Part shown: one piece after another, positions 1 to 64,000 of the stretch | Numbering within the stretch: position 1 is the first letter of the stretch | How the letters are laid out: each line of letters begins with the position of its first letter | Assembly: GCA_017849585.1 (NCBI GenBank) | Contig: JAFIGT010000011.1 | Coordinates: forward strand, 62,001 to 126,000 | Origin: Verrucomicrobium sp. | GTDB taxonomy: Bacteria; Verrucomicrobiota; Verrucomicrobiia; Methylacidiphilales; UBA1321 | Length of the DNA: 64,000 bases | Direction: 5' to 3' | The notes under the pieces: model-generated | What the model was told of the DNA's origin: nothing | Database searches by the model: none | What the model saw: only the letters and a program-made list of their open reading frames with translations | Program-made: the position numbers and the translations under genes

Positions 1-942
1 TGCGCCGATTACGCCGAAGCGGAACTCGCCCGGCTGCCTTGCGAAGGTCTCGTGGTGCGCAATCATACCAATCTTGGTTTTTCCGATGCGAATAATCGCG
101 GTGTGTTTGCCCTGCGCGCGCGGTATGAAGGACTCGACTCCTTTGTCTTCCTCAATCCAGATACCGATCCGCAGCCCGGATGGCTGGAGCCGTTGATCGA
201 GGAATTGGAGAAGCCGGGAGTCGGCTCGGCTTCCTCTTTGTTGCTTCTTCCAGATGGACGCGCCAATTCGCTGGGCAACGCGATTCATTTTTTTGGCTTT
301 GGCTTCACCACCGGCTATGGTGAATCGGTCGCGGGTGCGGTGGATCATGACGTGCTTTTCGGCACGGGCGCGGCGCTCGCGATTTCGGTCCGCGCCTTGG
401 AAAGCATGCGGAAACTCACGGGCCGCGATGAAGTCTTCTGGAGCGAGCTGTTTTTATACGGGGAAGATCAGGACCTCGGCTGGCGATTGACTCTGGCGGG
501 CTGGACGAACCGCGTTTGTGTTCGCAGCCGCGTGATGCATCACTCGTCCTTCATTGGCGACCGGCCCCGTTCGGAGAGCTTGCTTTATCTTGAGCGCAAT
601 CGGTGGCTGTTGATCTTGGCGAATTTCAAGATTGGCACCGTGCTGTTGCTCACGCCTTGGCTTTGGGGGCTGGAATTGCTGCAATGCCTGGGCTGGCGGC
701 GGCTCTATGCGGGATCACGCTGGCGGATTTATCAAACCGTCTGGGCGGAGGTGCTTCGTCCGGAATTCTGGAAACGGCGGCGGAAGATTCAACATCTGCG
801 TGTGGTTGCAGATCGCGAGATTTTACATCGCATGGAAAGCTCCATTCGTCACGGCGCGATGGCGCGGCGCCCTTCGGACGACGGCATCGATCGCTTTCTG
901 GCGGGAATCAAGCGAATGCTGATTTTTTTGATTCGCTGGTAA
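1..942 (+). CDS. Glycosyltransferase family 2 (rhamnosyltransferase-like), 5'-truncated by window edge
   Basis: The reading frame is open from base 1, so the N-terminus lies outside the window; 313 residues are visible. The part present shows the NxxNLGFSDANNRG segment and the NPDTDP motif (the DxD-like nucleotide-sugar/metal site) of inverting GT2 enzymes such as O-antigen rhamnosyltransferases. A C-terminal hydrophobic stretch (around residues 215-240 of the visible part) probably tethers it to the inner membrane. It ends 30 bp before the YfhO-like gene on the same strand. It probably adds a sugar to a lipid-linked glycan. Donor and acceptor cannot be read from the sequence, although rmlA and rmlB 15 kb away make dTDP-rhamnose a fair guess. 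Confidence 0.9.
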   Translation, partial: CADYAEAELARLPCEGLVVRNHTNLGFSDANNRGVFALRARYEGLDSFVFLNPDTDPQPGWLEPLIEELEKPGVGSASSLLLLPDGRANSLGNAIHFFGFGFTTGYGESVAGAVDHDVLFGTGAALAISVRALESMRKLTGRDEVFWSELFLYGEDQDLGWRLTLAGWTNRVCVRSRVMHHSSFIGDRPRSESLLYLERNRWLLILANFKIGTVLLLTPWLWGLELLQCLGWRRLYAGSRWRIYQTVWAEVLRPEFWKRRRKIQHLRVVADREILHRMESSIRHGAMARRPSDDGIDRFLAGIKRMLIFLIRW

Positions 943-972
943 CGGAGCCGCTGTCTAATACTGGATATCTCT

Positions 973-3489
973 ATGCTGAAACAACCGGAACGCGGATTGG
1001 TGTGGGTGGCCGCGGCGCTGACCTTCGCCGCGATGGCCATGCTGACGGGATTTTTCAGTTTCGGAACGCAAATCCCGATCACCTCGGACATGAATCCGGG
1101 GCTTTACTCCCAGTTGCCCTACCAGTTTCCCCCGCAGGCGGTCTTCAATACGAATTACTGGCTCGGGCAGATGCAGATGCCGCAGGATTTGCAGCCCATG
1201 TCGCTGCTGGCGCATTTGCCGCTCTGGATGTTTTTCAGCGGCTACTACCCGCTCTTCGCCGCGCTCTCGCTGCTGGTCTTTTACGCCTTTCTGCGCGAAC
1301 TCGGTTTTCGGCGCGGCGTGGCGGTTCTGGGAGGAGTGCTGTATGCGTGGCAGGGCGATCTTTTCAGTAATCTGCTTGCGGGCCATTTCTCCAGTGCGAC
1401 GGTTTGGTTGATGTTCGCGCTCGCGGCGCTCTTTGCGATGCGCAGCGCCCGGTTGCGGAGTTGGCTGGAAGCGGCGCTCAGTGGTGTTTGCACCGGGATG
1501 ATGGTCTCCTTGCTGCCCGATCGCGGAGCGTTGTGCAGTCTCATCATCGGTGGCCTCTTTCTTGTCTCCATCTGGCGGCAACGTCACGACCGCGCGGAAG
1601 CGTTGCGGCATGCGGGCCGGCTTTTGCTCGTGGTCCTCATTGCTGCCGCGGTGGCTTTGCCGGGTGTTTATGCCACGCTTTCCTGGACGACCTACAAGGC
1701 GGGTCCGGCCGGTGTGGAAACGCCGCAGCAAAAATATGCCTGGGCCACGCAGTGGAGCTACACCCCCGAAGAAATCTGGAGCTACATGATCCCCGGTTTC
1801 TTCGGATGGCGCAATGGCAGCTCGCAGGGTCCCTACTGGGGCCGCATTGGGCAGAGCGCCGAGAGCCGCAATTTTTGTCTCGCGATTTTCACCATCGGCA
1901 CGGCGGGATTCCTTCTCGCGTTTCTGGGTGGTGCCGTTTCCCTGGCGAAAAAAAGAACGGTCGATTCCGCCTCGTGGCTCACGCCCGAGCAGGCCAGCTA
2001 CGCGCGCTTTGCCCTTTTCGCTGTGATTTTTGGCTGGCTTCTCGCCCTTGGTAAATACGGTCCATTGTACGAATGGTTCTACCAATTGCCATACATGGAC
2101 ACGTGGCGCAATCCGCTCAAGTTTCTTGCGCCAGTCAGCCTCGTTCTGATCGTGCTGGCGGCCTGTGGCGCACAAGCTTCGACGCGGCTCATCGAATCTG
2201 GCGCGGACGCCGAGATGGCTAAAAAACGAATTCGCACCATCCTGCGCCGGTTGCTGATTATCGTGGGCGTGATGTGGCTCTTCAGCTTCCCGGCGCGACT
2301 GCCGTTGACCGTGCGGTTGGAAAATCTCCGCTATGCGCCATCGGAGATCGACGCGATTCTATCCACGCTACGCGGTTCCCTTTTTTTTGCCGGAGTGGTG
2401 ATCGGTTTCCTCTGGGCTGGTTGGCGGGTACTCATGCGCGATGCAGAAGGACGGCGGAAGGAGTTCATTAATCCGCTGATCCAGAAAACATGGGATGCCA
2501 TGGTGCTGCCGGAGAACGTGGGCCGCACGTGGCTGGCATTGCTCGCCGCTGTCAGCATGATGCAAATGCTCTGGGTGCAGAGTCATTACAGCGACCTTAT
2601 CGACTTCAAGGCATTCTACGGCCCGAGTGCTCTGACGAAGCGCTTACAGTCCAAGGATGAAATCACGCGTGTGGCGGTTGAAATGACCGATCCGCTATTG
2701 CGCCAGGCATTGACCACGCTCTTCCCCTACAATGGCATCCAATGCATCGATATTCCAGCCGCTTCGCGCATTCCCTATGATTACGAGCAGTTCTTCCGTG
2801 CACTGCAAAACAACCGGGTGCGACTTCAGCAACTGGGCGGGGTGAAGTACTGGCTTTCCTCGGCCGAGGGAGTCTCCGGCATTCAGGAATTCCCCGGCAT
2901 TCGTGGTGCGATCAAATCGATCAACTACTACACCATCGACCCCTATTTTTCCTCTGGAACTCCGACGCACGCCATCCTTGAACTGAAACAGTATTTACCC
3001 AAGGTATCGCTGGTATCGAAGATCGAAGATTTTGCCGACGACGAAACTCTGTTGAAACGGTTGGGTGACGAAAAATGGAGCCCGTTCACCTCCGTACTCG
3101 TGCGGCAGGAAGACCTCGCCACCGCCCTTGAGCAGACGACGGTGAAGGGGGATGTGGTGACAGAGAGATTAAAACCAGAGGCAAAGCTCCTGTTCTACAG
3201 CGACCGCCGCATCGAGATCGCTGTGCAATCGCCCACTCCGGCGACGTTGTTGATCAGTGACCGCTTTGATCCCGGCTGGAGCGCGACGCTCAATGGCAAG
3301 AGGGTCAAGCTGTTTCCCGCGGACTTCATTCTGCGCGGTCTCTCTGTGCCAGCGGGTACGTCGAAAGTGGTGCTTACCTACGAACTGCCCATGATGCCGT
3401 ATTATGTGCAGCTCGTCGCGTTGGCGCTGGTTGTGGCGTGGGTGATCGGTGCGGGGTTGCGTCGACGCATCAACGTGGCAGCGAGATAA
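973..3489 (+). CDS. YfhO-like multi-pass membrane protein (GT-C type)
   Basis: 838 residues with about a dozen hydrophobic segments over the first 500 residues, one more near residue 515, a soluble domain, and a last transmembrane helix at about 810-832. The soluble domain ends in a DPGW....NGK....FPADFILRG..VPAG pattern, the typical YfhO-family signature (DPGW-x-A-x-x-x-GK). YfhO proteins are linked to glycosylation of envelope polymers and resemble GT-C enzymes that use polyprenyl-linked sugars. An SDMNP motif in the first loop could be the acidic site. It follows the GT2 gene by 30 bp and is probably co-transcribed. The exact sugar transfer is unknown. Confidence 0.85.
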   Translation: MLKQPERGLVWVAAALTFAAMAMLTGFFSFGTQIPITSDMNPGLYSQLPYQFPPQAVFNTNYWLGQMQMPQDLQPMSLLAHLPLWMFFSGYYPLFAALSLLVFYAFLRELGFRRGVAVLGGVLYAWQGDLFSNLLAGHFSSATVWLMFALAALFAMRSARLRSWLEAALSGVCTGMMVSLLPDRGALCSLIIGGLFLVSIWRQRHDRAEALRHAGRLLLVVLIAAAVALPGVYATLSWTTYKAGPAGVETPQQKYAWATQWSYTPEEIWSYMIPGFFGWRNGSSQGPYWGRIGQSAESRNFCLAIFTIGTAGFLLAFLGGAVSLAKKRTVDSASWLTPEQASYARFALFAVIFGWLLALGKYGPLYEWFYQLPYMDTWRNPLKFLAPVSLVLIVLAACGAQASTRLIESGADAEMAKKRIRTILRRLLIIVGVMWLFSFPARLPLTVRLENLRYAPSEIDAILSTLRGSLFFAGVVIGFLWAGWRVLMRDAEGRRKEFINPLIQKTWDAMVLPENVGRTWLALLAAVSMMQMLWVQSHYSDLIDFKAFYGPSALTKRLQSKDEITRVAVEMTDPLLRQALTTLFPYNGIQCIDIPAASRIPYDYEQFFRALQNNRVRLQQLGGVKYWLSSAEGVSGIQEFPGIRGAIKSINYYTIDPYFSSGTPTHAILELKQYLPKVSLVSKIEDFADDETLLKRLGDEKWSPFTSVLVRQEDLATALEQTTVKGDVVTERLKPEAKLLFYSDRRIEIAVQSPTPATLLISDRFDPGWSATLNGKRVKLFPADFILRGLSVPAGTSKVVLTYELPMMPYYVQLVALALVVAWVIGAGLRRRINVAAR

Positions 3490-3562
3490 GCCGCTGGTGA
3501 TTGCAAGGTGCGGAAGTGTCTGTGTGAACTCTTGCCGCAGGCAGAATCTCAGATTTCTGGGA

Positions 3563-3946
3563 TTACTCCGCCGGAACTTCCATTTTGAATGGAGGAATGC
3601 GGGTGAAGACGCGTTGTCCTTCATCGTCCTGACCAAGGTAAGCACCCTCAGCGACGGAATCGGAACTGACAAGGTGATAGCTGTTGTAATGAAAACGGGT
3701 GCCGGGGCTCAGGCGGGGGAATTCGCCGACGACGCCATCGCCTTCCACCACGATTTTTTCGCCGGTTTCATTGGTAACCACCCATTTTCGGCCTTTGATG
3801 GTGACACTGCGTGGACTATCATTATGAATGGTAATGTAGTAAACAAAACCGTAGGGTCGATCGGGCGTAACTTGGACGTTCGGGTTGTACTCCACCCGAT
3901 CCAGACTTACCCACAGCCCTGGTAATTCCACCAGTTTTTCAGACAC
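3563..3946 (-). CDS. apaG: ApaG domain protein
   Basis: 127 residues from a GTG start, matching the usual ApaG length of about 125. It carries the conserved core (YNPN..V.PDRPYGFVYYITIHN, then GRKWVVT, GVVGEFPRLSPG and F.Y.S motifs). ApaG is a small fibronectin-III-like beta-sandwich of uncertain role, associated with Ap4A hydrolase in enterobacteria. No apaH is seen here. The frame stays open upstream to 4063, but those extra residues do not look like ApaG and would overlap thiD, so the GTG at 3946 is preferred. It is divergent from thiD, with 16 bp between the two starts. Confidence 0.88.
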   Translation of the reverse strand: MSEKLVELPGLWVSLDRVEYNPNVQVTPDRPYGFVYYITIHNDSPRSVTIKGRKWVVTNETGEKIVVEGDGVVGEFPRLSPGTRFHYNSYHLVSSDSVAEGAYLGQDDEGQRVFTRIPPFKMEVPAE

Positions 3947-3962
3947 GCAATGCGAAAGTAAT

Positions 3963-4826
3963 ATGAAACCTGCCAGACGAAAAGCACTAATTAAGGCAAA
4001 TGAACCTCCCAGGTTACATTGGCAGCAAAAACGACGTGCTTTTCCTCCAGTGGCGCTCACCATTGCCGGCTCCGATAACAGCGGAGGCGCGGGGATTCAG
4101 GCCGATCTGAAGACCTTCACCACCCTGCGTGCCTACGGTGCCTCGGCCATTACCAGCCTTGTGGCAGAGCATCCGGGACGAGTTCACAGCATTGCCCCCG
4201 TCCCCCTTAGCATGGTTATCGACCAGATCCGGCTCGTATTTGAGGCCTTTCCCGTCGCCGCGATCAAGACCGGTATGCTCTATTCCCGGCCCATCATCGC
4301 TGCCGTGGCCCGGGAACTGCGCCAACTCGCCCCCGGAGTGCCGCTGGTGGTGGATCCGGTGATGGTCGCGACCAGTGGCGCGCTGTTGCTGAAAAAGGAC
4401 GCCATCGCGGTGCTGCAAAAGGAATTGCTGCCGCTGGCCACGCTGGTCACTCCGAACCGCGACGAAGCCGCGCTGCTGTGGGGTCGCCCGATCAAGGACC
4501 TCGAAACGTTGTGCGCAGCGGGTATCGAACTCAGCTTGAAATACCAAACCGCATTCCTCGTGAAGGGCGGTCACCTGCGCGGTACGCATGCCGTCGACCT
4601 GCTGTGCACCGGCACCAAAGTACGCGTCTTCAAGACCGCGATGATCGCGGGCGCGAATCCGCACGGGACCGGCTGTACCCTCTCTGCGGCCATCACGGCG
4701 TCGCTGGCGCAAGGGCTGTCCGTTGAAAAAGCGGTGGCAGCGGGAAAGAAATTCATCACCCACGCCGTGCGCACCCATTTTCAGCATGGGCCTCATCAGG
4801 TGCTGAACGTGTTGCCCCGAAGATGA
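3963..4826 (+). CDS. thiD: Hydroxymethylpyrimidine/phosphomethylpyrimidine kinase ThiD
   Basis: 287 residues from the ATG at 3963. It phosphorylates HMP and then HMP-P to HMP-PP in thiamine biosynthesis. Visible family motifs are LTIAGSDNSGGAGIQADLK at the N-terminus, IKTGML, VVDPVM, TPNRDEAALL and the C-terminal NPHGTGCTLSAAI segment, which holds the anion hole and catalytic Asp/Cys region of ribokinase-like kinases (here GTGC). A longer upstream frame (from 3885) adds residues unlike the family. No other thiamine gene and no TPP riboswitch is nearby: the upstream stretch codes for apaG on the other strand. Confidence 0.95.
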   Translation: MKPARRKALIKANEPPRLHWQQKRRAFPPVALTIAGSDNSGGAGIQADLKTFTTLRAYGASAITSLVAEHPGRVHSIAPVPLSMVIDQIRLVFEAFPVAAIKTGMLYSRPIIAAVARELRQLAPGVPLVVDPVMVATSGALLLKKDAIAVLQKELLPLATLVTPNRDEAALLWGRPIKDLETLCAAGIELSLKYQTAFLVKGGHLRGTHAVDLLCTGTKVRVFKTAMIAGANPHGTGCTLSAAITASLAQGLSVEKAVAAGKKFITHAVRTHFQHGPHQVLNVLPRR

Positions 4827-4898
4827 AGTGAAGCATTACCAATCCTCCCTCTCGTCCTAAAGCTTGCATTGCCCGCGCATTGCTTTTTGATAGACGGA

Positions 4899-5633
4899 AT
4901 GCTCCCGACCCGACCCAAGACCATTCTTGTCCTGCGCCACTCGCCCAACGTTGGGCCGGGTTATCTGGAGGACTTCATCAAGCGGCGCGGACTGATCCAG
5001 CAATTGGTCGCGCTCGATGCCGGTGACGACTTGCCGAAAAACCCCGATGAATTCGGCGCTGTTGTCGCCCTAGGCGGGGAGATGAGCGTCCACAGCGAAA
5101 AGGATTTCCCCTTCCTGAAGAAGGAAAACGAATTCATCCGCCAGAGCGTCAAAATGGGTGTGCCCTACCTCGGCCTCTGCCTCGGCGGTCAACTCCTCGC
5201 CAAAGCGATGAGCGGCAAAGTGACGCTAAACCCGGTGAAGGAAATCGGACCCTACGAGATTGCGCTCAACGCGGAAGGCCTCAAGGACCCCCTCTTCGCC
5301 GGATTCCCGGACCGCTTTCCGTTCTGCCAATGGCATAGCGATACGTTCAGCGAATTGCCGCCCGAGGCGGTGCTGCTCGCGGGTAGCACGGCGTGCAAAC
5401 ATCAGGCGTTTCGCTACGGCAAGACCGCCTACGGACTGCAGTTCCATCCCGAGGCGACGACGCTCGTGTTGGAACAATGGTGCCGCGAGTTCGGCAGCGA
5501 TCTGGAGTCACCCGCGCATGGTCATCGAGTGCAGGAAAAGTACGCGCTCTGCGCCGCCGATTGCGTGAAGCATAGCGATCGGCTGTTCAAGAATTTCTTC
5601 CAGACTGCAAACGTGATCGCCAGTCCGGCGTAA
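4899..5633 (+). CDS. Class I glutamine amidotransferase (GMP synthase GATase-like)
   Basis: 244 residues from the ATG at 4899; an in-frame TTG at 4869 is less likely. The protein is a free-standing triad-type GATase domain: the nucleophile elbow GLCLGGQLL supplies the Cys, and the QFHPEAT motif supplies the catalytic His and Glu. Free-standing proteins of this type are often called GMP synthase-like, but no synthetase partner is encoded beside it, so the acceptor of the ammonia is unknown. Some relatives hydrolyse gamma-glutamyl compounds. It follows thiD by about 70 bp on the same strand. Confidence 0.85.
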   Translation: MLPTRPKTILVLRHSPNVGPGYLEDFIKRRGLIQQLVALDAGDDLPKNPDEFGAVVALGGEMSVHSEKDFPFLKKENEFIRQSVKMGVPYLGLCLGGQLLAKAMSGKVTLNPVKEIGPYEIALNAEGLKDPLFAGFPDRFPFCQWHSDTFSELPPEAVLLAGSTACKHQAFRYGKTAYGLQFHPEATTLVLEQWCREFGSDLESPAHGHRVQEKYALCAADCVKHSDRLFKNFFQTANVIASPA

Positions 5634-5661
5634 CGTGGAAGCCAGTACGGATGCAGGGAGA

Positions 5662-6132
5662 TTACTTGTTTCCTGGCAATAAAGTGTAAATCAGTACGAC
5701 TCCACAGAGCCATATTAACACCGACGCCAAAGACACCAGCAAGGTCAGTACGAACTTGAGAGGTAGCGAGAGATTCCAGCGGAATATCTTTAGATTAAGG
5801 ACAGCCGCCATTGCTCCCAAACCGCCACCTAGTGCGCCACCAAAGGCAATCATGGCAAGCGGCAGACCCGACCAGATAGCTTGATACGCAGGCAGTTTGG
5901 GCGCGACATCAATAATCTGATTATTGACCTCCACGGAAGGAGTGAAAATATCCAGCCCAAATTTAAGTCCAATGGGCACTTCCCTCCCATCGGGAAGAGT
6001 CACGATGAATTTACCTTTTTTCTTAGGTAGCACCTGTCCGCAGGATACAATTTTAGCTCCACCCCAAACTCCTCCGGGTCGGAGGGCCAAGTTAATTCCT
6101 TCAGCTTCCGGTAGCGCAAAAGGGATGTCCAT
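5662..6132 (-). CDS. Hypothetical membrane protein
   Basis: 156 residues. The first ~85 look soluble, with a KKKGKFIVTLPDGREVPIGL beta-rich segment. Two hydrophobic segments follow: a Gly/Ala-rich one (about 85-110) and a strongly hydrophobic one (about 123-150). The family is not recognised. The DNA is visibly more AT-rich than its neighbours. It lies 15 bp downstream of glgA on the same strand, so it may share the glgA transcript, and is convergent with the amidotransferase gene. Confidence 0.7.
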   Translation of the reverse strand: MDIPFALPEAEGINLALRPGGVWGGAKIVSCGQVLPKKKGKFIVTLPDGREVPIGLKFGLDIFTPSVEVNNQIIDVAPKLPAYQAIWSGLPLAMIAFGGALGGGLGAMAAVLNLKIFRWNLSLPLKFVLTLLVSLASVLIWLCGVVLIYTLLPGNK

Positions 6133-6147
6133 ATACGTCTCCGAATA

Positions 6148-8154
6148 TTACGCCGCTTTCTTTTTGGCGATGGCTTTCTTGTAGACCTCGACGTACTGCT
6201 GGGCGGAATCGGACCAGGGGAATTCCTGCTTCATGGCTGATTGCTGCATCTTCTTGTAATGATGCGGGCGGTCGTACCACGTCGATACGGCCCAGCCGAT
6301 GACATCGTGCAGGGCTTCGGCGGTGGGCAAGTCGAACATAAAGCCGGTGCCGTCACCGGTGGCTTCGTCGTATTTCTCCACCGTGTCGGCGAGCCCACCC
6401 GTGGCGCGAACGACCGGCAGGGTGCCGTAAGCGAGCGAGTAGATTTGATTCAGCCCGCACGGTTCGTACAGCGACGGCATGAGGAAGAAATCGCTTCCCG
6501 CCTCGATGAGGTGGCTGAGTTCATTGGAGAACCCGATGTAAACGCCCGCGCGTTGTGGGTAGATCGAGTGCAGCCAGTTGAAGAATCCTTCGGTGTGGAC
6601 ATCGCCGGTGCCGAGGACGACAAGTTGCATGCTCATGCCATTGAGCGCGCGCGGCAACGCCCCGGTGAGAAGATCGAATCCCTTTTGCTGAGCGAAACGG
6701 GAGACGATGCCAAAGAGTGGCACGTCGGGACGCGCTTCCAGGCCAAAGCGGGCTTGCAGCGCGGCCTTGCATGCGGCCTTGCCCTTGAGATTGGTGATAC
6801 TGTAATTCGCGGGGAGCAATTTATCCGTGGCAGGGGACCAATGTTCGTAATCGACACCATTGAGGATGCCGGAGACGTCGGCTCCGCGATCGCGCAAACG
6901 ACCTTCGAGACCCTGCCCGCCGATGGGCTGCAAGATTTCCTGTGCGTGCGTGGGGGAAACCGTGGTGATGGCGTCGGCGAAGTGCACACCCGCCTTGAGC
7001 AGGTTGACGCCGCCGAAGTCCTCGAATTTATCGGAGGTGAAATGCTCGTTGCCGAGGCCGTAATAGCCCATGACTCCGGCGTGGTACTTGCCCTGATGTC
7101 CGATGTTATGAATGGTAAGAACGCTGGCGGTATGTGACAGCGGCGAGGCGAAAGCATCCCAGGTTTTGAGGAATGCAGCGGTCGGGGCGGCAGGCCAATC
7201 GTGCAGATGCATGACGTCTGGAATGAAATTCAGGTCCTTGCAAAATTGCATGGCCGCCTTGCAGAGCAAGCCATAACGATAGGCGTTGTCGTTGTAGTCA
7301 TTCGGGCCGTCGCTGTAGAGACCGGGCCGGTGATAGTAGCGGCCGTGATCGACGAACCAGATTTCGACTTCGCCATCGAGCTTGGCCTTGTGGATGCCCA
7401 CCCAGTTTTCTTCGCCATGCCCCATGTGAATGCAGGCAGAATTGTGAAACGTGAGACCGTGTTTGTTGTAATCCACCGCGCTGTAGAGCGGCATGACGAT
7501 GCGAACTTCGTGACCGAGCCGGTGGAGCGCCTTGCTGAGACCAGCCACGGCGTCGCCCAATCCGCCGGTCTTGGCGAAGGGTACGCATTCGGACGTGACG
7601 AAGAGAACCTTGAGCGCGTCTTTTTTGGAAGACGCGGGTTTGTCGGTTGTGACTTTGGGTGCGGCGGCCTTGGCTTTCGGCTTTGCGCTAGATTTGGGGG
7701 CCGCCTTTTCCGCGGGCGGCGCGGGAAAATCCGAGACCGTGGCCAGAATTTCAGCGGGAGGAGTCACCGATTTTCCGAGCGGGCCTTTGCCCTTGGCCTT
7801 CTTCACGGTCGCAGCCAGCTTCGGCGAAATCATTTTGGACTCGATCGGCTGTAGGGCCGGAACGGGCGCGGGTGCACTCTTCGCCTTGGGCGATGGAGCC
7901 TTCGCTTTCATCTCGGGAGCCGTTTTCTTGGGAGCAACGGTCGCTTTCTTTTTGGAGGGAGCCGGTTCGGCTTTGGGCTGGAAGTCAGAAGCGGGTGAAG
8001 CCGCCTCCGGTCGAAGTAGCGGCGGCACGAGAGGTTTCACCTCCGGCCAAGGCTGATTCTCCACCGGTGCAGGTGCCGCCGGCTTGGACCCCGTGGCTTT
8101 CGCTGCCTTTTTCACTTTCCCCTTGATACCTGTCGTTGCATCGGACTTGGCCAT
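6148..8154 (-). CDS. glgA: Glycogen synthase (ADP-glucose type, GT5) with long N-terminal extension
   Basis: 668 residues. The GT5 domain starts near residue 183 with KVLFVTSECVPFAKTGGLGD, whose KTGGLGD loop binds ADP-glucose. It ends with a C-terminal Rossmann domain carrying PSLYEPCGLNQ and a TGGLADTV loop. It transfers glucose from ADP-glucose to growing alpha-1,4-glucan. Typical GlgA is about 480 residues. The extra ~180 residues here are rich in Lys, Ala and Pro, with repeated APxPKAK-like runs and no predicted fold. Two ATGs stand in tandem (8157 and 8154). A GGAGG lies 6 nt before the second, a better spacing than 3 nt for the first, so 8154 is chosen. Confidence 0.93.
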   Translation of the reverse strand: MAKSDATTGIKGKVKKAAKATGSKPAAPAPVENQPWPEVKPLVPPLLRPEAASPASDFQPKAEPAPSKKKATVAPKKTAPEMKAKAPSPKAKSAPAPVPALQPIESKMISPKLAATVKKAKGKGPLGKSVTPPAEILATVSDFPAPPAEKAAPKSSAKPKAKAAAPKVTTDKPASSKKDALKVLFVTSECVPFAKTGGLGDAVAGLSKALHRLGHEVRIVMPLYSAVDYNKHGLTFHNSACIHMGHGEENWVGIHKAKLDGEVEIWFVDHGRYYHRPGLYSDGPNDYNDNAYRYGLLCKAAMQFCKDLNFIPDVMHLHDWPAAPTAAFLKTWDAFASPLSHTASVLTIHNIGHQGKYHAGVMGYYGLGNEHFTSDKFEDFGGVNLLKAGVHFADAITTVSPTHAQEILQPIGGQGLEGRLRDRGADVSGILNGVDYEHWSPATDKLLPANYSITNLKGKAACKAALQARFGLEARPDVPLFGIVSRFAQQKGFDLLTGALPRALNGMSMQLVVLGTGDVHTEGFFNWLHSIYPQRAGVYIGFSNELSHLIEAGSDFFLMPSLYEPCGLNQIYSLAYGTLPVVRATGGLADTVEKYDEATGDGTGFMFDLPTAEALHDVIGWAVSTWYDRPHHYKKMQQSAMKQEFPWSDSAQQYVEVYKKAIAKKKAA

Positions 8155-8281
8155 CATCTACCTCCAAAGTTAAAAGTTCCGCCCTGATTTAAAACTCCTG
8201 AGTCAAATAGGGAAGGATAAAAGAGTGTCAGCAGGCTGAATCATTTTGATTTTGCAACCGATCTGATTTTGAATAGAGAGC

Positions 8282-9376
8282 ATGGCGCGCCTTCTCGTGT
8301 TCGAACCCCGCATGCTGGGCGATGCCATCCTGAGCCTTCCTTTTGTGCGCGGGGCGATGGAACAGCACGAGGTGACGGTATGTTGCCTACCCAAGACAGC
8401 TCCCATTTACCGATGGCTTTTACCTCCGGAACGCATCCTCGAATGGGAGGTGCCGTGGGATTGCGTGAAGCCAGCCGGTGAAAAATGGACCGATTTCCGG
8501 CGCGTGACGCAGCAGGTCCGTGCACAGCATTTCGAAACCGTGGTCTCCGTCTGGCCCGACGCGCGGGTGCATATCTGGATGGCCCTGCTGGGGATTCCAC
8601 AGCGCATCAGCTTTCCGATGACGCGACTCAATTACGTGGGTTGGCAACGACCTTGGCGTGGACGTCAGTTGCGCCTCGGGAAAGTTTTGGAATGGATCGG
8701 CGCGATCGGCCTGCTGCGTCCGCTCCTGACGCGGAAGTTGTTCAAGCATGATAGCAACCAGCGACATTGGATGAACTGGCAACAGATCGCCGAAGCGCTT
8801 GGTACGCCGTGGCGCGCGGAGACGCCGTGGCTGCCAACCGATCCCTCCACGCTTGCCCCGGCCTTCACCCAATTCATCCAGCAGGAGCGCGCGCTCGGGC
8901 GTCCCGTCTGGATGGTCCATCCCGGAGCGCGAATGGCGAACCGCCGGTGGGCACCGGAGCGATTTCAGCAGATTCTCGACAATTACTTTCCCGCGCATGG
9001 CATCAGTGTCGTCGTCTTGCGACCACCCGATTCCCCCGCACTGACCGTCCACCGAGAACATCAACTGGATTACGCCGCCGGAAGCCTCACCGAACTTGCC
9101 GCCGCGACCGCGCAAGTTGACGGCGTGTTGTGCAATGACTCGATGATGATGCATCTCGCCGCCGCACTGGGCTGCCGCGTGGTGCCGCTCTTCAGCGCGG
9201 GCGGCCGCGGCTGGTTCGCCCCATTTCAAAACGACGAGTTCATCGCTTACGTCGACGTCTGCCCGCACTGTCCCTGTCTCGATCGTTGCCTGATGCCCTC
9301 CCCCATCTGCATCGAACAACTCGGTGTCGACATAGTTCAGCAAAAGTTGGATCTCGCTCTCACCACTCACAAGTGA
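8282..9376 (+). CDS. Glycosyltransferase family 9 (heptosyltransferase-like), copy 1
   Basis: 364 residues from an ATG 127 bp from the divergent glgA start. The GT9 (ADP-heptose:LPS heptosyltransferase) pattern is present: an N-terminal Rossmann start LLVFEPRMLGDAILSLPFVR, a mid-protein HPGAR...RRWAPERF segment, and VDGVLCNDSMMMHLAAALG, the counterpart of the GT9 nucleotide-binding D-S/T-G-x-x-H-x-A-A loop. A Cys cluster (CPHCPCLDRC...C) near the C-terminus is seen in several GT9 proteins. Probable role is transfer of heptose or another sugar to LPS core. It is the first of three GT9 genes here; the next starts 20 bp downstream. Confidence 0.85.
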   Translation: MARLLVFEPRMLGDAILSLPFVRGAMEQHEVTVCCLPKTAPIYRWLLPPERILEWEVPWDCVKPAGEKWTDFRRVTQQVRAQHFETVVSVWPDARVHIWMALLGIPQRISFPMTRLNYVGWQRPWRGRQLRLGKVLEWIGAIGLLRPLLTRKLFKHDSNQRHWMNWQQIAEALGTPWRAETPWLPTDPSTLAPAFTQFIQQERALGRPVWMVHPGARMANRRWAPERFQQILDNYFPAHGISVVVLRPPDSPALTVHREHQLDYAAGSLTELAAATAQVDGVLCNDSMMMHLAAALGCRVVPLFSAGGRGWFAPFQNDEFIAYVDVCPHCPCLDRCLMPSPICIEQLGVDIVQQKLDLALTTHK

Positions 9377-9396
9377 CACGATCACCACATCGCTCT

Positions 9397-10530
9397 ATGG
9401 CCTGGCCTCAAGCAAACACATTCCGTTCACGCACAAATTATCTCCTCGCATGCAGCACGGAACTGGCGTCCCCTTTTTTGAAAGCGTATGCCCGCCGTTA
9501 CGCCTCGACCGCATCTTCTTCCCCGCGTGACTGGCGCAAAGTGATCCTGCTCGGAGCGAATCATATTGGCGACCTCCTCTATCGCTCCGCTTCCCTCGCT
9601 GCCTTGCAACGGGGCCTGCCCGAGTGTCGATTCGATTACGCTGCCCCGTTCCCGGCCAGCGAAGTACTGGAGGGCAATCCCGCGATTCATCGCGTTCAAC
9701 CTCTTGAAAATCCTCCCGTTCCCGACAGCGCAGAATTCGCCGCTTTGCGTGCGGAAAATTACGATTCCGCCATCTGCTACGACACCGGTTCGTACCTCCC
9801 ATGGCTCAAACTGGCGGTGCAACTTGGCATCCCCAATCGCGCAGGCTACGTGCACAAGGGATTTTCCGCTTGGGTCACGCACCCCATTACACTCCGTTAT
9901 CCACAACCGTTTCCCGCTTACTTTCGCGATCTCGTTTCCCAGCTCACAGACCAACCCGCAGACTGGAGTCTGCGTCCACAGGTTTTTCCCACTGCCGACG
10001 ACGAGCAGGCGGCAAGCGCGCTCTGGCAAGAGTTTGGGTTTAGCGATTCACGACCCGTACTCGCCTGTTTCATTACCTCGCGGCAACCCTCGGGTGTCTG
10101 GCCTGAGGATCGCTTTCTGGAAACGCTGCGATTGGTTCTCACGCAATCACCTGTTTCGCTTGTTCTTTGCGGAGCGGCGGGGGATCGCGAGAAATTGCAA
10201 GCCTTGCGTCAACGTCTGGGCATCGAGTGCGCATTGATTTCGGGCCAACATAAACTCCGCGTGCTCGTGGCCTTCCTGAAAAAATGCCGGGCCGTGCTCA
10301 GTACCGATTCTGGACCCCGACACCTCGCCAATGCCGCGGGCGTCCCGGTCGTTTTTGTGCGCAATCTCGCCTTCTCCGCCGTGGAAGCAGGATTGTATGC
10401 GGGACCGACGGAATTTGATTTTGCGCCACCGCTGGAATTAGTTCCACCGGAAAAACAGGCTGAGGCGTTCGCCCGAGTCTCGCCAATCCAGGTGGCAGGA
10501 CAGCTCGAGCAAATTTTCAGCGCGCACTAG
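9397..10530 (+). CDS. Glycosyltransferase family 9 (heptosyltransferase-like), copy 2
   Basis: 377 residues from the ATG at 9397; the frame continues upstream into the previous gene but without family similarity. The GT9 hallmarks are VILLGANHIGDLLYRSASLAAL near residue 48 and STDSGPRHLANAAGVPVV near 305, the standard nucleotide-binding loop. It starts 20 bp after GT9 copy 1 and is probably co-transcribed and coupled. Its 3' end overlaps the 3' end of the convergent GT9 copy 3 by 14 bp. The sugar donor is not evident. Confidence 0.85.
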   Translation: MAWPQANTFRSRTNYLLACSTELASPFLKAYARRYASTASSSPRDWRKVILLGANHIGDLLYRSASLAALQRGLPECRFDYAAPFPASEVLEGNPAIHRVQPLENPPVPDSAEFAALRAENYDSAICYDTGSYLPWLKLAVQLGIPNRAGYVHKGFSAWVTHPITLRYPQPFPAYFRDLVSQLTDQPADWSLRPQVFPTADDEQAASALWQEFGFSDSRPVLACFITSRQPSGVWPEDRFLETLRLVLTQSPVSLVLCGAAGDREKLQALRQRLGIECALISGQHKLRVLVAFLKKCRAVLSTDSGPRHLANAAGVPVVFVRNLAFSAVEAGLYAGPTEFDFAPPLELVPPEKQAEAFARVSPIQVAGQLEQIFSAH

Positions 10531-11554
10531 TCGCCTGATTATCGAGCTGTTTCAGCAACGTCTGCACGATCTCTTTTGGAAAGGGACCTTGGCAAAACCC
10601 GCAATTTCTGACGCCGCTAGCATGCAACCGGGCACACTGTTCACGCGGTGGACTTAAGTGAATAGCGCCCGGCGTAAGATTGCCCCAGACCACGGCATCG
10701 ATGTGTGGATTCGCACATAGAATTCCTACAGTGGGAATATTTAGGGCCGAGGCAATGTGAAGCGGCCCGGTTCCACCACAAACAAGCCACTGAACTTGAC
10801 TGACCACAGCAAATAACTCACGCAATGTCAGTTTACCACATGATACCCAGACATTTTGAGGAGAAAGCGCTGCTGCCTCTTTCAGCCAGATGTCTTTCTC
10901 GCGCGCCACACCGGTAATGACGATCCGGCAGCGTTGTGAGTTCTGCAATAAGCGCACAATTTCCACGTAATCGCGAGTACTCAAATGACACGTATTGCCG
11001 CCGTGGAATGGGTTTACGATCACGAGCGGTTCCGTACCGGGTAGAACTTCCGCAAGACGCTGCGCTGCCTTTTTTTTCTCTTCGTCTTTCAGAAAAAGCT
11101 CGGGCTGCGGCGATTGCCGAGGCACTCCAACAGCTTCGGCAAAATCCTGGCAAACATCACCCATATGCCGGGGAGTATGTAACAACCCTGAGCGCAAGCT
11201 ATAGTGTAATGTCAGCCGTCCCAAAATCCGACCCATTTGGCAATAACGGGAGGAGAGTCCGGAAAAGAAAGATGCCCACAACAGAGTTGAATGATGATAC
11301 GGAATTAGCACGTGGGTGGGTGCCAGTTGGCGGAGCCAGCAGGAAAGTCGCCAGCTGTCTTTGGGAAAACATGGCGCAATCGTCTCAATCGCTACGTAGC
11401 TTGCATGCGGATTATTCTCCCACACCTCTGCCCAGGTGGCTTTGCCTACGACGGTGACTTGCCATCCCGCAGAGGCCAACGCACGCGCCAACGGCGTCGT
11501 GAGAATCATATCACCAAGATGATCTTCGCGGAGAATAACAAGGTGCGGACGCAT
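10517..11554 (-). CDS. Glycosyltransferase family 9 (heptosyltransferase-like), copy 3
   Basis: 345 residues. The start at 11554 is chosen because MRPHLVILREDHLGDMILTT is the normal GT9 beginning; 17 further upstream residues look unrelated. It has NPFHGGNTCHLSTRDYVEI in mid-protein and CGGTGPLHIASALNIPTVGI as the nucleotide-binding loop. A Cys-rich tail (CARLHASGVRNCGFCQGPF) recalls that of copy 1. It is convergent with copy 2 (14-bp overlap) and divergent from the GT4 gene at 11676, with about 120 bp between that must hold both promoters. Confidence 0.85.
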   Translation of the reverse strand: MRPHLVILREDHLGDMILTTPLARALASAGWQVTVVGKATWAEVWENNPHASYVAIETIAPCFPKDSWRLSCWLRQLAPTHVLIPYHHSTLLWASFFSGLSSRYCQMGRILGRLTLHYSLRSGLLHTPRHMGDVCQDFAEAVGVPRQSPQPELFLKDEEKKKAAQRLAEVLPGTEPLVIVNPFHGGNTCHLSTRDYVEIVRLLQNSQRCRIVITGVAREKDIWLKEAAALSPQNVWVSCGKLTLRELFAVVSQVQWLVCGGTGPLHIASALNIPTVGILCANPHIDAVVWGNLTPGAIHLSPPREQCARLHASGVRNCGFCQGPFPKEIVQTLLKQLDNQATSAR

Positions 11555-11675
11555 AAGGGAGGGAACTTGGTGAATGTCCGAGTTTCGAGAAAGGCCTGAC
11601 TGCATTCAAGCTCTTTGTCCAAAAGCAGGAACCAAGTTTGCCAATACACACTTTCTCTGGCTAGGATTAGGGAAG

Positions 11676-12806
11676 ATGCCCAAGGTCGTCCACATCATCC
11701 ACGAGAGCCGCGGCGGCGGCGGCATGTCCATTGCTCTCTCCTATTTTCACCGCTACCTTCCCCATTTCGAAACCGTGGCCATCACGGGGAATCTAGGTTC
11801 TTTACCTGAGCAATTACGCGCTCAGGGGGTCCGTACGCATGCGTTGCCTCTTGACCGGGTTCGAACCGCTCTCTTTTCGATCCCGCAAATTGCCGCGGTT
11901 CTGCTCCGGGAAAAGCCGGACCTCATGATTATTCATGGTCAATGGGGCGGTTTTTGCGGTGCCGTCGCCGCATGGCTTGCTGGCATCAAGCGCGTACTCT
12001 ACTTCACTGGCATGCCCTGCTTTTATACCGATTGGGATTTATTGCGAATCATACGCAATCGATTGGTCGAAGCGATCACCTGCTCGATTGCCACACGGGT
12101 TGTCTGTCTCTCCAACGCAGGTCGCTATCAATACCTGCTGCGCCGTCTTGCGCCCGAAGAAAAACTCCTCCACATCCCCAACGGCGTGGATGTGGAGGCC
12201 ATCCAACCGGTCGCGGATAAATCAGCACTGAGGCGCGAACTGCATCTGCCAGTCGATGTGCCGCTAGTCGTTTCGGTCGGTCGGTTGGAAGATCAGAAGC
12301 GGGTCGATTGGCTTGTGCAGGCGTGGAAAGAAGTAGAAACCCAATGCCCAACGGCTCATCTGGTCATTGTTGGTGAGGGTCGCGACCGTGGCGGGCTGGA
12401 GCATTTGGCCCGCTCTCTCAATCTGCAACGCTGTCATTTTCTGGGCGCCCAACCGGCAGGCTATCGCTATTTCCAAGCAGCCGATGCGGGCGTAATCACC
12501 TCATTGTTCGAAGGCCATCCCGTGGCCTTACTCGAAGCCATGGCAGCAGGATGTCCCATGGTGGGAACCGCTGCCGACGGAATTCCGGAGACCATCGTAG
12601 ACGGTGTGACCGGCGTTTGCGTGCCTCTGGATGTCCCCACCGCCATTGCAGAGAAACTCATTCTCCTACTTCAGGATTCAGTGTTGCGCGAAAACATGGG
12701 ACGCGCCGCTTGCGAGCGAGTTAAAAAAGAATATGCGCTCGATTCCGTGTCGGAGCAGCAGATCCGGCTCGCTCAGGAAATTCTCGTCACCGACGCCAGT
12801 TCCTGA
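11676..12806 (+). CDS. Glycosyltransferase family 4 (copy A of inverted pair)
   Basis: 376 residues. A GT-B retaining glycosyltransferase: the N-terminal domain starts PKVVHIIHESRGGGGMSIAL and the C-terminal domain has VSVGRLEDQKRVDWL, the E-x7-E region SLFEGHPVALLEAMAAGCPMV, and the GIPE..VDG.TG loop. The start at 11676 aligns with the paralogue encoded convergently at 12773-13906 (shared HGQWGG, FYTDWD, IRN and YQYLLR motifs). It probably adds a hexose to a cell-surface glycan. Its last 34 bp overlap the end of the paralogue. Confidence 0.9.
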   Translation: MPKVVHIIHESRGGGGMSIALSYFHRYLPHFETVAITGNLGSLPEQLRAQGVRTHALPLDRVRTALFSIPQIAAVLLREKPDLMIIHGQWGGFCGAVAAWLAGIKRVLYFTGMPCFYTDWDLLRIIRNRLVEAITCSIATRVVCLSNAGRYQYLLRRLAPEEKLLHIPNGVDVEAIQPVADKSALRRELHLPVDVPLVVSVGRLEDQKRVDWLVQAWKEVETQCPTAHLVIVGEGRDRGGLEHLARSLNLQRCHFLGAQPAGYRYFQAADAGVITSLFEGHPVALLEAMAAGCPMVGTAADGIPETIVDGVTGVCVPLDVPTAIAEKLILLLQDSVLRENMGRAACERVKKEYALDSVSEQQIRLAQEILVTDASS

Positions 12807-13906
12807 TCGTAAAGCGCGACATAGCGGTCCAGCACCTTATCCGCCGCATAATATTGAGCCCGTACCTTGCCCTGTGCGCCCATTTTTTGGCGTAAAGCGG
12901 GATCGCCAATTAACGTCAGGAGACGTTCGGCAAATTGAGCGGTATCGGCGGGAGGCACGAGAAATCCCTCCCGGCCATCCGTAAAGGTACCGCGAACTCC
13001 ATCGGAATCGTTGGCGACCACGGGGCGACCGCAGGCCATCGCCTCCATCGGGACGACGGAGTTGGTTTCATACAACGTGCTCATGGCCACAATATCGGCT
13101 GCTTGCAAGAATTCGATCCCATTCGCTTGGGCCCCCAGAAAAGCGCAGCTTTTTTCCAATCCGAGAGTATGGGCCAACTTGTGCATTTCGGACTCAAGTT
13201 CTCCGCCACCCACGATCCATAGCCGGGCGTTCACGCCACGATCTTGCACGATCCTCCAACTCTGCAGCAACCAATCGATCCGTTTCTGCGTGGCCAGACG
13301 GCTGACGCAAACCACATGGACTACATCCGGCTGCCAGCCATGTTGCCGACGAATGGTTTCCGTCGCCGGAGGCTCTGGCACACGACCCAAATCGATCATG
13401 TTCGACAAAATGACCTGCTTACCTTCAAACGGAAAATGGCGCAGTAAATACTGGTAGTAATTACTCGCGCAGAGCAGCACAGTGCGATGGCACAATCGAA
13501 CCGGTATCCATTCGGCAATATAATTGCGGATCGCACGAAATACATCCCAGTCGGTGTAAAAGGCAACCCAGTGTGCAATGTAGATCATCCGTGGCACTCC
13601 AGTCACGCTACCTGCCAGGGAACCCAGCGACCCTCCCCACTGCCCGTGCAAAATGAGCAAATCAGGTTGCAACCGGCGCAACCACACAATCAAGGAGATG
13701 AATCCGAAGGGCAGCTTGAGCTTCGTATCGATCGACACACTGATCTCGTGAATTCCCATCTCCCGGCAAGCTTGGGCAAGCGGTCCGTCCCCCCCGTGGA
13801 TGACCCATGTATCATAGCGTGCCGCGTAATGCTTCAAATGCTGAAGAATGACCGTGGTACCACCGCCAATTTGGTCGTGGTGAACGAAATGAATAACTTT
13901 TTGCAT
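12773..13906 (-). CDS. Glycosyltransferase family 4 (copy B of inverted pair)
   Basis: 377 residues from the ATG at 13906; an upstream in-frame ATG at 13924 would add six residues, but 13906 aligns with copy A. GT-B fold with HFVHHDQIGGGTTVIL at the N-terminus, CVSRLATQKRIDWLLQSW, and the STLYETNSVVPMEAMACGRPVV donor-binding region; the second position of the usual E-x7-E is kept. It shares HGQWGG, FYTDWD, R.IRN and YYQYLLR with copy A, so the two arose by duplication with inversion. It is divergent from the NRS/ER-like gene at 14022. Confidence 0.9.
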   Translation of the reverse strand: MQKVIHFVHHDQIGGGTTVILQHLKHYAARYDTWVIHGGDGPLAQACREMGIHEISVSIDTKLKLPFGFISLIVWLRRLQPDLLILHGQWGGSLGSLAGSVTGVPRMIYIAHWVAFYTDWDVFRAIRNYIAEWIPVRLCHRTVLLCASNYYQYLLRHFPFEGKQVILSNMIDLGRVPEPPATETIRRQHGWQPDVVHVVCVSRLATQKRIDWLLQSWRIVQDRGVNARLWIVGGGELESEMHKLAHTLGLEKSCAFLGAQANGIEFLQAADIVAMSTLYETNSVVPMEAMACGRPVVANDSDGVRGTFTDGREGFLVPPADTAQFAERLLTLIGDPALRQKMGAQGKVRAQYYAADKVLDRYVALYDQELASVTRIS

Positions 13907-14021
13907 GGAAGCCGTCGGTAGCATAAGAGCAAATGTCCGTCTGACACAATCCTGAATGAGCTTACGGTCAAAAACGCGCGACCGATCTTGAATAGTGACA
14001 AAATACGGGCATATATGGGAG

Positions 14022-14894
14022 ATGATTGTACTCGTCGGCGGCAGCGGTTATGTGGGCACTGCATACCAGGCTTATTTCAATTCCCGTGGCATCCCGTTTG
14101 TATCGGTAAATCGTTCGACCTTGAATTTATGCGACAAGGAAGCTGTGTCTAAATTCTTCAAGGAACTTAAACCCCAGTTCATCGTCAATGCCGCCGGTTA
14201 CACAGGCAAACCAAACGTGGACATGGCGGAAAAGGAAAAAACCCGCTGCCTTCTCGCGAATACGATTTTGCCTGGAGTACTCTTTGAAGTATGTACTGAC
14301 CTCAAAATTCCGTGGGGTCATATTTCCTCCGGTTGTATCTTTTCCGGATCGCGCCCCGATGGCAGCGGATTCACGGAAGAAGACGAACCCAACTTTTCGT
14401 TCCGGCAAAATAATTGCAGTTTCTACAGCGGCACAAAGGCCCTGGCTGAAGAGATCATGGATGGCGGTACCGATTGTTACACATGGCGGCTGCGCATTCC
14501 CTTCAACGAGGTGGATGGTCCACGCAATTACCTGAGCAAGGTGATGAATTACGCCAAGCTGATCGATGTCCGCAATTCGATTTCACAATTGGACGAATTT
14601 GTCCGCGCGACTTGGTTATGCTGGGAGAAGCGCGTACCTTTTGGTGTTTACAATGTCGTCAATCCCGGATCGATCACGACCCGCGAAGTCGTGGAAAAAA
14701 TCCGGCAACGTCGAATGGTGAACAAGGAGTTTCAGTTCTTTAAAGATGAAACCGAGTTCATGCAAATAGCAGCCAAGGTGCCTCGCGCCAATTGCGTCAT
14801 GGATTGCTCCAAATTGCTAAAGACGGGCATTCCCATGATGGAAATTCACGAGGCGGTTGATTGGGCCTTGGATCATTGGAAGAAGGCGAGCTGA
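14022..14894 (+). CDS. Bifunctional nucleotide-4-keto-6-deoxyglucose 3,5-epimerase/4-reductase (plant NRS/ER-like, RmlD-superfamily)
   Basis: 290 residues, SDR fold. GGSGYVG at 6-12 binds NAD(P)H; Y135 and K139 (FYSGTK) are the catalytic YxxxK. Unlike ordinary RmlD it carries the signature of the plant UDP-rhamnose enzyme NRS/ER (UER1 or the RHM C-terminus): NAAGYTGKPNVD (57-67), SSGCIFSG (102-109), GSGFTEEDEPNF and GPRNYLSKV, then DEF in place of the plant DELLP. The plant epimerase step has been assigned to a Cys/Lys pair (recalled, not checked); the equivalents here would be C105 and K173. It lies next to rmlB and rmlA, with no rmlC in the window. The inferred role is to finish dTDP-L-rhamnose in one protein. 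Confidence 0.75.
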   Translation: MIVLVGGSGYVGTAYQAYFNSRGIPFVSVNRSTLNLCDKEAVSKFFKELKPQFIVNAAGYTGKPNVDMAEKEKTRCLLANTILPGVLFEVCTDLKIPWGHISSGCIFSGSRPDGSGFTEEDEPNFSFRQNNCSFYSGTKALAEEIMDGGTDCYTWRLRIPFNEVDGPRNYLSKVMNYAKLIDVRNSISQLDEFVRATWLCWEKRVPFGVYNVVNPGSITTREVVEKIRQRRMVNKEFQFFKDETEFMQIAAKVPRANCVMDCSKLLKTGIPMMEIHEAVDWALDHWKKAS

Positions 14895-14913
14895 CCCCGT
14901 TCCAATCCTTGGC

Positions 14914-15915
14914 TCAATGACGAAGTGGCTGCCACCAACTCGCATTGGCCCGGTACCAGGAAAAAGTGTGGGTCAGGCCTTCCTCGAATTTCACCGAGGG
15001 TAGCCATCCCAGCTCGCGAGTGGACTTGGTGAAATCCACCGCATAGCGGCGATCATGTCCGAGTCGGTCGGGAACATAGCGTATGAGTGACTCCGTTTTA
15101 CCGGCCAGCTGGAGAATTTGTCGCACTACGTCGAGATTGGTTCGTTCCGAATCTCCGCCGAAATTGTAGACCTCCCCCGGCTGGCCGCGTTCAAACGTCG
15201 CCCAGATTCCAGCGCAGTGATCGTCGACGAAAATCCAATCTCGGACATTCAAACCGTCTCCATACACAGGTAGCGGGATGTCGTTCATGGCGTTGGTCAT
15301 CATGAGCGGCATCATTTTTTCCGGGAATTGATAAGGGCCGTAATTGTTGGAGCAACGGGTGATGCTCACCGGTTGACCAAAAGTGTGAAAGGCGGCGCGC
15401 GCAAAATGGTCAGCGGAGGCTTTGCTCGCGCTGTAGGGGGAATTTGGAGCTAGCGGTGTGGTCTCTGAGAATTTCCCCTCGGGGCCCAACGAACCATAAA
15501 CCTCGTCCGTTGAGATTTGCACAAAGCGCGGATTGCCATGGAGCCGGGCCACATCAAGCAGTGTTTGTGTGCCGATGATGTTGGTGCGCAAGAAAGGTTG
15601 TGCTCCCGCAATGCTGCGGTCGACATGAGATTCGGCGGCGAGATTGAGCACACCGGTGAAGGCATGCCGGGTGAAGAGGCGCTGGAGTAACTCCTGATCG
15701 CAAATGTCGCCGCGTACAAAGAGGATCGGTTTTTCTGCTGAGAATTCTTCTTTTTTCTCCGTATAGGGTAGCGCCGCCAGGGTGGGAAGATTTCCCGCGT
15801 AAGTCAACGCATCCAGGATGACAATCCGCGCCTCGGGTTGGTGACGGCGTAGCCAGTAGACGAGATTGGAGCCGATGAATCCGGCCGCGCCGGTAATAAG
15901 TAGCAGATGCGACAT
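14914..15915 (-). CDS. rmlB: dTDP-glucose 4,6-dehydratase
   Basis: 333 residues, normal for RmlB. It converts dTDP-glucose to dTDP-4-keto-6-deoxyglucose. Visible are TGAAGFIGSNL (NAD+ site), LNLAAESHVDRSI, STDEVYGSLG (Thr-Asp-Glu catalytic triad), PYSASKASADHF (YxxxK), RCSNNYGPYQFPEKMMP and VYGDGLNVRDWIFVDDH, all hallmark stretches. Its ATG lies 3 bp after the rmlA stop, so translation is probably coupled. It is convergent with the NRS/ER-like gene, with 19 bp between their ends. Confidence 0.96.
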   Translation of the reverse strand: MSHLLLITGAAGFIGSNLVYWLRRHQPEARIVILDALTYAGNLPTLAALPYTEKKEEFSAEKPILFVRGDICDQELLQRLFTRHAFTGVLNLAAESHVDRSIAGAQPFLRTNIIGTQTLLDVARLHGNPRFVQISTDEVYGSLGPEGKFSETTPLAPNSPYSASKASADHFARAAFHTFGQPVSITRCSNNYGPYQFPEKMMPLMMTNAMNDIPLPVYGDGLNVRDWIFVDDHCAGIWATFERGQPGEVYNFGGDSERTNLDVVRQILQLAGKTESLIRYVPDRLGHDRRYAVDFTKSTRELGWLPSVKFEEGLTHTFSWYRANASWWQPLRH

Positions 15916-15918
15916 AGT

Positions 15919-16785
15919 TCAAAAGGGCTTGTTCAGGGTCTCTTCGAGATAGGCTCGGTATTCGCAATGAGGCAGGGCAGCGATCAACGCAGCAAATTCA
16001 TCGTCCGAAATAAAACCACGGCGATAGGCCGCCTCTTCGGGGCAACCGACCTTGATGCTTTGCCGCTTCTCAATGGCTTGGATAAAAGCGGAAGCATCAT
16101 GTAGGCTGGAGGAGGTGCCGGCATCGAGCCAGGCGACACCACGCGGTACGAGATGCACCTGCAGATGACCGTCGGCGAGATAGGATTTATTCAGATCAGT
16201 GATTTCCAATTCACCGCGAGGCGACGGCTGCAATTTCCGGGTGCGGGCGACCACGCTGTCGTCGTACACGTAAAAGCCCGGTACTGCGTAGGGCGAGACA
16301 AAAGTCTTGGGCTTCTCAATGATATCCACCACCTTGCCTTTGGTATCCAGGGCAATGACGCCGTAGCGTTCGGGGTCGCGCACGCTGTAGCCGAACACGG
16401 TCGCGCCAGAGGTAAAATCACGGATGGTCTCGTTGAAGCCCGTCGCACCATAGAAAATATTATCGCCGAGGATGAGTGCCACCGGTTCGTTGCCAATGAA
16501 GGATTCGGCGAGCAAAAAGGCTTGGGCAATCCCCTCGGGCCGGGCCTGTTCGATGTAGGTGAAATGGATGCCCAACCGTTTGCCATCGCCGAGCAATTGA
16601 CGGAAGCGGGGTAGATCGTGCGGTGTGGAAATGACGGCAATTTCGCGGATGCCTGCTTCGAGCAGTGTGGTCAGCGGATAATACACCATCGGCTTATCGT
16701 AAACGGGTTGGAGTTGTTTACTGGCTACGAGACTCATGGGGTAAAGTCTCGAACCAGCGCCGCCCGCCAGGATGATGCCTTTCAT
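15919..16785 (-). CDS. rmlA: Glucose-1-phosphate thymidylyltransferase
   Basis: 288 residues, the standard RmlA length. It makes dTDP-glucose from dTTP and glucose-1-phosphate. The N-terminal KGIILAGGAGSRLYPMS signature, SKQLQPVYDKPMVYYPL, LILGDNIFYG (metal-binding Asp), EKP and the W-LDAGT segment near residue 220 are all present. It is the first gene of a minus-strand rmlA-rmlB pair; the GT4/DUF1972 gene upstream is on the same strand, ending 63 bp before the rmlA start. Confidence 0.96.
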   Translation of the reverse strand: MKGIILAGGAGSRLYPMSLVASKQLQPVYDKPMVYYPLTTLLEAGIREIAVISTPHDLPRFRQLLGDGKRLGIHFTYIEQARPEGIAQAFLLAESFIGNEPVALILGDNIFYGATGFNETIRDFTSGATVFGYSVRDPERYGVIALDTKGKVVDIIEKPKTFVSPYAVPGFYVYDDSVVARTRKLQPSPRGELEITDLNKSYLADGHLQVHLVPRGVAWLDAGTSSSLHDASAFIQAIEKRQSIKVGCPEEAAYRRGFISDDEFAALIAALPHCEYRAYLEETLNKPF

Positions 16786-16848
16786 ATCGCGTAGAGGATT
16801 CTAAGGGTGAGTGGGGTCTGGGGCAAAGGATGAAATGCAACGCTCTGA

Positions 16849-17976
16849 TCAGGCGCCGGACTTAGGCTTGGCCTGCAAGCGCTCGAAGAGTTGCTCGTAC
16901 TTGCTGGTAATCACTTCCCAATCGTAGTGCTCGGCCACACGACGCTGGGCTCGCTGCCCGAAGGCGCGGGCTTCCTCCGCGTCCACCGCAACACGGTCCA
17001 TGGCGGCGGCCAGCGTGTGCACGGGATCGGCATGCGAAAAAGTAAGCCCCGTGTCGGCCACGACTTCGAGATTGCCCGGCGTATCGCGCACGATCACGCA
17101 GTTACCGAAACCCATCTGGTCAAGCAGTACGGGCCGTGTCGCTTCAATAGCCGTCGGTAAGATGAAGGCGCGGGCATGATAGCTGAGTTGCTGATAAGCG
17201 TCGCCAAATTGAAAACCGGTCATGATGACCTTTTCGGAGCGAGCAGCGAGAGATTTGACCCGTTCGATGTATTCGGACTGATAGGGTGCATCTCCGATAA
17301 TAACCAGTGGGAGTTGCTGCTTGCTGGAGAGAAAAGCCTCCAAGGTGAGATCCGCTGCGTTTTCGGGTGTGAGCCGCGAGACGTAGAGAAAGTAACCCTT
17401 GGACGTGAGGCCGTATTTTTTCAGTGCATCCTGTCCGGGATCCGTCGTTACCACGTTGGAGCCGTAAGGAATGAGTTCGGATTCGACGCCGTACAATTCC
17501 TGATAGCGGCGGCGAATCATGCCATTGTCAGCAATAATCGAATCGGCCAAACGCGCGGCCCACGATTCACTGCGGTGCAGCCACCAGCGACCGAATCCAC
17601 TCCACTTGGCGCGGGCAAAATCGGCGCCGTCAACATTGAGAATCACCTTGGCTCCCGCAGCGCGCGGGAAGACGGAGAGGAGCGAGTTGCCCACACCACA
17701 AAAGTAAGCGACTTCATAGCGCCGGAATAAAAGGGTATGCAGTACGCTCAGGAACGTGTGAACGATGGTGTCGGTCGCTTTTGTGGGTAGCGTGGGGAGA
17801 TGGACGAGTTTGACTCCCTGAAAGCTTTCTTCCCGATAGCGGTTGAACGGTATCCGGTTGTAAACGGTCACCTCGTGCCCGCGGCGGGCCAGTCGCACCG
17901 CCAGTTGTTCGACGAATGTTTCAAATCCGGAGTAGCAAGCCGGGATGCCGCGCGAACCGAAAAAACCAATCCTCAT
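16849..17976 (-). CDS. Glycosyltransferase with DUF1972 N-domain (GT4; probable rhamnosyltransferase)
   Basis: 375 residues. The N-terminal half begins MRIGFFGSRGIPACYSGFET, the typical DUF1972 opening (GIPA.YGGFET). The C-terminal half is a GT4 Rossmann domain with YFLYVSRLTPENAADLTLEAF and later TAIEATRPVLLDQMGFGNCVI, in which the first acidic residue of the E-x7-E motif is kept. Proteins of this architecture sit in O-antigen and exopolysaccharide clusters and often transfer rhamnose. Its place just upstream of rmlA-rmlB fits that, but the donor is inferred. Confidence 0.85.
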   Translation of the reverse strand: MRIGFFGSRGIPACYSGFETFVEQLAVRLARRGHEVTVYNRIPFNRYREESFQGVKLVHLPTLPTKATDTIVHTFLSVLHTLLFRRYEVAYFCGVGNSLLSVFPRAAGAKVILNVDGADFARAKWSGFGRWWLHRSESWAARLADSIIADNGMIRRRYQELYGVESELIPYGSNVVTTDPGQDALKKYGLTSKGYFLYVSRLTPENAADLTLEAFLSSKQQLPLVIIGDAPYQSEYIERVKSLAARSEKVIMTGFQFGDAYQQLSYHARAFILPTAIEATRPVLLDQMGFGNCVIVRDTPGNLEVVADTGLTFSHADPVHTLAAAMDRVAVDAEEARAFGQRAQRRVAEHYDWEVITSKYEQLFERLQAKPKSGA

Positions 17977-18038
17977 GTGCTCTAAAAATTACCGAAGAAA
18001 CCAGACCGTGGCGAGCGCATTGATTGGCGAACTCGCGC

Positions 18039-19682
18039 TCACGCCTGACTCTTGTACCGCTGTGCCACCGGAATGCGACGCCCCATGCCGAAAGCTCGGG
18101 GGGACACCTTGAGACCGGGAGCGGCCTGACGCCGCTTATATTCGCTGAAGGTAATCTTGTTGATTACGTCTCGTACAATTTCCGCATTGAAACCGCGCTT
18201 CACCAGCTCCTCGGCGCTCACTTCATCCACAACGTAAAGTTTCAGGATTGCATCCAGAACCTCATAGGGCGGAAGCGAGTCCTGATCGGTCTGGTTTGGC
18301 CGCAACTCCGCACTCGGCGGTTTGATGAGGGAGCTCGCCGGAATGATTTCGCGTTCGCGATTAATCCAGCGGGCCAGAGCATACACCTCAGTCTTCAAGA
18401 CGTCTGCGATCACCGCCAGCGCGCCGCACATATCGCCGTAGAGCGTGCAGTAGCCGACTGCCATCTCGGATTTGTTTCCGGTGGTAAGAATGAGCGGATT
18501 AAATTTGTTTGAGATCGCCATCATGATCACACCGCGCAGGCGCGACTGGATGTTTTCCTCCGTCACGCCGGGTGTGGTTCCGGCAAAAATGCCAGCAAGT
18601 TGCGCATTCACCGCTGCAACGGCCGGTTCCACTGGGATGACCTCGTAGCGAATGCCAAGATGACTCGCGAGCGCGGCCGCATCATCGAGGCTGTGTTGAC
18701 TGGAATACTGTGATGGCATTGCGACACCCAAGACATGGTCAGGCCCGAGCGCGTGTGCCGCAATCACCGCTACTAGCGCCGAGTCAATGCCGCCCGACAA
18801 ACCCAGTGCCACCGACTTGAATCCACATTTGCGGACGTAATCGCGTACGCCGAGACAAAGCGCGTCGAAAAGCAATTCCTCATCCTGCGGCCATTCCGCA
18901 AGGACCGGAGGCGCGGGGGCGTCGAGATCCACCATCAGGATTTCCTCGCGAAAACCGGGGGCGAGTGCGATCACATCGCCATGGGCATCGATCGCCACGC
19001 TGTGACCGTCAAAGATAAGCTCGTCGTTACCGCCCACGGCATTGGCCTGCACCACGGGCACGCGTTCGTCGCGCGCGACTTTGCGCAACATCTCAAGCCG
19101 GGTTTTTTCCTTGCCGCGATGCCAAGGTGAGGCCGATAGATTTACGACGAGGTTCGCCCCGGCGGCAATGAGCTCCTTCACCGGGTCGCGACGATATCGG
19201 CGCTCGGGCCAGAAGTCTTCGTCATTCCAGATGTCCTCGCAAATGGTAAGCGCGATTTTGTGGCCCTTGAATTCCAGCGGTGCGACAGAATCGCCAGGCT
19301 CGAAATAGCGATCCTCGTCGAAGACATCGTAGGTCGGGAGCAGTGTTTTGGCGACGCGATGAGCGATGCGGCCCTCGTGCAAAAAAGCCGCCGCATTGAG
19401 CAACGGTTTGCCGGGGCGCTTGGAATTGTGATCGACGTACCCGACGCACAACGGCACGGCGCCGGTCGCCACTGCGACGTCATTGAGTGCGATCAGGTTG
19501 CGAGCTACAAAATCGGGTCGCTGAATCAGATCGCGCGGCGGATAGCCGCAGAGGAAAAGTTCCGGCGCGACGACCAGTTCCGCCCCCTGCGCGCAGGCGT
19601 GATGATACGCGTCGATAAGGGCGCGCGTGTTGGCAGGAAAATCACCCACCGTGGCGTCGAGTTGTAACAAAGCCAGCTTCAT
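18039..19682 (-). CDS. nadE: Glutamine-dependent NAD+ synthetase
   Basis: 547 residues in two domains. Residues ~1-260 form a nitrilase-type amidohydrolase (ELFLCGYPPRDL with the catalytic Glu, then LTICEDIWND with the nucleophile Cys). Residues ~280-547 form the NAD synthetase with the PP-loop LGLSGGIDSALV and TTGNKSEMAVGYCTLYGDM. It amidates deamido-NAD+ using glutamine. The ATG at 19682 is preferred over the GTG at 19688. The C-terminus keeps PPSAELRPNQTDQDSLPPYE, a family signature. It stands alone, convergent to nothing close and separated from the pseudopilins by a terminator. Confidence 0.96.
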   Translation of the reverse strand: MKLALLQLDATVGDFPANTRALIDAYHHACAQGAELVVAPELFLCGYPPRDLIQRPDFVARNLIALNDVAVATGAVPLCVGYVDHNSKRPGKPLLNAAAFLHEGRIAHRVAKTLLPTYDVFDEDRYFEPGDSVAPLEFKGHKIALTICEDIWNDEDFWPERRYRRDPVKELIAAGANLVVNLSASPWHRGKEKTRLEMLRKVARDERVPVVQANAVGGNDELIFDGHSVAIDAHGDVIALAPGFREEILMVDLDAPAPPVLAEWPQDEELLFDALCLGVRDYVRKCGFKSVALGLSGGIDSALVAVIAAHALGPDHVLGVAMPSQYSSQHSLDDAAALASHLGIRYEVIPVEPAVAAVNAQLAGIFAGTTPGVTEENIQSRLRGVIMMAISNKFNPLILTTGNKSEMAVGYCTLYGDMCGALAVIADVLKTEVYALARWINREREIIPASSLIKPPSAELRPNQTDQDSLPPYEVLDAILKLYVVDEVSAEELVKRGFNAEIVRDVINKITFSEYKRRQAAPGLKVSPRAFGMGRRIPVAQRYKSQA

Positions 19683-19722
19683 CGTCACACTCTACGTCGG
19701 ATGCCAAGCCGGAGAAAACAAA

Positions 19723-19748
19723 AAAGGCGGCACTGAAGTGCCGCCTTT
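19723..19748 (-). terminator. Rho-independent terminator after the pseudopilin pair
   Basis: A perfect 12-bp arm AAAGGCGGCACT pairs with AGTGCCGCCTTT around a tiny loop (functionally a 4-nt TGAA loop). On the minus strand it is followed by a T-rich run. It lies 20 bp past the stop of the gene at 19769 and before nadE, so it ends the pseudopilin transcript. Confidence 0.85.
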
Positions 19749-19768
19749 GAAAATCGCAATGGGAATTT

Positions 19769-20293
19769 TTAGTTCGAAGACCAGTTATTGACCCGCAGAG
19801 CCAATGAGCTCGTAGAACTATCCGTCTTTCCTGCCGTAGACCAGAGATCAAAAAAACCGACATTCATGATCGCGTTGGTAGCATTATAGCCATAAGCATA
19901 ACCAAATGGATCCTGTACGTAGCAGCTTGTCGTCGAATTGAGTTGGTTCTTCTTAAAGCTCATGTAGACGGGCTTCGAAGGAGTTCCAGTCCAATTAATC
20001 ACGCCACCATTGAGATTGGTATAAAGCACAGTGGAGGAAACGGTATAGGATGAGGCCGTATAAGAAGAAGTAGCGGTAGGCATTCCGGAGCACATAGGAT
20101 ACGCTCCATTATCTGTCTTGTACGATTCCAGTGCCGTGCTTATGGCCGCAATTTCAGCAGCAGCGCGTGACCGGGCCGCCTTGTTTTGGATGGCGCCCGC
20201 CGCACCAAGCGTAATGGCGCTGAGCATGGCGATCACCGCCATGACCACAAGGAGCTCAATCAATGTAAAACTATTACGACGTGACGCGTTCAT
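19769..20293 (-). CDS. Type II secretion/type IV pilin-like pseudopilin (second of pair)
   Basis: 174 residues. The N-terminus has the prepilin peptidase/methylation signal RRNSFTLIELLVVMAVIAML: a short basic leader, cleavage before Phe, Glu at +5 and a hydrophobic helix. A GspG-like helix follows (AAAEIAAISTALESYKTDNGAYP) and then a variable, Ser/Thr-rich globular part. It starts with ATGA overlapping the stop of the preceding pseudopilin, so the two are coupled. No other secretion gene is nearby. Such stand-alone pseudopilins are common in Verrucomicrobiota and their job is unclear. Confidence 0.88.
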   Translation of the reverse strand: MNASRRNSFTLIELLVVMAVIAMLSAITLGAAGAIQNKAARSRAAAEIAAISTALESYKTDNGAYPMCSGMPTATSSYTASSYTVSSTVLYTNLNGGVINWTGTPSKPVYMSFKKNQLNSTTSCYVQDPFGYAYGYNATNAIMNVGFFDLWSTAGKTDSSTSSLALRVNNWSSN

Positions 20294-20871
20294 CGATAGC
20301 TGCCCACTTTTTTCGTATTGTCCGTGCTTTTATCTCCAAAAGCCCATACGCCTACACCCATAGCCAGATTGGAGTCTCCACTGCTTTTAGACAGATCTGC
20401 AATGGTAATCACGCCGTCATAGTTACCATCTACGACCATGCGGTAGAGGCGATCAGTCGCTTTTTTCACCGGACTGATGACGTAATTAGCAGTCGGAGTA
20501 GCCAAATCCTTTTTATTGAAACTCATGAATTGAATAGCACGCGAATTGGCCACTTGTGATGTCGTTGTGCTGCCGTCTTTGATTGTCTTATTCCCATTAA
20601 ACGAGGTACATAAATCTCCCCATTGTGAGGAAGTTGAAAAAGTAAAATCCCCTGTGCTGCTTCCAATTATTGGCCACACTCCATATTCTGTATTATAGAG
20701 GTTTGCGGCAATCGCGAGCTGATTGCACATGGTCGAAGCCTGTGCCTTTTGTGCTGAGTCTATCGCGCCCTGCAATGCGGGGAAGGCCAACCCGGCCAAC
20801 AACGCAATGATGGAGATCACAACCAAAAGTTCGATGAGCGTGAAGCCGCTCCGCTTGGGATTTTTGTTCAT
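20290..20871 (-). CDS. Type II secretion/type IV pilin-like pseudopilin (first of pair)
   Basis: 193 residues from the ATG at 20871; the frame runs on upstream for 19 residues but the prepilin leader fits the later start. The leader KRSGFTLIELLVVISIIALL is followed by a GspG/H-like helix with NQLAIAANLYNTEYGVWP. The C-terminal part has a D-x-N-x-D-G segment (DGNYDGVITIAD) that could bind Ca2+, as in major pseudopilins. It is translationally coupled to the downstream pseudopilin (ATGA). Confidence 0.88.
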   Translation of the reverse strand: MNKNPKRSGFTLIELLVVISIIALLAGLAFPALQGAIDSAQKAQASTMCNQLAIAANLYNTEYGVWPIIGSSTGDFTFSTSSQWGDLCTSFNGNKTIKDGSTTTSQVANSRAIQFMSFNKKDLATPTANYVISPVKKATDRLYRMVVDGNYDGVITIADLSKSSGDSNLAMGVGVWAFGDKSTDNTKKVGSYR

Positions 20872-20957
20872 AAGGTGTTCCGTCTCTTGTGTAGAACTTA
20901 ACGCAACTTTGCCGAAATCGCTATTCAAATCTTATGGCCGTTGCCAATTTTCAAAGG

Positions 20958-21230
20958 CTAATCCAGTTCGTCTTCGAGTCGCTCGGCGACCCATTGTTTG
21001 AGCATGCTTTGGTAATTCAGGTAGCGCTGGCGGGCGAGCCGCTTGAGCCGCGAAAGCATGCGGGGGTCCATCCGCAAGGTAATGGTGGTCGATTCGGCGT
21101 TATCGGCGTTGACCAGCGTGGCCTGCATAAGCTGCGGGGCGATCTGGTGCTGGAGCCAAAACTCGGCCTCCTCGGCAGGGGTGGCAAAGGGTGGAATCTT
21201 CTCCCAGTCGGTGATGGCGGGCAGGCTCAC
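20958..21230 (-). CDS. Ribbon-helix-helix antitoxin (BrnA/CopG-like)
   Basis: 90 residues from a GTG that overlaps the toxin stop (GTGA), with AAGGAAA 7 nt before it. The C-terminal 45 residues form the RHH DNA-binding unit: a beta strand TTITLRMDPRMLSRLKRLA, then a second helix RYLNYQSMLKQWVAERLEDEL. The N-terminal WEKIPPFATPAEEAEFW segment matches the toxin-binding arm typical of BrnA-like and CopG-type antitoxins. It should neutralise the toxin encoded just upstream and repress the operon. Confidence 0.8.
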   Translation of the reverse strand: MSLPAITDWEKIPPFATPAEEAEFWLQHQIAPQLMQATLVNADNAESTTITLRMDPRMLSRLKRLARQRYLNYQSMLKQWVAERLEDELD

Positions 21231-21499
21231 AAGCTTTCCTTGGACTTTCGGTCGTAAAAGAAGGTTTCCTCGGCGGTCATCGATCGGGAGGTGATCACAC
21301 GTACGACCTTGCCAGTGGAGGTGTAGAGGGAGAAAATCGGTTTGCCGCCAAGGGTACGCCCCAGGCAAAAGTAGCGGGATTGCTGGGCGAAACGCATCGC
21401 GTCCGGCAATAGCCTCAGGCTGAAGGGATCTTCAAAGCTCTCGCACACCTCATTTTGGGTGATCTCCTTCGACGCAAAAAGTGACCAGTCAAAATCCAC
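21227..21499 (-). CDS. BrnT-like toxin (RelE-superfamily RNase fold)
   Basis: 90 residues from a GTG start. It fits the BrnT pattern: an N-terminal F-x-W segment (DFDWSLFASKEITQNEV), ESFEDP with the conserved acidic/DP turn, a central R.FCLGRTLGGKPIFSLYT beta segment and a C-terminal VVRVITSRSMTAEE...Y, the usual R-x-I-S-A/S-R motif. BrnT is a ribosome-independent mRNA-cleaving toxin in characterised cases. The expected N-terminal KxxxNxxKH is only partly kept (SKEITQNEV), so activity is not assured. The order is toxin first, antitoxin second, as in brnTA. Confidence 0.72.
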   Translation of the reverse strand: MDFDWSLFASKEITQNEVCESFEDPFSLRLLPDAMRFAQQSRYFCLGRTLGGKPIFSLYTSTGKVVRVITSRSMTAEETFFYDRKSKESL

Positions 21500-21521
21500 A
21501 CTTCACTCTTTAGGCCATGAT

Positions 21522-21536
21522 CTTGCGCAACGCAAG
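21522..21536. promoter_or_regulatory. Candidate operator of the toxin-antitoxin operon
   Basis: A perfect inverted repeat CTTGCG-CAA-CGCAAG is centred about 30 bp upstream of the toxin GTG, in the only non-coding stretch before the operon. RHH antitoxins bind such short palindromes. The function is inferred from position. Confidence 0.45.
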
Positions 21537-21667
21537 CTCGCATGGGCGATGGAGTCGGAAAGTGTAACAGCTCTGCCCGGGTTGGTGCCCCTCATGATCA
21601 GAAATGGTGAACGCTCCCGGAACTTCCACTTGTCGCGGGTCCAATTGGAGAGCAACGTTTCATCAGG

Positions 21668-22312
21668 ATGAAACATTATCTCGGTATCTGTCTGATCCTG
21701 CTTACGGCGGCGGCGATCGCGCTATTCTTCATCCGTCGCTGCGAAAATGCTGTTGCGCGGACCGCCGCCGGCATTTCCAAGACCTTTCTCTCTGCCTTGA
21801 GTGTGCAGCCGCAAGTCAGTGTCAACCAGACCGTGATCCTCTCTCAAACGTCGCCCATTGCGGAGCTTGCCATTGTCAGCAAAGAAGCGCTCGTCACCTA
21901 CGGAATCCGCGAAAAACTCAGCGTCCTTTCGCGGGAAGTTCCGCTGACGGGCAAGAAGCTGACCGCGCAAGCGGCTTACCGGATGAAAGCAGGCTACAAC
22001 CTGAAAGAACCATTCCTGGTCCAGATCGATTCCACCAGCGGTCGCATCACCGCGCAGTTGCCCCCCGCCCGCCTGCTCTCGGTCGAGCGCATTGGTCCGC
22101 TCACGCTGCAGGATGAGGACTCGCTGCTGAATCGCATCACTCCCCAGGAACGAGAAAAGGTTCTCAACGAGCTCGACGCGGCCGCCCGCCACATGGCGCA
22201 GCAGTCGGGACTGATCGAGGATGCCGAGAAGCAGGCCGTCGCTCGGATCGAGGAATTGGCGATGCGCAATGGACAGAAACTATTCTTACGACTACCGCAT
22301 CAGGCTCAATAG
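21668..22312 (+). CDS. DUF4230-like membrane-anchored protein
   Basis: 214 residues. One N-terminal transmembrane helix (about 5-22) is followed by a periplasmic domain. The middle (KKLTAQAAYRMKAGYNLKEP, then ITAQLPPARLLSVERIG) and the C-terminal helix (HMAQQSGLIEDAEKQAVARI) match the layout of DUF4230 proteins, which have a KaGvDL-like turn, an iLPpa motif and an amphipathic end helix. The function of that family is unknown. It is divergent from the toxin-antitoxin operon, and the gene after it is on the same strand 69 bp on. Confidence 0.65.
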   Translation: MKHYLGICLILLTAAAIALFFIRRCENAVARTAAGISKTFLSALSVQPQVSVNQTVILSQTSPIAELAIVSKEALVTYGIREKLSVLSREVPLTGKKLTAQAAYRMKAGYNLKEPFLVQIDSTSGRITAQLPPARLLSVERIGPLTLQDEDSLLNRITPQEREKVLNELDAAARHMAQQSGLIEDAEKQAVARIEELAMRNGQKLFLRLPHQAQ

Positions 22313-22381
22313 AGCTTATTTTTGCGACCTACATCGCTTATTAGATTGTCGTGATCGGTGGAATCGTTTTACACTACGGAC

Positions 22382-22915
22382 ATGGCGGGCGTCGTGGCGA
22401 CTGGGGCGGATCTGAACTGGGAAAAAGTAGCGGAAGATTTTGCCTTTGTCTTTTGTTCCAGCGATCTGGAAGGTCGCGTCCATTACGTCAATCAAGGCTG
22501 GTACGATGCGGTCGAACACGAAGTGTTGCCGCAATTTCTCCCCCGCTACGCGCCGAATCGTCAAGTATACGACGCCTTCGATTATTCCCACAGTGATCGC
22601 TTGCGCCACGGGTACGAGCTTGTTCGTCGCGGTGTTGTATCCCATTCAGAGGAGCTTGTTCCCACGCACACGGGCAATGAATATCGCTGGGCCTTGCAAC
22701 GCTTGCAGCGGCTTGGCGAGGAAATCATTTTTAGTTTCTATTTTCTGCGTCACTACAGCGAGCAAATGCCCGTCGAGCCGAAGATCCGCTGCCTCCTCGA
22801 CGGTAAAAGCTGGATCACAAATTGGAAGGACGACCCTACGCCCTTCGACGACGAGACCGCCCGCGCCCTCTGCCCGAATTGCTCGCTGCTGATGTATACG
22901 TATCTGCGGGAGTAG
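22382..22915 (+). CDS. Hypothetical protein
   Basis: 177 residues from the ATG at 22382; an in-frame GTG at 22358 is possible. The sequence is acidic and aromatic-rich, without signal peptide or membrane helix. Weak PAS-like features are seen (GRVHYVNQGWYDAVEHE and a later FSFYFLRHY), but not enough to assign the fold. The end carries a CPNC pair. Convergent with the secreted Cys-rich gene, 11 bp apart. I do not recognise the family. Confidence 0.65.
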   Translation: MAGVVATGADLNWEKVAEDFAFVFCSSDLEGRVHYVNQGWYDAVEHEVLPQFLPRYAPNRQVYDAFDYSHSDRLRHGYELVRRGVVSHSEELVPTHTGNEYRWALQRLQRLGEEIIFSFYFLRHYSEQMPVEPKIRCLLDGKSWITNWKDDPTPFDDETARALCPNCSLLMYTYLRE

Positions 22916-22926
22916 TGATTTTCTCA

Positions 22927-23271
22927 CTAATGCTGGTGATGCTCGCCCACCTTGGCTGGCGTGGTCGAGGCCGCGTCGATCTTCGAGAGATACTTCTGCG
23001 GGTCCTTGTTGAAATCCTTCACGCAGCTCTTGCAGCAGAATCGCACCAATCGCGTGCTCTCCTTACCGTCCTTATCCTTGCTGGTGTAGAGATAATCAAT
23101 CGGTGCACCCATGCTGCTGACTTCCAGTTTTTCGTTGGAAACCACACACGTTTGCAGTGGGTACGTTTTCTTGAGGGCATCAATCGTGGCTTTGTCGTCG
23201 GCGCGAGCGGTGAAGAACATGCCGGTCAAGGCCAACAAACCCAAGGTCATTGTTTTCATGCGAGTGGACAT
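22927..23271 (-). CDS. Secreted TRASH/YHS-like metal-binding protein
   Basis: 114 residues from the ATG at 23271. A signal peptide (KTMTLGLLALTGMFFTARA, cut before DDK) precedes a small domain with YPLQTCVVSNEKLEV and RFCCKSCVKDFNKDPQKYL. Three Cys in CCKSC, plus the TCVVS Cys and an F-x-x-DP-x-KYL tail, match the YHS/TRASH treble-clef pattern (C...C-x2-C-x3-F...P.KY). It ends in HHQH. It probably binds a soft metal ion such as copper or zinc in the periplasm. The AraC regulator lies just upstream on the same strand. Confidence 0.72.
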   Translation of the reverse strand: MSTRMKTMTLGLLALTGMFFTARADDKATIDALKKTYPLQTCVVSNEKLEVSSMGAPIDYLYTSKDKDGKESTRLVRFCCKSCVKDFNKDPQKYLSKIDAASTTPAKVGEHHQH

Positions 23272-23354
23272 AGTCTTTTCATTCTCCCCAATTTTGAGGT
23301 TTGAAAGTAATACACCACTCCCTGCCAAAACCCTTGGATCCAAGGTCGCGCTGG

Positions 23355-24308
23355 TCAGCGCAGACCGGCAGGCCGACGGGCGCGGAACTTGGCGATGCAG
23401 GTCTTGGCCTTCGGGAAGAGGGCCGGGCAGCATCCGATCGTCTGACAGAACGCCTTACTGAAATGGCTCAGGCTGGAGTAGCCCACTTCCATCGCCACTT
23501 CGGTCACGTTGTGATGACCGCGCAGCAGGAGGTCCGCCGCATGCTCCATGCGGATCTGACGCAGGAACTGCGGAATCGTCATCCCCATCTCACGCGAGAA
23601 CAGGCGGCTGAGGTAAAAGGGACTGCAACCCACCTGGGCACCGAGTTGATCGATATCGGGCGGATCCGAAAGGTTCGTCTGCAACACGGAGATGGCGCGT
23701 TCCACCCGTTCCCGGGCCACGCGCTTGTGGCGCTGGCAGAATAACTCCTCGCCGTTGACGGGCTTGAAGAGTACCTGTGAAAGCATTTCCATCGTTTTGC
23801 TCTGGTACCAAAGCGGATAGGCCTGGGGGGCGACAGGCGGTTGGCGCAGGCTGGTGAAAAGGGTCTGCTGCGCCATGGTCATTTCGGCGACGACGCCGGG
23901 ATGGGCGCGACCATTGAGCCAGTTGCGCACACCGGGCAGAAGTCCGTCCGCACAGGGTTCGATTTGCGCGGTAAGGTAACTCCGCGACATTTCCATGGTG
24001 ATAAAGGAATGACTCTCCCCTCCTGTTCGCGTGCCGCGTAGATCACGGTCCTTATTGCAGTAAAAACCCACCGTGCGATCTACGTAACGGGATTCTTCGG
24101 AGCGATCCGTCACAACGCCTTGACCGCTAATGTTCAGGCAAAGTTCGACGCTATCATCGTGAAAACTACGGCCCCAATCGAGTGGTTTTGATGATATAAA
24201 GTCATGCTGCTCAATGCTTAATCCGGATTTCTTAAAGCTGCCATAGAGTTGGCGCCAGCCGTTGCGGACGGCGTCCCATGCGCCTGATTCAGGAGAGGCA
24301 GTTTGCAT
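23355..24308 (-). CDS. AraC/XylS-family transcription regulator
   Basis: 317 residues from the ATG at 24308 (a GTG lies two codons upstream). Residues 1-200 are a variable sensing domain. The C-terminal ~100 residues hold two helix-turn-helix units: DIDQLGAQVGCSPFYLSRLF and NVTEVAMEVGYSSLSHFSKAF, the second being the standard AraC signature. The ligand and targets are unknown. The adjacent genes are a putative glycosyltransferase upstream and the metal-binding secreted protein downstream, all on the minus strand. Confidence 0.93.
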   Translation of the reverse strand: MQTASPESGAWDAVRNGWRQLYGSFKKSGLSIEQHDFISSKPLDWGRSFHDDSVELCLNISGQGVVTDRSEESRYVDRTVGFYCNKDRDLRGTRTGGESHSFITMEMSRSYLTAQIEPCADGLLPGVRNWLNGRAHPGVVAEMTMAQQTLFTSLRQPPVAPQAYPLWYQSKTMEMLSQVLFKPVNGEELFCQRHKRVARERVERAISVLQTNLSDPPDIDQLGAQVGCSPFYLSRLFSREMGMTIPQFLRQIRMEHAADLLLRGHHNVTEVAMEVGYSSLSHFSKAFCQTIGCCPALFPKAKTCIAKFRARRPAGLR

Positions 24309-24471
24309 AATCACTGTTGAGATTAGGTCTCATTTTCAATTTTGTCAACCCAGCACCCCCCACGGAGGGCAGGGGGACTTCTCGATTGCTTGGTTCGGAC
24401 TTACAGCTCAAAGAGGCAAGTTTCGGGCCAAATCTGGACTTTTGTTTGGGGGAGGTGGGGTGGCAAAAAAC

Positions 24472-25629
24472 TTAGACCCGCAACCTCTCCACCAGCCGAT
24501 TCACGACAACGGGTGCGGCGCAATATTCCTCCGCGATCCGGCGCGCGGCGCGGGAGTGTCGCTCGTAGTTGGCGCCGACCGCGTTGAGCGCATTGGCCGC
24601 GCTGTCGAGATCGGTGAAGGCCACAAGACCTTCGCCAGCAGGAAGAAATTCGCTCCAGCCGGTCTCTTGCAAAATCACGGGCCGACCGAGCGCGAGATAG
24701 CAGACGCTGCGGTCGCTGAACCAGCCGCACTTGGAACGGACGTAACCGTTTTTCGCCACGCAGAATTCACCCCGGCTATCGGCCAGATACTGGCGGTACT
24801 TTTGCCAGGGGGTGTTGAGCGGTCGCGCGAGGGTGAGCTCCCATCCCGCTTTGGTGAAGTCCTGGTATTCCCGCAAGTCGGGCGTGAGGTCGGTAGCAAT
24901 TTCGAGCGGTTCCGTTGTTTTCGAAGGCAGTGGGAGGAGCTTGAGAAACTCGGCCGATTTGTTGTCGTACCATTCGCCGAGATATTCGATCGCGGGATAA
25001 CCGTACCAGTGCGTGACCGTTGTCCAATTTTTACCCGCCGGAATGCCAAGCAGCGCGGCTGGATGTGTCCAGTAATCGAGGTTTACCGGCGGTACGGTGG
25101 GAATCCACTGTTTGCCCATTGCGGGGCAACGGCAATCCGCCGCGCCGAGGCGCATGCCGACGCTGACAAAAGCGTCGTGTCCGGCGAAGTTCATGTTGCT
25201 ATTGTAAACCTCCGCCCAAATCTGGGTGAAGGCGGGATCGAGATCGACGTAGACGCGTTGCTTCGGCGCGGCAAGTACATCCTTATCCTTGAAATGGCCG
25301 GAGATATTGAAAAATAGATCCGCTTCCCGTGCAAACTGGAGCAAAGCCTCACGGTTCGTGGTTTCTCCATCAATGAAAAGCGAGGATTGTTCGGTGAAAC
25401 CAAATTCTGCGAGCGTGGCGTGCCAGTGGCGCAGGTTCGCACTTTTGCCGAGGGCAATTGGCTTGTAATCGTCGTCGATGCATTTGTCGGAACGGATCTC
25501 CTCCACGAGCCAGACGTCCCAGCCCGCCGCGCGAAAGCCAAGCGCCCATTGCAGAAAGGCCCACGTATTGCCCGCCGCCGCCACCGGATAGCTCGCAATG
25601 CCCACCCCGATCACCACCTTTTTAGACAT
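24472..25629 (-). CDS. Glycosyltransferase-like protein (GT-B fold, CgeB-like)
   Basis: 385 residues from the ATG at 25629, which has AAGGGGA 5 nt upstream; a longer frame to 25662 has no such site. The N-terminus KVVIGVGIASYPVAAAGNTW suggests a Rossmann start, and the C-terminus (CYLALGRPVILQETGWSEFLPAGEGLVAF...) is the donor-binding end of CgeB/GT1-like proteins. In the middle an ADLFFNISGHF..KDVL segment recurs in this family. Substrate unknown. The first ~37 bp upstream are normal; beyond lies a repeat element and then ftsH. Confidence 0.75.
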   Translation of the reverse strand: MSKKVVIGVGIASYPVAAAGNTWAFLQWALGFRAAGWDVWLVEEIRSDKCIDDDYKPIALGKSANLRHWHATLAEFGFTEQSSLFIDGETTNREALLQFAREADLFFNISGHFKDKDVLAAPKQRVYVDLDPAFTQIWAEVYNSNMNFAGHDAFVSVGMRLGAADCRCPAMGKQWIPTVPPVNLDYWTHPAALLGIPAGKNWTTVTHWYGYPAIEYLGEWYDNKSAEFLKLLPLPSKTTEPLEIATDLTPDLREYQDFTKAGWELTLARPLNTPWQKYRQYLADSRGEFCVAKNGYVRSKCGWFSDRSVCYLALGRPVILQETGWSEFLPAGEGLVAFTDLDSAANALNAVGANYERHSRAARRIAEEYCAAPVVVNRLVERLRV

Positions 25630-25667
25630 ATAAATCCCCTTAATCGGAAAAACGAAAAGCAAAAGGC

Positions 25668-25775
25668 TTGTCCGCAGATTTCACAGATTAACGCAGATTA
25701 TGTGGTTAAAAAAACAGTACTCTTAGTACTCTTCTTTCCGTAAAACCTGGGTGAATCGGCGTAATCGGCGGACAA
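25668..25775. repeat. Intergenic element with inverted ends (MITE-like or structured repeat)
   Basis: 108 bp between TTGTCCGC and GCGGACAA, a perfect 8-bp inverted repeat. Inside each end a short unit of the type CGC-N-GATT recurs (CCGCAGATT, CAGATT, CGCAGATT at the left; on the other strand CCGCCGATT, CGCCGATT at the right). The centre has the direct repeat AGTACTCTT twice. It fills the gap between the ftsH stop and the next gene. No protein is encoded. Confidence 0.6.
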
Positions 25776-25789
25776 TTTCTCCTTTTGCG

Positions 25790-27886
25790 TCAAGCTCCCG
25801 CAGGCGCGCCCTGCAGGCCGGGGAGCAAACCTCCACCATCGTCCTTCTTCTCCGGCGCCGGATTAGCCGGAAGCGGCTCGGACGGGTTTGGGTTGGTGGG
25901 TGGCGTGAGCGATTTGGGTGGCGGCGTGAGCATCTTGCCGTGCTTGATGATGTCGACTATGTGTTGGCCATCGAGCGTTTCGTACTCAAGCAATGCCAGC
26001 GTGATGATCTCCATTTTGTCGCGGTGGGCGAGAATCAGCTCCTTGGCGCGGGCGTAGGCGGCGTTAACGATATCGAGCACTTCCTTATCGATCTCCTGCG
26101 CCGTCTTCTCGCTATAGCTGCGCGAAGAACCGAGGTCGCGACCGAGGAAAGACATCGTGCTGTCCTCGCTGTACTGGACCATTCCGAGTTTGTCGCTCAT
26201 GCCCCATTCGCACACCATTTTGCGGGCGTAATAGGTGGCCTGCTGGATATCTCCAGCGGCGCCGTTGCTCACATCTCCAAGGAAAATTTCCTCGGCCACG
26301 CGGCCACCCATGATGACGCAAAGCAGATCGATGAGCTCGCGTTTCCAGGCGGACCACTTGTCCTTTTCCGGCAGGTACATCGTCACGCCCAGCGCGGGAC
26401 CGCGTGGGATGATGGAGACCTTGTGGAGCGGGTCGGTGTGTTCGAGCACAACGTTGAGGAGCGCGTGACCGGCCTCGTGATAGGCGGTCGATTTCTTTTC
26501 GCCTTCCGTCATGGCCATGCTGCGGCGTTCGCGGCCCCAGCGCACCTTGTCGCGGGCTTCCTCAAGTTCCTTTTGGCCGACGGATTCCTTATTGTACTTT
26601 GCGGCGAGCAATGCGGCTTCATTCACCACATTGGCGAGTTCCGCACCGGAGTAACCGGGGGTGCCTCGGGCGATGAGGCCGAGGTTGACTTCGGGATCGA
26701 GTTTGATGTTGCGGGTGTGTACCTGCAAAATCTGTTCGCGGCCGCGCACATCGGGGAGATTCACGCGCACTTCGCGATCGAACCGGCCGGGACGCAACAG
26801 GGCGGGATCGAGCACATCCTTGCGGTTCGTCGCGGCGATGATGATGACGCCTTCCGACGTTTCGATACCGTCCATCTCGACGAGGAGGGCGTTCAAGGTC
26901 TGTTCGCGTTCGTCATGACCGCCCCCCATGCCGGTACCACGACTGCGACCCACGGCGTCGATTTCATCAATGAAGATCAAGCACGGCGCATTCTTCTTGC
27001 CCTGCTCGAACATGTCGCGCACGCGGGAGGCACCGACGCCGACAAACATTTCTACGAAATCAGAACCGCTGATGCTGAAGAAAGGAACGTCTGCCTCGCC
27101 TGCAATCGCCTTCGCGAGCAGGGTCTTGCCGGTGCCGGGAGGGCCGATCATGAGCACACCCTTCGGGATGCGACCGCCGAGGCGTTGGAACTTGCGCGGG
27201 TCCTTGAGGAAGTCGACGATTTCCTGGAGTTCTTCCTTGGCCTCGTCGATGCCGGCGACGTCCTTGAACGTCACCTTGTTGCGGTCGCGGTTGAGCATGC
27301 GCGCCTTGCTCTTGCCGAAGGTAAAGGCGCTCTTGCCCGCCATGCGCAGTTGCTGGCGGAAGAAGAAATAAAGGATGACGAGGAACAACAGCACCGGCGC
27401 GAAGCTCAGCAGCGGCTGCCAGTAGTTGCTCATGAACTTCACGTTGACGTTCGGGAAGCCCGCCGCCGCGAGGTCATACTTCAGGTAGCGATCGAATTCG
27501 AGATCGACCGGCACGCGGAAACCGCCCACCGTGCTCTTGCCATCCGCCGCGACCGGCTTGTTGTACTTGCCGATAAGGTAAGTGAGATTGGTGGAGGGAT
27601 CGCGTTCGAAATTTACGGAATCAGCCACGACCTTGCCCTCTTTCAAGAGAGTACGCAGTTCCGTCGTGGTCTTGTCCTCCATCGTCATGCCCTGCTGATT
27701 GCTCAGGTAGTAGGCGAACACGATGAGCAGCATGGAAGCTGCGAAGATGAGCAAGCCTTTCCAGTTCGTATCGCCACCGCCGTTCGGGCCCATGCCGTCC
27801 CCACCGGGACCGCCGTTGCCTCCACCACGGACGGGCGGTTTGCGGTTCTTGCGCGGGCGCGGAATCTTGACGGGATCTTTAGCCAT
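25790..27886 (-). CDS. ftsH: ATP-dependent zinc metalloprotease FtsH
   Basis: 698 residues. The N-terminus is cytosolic and Pro/Gly/Arg-rich (1-40), with TM helices at about 43-62 and 158-177, separated by a ~95-residue periplasmic loop. The AAA+ domain has Walker A GPPGTGKT (248-255), Walker B LIFIDEID, and the second region of homology ATNR...RPGRFDR. The zinc protease site is HEAGH at 470-474. A Pro-rich tail ([18 protein letters not shown]) ends the protein. It degrades membrane and regulatory proteins, including LpxC in many Gram-negatives. It follows tilS on the same strand, an arrangement found in many bacteria. Confidence 0.97.
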
Positions 27887-28009
27887 ATTCTTTCAAGGCT
27901 AGCATGCCAGCTCCCTCTTAGCAACAACCGGGCATCAAAGCCGCGAGCTCTGCACGTGCGCACAATCTTTCGAGGAGACGCCGTCGCGGCAGGAGAAAGG
28001 GGGGCTGGC

Positions 28010-28957
28010 TCACCGCCGTTTGCGCGGCGAAGGCGCTTCCAGAAAAAGCGATCCCTCGCGACGACGCGCAAAGTAGCCGCCGGAAAGGTTGATCTTTGCA
28101 GGCAATGTCTGCGTGAGTAAACCGCGCACGGCTTCGATGTCTTCGAAGCTGAGATCGGCAATGCCGTGGTGCGCCAACCACGCACGCAGCAGGCGGCGCA
28201 GGTGCGCCACGGGAAGGGAGCGTAAGGTGCGGACGGAAAGCTGCGCGCTGGTTGCACTCGGGCCGATCGCGGCGAGTTCTTCCAGCCAGTCGCCTTCTGC
28301 GCCGAGGATTTCTGCGGCCCGCCAGAGGGCTTTGGGGGCGTCGGATGAGAATTGTTTTTGGAGCAGGGGCATGAGGCGGTGCCGAAGCCAATTGCGGCGA
28401 TGGTGCGTATCGCGATTTGTGGCGTCCTCGCGCCAGCTCAGTTTGCTTTGCTTCGCGTAGGCGACGATTTCTTTTCGCCAGATTCCGAGCCACGGGCGAT
28501 GCACCGTGAGCGTGCCGCGTTTCGAGAGAGCCCGCATACCGCGCGCGCCGGAACCGCCTCCGCGGAGGAGTTGCAAGAGAAAGGTCTCTACTTGGTCATC
28601 TGCGTTGTGCGCGAGGATAAGCTCGCGACAGCAGAGTTTCGCCGCCGCTTTTGCGAAGAATTCCCAACGTGCCGTGCGGGCCGATTGCTCGGTTTTCTTC
28701 ACGCTGGCGCGCGCCTTGCCGACCACACATTTCAGTTTCCACTTTTTCACCAGCGCACGTACGAATTCCGCATCGCGCTTACTGGCCGCGCCGCGCCAGC
28801 CGTGATTGAAGTGAAGTACGATCGGTTGCTTCCCCGCCGCCACCAAGGCCTGCAGCAATGTCACGGAATCAATACCACCCGAAACGCCCACCAGACAGTG
28901 GGTTGGGACCAAATCGAGCGCAAGCGAGAGAGGAGAATGGGAGCGTGTCGAGGACAT
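28010..28957 (-). CDS. tilS: tRNA(Ile)-lysidine synthase
   Basis: 315 residues from the ATG at 28957 (other in-frame ATGs at 28972 and 29014 lack support). The ATP-pyrophosphatase PP-loop VGVSGGIDSVTLLQAL lies near residue 20. LHFNHGWRG matches the family HvnHglR, and LILAHNADDQVETFLLQLLRG is the TilS signature (HhadDqaET, G-SG.RGM). It converts the wobble C of tRNA-Ile(CAU) to lysidine. The C-terminal domain is short: residues ~210-315 correspond to the middle domain only, as in compact TilS forms. ftsH lies downstream. Confidence 0.95.
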   Translation of the reverse strand: MSSTRSHSPLSLALDLVPTHCLVGVSGGIDSVTLLQALVAAGKQPIVLHFNHGWRGAASKRDAEFVRALVKKWKLKCVVGKARASVKKTEQSARTARWEFFAKAAAKLCCRELILAHNADDQVETFLLQLLRGGGSGARGMRALSKRGTLTVHRPWLGIWRKEIVAYAKQSKLSWREDATNRDTHHRRNWLRHRLMPLLQKQFSSDAPKALWRAAEILGAEGDWLEELAAIGPSATSAQLSVRTLRSLPVAHLRRLLRAWLAHHGIADLSFEDIEAVRGLLTQTLPAKINLSGGYFARRREGSLFLEAPSPRKRR

Positions 28958-29139
28958 GACGATAAAGGCCATTGTAGCGGTAAATCCCTCGCAATGAACC
29001 CGTTTTGTAGTCAAAAAGGAAAAATTTTCATTTCGCTACCCACCAAGGAGTTGCTACCGAAAATTTGCCCGCCTCTTGCCCGGGGCGTAGGGTGACTTGA
29101 GGAAAAAAACAAAGGCAAACCGTCAATGAGGACAATCGT

Positions 29140-29712
29140 ATGTATCCCTTCATCCATGCCATTGAGGTGTTATTGGCAGGCTCTTGGGGCACGTTTGCGG
29201 AAAACGCGCTCGAGTGGAGTGCATCGATTGTGTCTCTCGTTGCCTTCTACATGTGCATCCTGAAGAAGCCTTCCAGCTTCCTCGTTTTCCTCTGGGCCGA
29301 CGGTGCCTGGTTTGTTTCTGCCACGCTGACCCATCACTGGTCGCTGGTGGTGCAGCAGGTGCTCTACATGGCGATGAATATCGCGGGCTATCTGATCTGG
29401 AAACGTGAGGAGCGGGAGGAACAACTGTGGGAAACTGCTTACCGTGAGTTGCAGCATCGGGTGCAGCAACTGACTGCGAAGCTGGAGGAGTTCGAACTCG
29501 ACGATCTGGACGAAGAAGAATTGGAGACGAGTGTGATCGCTCCCCTGCCGCGTCAGGAGGTGGTGGCCTCCTCGCCGGTTCCCGCTCCCACCGTGGCCGT
29601 ACCCGCATCGGTGGAGGCGACTGCAGTCAACGCCGCTTCTGCCGCGATGGCGGAATCGACTTCCTGCTTGGCCTCAGTGCGCAACGCGGCGAGCTGTTCA
29701 CCCGCGCGATAG
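29140..29712 (+). CDS. Small membrane protein with coiled coil
   Basis: 190 residues. Three hydrophobic segments (about 25-42, 47-62 and 68-88; motifs SLVAFYMCILKK, FLVFLWADGAWF, YMAMNIAGYLIWKRE) precede a charged heptad-rich stretch (about 90-130, ELQHRVQQLTAKLEE) and an Ala/Val/Pro tail. The three-helix part faintly resembles PnuC or SemiSWEET-type units. The family is not recognised. The last 160 bp overlap the 3' end of the convergent gene at 29553-30245, in a different frame, so the tail may be under dual coding constraint. Confidence 0.7.
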   Translation: MYPFIHAIEVLLAGSWGTFAENALEWSASIVSLVAFYMCILKKPSSFLVFLWADGAWFVSATLTHHWSLVVQQVLYMAMNIAGYLIWKREEREEQLWETAYRELQHRVQQLTAKLEEFELDDLDEEELETSVIAPLPRQEVVASSPVPAPTVAVPASVEATAVNAASAAMAESTSCLASVRNAASCSPAR

Positions 29713-30245
29713 AGTTCGGAGTTGCACAGCTCCTGCAGCGCATGCCAGTCGATCACCAAGCTCTCGGCGAGGCCGAGAATGAGAATACGCTTGGCCTCGT
29801 AGCGGGCCTGTTCGTTCGGCTTGGGATAAATGGAAGCCAGGACTCGCTCGGCAGCGAGTTCCTCGGCGGGCATCAGTTTCACCACGCCGTAATCCGTCTG
29901 AAAATCGCGGCACAATTCCTTGCGGGAGAGAATCGCCTCGCCGGTGAGCTTCACCGTCGTATTGGCCACCTTCCATTTCCACATCATGCCGGTGCCGCGC
30001 AACTGTTCGCCGAAAACTTCCTGGAGAATGCGCGGCGTGAACTGGCCGGAGAGTGTGGCGAGGATGAGTTCCTTCTGCTCGTTGGAGTTGCCGAGGTAGG
30101 TGTCGTAGGCCAGACGGCCTACGATGATCGGGGTGATCCCTTTGAGTTTAAGCAAGGTGGAGACCAGTCCGCCGAGCGTCATGGCCCGTTCGGTGTGATC
30201 TTGGATCGATTCGATTTGCCCCAGCGCCTCGTCGATTTTTCCCAT
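29553..30245 (-). CDS. Nucleotidyltransferase-like protein (DUF6036-like)
   Basis: 230 residues. A GITPIIVGRLAYDTYLGN segment stands where nucleotidyltransferase-fold proteins have their vGG.a..yl loop, and VVKLMPAEELAAERVLASIYPKPNEQARYEAKRIL resembles the C-terminal part of DUF6036/AbiEii-like proteins. The catalytic G-S motif and DxD are not evident, so it may be inactive. The Ala/Thr-rich tail overlaps the convergent membrane-protein gene by 160 bp. The role is unknown. Confidence 0.7.
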   Translation of the reverse strand: MGKIDEALGQIESIQDHTERAMTLGGLVSTLLKLKGITPIIVGRLAYDTYLGNSNEQKELILATLSGQFTPRILQEVFGEQLRGTGMMWKWKVANTTVKLTGEAILSRKELCRDFQTDYGVVKLMPAEELAAERVLASIYPKPNEQARYEAKRILILGLAESLVIDWHALQELCNSELYRAGEQLAALRTEAKQEVDSAIAAEAALTAVASTDAGTATVGAGTGEEATTS

Positions 30246-30349
30246 GTGGCAAGATTAATGGTTCCGGACGCGATGACAAGTTTTGTATCCTGTAAGGCTC
30301 CCAGCTATTCACGGGCCTAATAATCTTCCGGGAGTCTTTCGCAGCTTGT

Positions 30350-31417
30350 TCAAGCGCAGACGAGATGCGCCCCATCGGCCGCAGGAGTGACGAGGCATTG
30401 CGGGGACAACTTGCCGAGGTGCGCGATGAAGGCATCGGTTTTTGCCGGGTCGACAAGATTGATCGTCGCGCCGCCGAAACCGCCGCCGCTAAGGCGGGAC
30501 CCGTAAGCGCCTGAAAACTTTTTCGCCGAGGCGACCAGCGCATCGAGTTCTTCGCAGGAGTTCTCAAAATCCACACGCGAACTTTCATGCGAGGCGAACA
30601 TGAGCTGGCCGAATTCCGCGAGCTTACCAGCCTTGAGCGCGATTTCGGCGGCAAGCACGCGCTCGTTTTCGCCGACGACATGCTTGGCCCGGTGGTACTG
30701 GCGGTCGGTCATCTTCGAACGGCCCGCTTCGAGCGCGGCACTCGTCACATCGCGCAGGAACGGAGCGCCCAGAGCGTGCGCGGCGGCTTCGCAATCGGTG
30801 CGGCGTTCATTGTATTCGCCGCCGACGAGTTCATGTTTCGCGCCAGAGTTGGCAACGATGAAGGAAGCGCCCGCCGGGAGCGGGATATTCTTCACCTGAT
30901 AGGTGCGGCAATCGATGAAGGTGGCGCAACCGGCCTTGCTCATGAGGCTGGAAATCTGGTCGAGCAGACCGCACTTCACCCCGGCGTATTGATGCTCTGC
31001 GGCCTGCGCATACTTGGTCGTGGTGAGCGGATCGATGGAAATATCGAACGCCTTCTGGAGGAATAGCGCCGTGGCGATCTCGAGTGCTGCACTGCTGCTG
31101 AGGCCGGCACCCATGGGAAGATCGCTGGAAATGGAGAGTTCAAATCCGCCGATCCGGTGGCCGGCCTTTACGTACTGGGCCGCGACGCCGATCATGTAAT
31201 TTGGCCACATCGGCTTGGCTATGGGTGCCAGCGCGTCGAGTGTGGTTTCGTAGGTTTCTTTGAGATCGAGGGCGTGAAGAATGATTTTGGAGTCCGTGCG
31301 GGATTGGCCCGTGGCAGTAATGCCGCGATTGACCGCCAAGGAGAGAACATAACCTTCGTTGTAATCAGTGTGATTACCTAGCAATTCCGCGCGTCCCGGA
31401 GCGTATACTTTCAACAT
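30350..31417 (-). CDS. galK: Galactokinase (GHMP kinase)
   Basis: 355 residues from the ATG at 31417. GHMP motifs are in order: APGRAELLGNHTDYNEGYVL at the N-terminus (substrate site), LPMGAGLSSSAALEIA (ATP phosphate-binding loop) near residue 100, and GSRLSGGGFGGATINLV near the C-terminus. It phosphorylates galactose at C1. The usual G-E-H-T-D is G-N-H-T-D here, so the sugar-binding Glu is Asn, as in some galactokinase subgroups. Sugar preference may differ. No galT or galE is adjacent. It is divergent from the gene at 31549. Confidence 0.92.
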   Translation of the reverse strand: MLKVYAPGRAELLGNHTDYNEGYVLSLAVNRGITATGQSRTDSKIILHALDLKETYETTLDALAPIAKPMWPNYMIGVAAQYVKAGHRIGGFELSISSDLPMGAGLSSSAALEIATALFLQKAFDISIDPLTTTKYAQAAEHQYAGVKCGLLDQISSLMSKAGCATFIDCRTYQVKNIPLPAGASFIVANSGAKHELVGGEYNERRTDCEAAAHALGAPFLRDVTSAALEAGRSKMTDRQYHRAKHVVGENERVLAAEIALKAGKLAEFGQLMFASHESSRVDFENSCEELDALVASAKKFSGAYGSRLSGGGFGGATINLVDPAKTDAFIAHLGKLSPQCLVTPAADGAHLVCA

Positions 31418-31472
31418 AAGGCATAGATCATGCAATAGAGATTCCGAAAGGCGAGCAGAACTGATTCGTGTA

Positions 31473-31501
31473 TTGATTTATGACATTTATTAGTATAGAA
31501 T
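31473..31501 (+). promoter_or_regulatory. Candidate sigma-70 promoter for the 31549 gene
   Basis: TTGATT and TAGAAT are separated by exactly 17 bp in an AT-rich patch, 47 bp before the ATG at 31549. They match 4 of 6 and 5 of 6 consensus positions. The region between galK and this gene must also hold the galK promoter. Confidence 0.45.
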
Positions 31502-31548
31502 CAGGCATCGTCCGGAAGATTATGACACAACCTTAACCATTCGCGCCT

Positions 31549-32112
31549 ATGTCGTCGTCCATCTTTGCCCGCAATCTCACCTCCGGCTTGGTATATACGC
31601 CACGCGAAATGATCTCGGAGGAGATTCATCACCTCAAAGGCTACGGCCAGAGCCGCTGGCGGACCAATCCGTTTATGGCGACCTGTCGGTCTGTCGGCGG
31701 GGTGGTTTTCCTGGTCGTGCTGGCCCTCTACTTTCTCGATCCGTTCCAGTTCGCGATCCACAAGACACAGGCGATCAATGCCTATTTGTATCTGGTGCGC
31801 TTCGGCAACCCGGCGGAAGCGCAGGCATTGCGCACGTGCGGCATGTTCTCGGAGCGGGATTGGGCGATGCTGGAAAACCGGGGACAACTGGCGGAGTCGG
31901 ATTCAGTCCGACCTTTTTTCATCAGCACAGCGGATGCGCAGAAGGCAGTTGCGGATACCGTGGCCTATATGCGGGAAACCAACTCCTTGGCCTCGGGCGA
32001 TGTGTCGGAGGCGAGTCGTTTGACCAAGGTCCGATTCTTTCTGTTCCGTCAATTCGGCATCATTCCCCCGCGCGAATGGATGTCGCTGAATCCCGTGATT
32101 GAGCCGAGCTGA
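31549..32112 (+). CDS. Hypothetical single-pass membrane protein
   Basis: 187 residues. A basic, His/Arg-containing N-terminus (1-45) is followed by one transmembrane helix (about 49-66, GGVVFLVVLALYFLDP) and an outside domain of ~120 residues rich in charged residues, without Cys pairs beyond one. The family is not recognised. A good promoter candidate precedes it. It is convergent with the methyltransferase gene, 25 bp apart. Confidence 0.7.
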   Translation: MSSSIFARNLTSGLVYTPREMISEEIHHLKGYGQSRWRTNPFMATCRSVGGVVFLVVLALYFLDPFQFAIHKTQAINAYLYLVRFGNPAEAQALRTCGMFSERDWAMLENRGQLAESDSVRPFFISTADAQKAVADTVAYMRETNSLASGDVSEASRLTKVRFFLFRQFGIIPPREWMSLNPVIEPS

Positions 32113-32137
32113 TTCGCGTGATGCTGGACTCAGCCCA

Positions 32138-32905
32138 CTACGCCGAGCGGGCGGCAAAGACCAATACCTCGGCGACGCTCCACTGATATTTCCGTGCGTG
32201 CTCACGCAGGAGGAACGGCAGCTCAAATCGCTTGGCCAAGGTGAAGTGCGCCTGCAGCCGGCTGGCAATGGCCTCATCGGTCAGGAGCGGACCCTCCGGT
32301 AATCCCCCAAGCCAACGTTCGCGCGGAGTGTATTCCTCAGTCCACGTATAAGGTGACGCGAGGAGGAGATGACCTCCGGGTTTGACGAGCCGATAACAAG
32401 TGTCCAAAAACGCACCCGGATCAGGCAACCGATCGATCAGGTTCGCAGCGAAGACCACATCGAACGTACCCAGTTCGGGTGCCAAGGCGAGAGCATCTCC
32501 TACTTCGAAGCGTACGCGCGTGCGATCGATTTCCGGCGGCACGACGACGTGGCAGCGCGTGGTGCGAAGCCCTTCCTCTACGCGGTCGAATTCGGCGCGG
32601 CCCGTGCGTTGGAGTTGCCATGCGGTGGCGATAAACTTCGCGGAGAGGTCAATGCCGACGACTTCGGCAGCATGTCGGGCCAGTTCGAAACTCGCCCGAC
32701 CCACGGCACAGCCGAGATCCAAGGCACGGGCGGGTTGAGGCCAGTTCACGTCCTTCAATCCCAGCCGGACCGCGCGGGCGAGGTAGTCGTGACCGGGCAC
32801 GGCAAAATCAAACGGCACGGTTTGTTCGAACGTGCCGTAGTGGAAGAGGAGATAGTCCGCCATGGCGCGGTTGGTATCATAGTAATGCGAGGCGGATCGT
32901 TTCAT
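32138..32905 (-). CDS. Putative 4-mercaptohistidine N1-methyltransferase (OvoA C-terminal domain type)
   Basis: 255 residues, class I SAM methyltransferase. The SAM loop is ALDLGCAVGRASFELAR, followed by EVVGIDLSAKFI. The family marks of the stand-alone ovothiol methyltransferase are visible: ADYLLFHYG near the start, EEG, PPEIDRTRVRFEVGDAL, ANLIDRLPDP, SPYTWTEEYTPRERWLGG and PFLLREHARKYQWSVAE at the end. That group carries out the last step of ovothiol A synthesis (N-methylation of 4-/5-mercaptohistidine). The sulfoxide synthase part of OvoA and the lyase OvoB are not in the window. The assignment rests on recalled family motifs. Confidence 0.78.
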   Translation of the reverse strand: MKRSASHYYDTNRAMADYLLFHYGTFEQTVPFDFAVPGHDYLARAVRLGLKDVNWPQPARALDLGCAVGRASFELARHAAEVVGIDLSAKFIATAWQLQRTGRAEFDRVEEGLRTTRCHVVVPPEIDRTRVRFEVGDALALAPELGTFDVVFAANLIDRLPDPGAFLDTCYRLVKPGGHLLLASPYTWTEEYTPRERWLGGLPEGPLLTDEAIASRLQAHFTLAKRFELPFLLREHARKYQWSVAEVLVFAARSA

Positions 32906-33006
32906 GCGTTTTGTCTTATCGGTCTCTCACGTGGGTCACTAAAGGGGCAGCATGACGACGCTACCCCCCTTGATCAGATGCCGGCCTCTGAATTTCCTAC
33001 TTTTTT

Positions 33007-34155
33007 CTACGCTGCCAACAGGGCCTGCATATACGCTGCAGGTTGGAAATGTTCCAGGAGCACGACCTGTTTGCCATCGCGGTTCATGCGGACCTGCGTA
33101 ACGGTGATCTCGGGCGTTTTCTCTGGCGCGAAGAGGATGTCGTCGTGCGTGGCGTTTTCCGGTTTGGCGAAAAGATCGGGAGTGAGATTGCCGCCGAGAT
33201 GATCGCTGCGACCCGTGGCGACATGCATGGTGCCGAGGATTTTTTCATCCTGAATATCCCGACCGGATACGGGTAGAACCTGCGTGCCGAAACCGAGCTC
33301 GCCCAGTGCGCCGGTGACTGGATCGCCTTGCAGTTTGGCGTTGTGTGCGGCGACAACATCGGCATTGCCGCGGATCAAATCGACGCGATGGATGCGGCCA
33401 TTGGAAACCTGCATCCAGGCAAGGGTGCCATCCTCATAGCGCATCGGGAAGGTGCCATGCGCCTCGGTCGGAACGAAATAGATTTCTCCGGCAGGCAGGT
33501 TGGCCACATCGGGAGTTTTACCGCGACACAGGCCATGGCTTTTTTGCGCTTCCTGCCTGTCGGTGTAAATCGTGAGGGTCTTTTTTTCGTCGAAGACGGT
33601 GAAGTCGATCTCGAACGAGTCGGCGCGAGTCATGCCGACGCGCAATTTCTCTGCCTGGCGGCTGACCTCGTTGTAGTCCACGGCGAGACCGGAATCGAGG
33701 ATGATCTGGTTGACGCCGTGCAGGGTTGCGCCGCGGAATCCGACCTGCTTGGCAAAGGCAGTGAGTGGTGCGGTGGCGGAGAAAGTGGAGATGCAGAGAA
33801 TGATGTCATACTTTTTGTATACATCAGCCATTAGATCGATTGTCTTCCCAGTTGCGTCCACCGCGGTGAGGGGAAGGTCGAGGTTGCTGCCGCCGGTGAG
33901 GGCATAGGCGTACATCTCGCCACCATGTAGCTGTAATTCGGCCAGCACACCCTTTTTCAAGCCCTGATAAAAAACGTCGTGCGCGTAGCGCTGGATGCTG
34001 AGTTCAGGCTTCTTGAGGAAAGCGTAGTCCTTCATGTCCTTCGGCTCGGGAAGATCGATGAGGATGGCGATGCGTTCACGGGGTTGGGGTTCAAAAACGG
34101 TTTTAAGCAGACGGCTTAGGCTGAACGGCGGGAACGACTGGGTCTTGTGCGTCAT
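33007..34155 (-). CDS. M29-type (AmpS/AmpT) metallo-aminopeptidase-like protein
   Basis: 382 residues. The C-terminal half has the M29 ligand pattern: FVPTEAHGTF (Glu), ELGFGTQ (Glu), KILGTMHVATG (His) and THDDILF (His-x-Asp). All five metal ligands of the family appear to be kept. The N-terminal half (AILIDLPEP..., IILCISTFSATAPL) corresponds to the variable lid domain. M29 enzymes are two-metal exopeptidases. The ATG at 34155 is preceded by AAAGGAG at a workable distance. Confidence 0.8.
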   Translation of the reverse strand: MTHKTQSFPPFSLSRLLKTVFEPQPRERIAILIDLPEPKDMKDYAFLKKPELSIQRYAHDVFYQGLKKGVLAELQLHGGEMYAYALTGGSNLDLPLTAVDATGKTIDLMADVYKKYDIILCISTFSATAPLTAFAKQVGFRGATLHGVNQIILDSGLAVDYNEVSRQAEKLRVGMTRADSFEIDFTVFDEKKTLTIYTDRQEAQKSHGLCRGKTPDVANLPAGEIYFVPTEAHGTFPMRYEDGTLAWMQVSNGRIHRVDLIRGNADVVAAHNAKLQGDPVTGALGELGFGTQVLPVSGRDIQDEKILGTMHVATGRSDHLGGNLTPDLFAKPENATHDDILFAPEKTPEITVTQVRMNRDGKQVVLLEHFQPAAYMQALLAA

Positions 34156-34381
34156 GGAGTGGACTCCTTTGGGGTTTGATAAGTCAACGTGATAGGGTTA
34201 ATAGTTTTCCTTAATCTTGCCGCAACTTTTCCATTTCGCAAGCAGGGCTGAGCCTTGCGCTCCATATTGCCTCGCCACGGGTGGCAGTTTTGCTTGATGG
34301 TGCCTCGCTTCCACTCTTGATGGGAAGATCTCCCCCATCTCGCATCTGGTCAGCTTCGAGCCATCCTGCTACGGTCAAGAC

Positions 34382-34807
34382 ATGTCCCTGCCCAAGCCGA
34401 CCCCGGCCAGTCTGTTTCATCGCGACCGCACGCCCGCCGCACCGGTCATTCGGGGTGTGGACAAGCTGCTGGGTCCATCCGCTTTGACCTTGCCGATGGC
34501 AGGACGGATCGTCGCGCTCGATTTCCAGAGTGCGATGGCCTCGGCGTCGGGCATGGCAATGCTCCGTCTGGAATTGGTGCCGCTGACGGCGGCGCACTTG
34601 CGGGTGCATTTCCAGTTTGGAAATGTTCGCGAGCTTTCACTATCCTCGTTGCCTGCCGAGGGATTGGATTGTGGCGGGTTTGGTATTGAGGAGGAGTGCC
34701 GATTGAACCGGCCGGGTGTGAACTGGGAGGCGGGCGATTTCCAGACGGGACAAATTCATTTTCTCGCCGAGGAAGCGGAAATCGTGGCAGTGACCATGGT
34801 GGGTTGA
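34382..34807 (+). CDS. Hypothetical protein
   Basis: 141 residues, no signal peptide or membrane helix. The sequence alternates hydrophobic and polar residues as in a beta-rich fold (MLRLELVPLTAAHLRVHFQF, then GQIHFLAEEAEIVAVTMV). No family is recognised. Antisense frames of similar length exist here but encode low-complexity Arg/Ser/Pro proteins, so this one is preferred. The flanking gaps (34156-34381 and 34808-35037) hold no other gene that I can see. Confidence 0.5.
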   Translation: MSLPKPTPASLFHRDRTPAAPVIRGVDKLLGPSALTLPMAGRIVALDFQSAMASASGMAMLRLELVPLTAAHLRVHFQFGNVRELSLSSLPAEGLDCGGFGIEEECRLNRPGVNWEAGDFQTGQIHFLAEEAEIVAVTMVG

Positions 34808-35037
34808 GCTGCTGAAAAAAAATCGTAAGCAAGCTTCCACACTCCAAAGATTAAGGCTCATGCGGCAAAAATGGACTTCGCGATTTCCAGGGCATCGCGA
34901 TGAGTGAAAAGTCATGGGAAAAGACTTGTTTATTGCGCCGGTGTGTTAGGCTCGAAGTTCACCCTATTTTGCTCCGTGAATTACGTCCTTTTGCCGCTAC
35001 AACAGAGCGGACCCACTGTCATTGATCGAGGGGCTTC

Positions 35038-37701
35038 ATGTTTCGCGAATTGATCGGTAAAATCACTCCGGCTGTTTTTCTAAAGGAAGCTAGGGCCGCT
35101 TCCCGAACCATCACCGAACATGAACAGCGATTGGTGGCGATATGTGGTCTCACTGTCGAGGAGACAGTGGCAAAATTGGGAGTGACGGATCAGGGATTGA
35201 GCGCAGGGGCCGTGGAGGAACGGCGCGCGGAGTTCGGCGCAAACGAACTGGGGCCGAAGGTGGCGCACGGATTTCTTTTCGAGATTCTGGAACGATGTAA
35301 AAATCCCCTCGTCATCCAGTTGGTGATCATCTGCGGGGTGTCGCTCGCGATGGAGGATTTCCGTTCCGCCACGGTCGTCGGCGGGATGCTATTTCTAAGC
35401 GTGATGCTCTCCTATTTTCAGGAACGCCGTTCCAATCTCGCCGTGGAACGACTCCGCGCGATGGTGCAGACCAACTCGATCGTGATCCGCGACGGCAAGG
35501 AAGAGGAATTGCCGATGAGCGAACTGGTCCCCGGCGATCTGATCGTGCTGCAGGCGGGGGCGATCATCCCGGCGGACGTGCGTCTGATCAGCGCGAAGGA
35601 CTTTTTCGTCAGCCAATCCTCGCTCACCGGCGAATCGATGCCGGTGGAGAAGAATACCGCTGCCAGCAATGTCAGTGGTCGCGGCCTGATCGAACTCCAG
35701 AACGCGTGCTTCCAAGGCAGCAACGTCCTGAGCGGCTCGGCCCGCGCGGTGGTCGTCAATACGGGCACCCGCACCCACTTTGGTGCGATCTCGGCGAAGT
35801 TATCCGATGCGCCGGTGCCGACGAGTTTTGACCGCGGCATCTCGGGGTTCACGTGGTTGATGATCCGCTACATGGTGATCATGGTGGCGGTGGTGTTCCT
35901 GATCGTGGGCTTAACGAAGCACGATTGGGTGGATGCGCTGTTGTTCGGCCTGGCCATTGCGGTGGGGTTGACCCCGGAGATGTTGCCGATGATTGTGACG
36001 GTGAATCTGTCGCGCGGAGCGATGAGCATGTCGCGCAAGAAGGTGATCGTGAAGCGGCTGAACTCGATCCAGAACTTCGGCGCGATCGACATCCTGTGCA
36101 CGGACAAAACCGGAACGCTGACGCAGGACAACATTGTCCTCGAAAAACATGTCGATGTGACCAATCGCGACAGCGACGACGTGCTGCGCTACGCGTGGAT
36201 GAACAGCTATTATCAAACCGGGCTGCGCAACCTGCTGGACCGCTCGATTCTTTCCCACGCCGATCTCGATGTGGAGCGCAACTGCCGCAAGGTCGACGAA
36301 ATTCCGTTCGACTTCCAACGCAAGCGGATGTCGGTGGTAATCGACTACGAGGAAGACCACGTGCTGATCTGCAAAGGCGCGGTGGAGGATATCTACCGGG
36401 CCTGCACGCACTATCAGGTGGATGACGAAATCCACCCGATGATCGATCTGATCAAGAACGACCTGTTGGAGGAATATGAGGCGTTCAGCGCGGACGGCTA
36501 CCGCGTGCTGGCGATTGCGTACCGCGAGTTTCCGCGCTCGAAGCAGGTCTTCTCCGTCGAAGATGAGAACGAATTGATCCTGCTCGGCTACATCGCGTTT
36601 TTCGATCCGCCGAAGGATTCCTCCGCGAAGGCGATCGAAATGCTGCTCAAGGCGGGCGTGAGCACGAAGGTGCTCACGGGTGACAATGCCTTGGTGACGC
36701 GCAAGATTTGCCGCGACGTCGGCCTGCACGTCGATGAGGTGATCACGGGCGACCGACTTTTGACGCTCTCGCAGGACGAACTCGGCGCTCTCGCGGAAAA
36801 GCACAATGTCTTCGCGCGACTCTCCCCGACGCAAAAAGAGGAGATCATCGTCGCGCTGCAAAAGCGAGGTCACGTGGTCGGCTACCTCGGCGACGGCATC
36901 AACGATGCGCCATCGTTGCGCGTGGCGGACGTGGGCATCTCGGTCGATACGGCGGTGGATGTGGCGAAGGAATCGGCGGATATCGTGCTGCTGGAAAAAA
37001 GCCTGATGGTGCTGGAGGACGGCATCATCGAAGGCCGCAAGGTTTTCGGCAACATCATCAAATACATCCGCATGGGCGCGAGCTCGAATTTCGGCAATAT
37101 GTTCAGCGTGGTGGGCGGGAGCTACTTCTTGCCATTCCTGCCGATGGCGCCGATTCAGGTGCTGGTGAACAACCTGCTCTATGATGCGTCGCAGGTGGGC
37201 ATCCCGATGGATAACGTGGATGAGGAGTACATCAAGACGCCGCGCAAATGGAACATCGAGAACATCAAGAAGTTCATGCTCTTCATCGGGCCGATGAGCT
37301 CGCTCTTCGATTATGCGACGTTCTTCCTGATGCTTTATTTCTTCAACTGCCGTCTCTTCAGTGATCCCGGCACAAGCCCGGCGATGAAGGATTACTACGA
37401 GAGCCTTTTCCATACTGGCTGGTTCGTGGAATCGATCCTGACACAGACATTGATCGTGCACATCATTCGTTCACGCAAGATCCCGTTCTTTCAAAGCAGT
37501 CCAAGCGCGACGCTGGTGCTGAGCACGCTGGTAGTGATGACGCTGGGCGTCTACTTACCGTATTCGCCTGTGGCACATTATTTCGGCATGGTGCCGCTGC
37601 CGCCGATTTACTGGGCGTGGATCGTGGGCTTCCTGGTGACGTATGCGACCCTGACCCATTTTGTGAAGGTGTGGTTCTTTAACAAGTACGGAGTGGATTA
37701 A
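35038..37701 (+). CDS. mgtA: Magnesium-translocating P-type ATPase (P3B, MgtA/MgtB)
   Basis: 887 residues. P-type motifs are in order: TGES (197-200, actuator domain), LTPEMLP in the fourth membrane helix (P3B signature around 311-317), DKTGTLTQ with phosphorylated D356, and GDGIND near 620. The helices after that include PFLPMAPIQVLVNNLLYDASQ, typical for MgtA/B. The soluble N-terminus is ~75 residues. It imports Mg2+ at the expense of ATP. No convincing M-box or mgtL-like leader was seen in the 230 bp upstream. Its stop overlaps the next gene's start (TAATG). Confidence 0.96.
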   Translation: MFRELIGKITPAVFLKEARAASRTITEHEQRLVAICGLTVEETVAKLGVTDQGLSAGAVEERRAEFGANELGPKVAHGFLFEILERCKNPLVIQLVIICGVSLAMEDFRSATVVGGMLFLSVMLSYFQERRSNLAVERLRAMVQTNSIVIRDGKEEELPMSELVPGDLIVLQAGAIIPADVRLISAKDFFVSQSSLTGESMPVEKNTAASNVSGRGLIELQNACFQGSNVLSGSARAVVVNTGTRTHFGAISAKLSDAPVPTSFDRGISGFTWLMIRYMVIMVAVVFLIVGLTKHDWVDALLFGLAIAVGLTPEMLPMIVTVNLSRGAMSMSRKKVIVKRLNSIQNFGAIDILCTDKTGTLTQDNIVLEKHVDVTNRDSDDVLRYAWMNSYYQTGLRNLLDRSILSHADLDVERNCRKVDEIPFDFQRKRMSVVIDYEEDHVLICKGAVEDIYRACTHYQVDDEIHPMIDLIKNDLLEEYEAFSADGYRVLAIAYREFPRSKQVFSVEDENELILLGYIAFFDPPKDSSAKAIEMLLKAGVSTKVLTGDNALVTRKICRDVGLHVDEVITGDRLLTLSQDELGALAEKHNVFARLSPTQKEEIIVALQKRGHVVGYLGDGINDAPSLRVADVGISVDTAVDVAKESADIVLLEKSLMVLEDGIIEGRKVFGNIIKYIRMGASSNFGNMFSVVGGSYFLPFLPMAPIQVLVNNLLYDASQVGIPMDNVDEEYIKTPRKWNIENIKKFMLFIGPMSSLFDYATFFLMLYFFNCRLFSDPGTSPAMKDYYESLFHTGWFVESILTQTLIVHIIRSRKIPFFQSSPSATLVLSTLVVMTLGVYLPYSPVAHYFGMVPLPPIYWAWIVGFLVTYATLTHFVKVWFFNKYGVD

Positions 37702-38507
37702 TGAAAAGTCTCTTGAACGCGTTGCAGGATGGCCGCCTGATTGAATTGCCGGATAGCTCCAAGGAAAAGGCGCTGCAATATCTCGCGACGCTCATTGAAG
37801 CGATTCCTGATCTAAAGGCGGGCACAGATGTTGCGGAGGGCGTACTGGCCCGCGAACGTGCGTACAACACGGGCATCGGCAAGGGCTGGGGTTGTCCCCA
37901 TGTGCGGACGAATCAGGACGGCGAACTGGTCTGCGCGGTGGGTTGGAGTCCGGCCGGACTGGATTACGGCTCGAGCGACGGCGCGCTGGTGCATCTGGTG
38001 GTGATGTATTATGTCCCGGACAGCCAGAAGAACGCGTATCTGAAGGAAATCTCGACGCTGGCGCGGGCGATTCAAACTGTCCCGGCATTACAGGACTTAA
38101 GCTCGCTCAACGATCTCTCCGAGGCGCGGCACCGGTTGCTGGACATCATTTCCGCCGCGGTGGAATCGTACGGTCCTGAGGCCAAAGCACGCATGATCCG
38201 GCTGGAAGCGAAACAAGCCGCAGTAGTAGAGCCAGCCCTGGCGCAAGAACTGCCGTTTGATATCGCGCATGATATTCTCGCCCTCAACGTACTGGTGCTG
38301 CAGGGCGGCAAATCGCTGATCCTGACACAGCATGCGGACTTGGTGACGCACCTGGAAGCATCGCACGATTTGCCGGCATCGCTGAGCAAACATACGCCCT
38401 TTGATCTGGCTGGCTACCGGATCATTCCGCGTGGAGCCACGACGTACCAGCCGGACCGGTTGCTGTACGATTGCCTCGCGATCAAGTTGCAGGCAAAGCT
38501 TGCGTGA
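37701..38507 (+). CDS. PTS EIIA type-2 domain protein coupled to mgtA
   Basis: 268 residues. Residues ~1-145 form a fructose/nitrogen-type EIIA domain: LLNALQDGRLIELP at the start, VLARERAYNTGIGKGWGCPH with the phospho-accepting His at 67, DGALVHLVVMYYVP and a final helix. Residues ~150-268 form a second domain that I do not recognise (LPFDIAHDILALNVLVLQGGKS..., ...AGYRIIPRG). The ATG shares its A with the mgtA stop (TAATG), so translation is coupled. No EI, HPr or EIIBC is present. It looks regulatory, perhaps setting Mg2+ or other cation uptake by phosphorylation state. Confidence 0.85.
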   Translation: MKSLLNALQDGRLIELPDSSKEKALQYLATLIEAIPDLKAGTDVAEGVLARERAYNTGIGKGWGCPHVRTNQDGELVCAVGWSPAGLDYGSSDGALVHLVVMYYVPDSQKNAYLKEISTLARAIQTVPALQDLSSLNDLSEARHRLLDIISAAVESYGPEAKARMIRLEAKQAAVVEPALAQELPFDIAHDILALNVLVLQGGKSLILTQHADLVTHLEASHDLPASLSKHTPFDLAGYRIIPRGATTYQPDRLLYDCLAIKLQAKLA

Positions 38508-38549
38508 GCTTGCCACGACCCGACCGGTTGTAGAAGATAGTCACCTGTC

Positions 38550-41500
38550 ATGAGTATCCCTGCCGAGTCACCGTTTGAGTCGTCTCCTGTGGAGACCGTC
38601 GCCGATCGAACACGTGAAGGGGCCATTGGCCTGAGCGATTGGTTGGCGGCGGCGTTGGTGATGCTGGTTTCGTTCGCGCTTTATGTTTACACGCTCATGC
38701 CGAACGTGGGCATGCTCGACTCCGGCGAACTGGTTACGGCGGCGGCGCTCTTCGGTGTGCCGCATCCTCCGGGGTATCCATTCTGGAGCTTGACCGGTTT
38801 TATCCTCACAGAAATTCTGCCGGTCGGAAATTACGCATGGCGGATCAATCTGCTCTCCGCGATTTTCGGCTCGCTCTCGTGCGCGTTGCTGGCTTTGCTG
38901 GTCGCCGCGTCAAGCCGCTGGCTGCTCATTCGCTCCATGCCGGAGGATCGTGCCCAACGGGCGCGGCTTTCCTTCTACGGTGGCGCAACGGCGGGCTTCA
39001 TCCTGGCGTTCAGCGAAGTGATGTGGGGGCAGGCAGTCGTCTCCGATCACGTGCGCACGCAGAATTCCTTTTTGCTTCTGTTGACCTTCGTCTGCATGTA
39101 CCGGTGGATTATTAATCCGGACAAGCGGCGTTGGCTGCTGGCCTCGGTGTTCGTGTTCTGTCTCGGTGTGACGAATCATCCGACCATCCTCGCGAATGCG
39201 CCCGCGTTTTTGCTGCCGGTTTATTTTGTGCGACGCCGCTTCTTTCCGTCCTTCCTCGTCGGCTATGTGCTGCTGGCGATGACCGCGATGGGTGTGCTGT
39301 CGTGGTACTCAGGGGATTACGGCATGCAGGCGATTGCGGGACGGCTCGCACTGGGCACCGCGGTATTGTCGGCAGGAATCGGCTTCTGGCACATGAAGGA
39401 GTTTCACCTGCAGCGATTCCTGATCGGTGCCCTGATTATCGGCGTGATCTGGCTGGCGGCCGGGTATGGAATCGGTGGCTGGTTCCGGGTGGATTCGCGG
39501 TTTGGATTGGAGCTTTTTTTGCTGGCGAGTGTGGCGGCCGGTTTCGTGGCCACTTCGATCCTTGACTGGCGTTTCATCGTGGGGGCGCTGCTGGCCGGAT
39601 GGTGCGCGCTGTTCATGTTTGCGAAGAGCCAGATTTCCTCCGCGACGAATCCACCGATGAACTGGAGTTACGCCAAGGAAAATCGCGGTCTGTACCAATC
39701 CATCGTGCGCGGTCAGTACGACAACAGTCTTCCGACGATGATCAAGCGCCATGTGGGACCAATCGTTGGCTATCATGATCGCGAAGCGGTTTCGGACCGG
39801 ACGAATGACATGGCATCGCAGATCGAATACTTTGGTATTCTCGCGCGCACGATCAAGCTTTACGTCCTGAGCCTGGAGTGGAATTTCACTCTGCCGATCT
39901 GCCTATTGGTTTTTCCACTGCGCCTCTATTTCCGTCATTTGGACGAACACCAGCGACCGTGGGTGTACTTCATGATTTTTTCGTTCGTACTGCTCGCGTT
40001 CACGCTGACATTTGTCGATACGCCGAAGATGCTCGATAATGCGTCGTGGATGGCGGTGAAGCCGTTCCACATTCTCTCCCATTGCCTGATCGTGATGGCG
40101 ATTGGCTACGGGATTGTTTCCGGACTGCTTTACCTGTCAGAGCTCATGAGGGGATTGCCCACCTGGCTCCTGGCAGCGTCACTGTGCTTGGCATTGTTGC
40201 CGCTGCAGGAGAACGTATTGAAGTCGAGCCGCCGGGGTCATTGGTTCGGCTGGATGTACGGCGTGGACATGCTGAAGCCGCTGGACAAAGGCGCGATCGT
40301 TTATGGCGGCACCGATCCGGGGCGCTTCATCCCGACCTACATGATCTTTTGCGAAAGCCAGCAACCGGATCGTTTCAAGCGCGATCCCAGCTTCGACCGC
40401 CGCGATCTCTACATCATCACGCAAAATGCCCTGGCCGACATCGATTACGAGCGCTACATCCGCGATCATTACGATGACCGGTTCCGCCCGAAAACATTCA
40501 CGGCTTTCGAAAAGTGGCTGGGCCGCGACAAGCAGTATCCGAAGGAAAGTTTGAATCTGCTTAGTGATGAGGAATTTGGCGAATGTTACCGGGAGTTCGC
40601 CGAGGAAAAACCGCGTCGCGCCAGCGCTAATGATCCCATGGAGATCTTCCGGCTCAATGGCATCGTGGCGAAGCGGATCTTCGACAAAAACAAGGCCAAA
40701 CACACTTTCTATGTGGAGGAGAGCATCCGCGTGGAGTGGATGTATGCATATATGGTTCCTGCCGGCTTGCTCCTGCGGCTGAATCCGGAGCCGCTGAAGA
40801 CGTTGCCGCCGGCTACGATCGCGGAGGATCGCAAGTTTTGGGACGCCTACACGCAGCGGTTGCTGAACGACCCGCATTTTGCCCGCGATCCAGACGCGCA
40901 ACGCAGCTTTGCGAAATTGCGCAATTCTACCGCGAATATGTACCGGTGGCGCGGATTGAAGGATGAGGCTTTGTATGCGTACCGGCAGGCGCTGCAGCTC
41001 TCGGCAGATAATGCGGAGGTGGTGGAGACCTATTTCCAGTACCTCATCCAGCTCGATCTTTTTGATGAGGCGCAAAGCCTGATCGAACGGACCCGCCGGA
41101 TTGATCCGCGTAACGATGCCTATGACAAGATGTTGGTGGATATCCGCCGGGGACGCGAGGGCGCGGTGGAGCTGCGAGAGGTGCAGGGACAATTGGCGAT
41201 AAAACCGCACGATCTGGCGCTGCGGATGCGCGAGGTGGAGTTGTTGGGCGGACGTCGCAATCCAGAGCAGTTCCTGAGCAGTTTGGAAAAACTGATCGCG
41301 CATCCGGATTTGCCGCATGATGTGTTCGTGCAATATATGCGGCTGCTCACCGATACAGGTTATCTGGACGATGCCTTGCGGATGTTGGCGCTGCGGGCCA
41401 GGTTGGAACCGAAGAATGGGGACCTGCAGTTCAATCACGCCGCATTGGCTGCCTACAAGGGAGAAACGAAACAGGCGCTGCAAGCGTTACGTCAGGCGAT

Positions 41501-41615
41501 TGCCATCAATCGTGATGTCTACACGGAATCGGCGCGGACTGATCTGCGTTTCCTGTCATTGCGCACGAACGCGGAGTTTCGCAAGCTGGTGCCGCCGTTG
41601 GCCCCGCCGCATTGA
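38550..41615 (+). CDS. DUF2723 (GT-C-like, protein O-mannosyltransferase-like) membrane protein with TPR tail
   Basis: 1021 residues. After a short soluble start there are about 11-12 membrane helices (35-560). The first loop has LMPNVGMLDSGELVTAAALFG followed by VPHPPGYPFW, the DUF2723 signature; the Asp in DSGE is the presumed catalytic acid of GT-C enzymes. The soluble C-terminus (about 790-1020) consists of TPR-like helical pairs (ALYAYRQALQLSADNAEVV, DEAQSLIERTRRIDPRN). The likely role is lipid-linked sugar transfer on the periplasmic side. Donor unknown. A strong terminator follows. Confidence 0.88.
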   Translation: MSIPAESPFESSPVETVADRTREGAIGLSDWLAAALVMLVSFALYVYTLMPNVGMLDSGELVTAAALFGVPHPPGYPFWSLTGFILTEILPVGNYAWRINLLSAIFGSLSCALLALLVAASSRWLLIRSMPEDRAQRARLSFYGGATAGFILAFSEVMWGQAVVSDHVRTQNSFLLLLTFVCMYRWIINPDKRRWLLASVFVFCLGVTNHPTILANAPAFLLPVYFVRRRFFPSFLVGYVLLAMTAMGVLSWYSGDYGMQAIAGRLALGTAVLSAGIGFWHMKEFHLQRFLIGALIIGVIWLAAGYGIGGWFRVDSRFGLELFLLASVAAGFVATSILDWRFIVGALLAGWCALFMFAKSQISSATNPPMNWSYAKENRGLYQSIVRGQYDNSLPTMIKRHVGPIVGYHDREAVSDRTNDMASQIEYFGILARTIKLYVLSLEWNFTLPICLLVFPLRLYFRHLDEHQRPWVYFMIFSFVLLAFTLTFVDTPKMLDNASWMAVKPFHILSHCLIVMAIGYGIVSGLLYLSELMRGLPTWLLAASLCLALLPLQENVLKSSRRGHWFGWMYGVDMLKPLDKGAIVYGGTDPGRFIPTYMIFCESQQPDRFKRDPSFDRRDLYIITQNALADIDYERYIRDHYDDRFRPKTFTAFEKWLGRDKQYPKESLNLLSDEEFGECYREFAEEKPRRASANDPMEIFRLNGIVAKRIFDKNKAKHTFYVEESIRVEWMYAYMVPAGLLLRLNPEPLKTLPPATIAEDRKFWDAYTQRLLNDPHFARDPDAQRSFAKLRNSTANMYRWRGLKDEALYAYRQALQLSADNAEVVETYFQYLIQLDLFDEAQSLIERTRRIDPRNDAYDKMLVDIRRGREGAVELREVQGQLAIKPHDLALRMREVELLGGRRNPEQFLSSLEKLIAHPDLPHDVFVQYMRLLTDTGYLDDALRMLALRARLEPKNGDLQFNHAALAAYKGETKQALQALRQAIAINRDVYTESARTDLRFLSLRTNAEFRKLVPPLAPPH

Positions 41616-41666
41616 GTTCGGCGGCTTTGGAATCGACTAAGGCAATCGAAAGCTACTTTTCCCAAC

Positions 41667-41702
41667 AAAAAAGGCGACACACCGGAGTGCGTCGCCTTTT
41701 TT
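41667..41702. terminator. Bidirectional Rho-independent terminator
   Basis: The stem GGCGAC-A-CAC / GTG-C-GTCGCC has a CGGA loop and one mismatch; it is flanked by A6 on the left and T6 on the right. It serves both the DUF2723 gene (+) and the convergent small gene (-). Confidence 0.9.
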
Positions 41703-41717
41703 GTATCTAGCAGAGGT

Positions 41718-41918
41718 TTAGCCCTTTTTCAGCAGGGGCAGACCGGTGCGGGAGTTTTCCGACACGACATATCCGGCGGGGAGAGCATCGAGCGCGCCTG
41801 CTTTGGCTTCGCTGCCAAAGTAGTAGAGCATTACTTTCTGACCGCCTTTAAGGGTTTGTTCGCGACCGTGTAGATAGAACGTCTTGCCATTTTTTTTGCT
41901 AACAACGCTAAATGCCAT
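41718..41918 (-). CDS. Small conserved hypothetical protein
   Basis: 66 residues with a clean ending and a terminator 15 bp downstream. The sequence reads as one small beta domain: FSVVSKKNGKTFYLHGREQ, then KVMLYYFG, then LPAGYVVSENSRTGLPLLKKG. It is compatible with a conserved orphan protein also found in cyanobacteria and other Gram-negatives, but I cannot name a family. It is monocistronic, with the ribosomal-protein operon terminator 150 bp upstream of its start. Confidence 0.75.
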   Translation of the reverse strand: MAFSVVSKKNGKTFYLHGREQTLKGGQKVMLYYFGSEAKAGALDALPAGYVVSENSRTGLPLLKKG

Positions 41919-42069
41919 AGTTCTTGTAGGTTAGGAAGCGGATGGACGCCTGCAAGTCTAAACCGGTGGCCGGGTTAGGCTAGGGGCAAGGGGTTATTCC
42001 ATCGACCGCCTCATGCGCTCTGGTGAAGTTCTATCAAGTGGATCGCGAGGTCATCATGTCTGCAAAGCA

Positions 42070-42101
42070 AAACGGCGGTTCCCGGTTGGGAACCGCCGTT
42101 T
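42070..42101. terminator. Rho-independent terminator after rpmB
   Basis: A perfect 14-bp stem AAACGGCGGTTCCC / GGGAACCGCCGTTT with a GGTT loop. On the minus strand the stem ends in TTTT and leads into a T-containing stretch. It lies 30 bp past the rpmB stop and ends the dksA-like/rpsR/rpmB run. Confidence 0.88.
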
Positions 42102-42130
42102 GAAGTGATTGGAGCTAGAGAGACCGGGGT

Positions 42131-42394
42131 TTAGATGACGCCCGCTTCCTTAAGGGAAGTGTAGGCACCGTTCTTGTTGATGGTCTTGAGCGCGCGGGCC
42201 GTGAGTTTGACGGTGACGTAGCGCTTGAGTTCCGGTACGAAAATGCGCTTGGTCTTCAGGTTGGGCTGGAAGGTGCGCGGGGTATTAGCGGTCACGTGCG
42301 TACCGATACCACCTTTTTTCTTGGCTTTACCGCTACGGAGAATGCGGGTGCCTTTGACCGGCTTGGCTTTGGTAATGGAGCAAATTCTGGACAT
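42131..42394 (-). CDS. rpmB: 50S ribosomal protein L28
   Basis: 87 residues. MSRICSITKAKPVKG at the start, RTFQPNLKTKRIFVPELKRYVTVKLTARALKTINKNGA in the middle and LKEAG at the end are the L28 pattern. The usual zinc-binding Cys of some L28 forms are absent except C5, which suits a C-minus form. A Gly-rich insert (KAKKKGGIGTH) lies near residue 28. It follows rpsR by 31 bp on the minus strand and is followed by a strong terminator. Confidence 0.94.
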   Translation of the reverse strand: MSRICSITKAKPVKGTRILRSGKAKKKGGIGTHVTANTPRTFQPNLKTKRIFVPELKRYVTVKLTARALKTINKNGAYTSLKEAGVI

Positions 42395-42425
42395 GGTGTG
42401 GTTTCCTCTCTGTCTGTAAGTAGTC

Positions 42426-42662
42426 TTATTTCAGGAGAAGCACGTTGCGGGCGCGCTTGATTTCCTGGACAAGTTTACGGTGGAGCTTGGAAGGCATGCC
42501 GGTGATGCGCCGCGGCAGGATGCGGCCTTTTTCGGTCACGAACTTCTTGAGCAGCTCGGTGTTTTTGAAATCAATCGCCTCCGAGTTGATATCGATACGA
42601 CGCTTGGTCGTATTGCGCGGGTTGCGGCGACGGGTGCGGTTGTTCTTGGGGTTAACGGACAT
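42426..42662 (-). CDS. rpsR: 30S ribosomal protein S18
   Basis: 78 residues. The core [27 protein letters not shown] followed by [19 protein letters not shown] is the S18 signature. The N-terminal 22 residues are Arg/Asn-rich and lack the Cys that some S18 proteins carry. It is encoded between the dksA-like gene and rpmB. The more usual neighbours rpsF, ssb and rplI are not here. Confidence 0.95.
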
Positions 42663-42742
42663 ACTTTTCTCTCTCTTCTATTATCACTTCTTCCTCGAAG
42701 GGCCACATCAGGCGGCCGCTCTCTCAGGAGTACGCTATTCTG

Positions 42743-43465
42743 CTATTCTTTCTCTTTCTTTCTATCATCGTCCTCGATGGATTCGTCTTCGTCCTCCGAG
42801 AAATTGTCGGCGGCATCCATGAACTGCGGGGTGGTCTCCCAGCGGCGGCGACCGCGATTTTCGCGTTCGATCTGCTGTTGGCATTCCACAGTGCAGCGGG
42901 CAAAAGGTACGGCTTCGAGCCGTGCCCCAGGAATCGCTTTACCCGACATCTCGCAGATGCCGTAGGTCCCGCCTTCAATGCGCTTGAGAGCCTCTTCGAT
43001 TTCGTAGAGGGCATCCTGCTCTTGGGAGAGCAGGCTCAGGGCGAAGTCCTTTTCATAGGCGTCGCTGCCGGCATCGGCTTGGTGTTCGCCGAAGGCACTG
43101 GCTTCGCTGCCTTCCGGGCGGGAACGCAAGTTATCCTGCGCGACGCCCTGCATTTGGTCAAGAATATGATCACGGAGCTCCAAAAGGCGAGTCCGCTGAC
43201 GGCTGATGAAATCTTTGCTTAACGACATTTTTTCCGGTGTGACGAGTTTGGAAACGGGTTTGAGGATGGGCTTGGGAGCCAGTTGCGAGCTGGACTTGAT
43301 CACGGCCTTTGCGGGCTTGCTCTCGACGGCTTTCACCGTCTTGGAAGTAGGCTTGACCGTCTTGTGTTTAACGGCAGGCTGCGCTTTTTTTGTAGCCAAA
43401 GGTTTGGCTTTTTTTGCGCTCGGCTTGGCAGCTTTACTCTTGGGAGAACGGGATTTTTGGCCCAT
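42743..43465 (-). CDS. TraR/DksA-family protein with degenerate zinc finger and basic N-tail
   Basis: 240 residues. Residues 1-75 form a Lys/Ala/Pro-rich tail, 80-165 form the DksA coiled coil (LSKDFISRQRTRLLELRDHIL, SLLSQEQDALYEIEEALKRIEGG) and 168-200 the zinc-finger region (YGICEMSGKAIPGARLEAVPFARCTVEC). Of the four canonical zinc Cys, C171 and C195 remain; the second is S174 and the third is T192, with a shifted C191. The C-terminus is acidic (FSEDEDESIEDDD). DksA-type proteins bind the RNA polymerase secondary channel. It is the first gene of the rpsR-rpmB run. Confidence 0.88.
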   Translation of the reverse strand: MGQKSRSPKSKAAKPSAKKAKPLATKKAQPAVKHKTVKPTSKTVKAVESKPAKAVIKSSSQLAPKPILKPVSKLVTPEKMSLSKDFISRQRTRLLELRDHILDQMQGVAQDNLRSRPEGSEASAFGEHQADAGSDAYEKDFALSLLSQEQDALYEIEEALKRIEGGTYGICEMSGKAIPGARLEAVPFARCTVECQQQIERENRGRRRWETTPQFMDAADNFSEDEDESIEDDDRKKEKE

Positions 43466-43732
43466 AAGAACCGGTAGTCCTAGCGAAGGGCCAACTCTTT
43501 GCCAATCAAAAAATTGGAATTTCTTTTACCGGAATCGTCTCTTTGACATCCGAATCAGCTGTTCCCAGCGCGCTATTTCTCTCCTTTTTATGTTCTCTTT
43601 CCTCTTGGATCCGCGTCATTTCGACCGAAATAGAACCAGTAAACGCCATGTTTTCGACATAAGTTCTTAATTCGAAGTAATTACTACCGAAATTATTTAA
43701 AAGATGGCTAAGTATTTAAGTTGTGTTATCCT

Positions 43733-45493
43733 ATGAGCGTGACTGGATCAGCGGATCGTAGTTCTGCCGTGGCTGATCTCTTGAAGCGTTCAGCCGGTCG
43801 TGCCGAGCTTATTATTCATTACCACGCCACCCGTGGTTATGAGCTCGTGAGCGCGAATACTGCAGCATCTCTATTATTTGAAATGCCGCCGCAGTCCTTT
43901 GCCCATCGGCCCCGTCCTTGGGAGCAACTACCGCTTTCGCTGGCGACGTATCTGGCTCAGGCTCTTGCCGAGTTTACTGGGAATGAGGAGGAGGCGATGC
44001 CGGATTTTCGTCCAACCTCATCCGATCCAACCGCACCTGCCTATAAATCCACCCTCTTTCATTCCACCAGTGGAGTGGGGGCGGAGGTGAACCTGGAGCA
44101 TTGGTACTTATTTTGTTTCGAACGGGCCGATCTGGCCGCCACCCAGCACCGCAGCAAGGTGGAATCGGGCAAGCTGGAGAATATCGGCGAATTGGCCAGT
44201 GGCGTGGCTCACGATTTCAATAATCTCATCATGGGCATTCAAGCGAATGCCGAGGCTCTCTTGGCGGAACAACAGACGCTGAAGGAAAATCAAAAGAATG
44301 CCCTGATTAATATTGTGCGCGCCTGCTCGAGCGGAAGTGCCCTCACGCGCAGCCTGCTCGGCTATGCGAAGCGGCAACCGCTGGCGATGACGCAATTCAA
44401 TCTCGTCGACATGGTCAATGATGTGGTGCGCATTGACGCGCTCGCGCTGGACGCCGCCCATGAATTGGTAATGGACCCGGCCCTCTCCAGCAAAGCGCCT
44501 CCAATTCTGGTGACCGGTTGCTACTCCAGTCTGAGTCATTGTCTTCTGAATCTCGTCAAGAATGCCCGCGAGGCGATGCCTCGCGGCGGCAAAGTACAAA
44601 TTCATTGGGAAGGGGATGAACAGACCGCGCGCTTGAGTGTGCGAGACAACGGTGTTGGCATTTCGAAGGAAAGCCTAGAACAAATCTTCAAGCCCTTTTA
44701 TTCCACCAAGAAAAGTGGCACTGGCCTCGGTCTCGCCATGGTCAAAGGCATCATGAGCCAACACGAAGGCACGGCCGAAATCGCCAGTGAGGAAAACGTC
44801 GGCACAGCGGTGACCCTGGCTTGGCCCCGCAAAACGACCACACTGAAATCGCCCCCGCGGGCCATTGCGGCAGAACCGCGCAAGACGACCGACGAAATCA
44901 TGAAGGCCAAACCCGCCACGGCCGCTGTGGCTGCGATGGCCGCCAAGACGAAGCGACTTGCCTTCGTCATCGACGACGACGATCTGGTGCGTGGCGGCGT
45001 GCAGGGTTTGCTCCAGCACCTCGGTTATCAGGTGGAAGGCTACGGCCGGGGCGAGGCCGCCATCGCGGCGTTGGCCCCGCAACATGTGCCGAAGTTGATT
45101 CTCGTGGATTACCACATGCCGGGCATGGACGGCTCGGAATTCATCCGGTACTGGTACTCGGAATTGCCGCAGGAATATCGCGAGATCGATACGCAGATCC
45201 TGCTGGTGAGCGGTCACCCACCGAGCCAGTTTCAGGAGATCATCCGCAAGTATTCCGAGCACAACGTCGGCCTGCTACAAAAGCCGTTCAGCATGGAAAC
45301 GCTGCAAAAGAAACTGACCGACTTCAGCGCGCTGCGCAGCATCACGACCCGCATCCGCCCTGGCACGATACCTGGTCGCCCTGTGCCCATCGGTAATCCC
45401 AGCATGCGCAACGCCGTCATCAAGCCCAACGGCAACCCCTCGTTCCGCGGCACCCGCCCCGTGCCCAAACCACGCGTCGCGGATCAAAGCTGA
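43733..45493 (+). CDS. Hybrid sensor histidine kinase with C-terminal receiver domain
   Basis: 586 residues from the ATG at 43733. A soluble N-terminal region (1-140, possibly a degenerate PAS fold) precedes the dimerisation/H-box with H160 (SGVAHDFNNLIMGI), N-box (HCLLNLVKNAREAM, 270-283), G-boxes (DNGVGI, and GTGLGLAMVKGI at 329-340), an Ala/Lys/Pro linker, and a receiver domain (FVIDDDDLVR ... ILVDYHMPGMDG) with acceptor D459. The Arg/Pro/Asn-rich tail (530-586) is unusual. No membrane helix is seen, so it senses inside the cell or through a partner. No DNA-binding output is in the protein. Confidence 0.93.
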   Translation: MSVTGSADRSSAVADLLKRSAGRAELIIHYHATRGYELVSANTAASLLFEMPPQSFAHRPRPWEQLPLSLATYLAQALAEFTGNEEEAMPDFRPTSSDPTAPAYKSTLFHSTSGVGAEVNLEHWYLFCFERADLAATQHRSKVESGKLENIGELASGVAHDFNNLIMGIQANAEALLAEQQTLKENQKNALINIVRACSSGSALTRSLLGYAKRQPLAMTQFNLVDMVNDVVRIDALALDAAHELVMDPALSSKAPPILVTGCYSSLSHCLLNLVKNAREAMPRGGKVQIHWEGDEQTARLSVRDNGVGISKESLEQIFKPFYSTKKSGTGLGLAMVKGIMSQHEGTAEIASEENVGTAVTLAWPRKTTTLKSPPRAIAAEPRKTTDEIMKAKPATAAVAAMAAKTKRLAFVIDDDDLVRGGVQGLLQHLGYQVEGYGRGEAAIAALAPQHVPKLILVDYHMPGMDGSEFIRYWYSELPQEYREIDTQILLVSGHPPSQFQEIIRKYSEHNVGLLQKPFSMETLQKKLTDFSALRSITTRIRPGTIPGRPVPIGNPSMRNAVIKPNGNPSFRGTRPVPKPRVADQS

Positions 45494-45568
45494 ATCGCGT
45501 AACTCTGACTGAATTTGAGATTGGCAGTGCCTTTGCACTGCGCCATTCTCACCTTTGTGACGAAGGGG

Positions 45569-46507
45569 ATGCTTGCCATCAAGGTCAGGGAATCGCTCAC
45601 CGAGTTCATTACAAATCTCCGGCCCTATCGCCGTGTTTTGAGTGCCGCCTCCGGGCTATTGCTTTTCGGCATCGGTGCCTTCCTCGCCTATTGGTGGTTT
45701 TACATCTCAGCCCCGGTACGGCATCTCGCGGATCGCGACTGGCTGGCCGCTCATTCGAGCCGGGCACGGTGGGAGGAAGAACAACTGTCGTATCGTCGTT
45801 CCGGAGCATCACCGGACCTCTGCTTCAGCGGGGACCGCATCAACTATTACGGAGACAAACAATGGCTCCTTTGGCTCATCAGCCAAATCACCACGAATAC
45901 CAATTTTCGTCATTGTGGCTGCACCGAAACGGCCCTCTCCTACATGACCAATCAAGAATCCAAGTCGTGGCAGGAGTGGCTCGTCACCTACAAGGATAAA
46001 TCACAGGAAGAATGGATTCGCGAAGGCTTCACCAAATACGGAGTGATGGTCCATCTTCCCCCACAACCCGAAGACACCGAACTCCTTTTAAAACTCATTG
46101 GTGCCAAAACCTGGCGCACTTTGTGGGGTGGTCCTCAGGAGAAATTGGATCCGGAAATCATTCCAGATTTTGTTCAATACAATGCCTTTCGCTGGCTGCG
46201 AGATTCGGGCTTCGATCCCGTCGTGTATGCCACCGCAAATGCCGCCTCCGCAAACGCGCTGGCCCCAGGTCTCATCAAATACTCCAAATGGCTGGCTCTT
46301 TTCCCCGCCCGGGATGAACTGGGTATTCTTTCCTTTGGCAAAAAATCATCCGAGAAACACAATCGGCCTCAACCCAAATTTAAGGATCCTGGGTTCATGG
46401 TCCTCGTCTATACAGTCATCTTGGGACCTTTACTCCTGAGTGGCGGGCTGTTGGTTTACTCGATTCGCCATAAATCCGTTTCGTCCGATAATACAGATCG
46501 CACTTGA
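45569..46507 (+). CDS. Hypothetical membrane protein
   Basis: 312 residues from the ATG at 45569, which directly follows a GAAGGGG; the frame is open further upstream to 45515. An N-terminal transmembrane helix (about 22-44, ASGLLLFGIGAFLAYWWF) and a C-terminal one (about 275-297) frame a soluble domain with many Trp and a Cys pair (HCGC). The middle (KSWQEWLVTYKDKSQEEWIREGF) is amphipathic. No family is recognised. The GC content is a little lower than in the neighbours. Confidence 0.7.
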   Translation: MLAIKVRESLTEFITNLRPYRRVLSAASGLLLFGIGAFLAYWWFYISAPVRHLADRDWLAAHSSRARWEEEQLSYRRSGASPDLCFSGDRINYYGDKQWLLWLISQITTNTNFRHCGCTETALSYMTNQESKSWQEWLVTYKDKSQEEWIREGFTKYGVMVHLPPQPEDTELLLKLIGAKTWRTLWGGPQEKLDPEIIPDFVQYNAFRWLRDSGFDPVVYATANAASANALAPGLIKYSKWLALFPARDELGILSFGKKSSEKHNRPQPKFKDPGFMVLVYTVILGPLLLSGGLLVYSIRHKSVSSDNTDRT

Positions 46508-46554
46508 AGCTTTTCTCATGTGAATTTGGGTTACATAATCCTGACCTGGAACGC

Positions 46555-47583
46555 ATGGCGAAAAAGAACGATACGGTGGTCAGTCTGGGAACGATCGCGA
46601 AGCTCGCGGGGGTCTCGCGCATGGCGGTTTCCAAGGCCTTGCGGCATCACCCCGGCGTCAGCAAAGCCACGCGCGCGCGGATTGAGCGCATTGCCAAAAA
46701 ACTGCATTATACACCGGACGCGCGACTCGCCACATGGATGAGCCATGTGCGGAGCACGAAGAAACGCGAGTCGGTCGCCCTCGCCTGGCTCAACACCAGC
46801 GACGACGAATCCTGCTGGCGCAAGTTACTGCCGCTGCGTCCGTATTGGGAAGGCGCGATGAAACGCTGTACGGAACTCGGCTATCATCTGGAATCCTTCT
46901 GGATGCATGAACCGGGCATGACGAACCGGCATCTGTCCCAAATTCTGTATCAACGCGGTATACAGGGCGTGCTTATTTCGCCGCCGTACCATCGCGACCT
47001 CGGTCATGTGCGATTGAATTGGCCTCACTTCGCCTGCGCTACGTTTGAGCGAGGACTGCCCGCTCCGGCGTTGCATCAGGCCACGCAGGATTATTATTCC
47101 AATCTCATACTGGTAATCAAACGACTGCGACGGCTGGGCTATCAACGGCTCGCGTTTCTGATTCCTGACCAATCCGACAGCCGGGCGCAACATGGCTGCC
47201 GCGCCGCCGTGGCCTATTATCATACGCAGATTCCCGCTAACCAGCGCATTCCCGTAGCGTCAAATCGCGATCAGGTGGGACCGGAGTTCTACGCGTGGCT
47301 AAAAAAGCACCGACCTGACGTTGTGATCGGTCAGCACAGCGATTTGGTGAAGTGGGTGGAGAAGGCTGGGTTTTCCGTCCCGCGGGACATGGGCGTGGTC
47401 CATCTCGCACTGGAAGATGATTGCAACGATTGGGCGGGCATCCGCGCGAACAAGCGGGAAATCGGTGCGGCAGCAGCGGGGCTCGTGATCTCGCAATTGC
47501 AAAACCATCAGTTCGACTTGCCCGAACATGCCCACACCATTCTCATTCAAGGCGAATGGCAGACGGGTCGGACAGTGAAGTAA
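46555..47583 (+). CDS. LacI-family transcription regulator
   Basis: 342 residues. The N-terminal helix-turn-helix is VSLGTIAKLAGVSRMAVSKALRHHPGVSKATRARI with the hinge helix region KKLHYTPDARLATWM. A periplasmic-binding-protein-like ligand domain follows (GVLISPP, ATFERGLPAPALHQ, YQRLAFLI, PDVVIGQHSDLVKWV). It lies 59 bp upstream of the glycosidase genes on the same strand, so it probably controls the sugar-use operon. The ligand is unknown; L-rhamnose or a rhamnosyl oligosaccharide would fit the neighbours. Confidence 0.93.
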   Translation: MAKKNDTVVSLGTIAKLAGVSRMAVSKALRHHPGVSKATRARIERIAKKLHYTPDARLATWMSHVRSTKKRESVALAWLNTSDDESCWRKLLPLRPYWEGAMKRCTELGYHLESFWMHEPGMTNRHLSQILYQRGIQGVLISPPYHRDLGHVRLNWPHFACATFERGLPAPALHQATQDYYSNLILVIKRLRRLGYQRLAFLIPDQSDSRAQHGCRAAVAYYHTQIPANQRIPVASNRDQVGPEFYAWLKKHRPDVVIGQHSDLVKWVEKAGFSVPRDMGVVHLALEDDCNDWAGIRANKREIGAAAAGLVISQLQNHQFDLPEHAHTILIQGEWQTGRTVK

Positions 47584-47642
47584 GGTTATGTAAATCAACT
47601 GACGCCTTTTCGATCGTCACCATCTCCTCTTTAACTAGGAGG

Positions 47643-50531
47643 GTGAACTCTCCGCTTCCACGCTCGTTTGTCCCGACGCTTTTCACTTCTCTCCTTTTAG
47701 CGCTGGCAATATTCCAGCCTCTTGTCGGACGCGCCGCCGAGGGCGATTATCCGCTCGATTTGAAGGCGGTGGCGAACATGGATTTTCAGGATGAAGTCGC
47801 CGGGGACGGCAAAGGCGGTTGGTCTGACCAAGGGGCGGACAACGATTTGCGCGGCTTTGATATCACGCTACACAATTTCGCGGGCGTTCGCTTCACGATC
47901 ATCAACCCCGCCACGAATCAACGGCGCGCCGTGCTGACCTTCGACAACGCGCACGCCCGCACGGGTCTGAAGACCGCCACAGTGAGCGTGCCTGCTGAAG
48001 CTCCTGCCGCCAGCTATCTGTATTTGCTCCATACTTCGTGTTGGAACCAGGAGCCGAAGGGTACGACCATTGGAATGGTCGATGTCATATTTACAGATGG
48101 GCAGAAACTCCCACTCGAGATCAAGGCGGGGCGCGATATCGCCGATTGGTGGGGCGCGGGCGCGCTTGAAAATGGACGCGTTGTTTTCAGCAAGGCGAAT
48201 GCGAGCAATCACGTGGGGCTTTACCTCAGCCGGTATGCGCTGCCGTCAAAACCAGTCCGTTCCGTTACCTTTACGTCTGCCAACAATGCGGTCTGGATTC
48301 TCCTCGGTGCAACGCTTTCCAATCACGCAGTCGATATGAAAGTGCAGACTGTGCGCTTCACTGCGAATGAGGAATGGAAAGCGGTCGACTTCTCCGATGT
48401 TCGTATCCAACCGGGTAGCGCGCTTGATTTGAGTGCTTCCGTCGAGGCCGGTCCGGCCGGGAAGCATGGACGTGTGATGGCCCGCAAGGATGGCCGTGCG
48501 GTGTTCGAAAAAAATCCCGGCCAGGCGCTACGCTTTTTCGGCTACGACATGGTGACCCCGCACATCATGAACGCCCTCAAGGGCAAGACGGATGAGGAGA
48601 CGAAAGCGAATATCCGGGCGTTTGTAGCGGAGGTGAAGAGACAGGGCTACAATGTCCTGCGTGCGCTGTGCCTCGACACTTATCTGATGGTCGAAGCGGA
48701 AGCGGACCTTGCTTTCAATTCCGCGCGAGTGGATGCGTTCGATTATCTCTTTGCCACAATGAAGCAAGAAGGCATTTATCTCTATCTCGACCTCGGCGGC
48801 TACGGTCTTTTCTACAAGGGATCGTGGGATGAAAAAGTGGTGAAGCGCAACATGAAGGCGGAGCTTTTCTCCGGCAATCCCGACGTACGCGAGAACTGGA
48901 AGGCGGGCGTGACCGCTGTCTTCACCCACGTGAATCCTTATACGAAAACCACGCTGCGCGACGATCCCGCCGTGATTTGCGCGAACTTCTATAACGAACA
49001 GGAGCTCGGGTTCAACAAGCTGACCCAAGCGCCGAATCCAACGACCTATGCGGCACTCTGGCACGCCTGGTTGAAGAAGCGGTACGCATCCACGGCGGAA
49101 ATCGCGAAGGCGTGGAATGACTCGACTGTCGCAGGCATGAAATCGATCGACGAGATTCCGCTGCCGGGTAATCCGTACGGCGTGGATCCCTTGGGAAACG
49201 ATTACGGTTTGTTCCTGCATGGGCTTGAAACCGAGACGGTGGAATGGTACACGCGCGTGGTGGGGGAGATTGGCTACAAGGGACTCGCCTCGCAGTATGA
49301 TTGCAGCCAGATCTACCGCGAGGGCGACGCGCGCGCTTCGCTCCCGGCGGTGTCGATGCATGGTTACCATGCCCATCCGACAAATATGACAAGTGTTGGC
49401 TCACAGGTGGCGCAGAACAGTTCTGTCGCGGCCTATGCTGGTTACTACCGCAGCCTCACTTCCACGCGCCAGTGGGACAAGCCATTCTTCGTGACGGAGC
49501 ATACGCAGTGTTTTTGGAATCAATACCAGCGCGAGGATGGACTGCTCTTCGCGGCTTACTCATCGTTGCAGGATTTTCAGGGATTGATGGTGCACGAGAA
49601 TTCCACGTGGCTGAAGGTTACTGAACCGATGGGAAATTTCAGCATCGGTCGCTCGCCCATCGGTCGCGCGAACGAATTTCTCTCGCATCAACTGTACCGG
49701 CGTGGCGATGTGACCGCTTCCCCGCGCCGGGTGGAGTTGCGCCTCGATCCGGACTATCTCCGCTCGAATATCAATCGGCCCGCCAACTGGTCGCAGACAC
49801 GGCTGGCCTTATTGACGGGATTCGGCTCGCGTTACCCGCGTCCCGACCGGCCTGCGCCATCCCGCGAATCGGATCTGCTGCTCGCTCCGGTTGAGGGATC
49901 GACCATGACAGCAGGCGATTGGGCCGTCAGCGTTTCCGAATCGAAGACAAGTCCTGGCTTCTCGTTGCCGAAAGCGGTCGAAGTGTTGAGGGAGCGCGGG
50001 ATTCTGCCGAAGGGAAATCAAACGGATGTGGCGAAGGATCTTTTCCAAAGCGATACGGGGGAAATTACAATCGTGCCGAAGGAAAAGCGGCTCAGCGTCA
50101 TCACCCCCCGCACGGAGGGCGTGACGTTGGAGGATCAGCAATCGGCCACGCTTGCTGCGCTGACAGTGCAATCAACCAGTATTGCGGCGGCGGTCGCAGT
50201 TACTGCCGTCGATACGCAACCGCTGCGCACGAGCCGCCGGTTGGTACTGGTTTATCTGACTGACACGGCGAATTCCGGCATGGAGTTGTCGGCCGATCGC
50301 ACGACATTGATCAAGCTCGGCACGCTGCCCCCGCTGGTGCGTACGGGAGTGTTGAAGATGTCCCTCCAAAACGAGGCGAGTGGAAAGTTGAAGGTGTGGG
50401 CGCTCGGATTCAACGGCGCGCGGCGGGAATTGATTCCGGGGCAGGTGAAGGATGGTGCGCTCGAGATCACGCTCGACACGGCCAAGCTGAAGCATGGTCC
50501 GACTTCGTTTTTCGAAATTGCAGTCGAATGA
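47643..50531 (+). CDS. Secreted glycoside hydrolase, clan GH-A (GH5-like cellulase fold)
   Basis: 962 residues. The GTG at 47643 is chosen because it begins a signal peptide (FVPTLFTSLLLALAIFQPLVGRAA, cut before EG); AGGAGG lies directly before it, unusually close. Residues ~30-290 are a beta-rich region (carbohydrate-binding-like). The (beta/alpha)8 domain starts near 300: GYNVLRALCLDTYLM, YLYLDLGGYG, ICANFYNEQELGF (acid/base Glu) and KPFFVTEHTQCFW (nucleophile Glu). C-terminal beta domains follow. The substrate is not evident. Its TGA overlaps the ATG of the GH78 gene. Confidence 0.82.
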   Translation: MNSPLPRSFVPTLFTSLLLALAIFQPLVGRAAEGDYPLDLKAVANMDFQDEVAGDGKGGWSDQGADNDLRGFDITLHNFAGVRFTIINPATNQRRAVLTFDNAHARTGLKTATVSVPAEAPAASYLYLLHTSCWNQEPKGTTIGMVDVIFTDGQKLPLEIKAGRDIADWWGAGALENGRVVFSKANASNHVGLYLSRYALPSKPVRSVTFTSANNAVWILLGATLSNHAVDMKVQTVRFTANEEWKAVDFSDVRIQPGSALDLSASVEAGPAGKHGRVMARKDGRAVFEKNPGQALRFFGYDMVTPHIMNALKGKTDEETKANIRAFVAEVKRQGYNVLRALCLDTYLMVEAEADLAFNSARVDAFDYLFATMKQEGIYLYLDLGGYGLFYKGSWDEKVVKRNMKAELFSGNPDVRENWKAGVTAVFTHVNPYTKTTLRDDPAVICANFYNEQELGFNKLTQAPNPTTYAALWHAWLKKRYASTAEIAKAWNDSTVAGMKSIDEIPLPGNPYGVDPLGNDYGLFLHGLETETVEWYTRVVGEIGYKGLASQYDCSQIYREGDARASLPAVSMHGYHAHPTNMTSVGSQVAQNSSVAAYAGYYRSLTSTRQWDKPFFVTEHTQCFWNQYQREDGLLFAAYSSLQDFQGLMVHENSTWLKVTEPMGNFSIGRSPIGRANEFLSHQLYRRGDVTASPRRVELRLDPDYLRSNINRPANWSQTRLALLTGFGSRYPRPDRPAPSRESDLLLAPVEGSTMTAGDWAVSVSESKTSPGFSLPKAVEVLRERGILPKGNQTDVAKDLFQSDTGEITIVPKEKRLSVITPRTEGVTLEDQQSATLAALTVQSTSIAAAVAVTAVDTQPLRTSRRLVLVYLTDTANSGMELSADRTTLIKLGTLPPLVRTGVLKMSLQNEASGKLKVWALGFNGARRELIPGQVKDGALEITLDTAKLKHGPTSFFEIAVE

Positions 50532-52795
50532 ACTCAGTCCACTGGATCACTCCGCCGGATGGCATGGGCGAGAATATCACTTTCCTCGCACGGAGAGCCT
50601 TTGACGTTCTGAAAGGTAACGTTGCTGGATCGCGCAGGTTGCGCGTGTGCGCGGACTGGCGTTACGCGCTTTACGTGAACGACGAGTTCATCGGGAGCGG
50701 ACCCGTGCGCGGCTCGCGCCGACGCTATTTCTATGACGAGTATGCGGTAACGCTTCGCGAGGGAGAAAATTTCGTCGTGGTGGAAGTACACAGTCCGGGC
50801 CGGGCGACATTTGGCGCCGTGCCGGTCATCCCCGCATTGTGGTTGGAGATCGAGGATCTCGTGGCGACCGATGCTGACTGGCAGATGCAGATCGATCCTT
50901 CGCGCCGCCGCGAGGCGCCGCTCTACACCCCTCAAATCGGCTATTCAGAATGTCGCGACTTACGTCGGGAACTAGGTGAATGGACTACTGTACAAATCGT
51001 GGAAGGGGTGCCGGGCGGACGCCAGTTGGTTGCGTGCGATATTCCCCCGCTCACGCACCTACATCACTCTCCGCAAAAATTGATCTCGTGTGGCAGTGTT
51101 CCCGCTTCTCCATGTGACGAGCACGATGGCATTCGCTACGCCGAGCAGATGCAAACGGAGTCACACGAAGAAAAGCAATCCGCCGCAACATGGGTCGACG
51201 GTGAGCTGCAATTCACCCTGACCGCCACGAACAGCGCTTACGCCATTCTCGATTTCGAACAGGAAACGTACGGCTCCGTGCTGCTGGATGTGGACGCCCC
51301 GGCGGGTACAATCCTGGATCTCGGTTATGGCGACGCGCTGTATGATGGTCGCGTGAAGACGTGCTCCGAGCCGTACCGCTTTGCGGATCGGTACATTCTC
51401 CGCGAAGGCCGCCAGCAAATCGAACATCGTCTGCAGGACCGGGGTTTTCGTTATCTGCAAATCGTCGCACGCGGTTTCGATCGAGCTGTTGTACTGCACA
51501 CCATTGAAGTCGAACAGCGCGCCTACCCATTGCCCGCCCGTGCGACGTTCGCTTGCGATGACCCATTCTTGAATCGTCTCTGGGCGATGGCCGACCGCAC
51601 GCTGGCTCTTTGTGCAACCGACACGTTCGTCGATTGCCCGTGGCGCGAGCAAGCGCTCTGGCTCAATGACATGCTCGTGGTCTATCCGTTCTATCTCGCT
51701 TTCACCGGTGATGCCACGCTGCCCGCGCGTTGCTTGCGACTTGCTGCTGATGGACAGCGCGCAAATGGGTTGATTCCCTCTGTCTATCCCTCTGCCGAAG
51801 TACGCGACTCCACGTTTCCCAGCCTGTCCGCGATCTATACGCTTATGCTAGCCGACTACCATCTCTACACCGGCGATGTGGCGCTCGTGTGTGAGTTGTT
51901 GCCGGTGATGGAAAAAGCGCTCGCGGTGTACGACACGTGGTCCGGACCCGACGGGCTTATCCCCGACCAAACCGGTATGTGGAATTTCATCGAGTGGAGT
52001 TCCCCCGGCAGCCGTGCCGATTTGCCGCCCGGCTCGATCACCACGATCCTGAACGTCCTCATCGCCGCCGCCTATCAAGCCGCTGCCACGCTGCATCGTG
52101 TCACGGGTAATTCCGCTCGCGCTGCCGTTTTCCAGCAAAAGCAAGAGCACTTACTCGCTGCGATCCGAAATCGATTCTGGCTGACGGATCGTGAACGCTT
52201 GTGTAATGGCAGTTTTCAGCCTGCGAGCTTCAGTCAACACCCGCACGCGGTGGGATTGCATTACCAGTTGCTGGATGAAAAACAACGCGGTCCCGCACTC
52301 GCCGCGTTGCTCGATCCTTCCGTCGCTCAAACTGATCTTTACTTCCAACACTTCGTTCTCAGCGCCCTTAGCTCTGGTGGTCGTGCCGATGCCGCTCTCG
52401 CGGCGATTCGTCAACTCTGGGGACCGATGGTCGAATCCGATTCTCCAACGATCTGGGAAACCACACGCGGCAAGGATGAATTCAATGGCGTCGGCAGTCT
52501 CTGCCATGCGTTTGCCTGTGCCCCACTTTACTTCATGCAAACGGTGCTGCTCGGTGTACGTCCCCGGCAACCGGGTTTCCGCGAATTCTCGTTCGCGCCG
52601 CAGAGTATTGGTCTGACCTCCGCGTGCGGCACCGTACCCACGCCTCATGGACTCCTCTCCATCGAATGGCATTGCCAGCCTGATGGCTCGCTACGCGGTG
52701 TCATCGACATTCCTCCATCCACTACGGCGATATTCCCGGACGGTTCACAGCTTAGTTCCGGCTCCCACCGCTTCCACCTCCCCACCACCCCATGA
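50528..52795 (+). CDS. Alpha-L-rhamnosidase (GH78)
   Basis: 755 residues from the ATG at 50528, in a 4-bp overlap with the preceding gene. N-terminal beta domains (VCADWRYALYVNDEFIGSGPVRG, PALWLEIEDL) are followed by an (alpha/alpha)6 catalytic domain with DTFVDCPWREQALWLNDM, GLIPDQTGMWNFIEW, PTIWETTRGKDEFNGVGSLCHAF and a closing beta domain starting VRPRQPGFREFSF. These are GH78 hallmarks. No signal peptide is seen, so it may be cytoplasmic and act on imported rhamnosides. It removes terminal L-rhamnose. Confidence 0.85.
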   Translation: MNSVHWITPPDGMGENITFLARRAFDVLKGNVAGSRRLRVCADWRYALYVNDEFIGSGPVRGSRRRYFYDEYAVTLREGENFVVVEVHSPGRATFGAVPVIPALWLEIEDLVATDADWQMQIDPSRRREAPLYTPQIGYSECRDLRRELGEWTTVQIVEGVPGGRQLVACDIPPLTHLHHSPQKLISCGSVPASPCDEHDGIRYAEQMQTESHEEKQSAATWVDGELQFTLTATNSAYAILDFEQETYGSVLLDVDAPAGTILDLGYGDALYDGRVKTCSEPYRFADRYILREGRQQIEHRLQDRGFRYLQIVARGFDRAVVLHTIEVEQRAYPLPARATFACDDPFLNRLWAMADRTLALCATDTFVDCPWREQALWLNDMLVVYPFYLAFTGDATLPARCLRLAADGQRANGLIPSVYPSAEVRDSTFPSLSAIYTLMLADYHLYTGDVALVCELLPVMEKALAVYDTWSGPDGLIPDQTGMWNFIEWSSPGSRADLPPGSITTILNVLIAAAYQAAATLHRVTGNSARAAVFQQKQEHLLAAIRNRFWLTDRERLCNGSFQPASFSQHPHAVGLHYQLLDEKQRGPALAALLDPSVAQTDLYFQHFVLSALSSGGRADAALAAIRQLWGPMVESDSPTIWETTRGKDEFNGVGSLCHAFACAPLYFMQTVLLGVRPRQPGFREFSFAPQSIGLTSACGTVPTPHGLLSIEWHCQPDGSLRGVIDIPPSTTAIFPDGSQLSSGSHRFHLPTTP

Positions 52796-53775
52796 ACTCA
52801 AATCGTTACTCCGTCATCCTCGGCAATCTCGGCAACACCTGCGACCGCTTTCTGCCCACCGGCTACAAGGAAGCGTTTCCCAAAAAGGAAATGATTCGGC
52901 AAGCGGCGGCTATTCCCGGCATCGCTGGCATTGAACTTGTCGGCACGTGGGATATCACCGAAAGCAATGTCGCGGAAATCAAGAGCGCCTTGCAGGAGTA
53001 CCGTCTTGTCTGCGTTTCGATCATCCCCGATCTTTTCTCGCAGAAACGCTGGGGCCTCGGCAGTTTCAGCGCGAAGGATCCCACCATTCGCCAGCAGGCG
53101 CTCGACGAGACCCGCAGCGTCTGTCGCATTGCTCGCGAGATGGAATGTCCGCTGATCAATCTCTGGCTCGGGCAGGACGGCTACGATTATCCCCTCACTG
53201 CCGATTATCGCGGGCAACGCCGGATTCTGATGGAAGGACTGCACATTGTCGCCAGTGAATTTCCCGATTTGAAATTTGCACTCGAGTACAAGCCCAAGGA
53301 ACCACGCAATCACTCCTTCCAGGCGCGCGCCGCGGACACGCTGCTCATGGCGCAGGAAACCGGTCTCGACAATGTCGGCGTCTGCATCGACGTCGGCCAT
53401 GCATTTGTCGGCGGGGAGAATGTCTCCGAGTCTGCCGTGATTTTGCAGCACTACGGGCAGAAACTTTTCCATATGCATTTCAACGACAATTTCCGTTCGT
53501 GGGATGATGACATGATCGTCGGTTCGGTACATCTCGTGGAATATGTCGAGTTGCTCTTCTGGCTGCAGGAGACGGGTTACACCGGTTGGTATTCCATGGA
53601 TCAATATCCCTACCGGGAAGACGGGGCGCGCGCTGTTGCGGAGAGCGTCGCGTTTCTCTGCGAAATTGAAAAACGACTCACGCCGCAACGGTGCGAACAG
53701 ATTCGCCAGCTGATCGCCACGGGTGATGCCACCCAGTCGACACGATGGATGAGAGAGTTAATTTTTAAGAGTTGA
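52792..53775 (+). CDS. Sugar (phosphate) isomerase/epimerase, xylose-isomerase-like TIM barrel
   Basis: 327 residues. The TIM-barrel metal ligands appear in order: ELVGTW, FALEYKPKEPRNH (Glu), CIDVGHAFVGGEN (Asp, His), LFHMHFNDNFRSWDDD (His, Asp) and YSMDQYPYREDG. The architecture matches the AP-endonuclease-2/xylose-isomerase-like superfamily, which includes the Pseudomonas-type L-rhamnose isomerase. With a rhamnosidase just upstream (ATGA overlap), an isomerase acting on released rhamnose is likely, but other ketose epimerisations are possible. Confidence 0.82.
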   Translation: MNSNRYSVILGNLGNTCDRFLPTGYKEAFPKKEMIRQAAAIPGIAGIELVGTWDITESNVAEIKSALQEYRLVCVSIIPDLFSQKRWGLGSFSAKDPTIRQQALDETRSVCRIAREMECPLINLWLGQDGYDYPLTADYRGQRRILMEGLHIVASEFPDLKFALEYKPKEPRNHSFQARAADTLLMAQETGLDNVGVCIDVGHAFVGGENVSESAVILQHYGQKLFHMHFNDNFRSWDDDMIVGSVHLVEYVELLFWLQETGYTGWYSMDQYPYREDGARAVAESVAFLCEIEKRLTPQRCEQIRQLIATGDATQSTRWMRELIFKS

Positions 53776-53864
53776 GCGAGTCGAAGGTACCGCTGCGAAG
53801 ATCGACAGAAGGCTCCAAAAAATTCCATTTGCGTGAATCGGTTCCCCGATTACTTTGGGAATCT

Positions 53865-54782
53865 ATGCCCGCTTCCGTTCCCGGTTTACGCAGCCCCTAC
53901 GATCAAGTGGGCGGCCTCGTCGCTTTTGGCCGCATGCTCGACAAGATCCGCCTCCACGCGGTGGGTCAGCTTCCCGAATCCTACCATTCCATGCTTGGGG
54001 ACAGTCGGGTGCAGACTCTCGACTCGCGCTGCTGCCGTTTGCTGAATGTCTCCTATGCCTCAGTACAGGAACAAGTCCGTGCCGGTTTGGGAGATGCTGC
54101 GATTCTCGACTGGGCGCTGAGCCATCGCAAGCCGCTCGCGCCGGAGGAGATCGAAATCTGGAATGCGTTTCTCATCAAGCGCGGTTGGCGCGACGAGACG
54201 ACGGCGTATCTGCAAAAGGCTTTGGTCAAGGATGGCTTCGCGCCCGATGCCGCACTTACTTTTTTTGATCACATGGATCTCGATGAAGGTCGTCCGCTGC
54301 GTTTTGCTCCCGATCCTGCACCGCCGAGCGAACCGGTGCGTGGCAAGAATCATGTTCCCGGCTTGCGCAGTCCGTACGAAAAAGTCGGCGGCGTTTATCT
54401 TTTCGGCCGCATGCTCGACAAGATTCGTCTGAGTGCCGCCGGAAAATTGCCTGCCGATTGGGAAGCGTGGCGCGGCGATCCGAAGCCAATCACTTTCGAT
54501 TCTCGTGTCTGCCGTTTCCTCGGGATCCGGTACGCCGACATTGAGGCGGAGACCTTACGCACGAAGGGCACGGATGAAGAATTATTGGAGTGGGCCTTCG
54601 CGAAGGGGCATTTTCCCTCGGAAGAAGAATTGCTGATCTGGAATGCGTTCGTATCGAAGCTCGGCTGGCGCGATGCGCTGACGGAGCGCGTGCATTTCCG
54701 CCTGCACGAGGCGGGCTTCCCCCTCGGCGCGGCGCTGACGTCATTCGACTTCATTGTCCTCGACGAGGCAGGGGCAGCGTGA
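53865..54782 (+). CDS. Protein of two tandem DUF5069 domains
   Basis: 305 residues from the ATG at 53865, which has GGGA 5 nt upstream; a TTG-started frame from 53772 is less likely. The two halves (about 4-145 and 160-305) are clear repeats: each has PGLRSPY-x-K/Q-VGG...FGRMLDKIRL, a W-E/D box, DSR-x-CR-x-L, and EIEIWNAF or ELLIWNAF before GWRD. DUF5069 is a small domain of unknown function, common in Verrucomicrobiota. The halves have diverged but keep the same core. Confidence 0.85.
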   Translation: MPASVPGLRSPYDQVGGLVAFGRMLDKIRLHAVGQLPESYHSMLGDSRVQTLDSRCCRLLNVSYASVQEQVRAGLGDAAILDWALSHRKPLAPEEIEIWNAFLIKRGWRDETTAYLQKALVKDGFAPDAALTFFDHMDLDEGRPLRFAPDPAPPSEPVRGKNHVPGLRSPYEKVGGVYLFGRMLDKIRLSAAGKLPADWEAWRGDPKPITFDSRVCRFLGIRYADIEAETLRTKGTDEELLEWAFAKGHFPSEEELLIWNAFVSKLGWRDALTERVHFRLHEAGFPLGAALTSFDFIVLDEAGAA

Positions 54783-54787
54783 CGCTG
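54775..54787. repeat. Palindromic repeat, copy 1 (CAGCGT-G-ACGCTG)
   Basis: CAGCGT-G-ACGCTG is a 6-bp-arm palindrome; the DUF5069 stop codon lies inside it. The 13-base core matches the copies at 54893-54907 and 61104-61118. Confidence 0.6.
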
Positions 54788-54870
54788 CGCCCAGCGACGC
54801 TTCGCGATGGGTGGAGTGAGAACGGGAAATCACCACGGCAACGCTAGAGCAAATGCCTTAAAGCGACTTG

Positions 54871-54916
54871 CGTAGCTAATCAGCTACAGGGTCCAGCGTC
54901 ACGCTGGCTGGCTACG
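54871..54916. repeat. Palindromic repeat, copy 2, within a compound hairpin
   Basis: GTAGCT-AATC-AGCTAC is followed by CCAGCGT-C-ACGCTGG; the outer arms CGTAGC and GCTACG could also pair across both. It lies between the convergent DUF5069 and DUF3106-like genes, reaching 5 bp into the latter. It may act as a terminator, but no T-run follows. Confidence 0.6.
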
Positions 54917-55535
54917 GCGTCGTACCGGCTGAACCGGAAGTCAACGGCGCGGTGCTCGATGTTGCGGGCGCTGGAGTCGGGGCAGGAGCGGGTGGCACCG
55001 CGTAGATGCCGAACTCTTGCTTGAGTTCATTGTTGATTTGCTGTTCCAACTGCTTGCGCCGCGGCTCCATTTCCTGCCAGAGCTGGCGATCGGCCTGCAT
55101 CCGCTTCTCCCAGAATTTTTGCTCGAATAGGGTGAATTGTTCCGGCGTGAGGCGCAGTCCCATGTCGCGCGCCTTGTTCTCCGCCTGCTTGCGGCGGCGG
55201 TCCTTGAATTCCTGAATGCGTTGCAAGAGCTTGGCGCGTTCGCCCAAATCCATCTGCTGATAGCGCGGCCATTTCTGCAATTCGGCATCGAGCTGTTGCG
55301 GGCTGAGCTTGACCAGCGTTTCCAGTTTTTCCTTCAGTTCCAATTCCCATTTGCCGCCCATGAAGGGAGGCTTTTTACCCGGCTCATTGGCTGTGCCTAG
55401 CGTAGCCATCGGTGTGGCTGGGGCAGTGGGTGGCTGCGGCGTGCCGGGGGCGTTCTGCGCCTGAACGCGGGATGAGGTGGCAACCACGGCCAGCAGGCTC
55501 AAACCAATCAGTGAGTGAGTAACGAGCGCTTTCAC
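54912..55535 (-). CDS. Secreted helical protein (DUF3106-like), third gene of sigma operon
   Basis: 207 residues from a GTG that overlaps the preceding stop (GTGA). A signal peptide (KALVTHSLIGLSLLAVVATSSRVQA, cut before QN) is followed by a Pro/Ala linker, a helical charged core (KLSPQQLDAELQKWPRYQQMDLGERAKLLQRI, then RLTPEQFTLFEQKFWEK) and a Pro/Ala/Thr tail. The LSPQQ/LTPEQ-type helices recall DUF3106 and the CnrX/CpxP/Spy group of periplasmic helical proteins. It lies downstream of an ECF sigma factor and a short membrane protein. Confidence 0.72.
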   Translation of the reverse strand: MKALVTHSLIGLSLLAVVATSSRVQAQNAPGTPQPPTAPATPMATLGTANEPGKKPPFMGGKWELELKEKLETLVKLSPQQLDAELQKWPRYQQMDLGERAKLLQRIQEFKDRRRKQAENKARDMGLRLTPEQFTLFEQKFWEKRMQADRQLWQEMEPRRKQLEQQINNELKQEFGIYAVPPAPAPTPAPATSSTAPLTSGSAGTTP

Positions 55536-55840
55536 TGGATGGAGGTGGCCAGCCACAGATCCGTTTCCGGTCCGCGATCGGCGATGTAATTCAACGCTTC
55601 CTGAATCTTGGCCGTATTGGCGCTGTGCGGGGGGGGCGTTTGGGCTCCCCAGAAATGGACGGCGAGCACGGCAACCACGGCAGTCGAACCGACCCACGCG
55701 AAGGCTCCCGCCAAGCGACCCGTCCATGAGGGACGACGTTCCCGCCGCAACCGGGCGACGGTGCGGGCCGCAAACCACGCGTCCGGTTCCGGGAGCGGAG
55801 ACCGATCGAGCAGTTTCCAGATGGGGTCGTTGGATTCCAT
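55532..55840 (-). CDS. Short membrane protein, probable anti-sigma factor
   Basis: 102 residues: ~45 cytoplasmic residues (MESNDPIWKLLDRSPLPEP, Arg-rich ARTVARLRRERRPSW), one transmembrane helix (about 46-64, FAWVGSTAVVAVLAVHFWG) and ~35 residues outside. There is no zinc-binding HxxxCxxC motif. Size and topology match small ECF anti-sigma proteins such as CnrY. It is encoded directly downstream of the ECF sigma gene and coupled (GTGA) to the secreted helical protein. Confidence 0.75.
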   Translation of the reverse strand: MESNDPIWKLLDRSPLPEPDAWFAARTVARLRRERRPSWTGRLAGAFAWVGSTAVVAVLAVHFWGAQTPPPHSANTAKIQEALNYIADRGPETDLWLATSIQ

Positions 55841-55913
55841 AACCTTGTGAATTACCTATTATCACTCAATTGAACCCGCTCGCTAGTGAAAAGTTGCGCG
55901 AAGCCGATGCGGT

Positions 55914-56534
55914 TCATATGCTTTCACCCTCCCCGAGGTAGCGTTGCAGCGCCTCCCGCAGGCTTTCCCGGGCGCGAAAGAGGAGCGATTTTGTCGACGG
56001 CACCGTCGTCTTCAGCACGGCCGCGATCTCTTCATAAGAGAATTCATCGTAACGGCGCAGGATCACCGCCAGCCGCTGTTGCTCGGGCAAAGCGAGAATG
56101 GCGCGGTCGATGGCCCGCATCATTTCCTTTTCAAGCGCCTGCTGATCAGGGCTTTTCGCCGTCTTATCCGGCAATTCGGCGTCATAGCTGCCCGACTCCT
56201 CATCGTCCTGGCTGGGCAAAGGCTGCAGCCATGCGCGGGTCCGGCGACGGTACTCATTCAGCACGAGATTGCGGACGATGGTGAAGAGCCACGTCTTGAA
56301 CTGCGCGCTCGGCTGGTAACTTTTCGCCGCCTTGTACACCCGCAGGAACACCTGCTGCGCGAGGTCTTCGGCCTCGATCGGATCGCCCAGCATTTTCGTG
56401 ATTGTACCGCAGACCAGATGTTGATGCCGCTCGACGAGCAGGCGAAAGGCCTCCTCGTCGCCTTCCGCGATCAATCGCATCAGGGCCACGTCATCGGGAT
56501 GCGGGAGGGAGTCGTGGCTCGGGTGGGGTGACAT
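55914..56534 (-). CDS. ECF-type RNA polymerase sigma factor
   Basis: 206 residues. Region 2 has DEEAFRLLVERHQHLV and the AEDLAQQVFLRVYKAAKSY signature, and FKTWLFTIVRNLVLNEYRRR is region 2.4. Region 4 is ILALPEQQRLAVILRRYDEFSYEEIAAVLKTTVPSTKSLLFRARESLR. This is the RpoE/ECF layout with a ~30-residue acidic linker. The first gene of a three-gene minus-strand run, divergent from yebC, with ~68 bp between the starts. Confidence 0.95.
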   Translation of the reverse strand: MSPHPSHDSLPHPDDVALMRLIAEGDEEAFRLLVERHQHLVCGTITKMLGDPIEAEDLAQQVFLRVYKAAKSYQPSAQFKTWLFTIVRNLVLNEYRRRTRAWLQPLPSQDDEESGSYDAELPDKTAKSPDQQALEKEMMRAIDRAILALPEQQRLAVILRRYDEFSYEEIAAVLKTTVPSTKSLLFRARESLREALQRYLGEGESI

Positions 56535-56601
56535 GGGACAATTCGCGCAGAAATGGAAATTTACTTTGCTAAACGATGCCGTCTTGGGTCAAATTTACAT
56601 C

Positions 56602-57357
56602 ATGTCAGGTCATAGTCACTGGGCGACGATTAAACGGGCGAAGGGTGCGAGCGATGCACGCCGGGGAAAAGTCTTTAGCAAATGTTCCAAGGAAATCTCC
56701 GTAGCCGCCAAGTTGGGCGGGGGCGATCCTAACTTCAATCCCCGCCTGCGGCAAGCCATTCAGTCGGCACGCAGCGAAAGCATGCCGATGGACAACATCG
56801 AGCGCGCCATCAAAAAGGGTACTGGCGAAATCGAAGGCGTGAGCTACGAGGAATTGACCTATGAAGGCTTCGCCCCCGGCGGCGTCGCCATTCTCGTCGA
56901 GACGACAACTGACAATCGCAATCGCAGCGCGGCGGAAATCCGCGCCATCTTCACCAAGAACCACGGTAACATGGGCGGCGCGGGCAGCGTGGCCTGGATG
57001 TTCCACCGCAAGGGTCTAGTCACCATCGACAAGAACAAGACTACTGAGGACGACGTGCTCACCGCCACGCTTGACGCAGGAGCCGATGATGTCCGCACGG
57101 TTGAGAATCTCATTGAGGTGATCACCCCACCAGACAAACTCGACGCCGTGAACGAAGCGCTCAAGCAGGCCAAGATTCCGCATGAGTCCTCCAAGCTGAC
57201 TTATATTCCGGAAAACCTGACACCCGTGACCGATGTGGCGACAGCGGAGCAGGTGCTTCATCTCTACGAAGCACTCGACGATCACGAGGATGTGCAAAAC
57301 ATCTATGCGAATTTTGACATTTCCGCAGAGATTTTAAGCAAGATCTCCGCCAGTTAA
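56602..57357 (+). CDS. yebC: YebC/PmpR-family protein
   Basis: 251 residues, the normal length. The N-terminus MSGHSHWATIKRAKGASDARRGKVFSK is the strict family signature, with KGTGEIEGVSYEELTYEGFAPGG and MGGAGSVAWMFHRKG following. YebC proteins were long annotated as transcription regulators; relatives are now linked to helping ribosomes past difficult sequences. The frame is open upstream to 56533, but the signature fixes the start at 56602. It is divergent from the ECF sigma gene. Confidence 0.96.
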   Translation: MSGHSHWATIKRAKGASDARRGKVFSKCSKEISVAAKLGGGDPNFNPRLRQAIQSARSESMPMDNIERAIKKGTGEIEGVSYEELTYEGFAPGGVAILVETTTDNRNRSAAEIRAIFTKNHGNMGGAGSVAWMFHRKGLVTIDKNKTTEDDVLTATLDAGADDVRTVENLIEVITPPDKLDAVNEALKQAKIPHESSKLTYIPENLTPVTDVATAEQVLHLYEALDDHEDVQNIYANFDISAEILSKISAS

Positions 57358-57486
57358 CGTCTATGCGTTAAACCAAGACGCTTCGGCATAACTTCTTCGC
57401 CCTGAGGCATGAAGAGATTGCTGCACTCGTTTTGGCATGGAATCGGCTAACTAGATTAAGTCAGTCCAATCAGGAGAGATTGTTTC

Positions 57487-58176
57487 ATGAGCCAATGGTA
57501 TTACGCGCAGGAGAATCAGCAGCAGGGTCCGATCAACGAAGCCGAGATGAAGGAATTTCTGGCCGTTGGAAAACTGCCTCCCACCGTCCTCGTGTGGAAA
57601 GAAGGCATGGCGAACTGGGCCATGGCCAATTCCCTGCCGGAATTCCAATTCCGTCCGCCGCCTGTGCCTTCGGTCAAGCCCATGGCGCCGATGGGCCCGC
57701 CCCCTAGCGCGCCGGCACCCTTTACCCCTTTCGTAGCGGCAACCACTGCCTCTCCGACGGCCACAACAACGGCCCCCGCCGCCAAGCCCGCTGCGACGAC
57801 GGAACCGGCTCCAGACTCCACCGCCGAAGTGGAGATCGATCCCGACGATGTGAACAAGAACAAGGCGATGGCCATTCTGGCCTATCTCAGCTTGCTCTTC
57901 ATCATTCCGATGTTGGTGGCCAAGGAATCGCCCTTTGCCAAATATCACACGAATCAGGGCATGATTCTTTTCATCGCCGGATTCATCCTGATGATCGCCT
58001 TCAGCATTCTGAGCGCCGTGGTTGGCAGCCTGCCCTTCGTCGGCGTCGTCGCCTCGCTCTTCTGGCCTCTCGGCACCGCCATCTGGCTGGTCTTCTCCGT
58101 CATCGGCATCCTGAATGCCGCCAAAGGCGAACGCAAGCCGCTGCCCTATATCGGGCATTACACGATCTATTCCTAA
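57487..58176 (+). CDS. GYF_2-domain membrane protein (DUF4870-like C-terminus)
   Basis: 229 residues. An N-terminal GYF_2 domain (about 1-55: WYYAQENQQQGPINEAEMKEFLAVGKLPPTVLVW then GMANWAM) is followed by an Ala/Pro/Thr-rich linker and two to three hydrophobic helices (about 125-215: AILAYLSLLFIIPMLVAKESPFAKYHTNQGM...). The second part has the DUF4870-like HTNQG core. A good AGGAGA site precedes the ATG. The role is unknown; GYF_2 is thought to bind proline-rich peptides. Confidence 0.88.
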   Translation: MSQWYYAQENQQQGPINEAEMKEFLAVGKLPPTVLVWKEGMANWAMANSLPEFQFRPPPVPSVKPMAPMGPPPSAPAPFTPFVAATTASPTATTTAPAAKPAATTEPAPDSTAEVEIDPDDVNKNKAMAILAYLSLLFIIPMLVAKESPFAKYHTNQGMILFIAGFILMIAFSILSAVVGSLPFVGVVASLFWPLGTAIWLVFSVIGILNAAKGERKPLPYIGHYTIYS

Positions 58177-58179
58177 TAT

Positions 58180-58203
58180 CCTGTCACCGATTTCGGTGAT
58201 AGG
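58180..58203. terminator. Hairpin between convergent genes (weak terminator candidate)
   Basis: CCTGTCACCG / CGGTGATAGG pairs over 10 bp (one G-T) with an ATTT loop. It lies between the GYF_2 gene and polA, which converge. No T-run follows on either side, so it may end transcription poorly. Confidence 0.45.
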
Positions 58204-58210
58204 GCGCTGA

Positions 58211-61084
58211 CTAGGAGTGGGCGTCGAGCCAATTGGCGCCGATACCCATTTCCACGACGATGGGGACGCGGAGGGAGGGGATGGCGGTTTTCATTTTCTC
58301 TTCGACGAGGGGCAGGATGATGTCCTTCTCGGGATTATAGAGGTCGAAGAGGAGTTCATCGTGCACCTGCAGGATCATGCGCGTCTGGTAATTCCCGGCG
58401 TTGAGCGCTTGCTGCACTCGGATCATGGCGATCTTGATCATGTCGGCGGCGGTGCCCTGAATCGGCGAATTGATGGCGTTGCGCTCCGCACCACTGCGCA
58501 CGTTGGCGTTGGCGGAGGTGATGTCGCGCAGGGTGCGGCGACGGCCGGTGACGGTTTCCACGTAGCCGTTTTCGCGGGCGAACGCGATGGTGCGGTTCAT
58601 GTAGTCCTTCACGCCGGGGTATTGCTTGAAGTAGGACTCGATGATCTCGGCGGCTTCCTTGCGCGGGATGGCGAGGCGTTGCGCGAGGCCGAAGGCGGAG
58701 ATGCCGTAGATGATGCCGAAGTTGACCATCTTGGCTTTGCGGCGCATGTCGCTTGTCACGTCGGCGAGCGGAACGCCGTAGACTTTGGCGGCGGTGGCGC
58801 GATGAATGTCTTCGCCGGATTGGAAGGCTTCGAGCAGGCCGGGGTCTTCGCTGAGGGCAGCGATGATGCGGAGTTCGATTTGCGAATAGTCCGCTGAGAG
58901 GAGGGAGAAATCGCCCTCGGGCGCGACGAACGCCTTGCGGATCTCGCGGCCGAGTTCGGTGCGGACGGGGATGTTCTGCAGGTTTGGGTCCTGCGAGTTG
59001 AGTCGACCGGTGGCGGTGAGGGCTTGGTGAAAGGTGGTGTGGATGCGGCCGGTGCGGGCGAAGATGGTGCCGGGCAGGGTGTCGACGTAGGTCGATTTCA
59101 GCTTGGTCATCTCGCGGTAATCGAGGATGCGCTGAACGATGGGGTGGACGGCGGCGAGGGTTTGCAGCGTTTGTTCGTCGGTGGAGAATTGGCCGGTCTT
59201 GGTTTTCTTCGCGGCGGGGTTGAGCTGCAATTTGCCGAAGAGCACTTCGCCGAGTTGCTTGGGCGAGTTGAGATTGAAGGGCGTGCCGGCGTCGGCGTAG
59301 ATGAGTTTTTCGACCTCGGCGATTTTGCCTTCGAGTTCAAAGGAAAATTCCGCGAGCACGGGCGGGCTGATGAGGACGCCTTGCGCTTCGACTTCGATGA
59401 GGACGGAGACGAGCGGACATTCGATGTCGTAGAAAACACGTTCGAGACCTTTTTCCTTCAGTAGCGGAGCGAGGTGGGAACGGAGTTGCCACGTGACGTC
59501 CGCGTCCTCGGCGGCGTACTCGGCAACGGCTTCGACGGGGACGTCGCGCATGTTGAGCTGCTTGCCTTTTTTCTCGCCGATCAATTTGGTGATCGAGATG
59601 GGGGCGTAGCCGAGGAACACCTGCGAGAGGTAGTCCATGGTGTGGCGCTGGTCGGGCTCGAGCAGGCAATGCGCGAGCATGGTGTCGAAGAGCGGGCCGC
59701 GCACGCGCAGGCCGTGCCAGTAGAGCACGCCCATGTCGTATTTCAAATTGTGCCCGACTTTTTCGATGGCGGGGTTTTCGAGCAGGGCACGAAATTCGGT
59801 GAGGATGCCGGCGGCTTCGGTGACGTCGGCGGGGAAAGGCACGTACCATGCTTCGTGATCGGCGAAGGAGAAGGCCATGCCGACGATGGAGGCGACCTTG
59901 GTGTCGAGCGAGGTGGTTTCGAGGTCGAAGCAAAACGACTTTTCTTTTTCCAGCGCGGCCACGAGTTCGGCGCGTTGCTCGGGCGTGGCAGCGAGGTGAT
60001 AGGTGTGCGGAATGTCGGCGATGGTCTTGTAGAGAATGGGCGGCGCGGTCTCTTCGCTGGCGCGTTCCAGTTCCGGCTCGGGCGTGGGGGTCTTGGTGGA
60101 GACGGTGCCGGGGGTGCCGCCGAAATCGAATTCGCCACTGAATTTCTTTTCCGCCGCCGCAGCCGCGGCCGCCGGACTGGTGGCTGTGGTGGTGGCGGCG
60201 TTGCCGACGCGGAATTCATCGCCGAGGAGTCGTTTGCGCAGGGAGTTGAATTCGAGTTCGGTGCAGAGTGCTTCGACGGCGGTGTGGTCGAAGTCGCGGC
60301 GTTCGAGCGTCGTCCAGTCGACTTCGATGGGGACGTCGAGCAAAATGGTGGCGAGCTTTTTGGAGAGGAGCGCCATCTCGCGGTTCGCTTCGAGTGATTC
60401 CTTTTGCTTGCCCTTGAGTTGCGCGGTGTTGGCGAGGAGGTTCTCCATGCTGCCGAATTGCGCGATGAGTTTTTGCGCGGTCTTTTCGCCAATGCCGCGC
60501 ACGCCGGGGATGTTGTCCGAGGCGTCGCCCCAGAGTCCGAGGATGTCGATGACCTGGTCGATGCGTTCGATGCCCCACTTGGCGAGGATTTCCGGCACGC
60601 CGAGAATTTCCGCCGCGTCGCCCATGCGGCCGGGTTTGTAGATGAAGATGTGGGGCGAGACGAGCTGGCCGAAGTCCTTGTCGGGCGTGACCATGAAGGT
60701 GTCGAAACCTTCGGGCTCGGCGCGCTTGGCGAGGGTGCCGATGATGTCGTCGGCTTCATACCCGTCCTTCGTGATGACGGGGATGTTCATTGCGGTGATG
60801 AGGCGGCGCACATATGGCAGCGCGGCGCTGAGTTCCTCGGGCATGGCTTCGCGCTGGGCCTTGTACTCGGGGAAGTCGACGTGGCGCTGGGTGGGCGCTT
60901 CGGTGTCGAATACCACGGCCGTATGGGTGGGGTTCTGGTTTTTGATGAGGTCGGTCAGCGTGTTGGCAAAACCGTAGATCGCCGAGGTGTTGAGCCCTTT
61001 CGAGGTCATGATGGGCTTCATCGCAAACGCAAAATGCGCGCGGTACACAATCGCCATGCCATCCACTAAAAATAGTCTTTTCAT
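58211..61084 (-). CDS. polA: DNA polymerase I
   Basis: 957 residues with three domains. The 5'-3' exonuclease starts at residue 1 (LFLVDGMAIVYRAHFAF, DGYEADDIIGTLA). The 3'-5' exonuclease core (about 370-540) keeps DLETTSLD and HNLKYDMGVL. The polymerase (about 560-957) has motif A DYSQIELRIIAALSED, the O-helix RRKAKMVNFGIIYGIS and motif C VHDELLF. It works in Okazaki-fragment maturation and repair. The linker after the 5' domain (TTTATSPAAAAAAAEKK) is Ala-rich. Downstream lies an intergenic hairpin and the convergent GYF_2 gene. Confidence 0.97.
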   Translation of the reverse strand: MKRLFLVDGMAIVYRAHFAFAMKPIMTSKGLNTSAIYGFANTLTDLIKNQNPTHTAVVFDTEAPTQRHVDFPEYKAQREAMPEELSAALPYVRRLITAMNIPVITKDGYEADDIIGTLAKRAEPEGFDTFMVTPDKDFGQLVSPHIFIYKPGRMGDAAEILGVPEILAKWGIERIDQVIDILGLWGDASDNIPGVRGIGEKTAQKLIAQFGSMENLLANTAQLKGKQKESLEANREMALLSKKLATILLDVPIEVDWTTLERRDFDHTAVEALCTELEFNSLRKRLLGDEFRVGNAATTTATSPAAAAAAAEKKFSGEFDFGGTPGTVSTKTPTPEPELERASEETAPPILYKTIADIPHTYHLAATPEQRAELVAALEKEKSFCFDLETTSLDTKVASIVGMAFSFADHEAWYVPFPADVTEAAGILTEFRALLENPAIEKVGHNLKYDMGVLYWHGLRVRGPLFDTMLAHCLLEPDQRHTMDYLSQVFLGYAPISITKLIGEKKGKQLNMRDVPVEAVAEYAAEDADVTWQLRSHLAPLLKEKGLERVFYDIECPLVSVLIEVEAQGVLISPPVLAEFSFELEGKIAEVEKLIYADAGTPFNLNSPKQLGEVLFGKLQLNPAAKKTKTGQFSTDEQTLQTLAAVHPIVQRILDYREMTKLKSTYVDTLPGTIFARTGRIHTTFHQALTATGRLNSQDPNLQNIPVRTELGREIRKAFVAPEGDFSLLSADYSQIELRIIAALSEDPGLLEAFQSGEDIHRATAAKVYGVPLADVTSDMRRKAKMVNFGIIYGISAFGLAQRLAIPRKEAAEIIESYFKQYPGVKDYMNRTIAFARENGYVETVTGRRRTLRDITSANANVRSGAERNAINSPIQGTAADMIKIAMIRVQQALNAGNYQTRMILQVHDELLFDLYNPEKDIILPLVEEKMKTAIPSLRVPIVVEMGIGANWLDAHS

Positions 61085-61103
61085 ACCAAATCTTTCTTTG
61101 GGG

Positions 61104-61118
61104 CCAGCGTGACGCTGG
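61104..61118. repeat. Palindromic repeat, copy 3 (CCAGCGT-G-ACGCTGG)
   Basis: CCAGCGT-G-ACGCTGG, flanked by GGGG on the left and ACCC on the right, lies 20 bp upstream of the polA start. It matches the copies at 54775 and 54893. Confidence 0.6.
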
Positions 61119-61156
61119 ACCCAATTACGCTAACGCGTGAGGAAAACTTAGCAAGG

Positions 61157-61504
61157 TTATGAGGGTGTCTCAGAGGGATCGATTTGCTCGTCGATAGCAG
61201 AGGGATCGAAAATTACCCGAGTGGGAATGAAGGTTAACCCCAGGCCAATAAATATCGCCAGACCGGGAACAATGAGAAGCCAGGCGACCCATCTGGGCAA
61301 GCCGCAGTCATCGACTCTCGGAATAATCACTGATCGAACGGTGTAGAAGCCAATGAGCGAGAAAAATAGGATATTGAGCGGAGGATGATTAAGCGAATCT
61401 ATCATGTACCAGAAAACGATCAGGACGACGATATGAATGCGAATGACATAGGACAGCCTTGCTATTCTCTTCGGGAAAAAGAAATTAAGCAGATTCGTCA
61501 CCAT
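61157..61504 (-). CDS. Small membrane protein (DUF805-like)
   Basis: 115 residues. FFPKRIARLSYVIR at the start and R..DCGLPRWVAWLLIVP in the middle recall DUF805 proteins (GR.SR..Y, RLRD.G...W). There are three or four hydrophobic segments. It ends in an acidic tail. The DNA is relatively AT-rich. It lies between polA and the epimerase on the same strand. Confidence 0.68.
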   Translation of the reverse strand: MVTNLLNFFFPKRIARLSYVIRIHIVVLIVFWYMIDSLNHPPLNILFFSLIGFYTVRSVIIPRVDDCGLPRWVAWLLIVPGLAIFIGLGLTFIPTRVIFDPSAIDEQIDPSETPS

Positions 61505-61533
61505 TTGACCCTCGTTTAACCCTTGGGGTGACG

Positions 61534-62553
61534 TCAGGTGTTAATTTCTGAAGCCCAGGAGCGATTGGCGTTATACCAATCGATGGTATTTTGGATGCCT
61601 TGCTCGAAAGTGACTTGGGGTTTCCAGCCGAGGAGCGACTTGGCTTTGTCGATGTTGGCCCAGGTGGCCACGACGTCGGCGGGGTGGCGGGGGAGGCGCT
61701 CCATGACGGCCTGTTTGCCGATGAGTTTTTCCATCAGGGCAATGGCGTCGCTGAGGATGATGGGTTCATCCGAGCCGAGATTGACGATTTCGTAACCGAC
61801 GGGTTTCAAGCCGAGGAGCGTGCCGCGGGCGATGTCGTCGACGTAGGTGAAGTCGCGCGATTGTTTGCCGTCGCCAAAGACGGGGATGGTGCGGCCTTCG
61901 GTGATGCGCTGGACGAACTTGAAGGGCATCATGTCGGGGCGACCGGCGGGACCGTAGACGGTGAAGTAGCGGAAGATCGTCATGTCGATCTTGTAGAGAT
62001 AATGATAGGTGTAGCAGAGCACCTCGGCGGCTTTTTTCGTGGCGGCGTAGGGGGAGAGCATGCGCTCGGTATTGAGGCTCTCGAGGTAGGGCGCGGGGTG
62101 GCCTTCGCCGTAGAGGCTGGAGGTGGAGGAGAGGATGAATTTCTTCACCTCGAAGTCGCGACAGGCGTTCAATAAATTCAGCGTGCCGGTGATGTTCGTC
62201 TGCACGTAGACGGCGGGGTTCTCGATCGAGGCGCGGACGCCGGCGCGGGCGGCGAGATTGATCACGGCGGCGAAGGGGCGGCCTTCGGCGGCCTGCTGTT
62301 GCTTGAAGAGGCTGGTGACGGAATCGACGTCGCTGATGTCGAAGTGGTGGTAGGTGAAATTCGGGTGTTTCTTGATCTGGGCAAGCCGCCATTCCTTGAT
62401 GCGGAGGTCGTAAGCGGGGGCGAGATTGTCGACGCCGACGACGCGATGACCCGCCGCGAGCAGGAGTTCCGCGACGCGGAAGCCGATGAAGCCTGCGGTG
62501 CCGGTCAGAAGGTAAGTCATTGAGGATGTGGATTCGGCTGCCATGTAAACCAT
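61534..62553 (-). CDS. NAD-dependent nucleotide-sugar epimerase (UDP-glucuronate 4-epimerase-like)
   Basis: 339 residues from the ATG at 62553; ATGs at 62544 and 62520 are alternatives, the last matching the usual family start. SDR motifs: TGTAGFIGFRVAELL (NAD site), NLAARAGVRASIENP, STSSLYG (Ser/Thr) and SPYAATKKAAEVL (YxxxK). FTVYGPAGRPDMMPFKF and VFGDGKQSRDFTYVDDI follow. The GRPDM pattern is typical of UDP-GlcA 4-epimerases and related enzymes. It may supply galacturonate for surface glycans, but a UDP-glucose 4-epimerase role cannot be excluded. Confidence 0.9.
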   Translation of the reverse strand: MVYMAAESTSSMTYLLTGTAGFIGFRVAELLLAAGHRVVGVDNLAPAYDLRIKEWRLAQIKKHPNFTYHHFDISDVDSVTSLFKQQQAAEGRPFAAVINLAARAGVRASIENPAVYVQTNITGTLNLLNACRDFEVKKFILSSTSSLYGEGHPAPYLESLNTERMLSPYAATKKAAEVLCYTYHYLYKIDMTIFRYFTVYGPAGRPDMMPFKFVQRITEGRTIPVFGDGKQSRDFTYVDDIARGTLLGLKPVGYEIVNLGSDEPIILSDAIALMEKLIGKQAVMERLPRHPADVVATWANIDKAKSLLGWKPQVTFEQGIQNTIDWYNANRSWASEINT

Positions 62554-62647
62554 CTACCTTCGCGGTTTTGGAAATGAAATCCAGCGAATTTTCGTGGGGG
62601 TCACGGGACGATACCTGTCGAAGAGAAGGCAGACCCTGTTACCAGTT

Positions 62648-63103
62648 TTAACGCGGCTGGCCTGAACTGCGGTCCGCGACGATGTGGTTGAGGACGTCGA
62701 CGGCATCCTGCCGCATGTGGCCCGCGGGGAGCTTTTGCGCCCAGAGCAGGGCTTCCTGGGGACTGACCCGGCTGAGCGCGGAGAGGACGTTGCCGATCGT
62801 GGTGGGGGTGAGGAGCGAGGGGCTGAGGGTGAGAGCGAAGTTGGCCGCGACATGGGGATCGGGTGTGCAGAGGCGGTCGAGTTCACGGCGGGCGCTGGTT
62901 TCGTCGAGGGCCATTGCTTTTTGCAATCGACGATGCTCGGCGGTGACGGGATCGGTCGCGGCGTCGCTGCCGGTATCGCGGGCCTCTGTCGGTGATGGCG
63001 TGGCGAGGGGAGTTGCCGAAATGGGTCGGATCTTCCAAAAAAGAGCGGCGAGGGCGGCGGGTATCAGGATGCAGAGAAGGAGTCCCACGCCATGCTTGAC
63101 CAT
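62648..63103 (-). CDS. Hypothetical signal-anchored protein
   Basis: 151 residues. An N-terminal membrane anchor or signal (LLLCILIPAALAALFW) is followed by a Pro/Thr/Ala linker and a helical part (HRRLQKAMALDETSARRELDRL, GNVLSALSRVSPQEALLWAQKLP). The last part resembles the short helical repeats of proteins with many W-A-x-x-L motifs in Verrucomicrobiota. No family is named. Confidence 0.65.
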   Translation of the reverse strand: MVKHGVGLLLCILIPAALAALFWKIRPISATPLATPSPTEARDTGSDAATDPVTAEHRRLQKAMALDETSARRELDRLCTPDPHVAANFALTLSPSLLTPTTIGNVLSALSRVSPQEALLWAQKLPAGHMRQDAVDVLNHIVADRSSGQPR

Positions 63104-63170
63104 GCGTTGGGTGTATCATGTGGAGGCTGGTGTTGACAAGGGTGGTCAGGACGAGGTGGGAGTGTTAGCG

Positions 63171-63193
63171 ATTCTGATGGATGTCATCAGAAT
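63171..63193. promoter_or_regulatory. Inverted repeat upstream of gltB
   Basis: ATTCTGATG-GATGT-CATCAGAAT is a perfect 9-bp inverted repeat, followed by TTTT. It lies 157 bp before the gltB ATG in a 246-bp non-coding gap. It could be an operator or a weak terminator (plus-strand direction). Confidence 0.4.
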
Positions 63194-63349
63194 TTTTCAT
63201 CAAACCGGTTGCATGGCCTGATCCTTGCTTTAGGTTTTGGCAGAGACTCAGTCTAAAAACCACGGTTCCATCGCTCCATCCTCAGGGTCGCTTGCGCGGC
63301 CCGTGGTGCGCGGCCAACGGTTGTGTCTGAGGATCGGGAAAAAACGGCG

Positions 63350-64000
63350 ATGGCTCTCAACCAATCCATCCTGGACCAGATCGGTTCCTACCGGGGGCTG
63401 TACGATCCTTCGTTTGAGCATGATGGTTGCGGTGTCGGTTTTGTCGCGAGCATTCAGGGCCGCAAATCCCACGATATTCTCAAGAAGGCCATTCATTCGG
63501 TCTGTGCATTGACCCATCGCGGCGCGATGGATGCGGATTCCAAGACAGGCGACGGCGCGGGTTTGCTTACGCAGATTCCGCACGCGCTGTTGCGGCCCGA
63601 GGTGGAGAAGCTCGGGCATAAACTTTTCGCGGATGGCGATCTGGGCGTGGGGATGCTTTTCCTGCCGCCGGGCGATGCGTACACGCAGGCGCGGTGTCGG
63701 CACATCGTGGAGGAAGTGGTGCGCTCGCGCGGGTTGTTCGTCTTCGGCTGGCGCGAAGTGCCGGTGCGGATGGAGGTGCTCGGCGACAAGGCGCTGCGGA
63801 CCTGTCCGCGCATCGAGCAGGTCTTGATCGGGCGGACGGACCCGAAGAAGATGAGCGCGATTGCCTATGAGCGGACGCTCTATCTCAGCCGCAATCAAAT
63901 TGAAGATCAGGCGGAGGCGGAGGGAATCAAGAATCTCTATATCCCCTCATTCTCGAGCCAGACGATTGTCTATAAGGGACTGCTCGCGTCGCCGCAACTG
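63350..64000 (+). CDS. gltB: Glutamate synthase large subunit, N-terminal part (cut by window end)
   Basis: 217 residues are visible and the frame is still open at base 64000. The start MALNQSILDQIGSYRGLYDP is followed by EHDGCGVGFVAS, the glutamine amidotransferase start of GltB. The Cys of DGCGVGF is the N-terminal nucleophile after removal of the propeptide. LTHRGAMDADSKTGDGAGLLTQIPH continues the Ntn-hydrolase fold, and ERTLYLSRN follows. It should make glutamate from glutamine and 2-oxoglutarate with a small subunit that lies beyond the window. Confidence 0.95.
   Translation, partial: MALNQSILDQIGSYRGLYDPSFEHDGCGVGFVASIQGRKSHDILKKAIHSVCALTHRGAMDADSKTGDGAGLLTQIPHALLRPEVEKLGHKLFADGDLGVGMLFLPPGDAYTQARCRHIVEEVVRSRGLFVFGWREVPVRMEVLGDKALRTCPRIEQVLIGRTDPKKMSAIAYERTLYLSRNQIEDQAEAEGIKNLYIPSFSSQTIVYKGLLASPQL

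Follow-up and report, generated by a model that had tools for sequence, protein, structure and literature searches.

The window analysed here, a stretch of 64,000 nucleotides from a contig of Verrucomicrobium sp., carries a gene for a magnesium pump, mgtA, that runs directly into a gene for a PTS EIIA protein (Table 1). This arrangement raises the question of what an EIIA protein does beside an Mg2+ transporter. Here, we asked whether the pair is conserved, whether its members are what they appear to be, and which relationship between them best accounts for their distribution.

Table 1. Features of the mgtA–EIIA locus, in window coordinates
Feature	Position	Strand	Description and basis
mgtA	35038..37701	+	887 aa; TIGR01524, Pfam domains, tree; belongs to the EIIA-partnered MgtA clade
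Approximate nucleotide-binding (N) domain, mgtA codons 373-520	36154..36597	+	candidate docking surface; limits approximate
TAATG stop/start overlap (translational coupling)	37699..37703	+	sequence
EIIA partner of MgtA	37701..38507	+	268 aa; PF00359 E 5.5e-20; AlphaFold2 mean pLDDT 86
EIIA domain, residues 14-144 by Pfam	37740..38132	+	EIIA-Ntr/fructose-type fold; Pfam and Foldseek
H67 codon, predicted phospho-acceptor histidine	37899..37901	+	invariant 53/53; aligns with the PtsN histidine
C-terminal alpha/beta domain, ~residues 188-265	38262..38495	+	pLDDT ~95; no Pfam match; R253 and C258 conserved

MgtA is a full-length predicted Mg2+-translocating P-type ATPase (P3B), import itself being part of the prediction. 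The Mg-translocating P-type ATPase model TIGR01524 matches residues 40-885 with 1089 bits against a cut-off of 611, Pfam recognizes Cation_ATPase_N, E1-E2_ATPase, Hydrolase and Cation_ATPase_C, and the translation contains all three P-type signatures (DKTGT, TGES and GDGINDAP). The initial annotation, which had placed an Mg2+ P-type ATPase here, is borne out by this score and these signatures, and it was also correct in describing a TAATG overlap, as the mgtA stop TAA (37699-37701) and the partner start ATG (37701-37703) have one base in common. Close spacing is typical of the pair, the two genes lying -1 to 39 bases apart in 39 of the 42 measured cases and 224-275 bases apart in the other three. 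Since the flanking genes are common to close relatives only, it is the pair itself that has been retained; the downstream gene (38550-41615), encoding a TMEM260-like protein O-mannosyl-transferase domain with C-terminal TPR repeats, lies outside it. An Rfam search of the locus returned no riboswitch or leader RNA at E <=0.5.

The partner is an EIIA protein by fold. PF00359 (PTS_EIIA_2) matches it with 72.3 bits (gathering score 27; E 5.5e-20), and H67 sits in a CPHVR motif whose PH aligns with that of PtsN, in agreement with the earlier claim that the domain retains its phospho-His. R51, E52, T57, P66 and H67 occur in every one of the 53 partners, so that the active-site Arg and the phospho-acceptor of the EIIA_2 domain are both conserved. 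At the position of the second His in solved PtsN sequences, the partners carry Tyr (Y113; 50 proteins) or Phe (three), which we did not take as excluding EIIA_2 membership, because the other EIIA of this genome also has Tyr there. The PtsN equivalog TIGR01419 scores 46.8 bits, below its cut-off of 138.7, and for this reason we do not file the partner as PtsN; at most, it works like PtsN. In an AlphaFold2 model built on a 44-sequence alignment, confidence is high for the EIIA domain, low for a linker (~162-184) and high again for a separate domain (~188-265), and the top Foldseek structures are EIIA-Ntr 2a0j (E 1.4e-8, TM 0.76 by target length), 3urr and 1a6j; against a viral library, the EIIA model gave no match at E <=0.001. 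No Pfam family matched the C-terminal ~120 residues, which are modelled with a fold of their own, much as the initial annotation had described a second, unassigned domain of ~115 residues. In a profile search of this domain against PDB sequences, the best hit was a designed repeat protein over 42 positions, which we took as chance.

Among 60 genomes of the window's own genus, family and order, six encode a full-length partner homolog, each directly behind mgtA sequence (disordered in locus L008). A motif-guided scan of public genomes yielded 43 loci in MAGs with titles that include Verrucomicrobia, Spirochaetes, Elusimicrobia and Desulfobulbus, a taxonomic range that represents a lower bound because the scan relied on two short peptide patterns. 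Relatives with named records are mostly metagenome-assembled, and one locus titled Proteobacteria (L088) is probably mislabelled, because its MgtA is near-identical to that of a Spartobacteria locus. In 41 of the 43 loci mgtA sequence lies upstream, the full-length copies being 61-77% identical; the other two are L071, which starts at a contig end, and L077. In the latter (L077:7249-8792), the EIIA gene has no adjacent mgtA, and the 230-aa frame upstream resembles peptide methionine sulfoxide reductase by eye. At two loci (L008:1-1500 and L073:5051-6700), the mgtA sequence upstream of the EIIA gene consists of short, overlapping, out-of-order matches, possibly reflecting an assembly error or a decayed gene. 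Overall, every full-length partner homolog with upstream sequence, except that of L077, follows an MgtA, and the association is far beyond chance.

The association is also specific to one kind of MgtA. Within the phylum, sampled through 388 genomes, the partner lies immediately downstream in 20 of the 21 MgtAs at least 55% identical to that of the window and in none of the 19 more distant ones (<=53% identical), although these counts are not independent trials because the sequences are related. The survey proposed in the initial annotation, for mgtA followed by the two-domain EIIA, thus finds the pair conserved. Genome G176 serves as an internal control, since it encodes both kinds of MgtA and has the partner beside the close kind only. 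When mapped onto a 69-MgtA tree, the partner trait requires two changes versus 15.4 with shuffled labels, most simply one gain and one loss, the latter in genome G333 (locus L121), and MgtA and EIIA-domain distances correlate closely across 53 gene pairs (r = 0.89). Plasmids searched for the partner held distant EIIA domains only.

A further observation concerns a second Mg2+ transporter. Partner matches at E <=1e-30 occur in 22 of the 388 genomes; in 20 of these the gene stands beside MgtA, and in the remaining two (L116 in G255 and L117 in G174) EIIA forms the N-terminal domain of a protein of ~620-640 residues, the rest of which consists of MgtE_N, CBS and MgtE domains (TIGR00400 mgtE, 402 and 423 bits). 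MgtE has nothing in common with MgtA beyond Mg2+ transport and is a channel. While these fusions resemble the partner in bearing an EIIA domain of its subfamily, canonical MgtE senses Mg2+ via its N and CBS domains, without an EIIA. The EIIA tree places MgtA partners and MgtE fusions on one side of a branch with support of 88/92, short of decisive, and the C-terminal domain of the MgtA partner is absent from the fusions. Within the 388 genomes, then, this EIIA subfamily is found almost only beside one MgtA branch or fused to MgtE, and because of this restriction the partner probably ties Mg2+ uptake to the energy state of the cell.

A pair of closely related genomes is instructive in the same respect. 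G094 and G113 belong to one genus, measure 0.9 Mb each and are 99% complete. G094 retains mgtA and the partner; at the syntenic site in G113, again followed by the two genes that resemble hemB and adk, mgtA is fragmented and the EIIA gene is broken, its CPHAR having become RPYAR, and a canonical EIIA and EI are retained. We read this as joint decay of mgtA and the EIIA gene, presumably after loss of the pump.

Phosphorylation of H67 would proceed through EI and HPr, and genes for both are present in all 25 genomes that carry a partner or a fusion. EI is, however, also encoded in 20 of 20 comparison genomes, none with an intact partner; its presence is therefore no evidence for a specific link, and we rejected the idea that EI is there on account of the partner. 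In the window's own genome, EI and HPr are encoded away from the contig of the window, on C23 and C25. On the former, outside the window, an 803-aa frame (G000:C23:75862-77001) joins EIIA-man, HPr and EI in a DhaM-like layout, and on the latter there is a separate EI gene with an adjacent HPr. A cognate PTS permease for the partner, sought through the EIIC family PF02378, was not found above the cut-off in the own genome or in 26 others, control genomes being positive as expected. As EI and HPr are encoded on other contigs and this EIIC family is absent genome-wide, the earlier observation that no PTS permease, EI or HPr gene is nearby holds for these families. G156 lacks EIIA-man and encodes no PF00359 protein besides the MgtA partner, which is thus its sole EIIA from these two families.

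To look for a possible binding site of the partner on MgtA, we compared the N domain (residues ~373-520) among MgtA representatives below 75% identity. Pairs of partnered MgtAs are 0.66 identical in this domain versus 0.55 in the rest of the protein, and pairs of partnerless MgtAs 0.45 versus 0.52; relative to partnerless MgtAs, the N domain shows an excess of 0.235, and every non-overlapping stretch of equal length one of <=0.117. In addition, ten of the 17 residues that separate the two MgtA clades fall at 372-502. The N domain thus appears over-conserved specifically in partnered MgtAs, making it a possible EIIA docking site, and the constraint would fit docking there by likeness to EIIA-Glc, which binds the nucleotide-binding domains of MalK according to a review (PMC10710835). 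We also looked for relaxation of the N domain after partner loss and did not see it: in L121 (G333), the domain is as conserved as in its sisters, so that the constraint need not stem from EIIA binding. An AlphaFold2 model of the chain formed by stop read-through from MgtA into EIIA (L080) had a mean pLDDT of 64 with an unfolded N domain, too poor to be informative on docking.

Taking these observations together, we consider it likely that the partner is a dedicated regulatory subunit of MgtA, switched at H67 and coupling Mg2+ import to the PEP status of the cell. We infer a partner–MgtA interaction, phosphorylation, a direction of control and a role for the C-terminal domain along the following lines. 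H67 in the EIIA-Ntr-type domain would be phosphorylated by EI and HPr, whose genes lie at other sites, and the state of the partner would therefore report PEP (energy, carbon) status. One state, most likely the unphosphorylated one, would bind MgtA from the cytoplasmic side, with the N domain as the probable site, and restrain ATP-driven Mg2+ uptake; phosphorylation would release this brake. Unphosphorylated PtsN is described as binding, and thereby inhibiting, the K+/H+ antiporter YcgO (PMC11808508), and by analogy restraint by the unphosphorylated partner is the most likely sign of control. The C-terminal domain may add an MgtA-specific contact or a further input, considering that it is missing from the EIIA–MgtE fusions.

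The same fold could also serve an assembly, stability or allosteric subunit, sensing Mg2+ or nucleotides independently of phosphorylation, as in the cytoplasmic domains of SLC4 proteins. Such a role would suit the appearance of SLC4 anion exchangers in the Foldseek list of the partner model (7x1i and 5jho; E 7e-4 to 9e-3), the conservation of the orphan C-terminal domain in nearly all partners and the existence of an MgtA without partner in G333. However, the invariance of H67, R51, E52 and T57 in all 53 partners would be unexpected had phosphotransfer been lost, and we regard a phosphorylation-independent subunit as rather unlikely. Least credible of all, to the point of being very improbable, is an inherited operon without a functional link, in which the neighbour has merely moved along with mgtA. 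The single gain on the MgtA tree agrees with such a history, and co-inheritance alone could hold the adjacency for some time, but the pair is still found at MgtA identities as low as 54-55% and under MAG titles from several phyla, the EIIA has been independently fused to an unrelated Mg2+ transporter, and both genes decayed jointly in G113.

The initial annotation had left two roles side by side: the EIIA-like protein might be a sensor or gate for MgtA, or a regulator of mgtA expression. The latter, extended to signalling of Mg2+ status to other targets, would follow the example of PtsN and KdpD, and EIIA-Ntr proteins do target KdpD, which regulates the expression of a transporter (PMC13104625). 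Nevertheless, we found no DNA-binding domain in the partner, whose C-terminal domain is modelled as alpha/beta and hits no Pfam family, and the subfamily is also fused to the MgtE channel; for these two reasons, control of expression is the less likely branch. Moreover, it is specifically MgtA that the gene follows, and no regulator gene is conserved in the vicinity; altogether we judge an expression or signalling role to be quite improbable. Sensing or gating of MgtA, the other branch, gains support from the conservation of the pair, the MgtE fusions, the decay in G113 and, to a lesser degree, the constraint on the N domain.

A dedicated regulatory subunit of this kind would have partial counterparts among known systems. 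With PtsN, the partner shares the fold, the conserved phospho-His, the lack of a permease component and, on our reading, cation transporters as targets (PMC13104625), the PtsN targets including the K+ transport proteins YcgO, TrkA and KdpD (PMC11808508 and PMC13104625). PtsN, however, is a stand-alone protein with many targets and K+ as its ion, whereas the partner gene overlaps that of an Mg2+ P-type ATPase, and its product has an additional domain at the C terminus and does not reach the PtsN cut-off. EIIA control of non-PTS transporters is likewise exerted by EIIA-Glc on MalFGK2 and LacY and by the EIIA-Glc-like domain of LacS (PMC10710835), but these are Glc-family EIIAs acting on sugar transporters. 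The small proteins MgtS, MgtR and MgtU provide post-translational control of the MgtA/MgtB pump family (PMC10710835); they differ in acting via FtsH-dependent stability, and none is an EIIA protein. Within the phylum, Na+/H+ exchangers with a C-terminal EIIA_2 domain (L178:1-1785, + strand; L179:2035-3789, - strand) are similar in that EIIA_2 is attached to an ion transporter, but belong to another transporter class, and their EIIA falls outside the MgtA/MgtE branch of the tree. A further EIIA_2 domain precedes DacZ_P and DAC by Pfam in L174:1181-2557 (G116:C29), a c-di-AMP cyclase with an N-terminal EIIA; similar frames of 448-469 aa occur in many genomes of family f12, and titles and abstracts of the literature searched mention no protein combining EIIA with diadenylate cyclase.

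Known PTS regulatory targets are K+ transporters and sugar permeases, and in the open-access literature, as represented by titles and abstracts, we found no paper linking the PTS to Mg2+ transporters and no description of EIIA with MgtA, MgtE or magnesium; magnesium is likewise absent from a 2026 PTS-Ntr review (PMC13104625). Within the same open-access scope, the initial impression that an EIIA–MgtA link is undescribed stands. The MgtE fusion and the overlapping gene pair make the hypothesis directly testable in a laboratory host. If it is true, a dedicated EIIA subunit would place Mg2+ import under PEP-driven post-translational control, and the EI/HPr/EIIA systems without PF02378 permeases in these bacteria would acquire a concrete task. 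Tentatively, as a possibility that we find plausible rather than probable, this distinct EIIA subfamily may be a transferable regulatory module for Mg2+ transporters, working on the P-type ATPase as an encoded subunit, via the ATP-binding N domain of the pump, and on MgtE as a fused domain, so that PEP status would directly set Mg2+ import; where PF02378 permeases are lacking, as in G156, this control may rank among the main outputs of the PTS phosphorelay.
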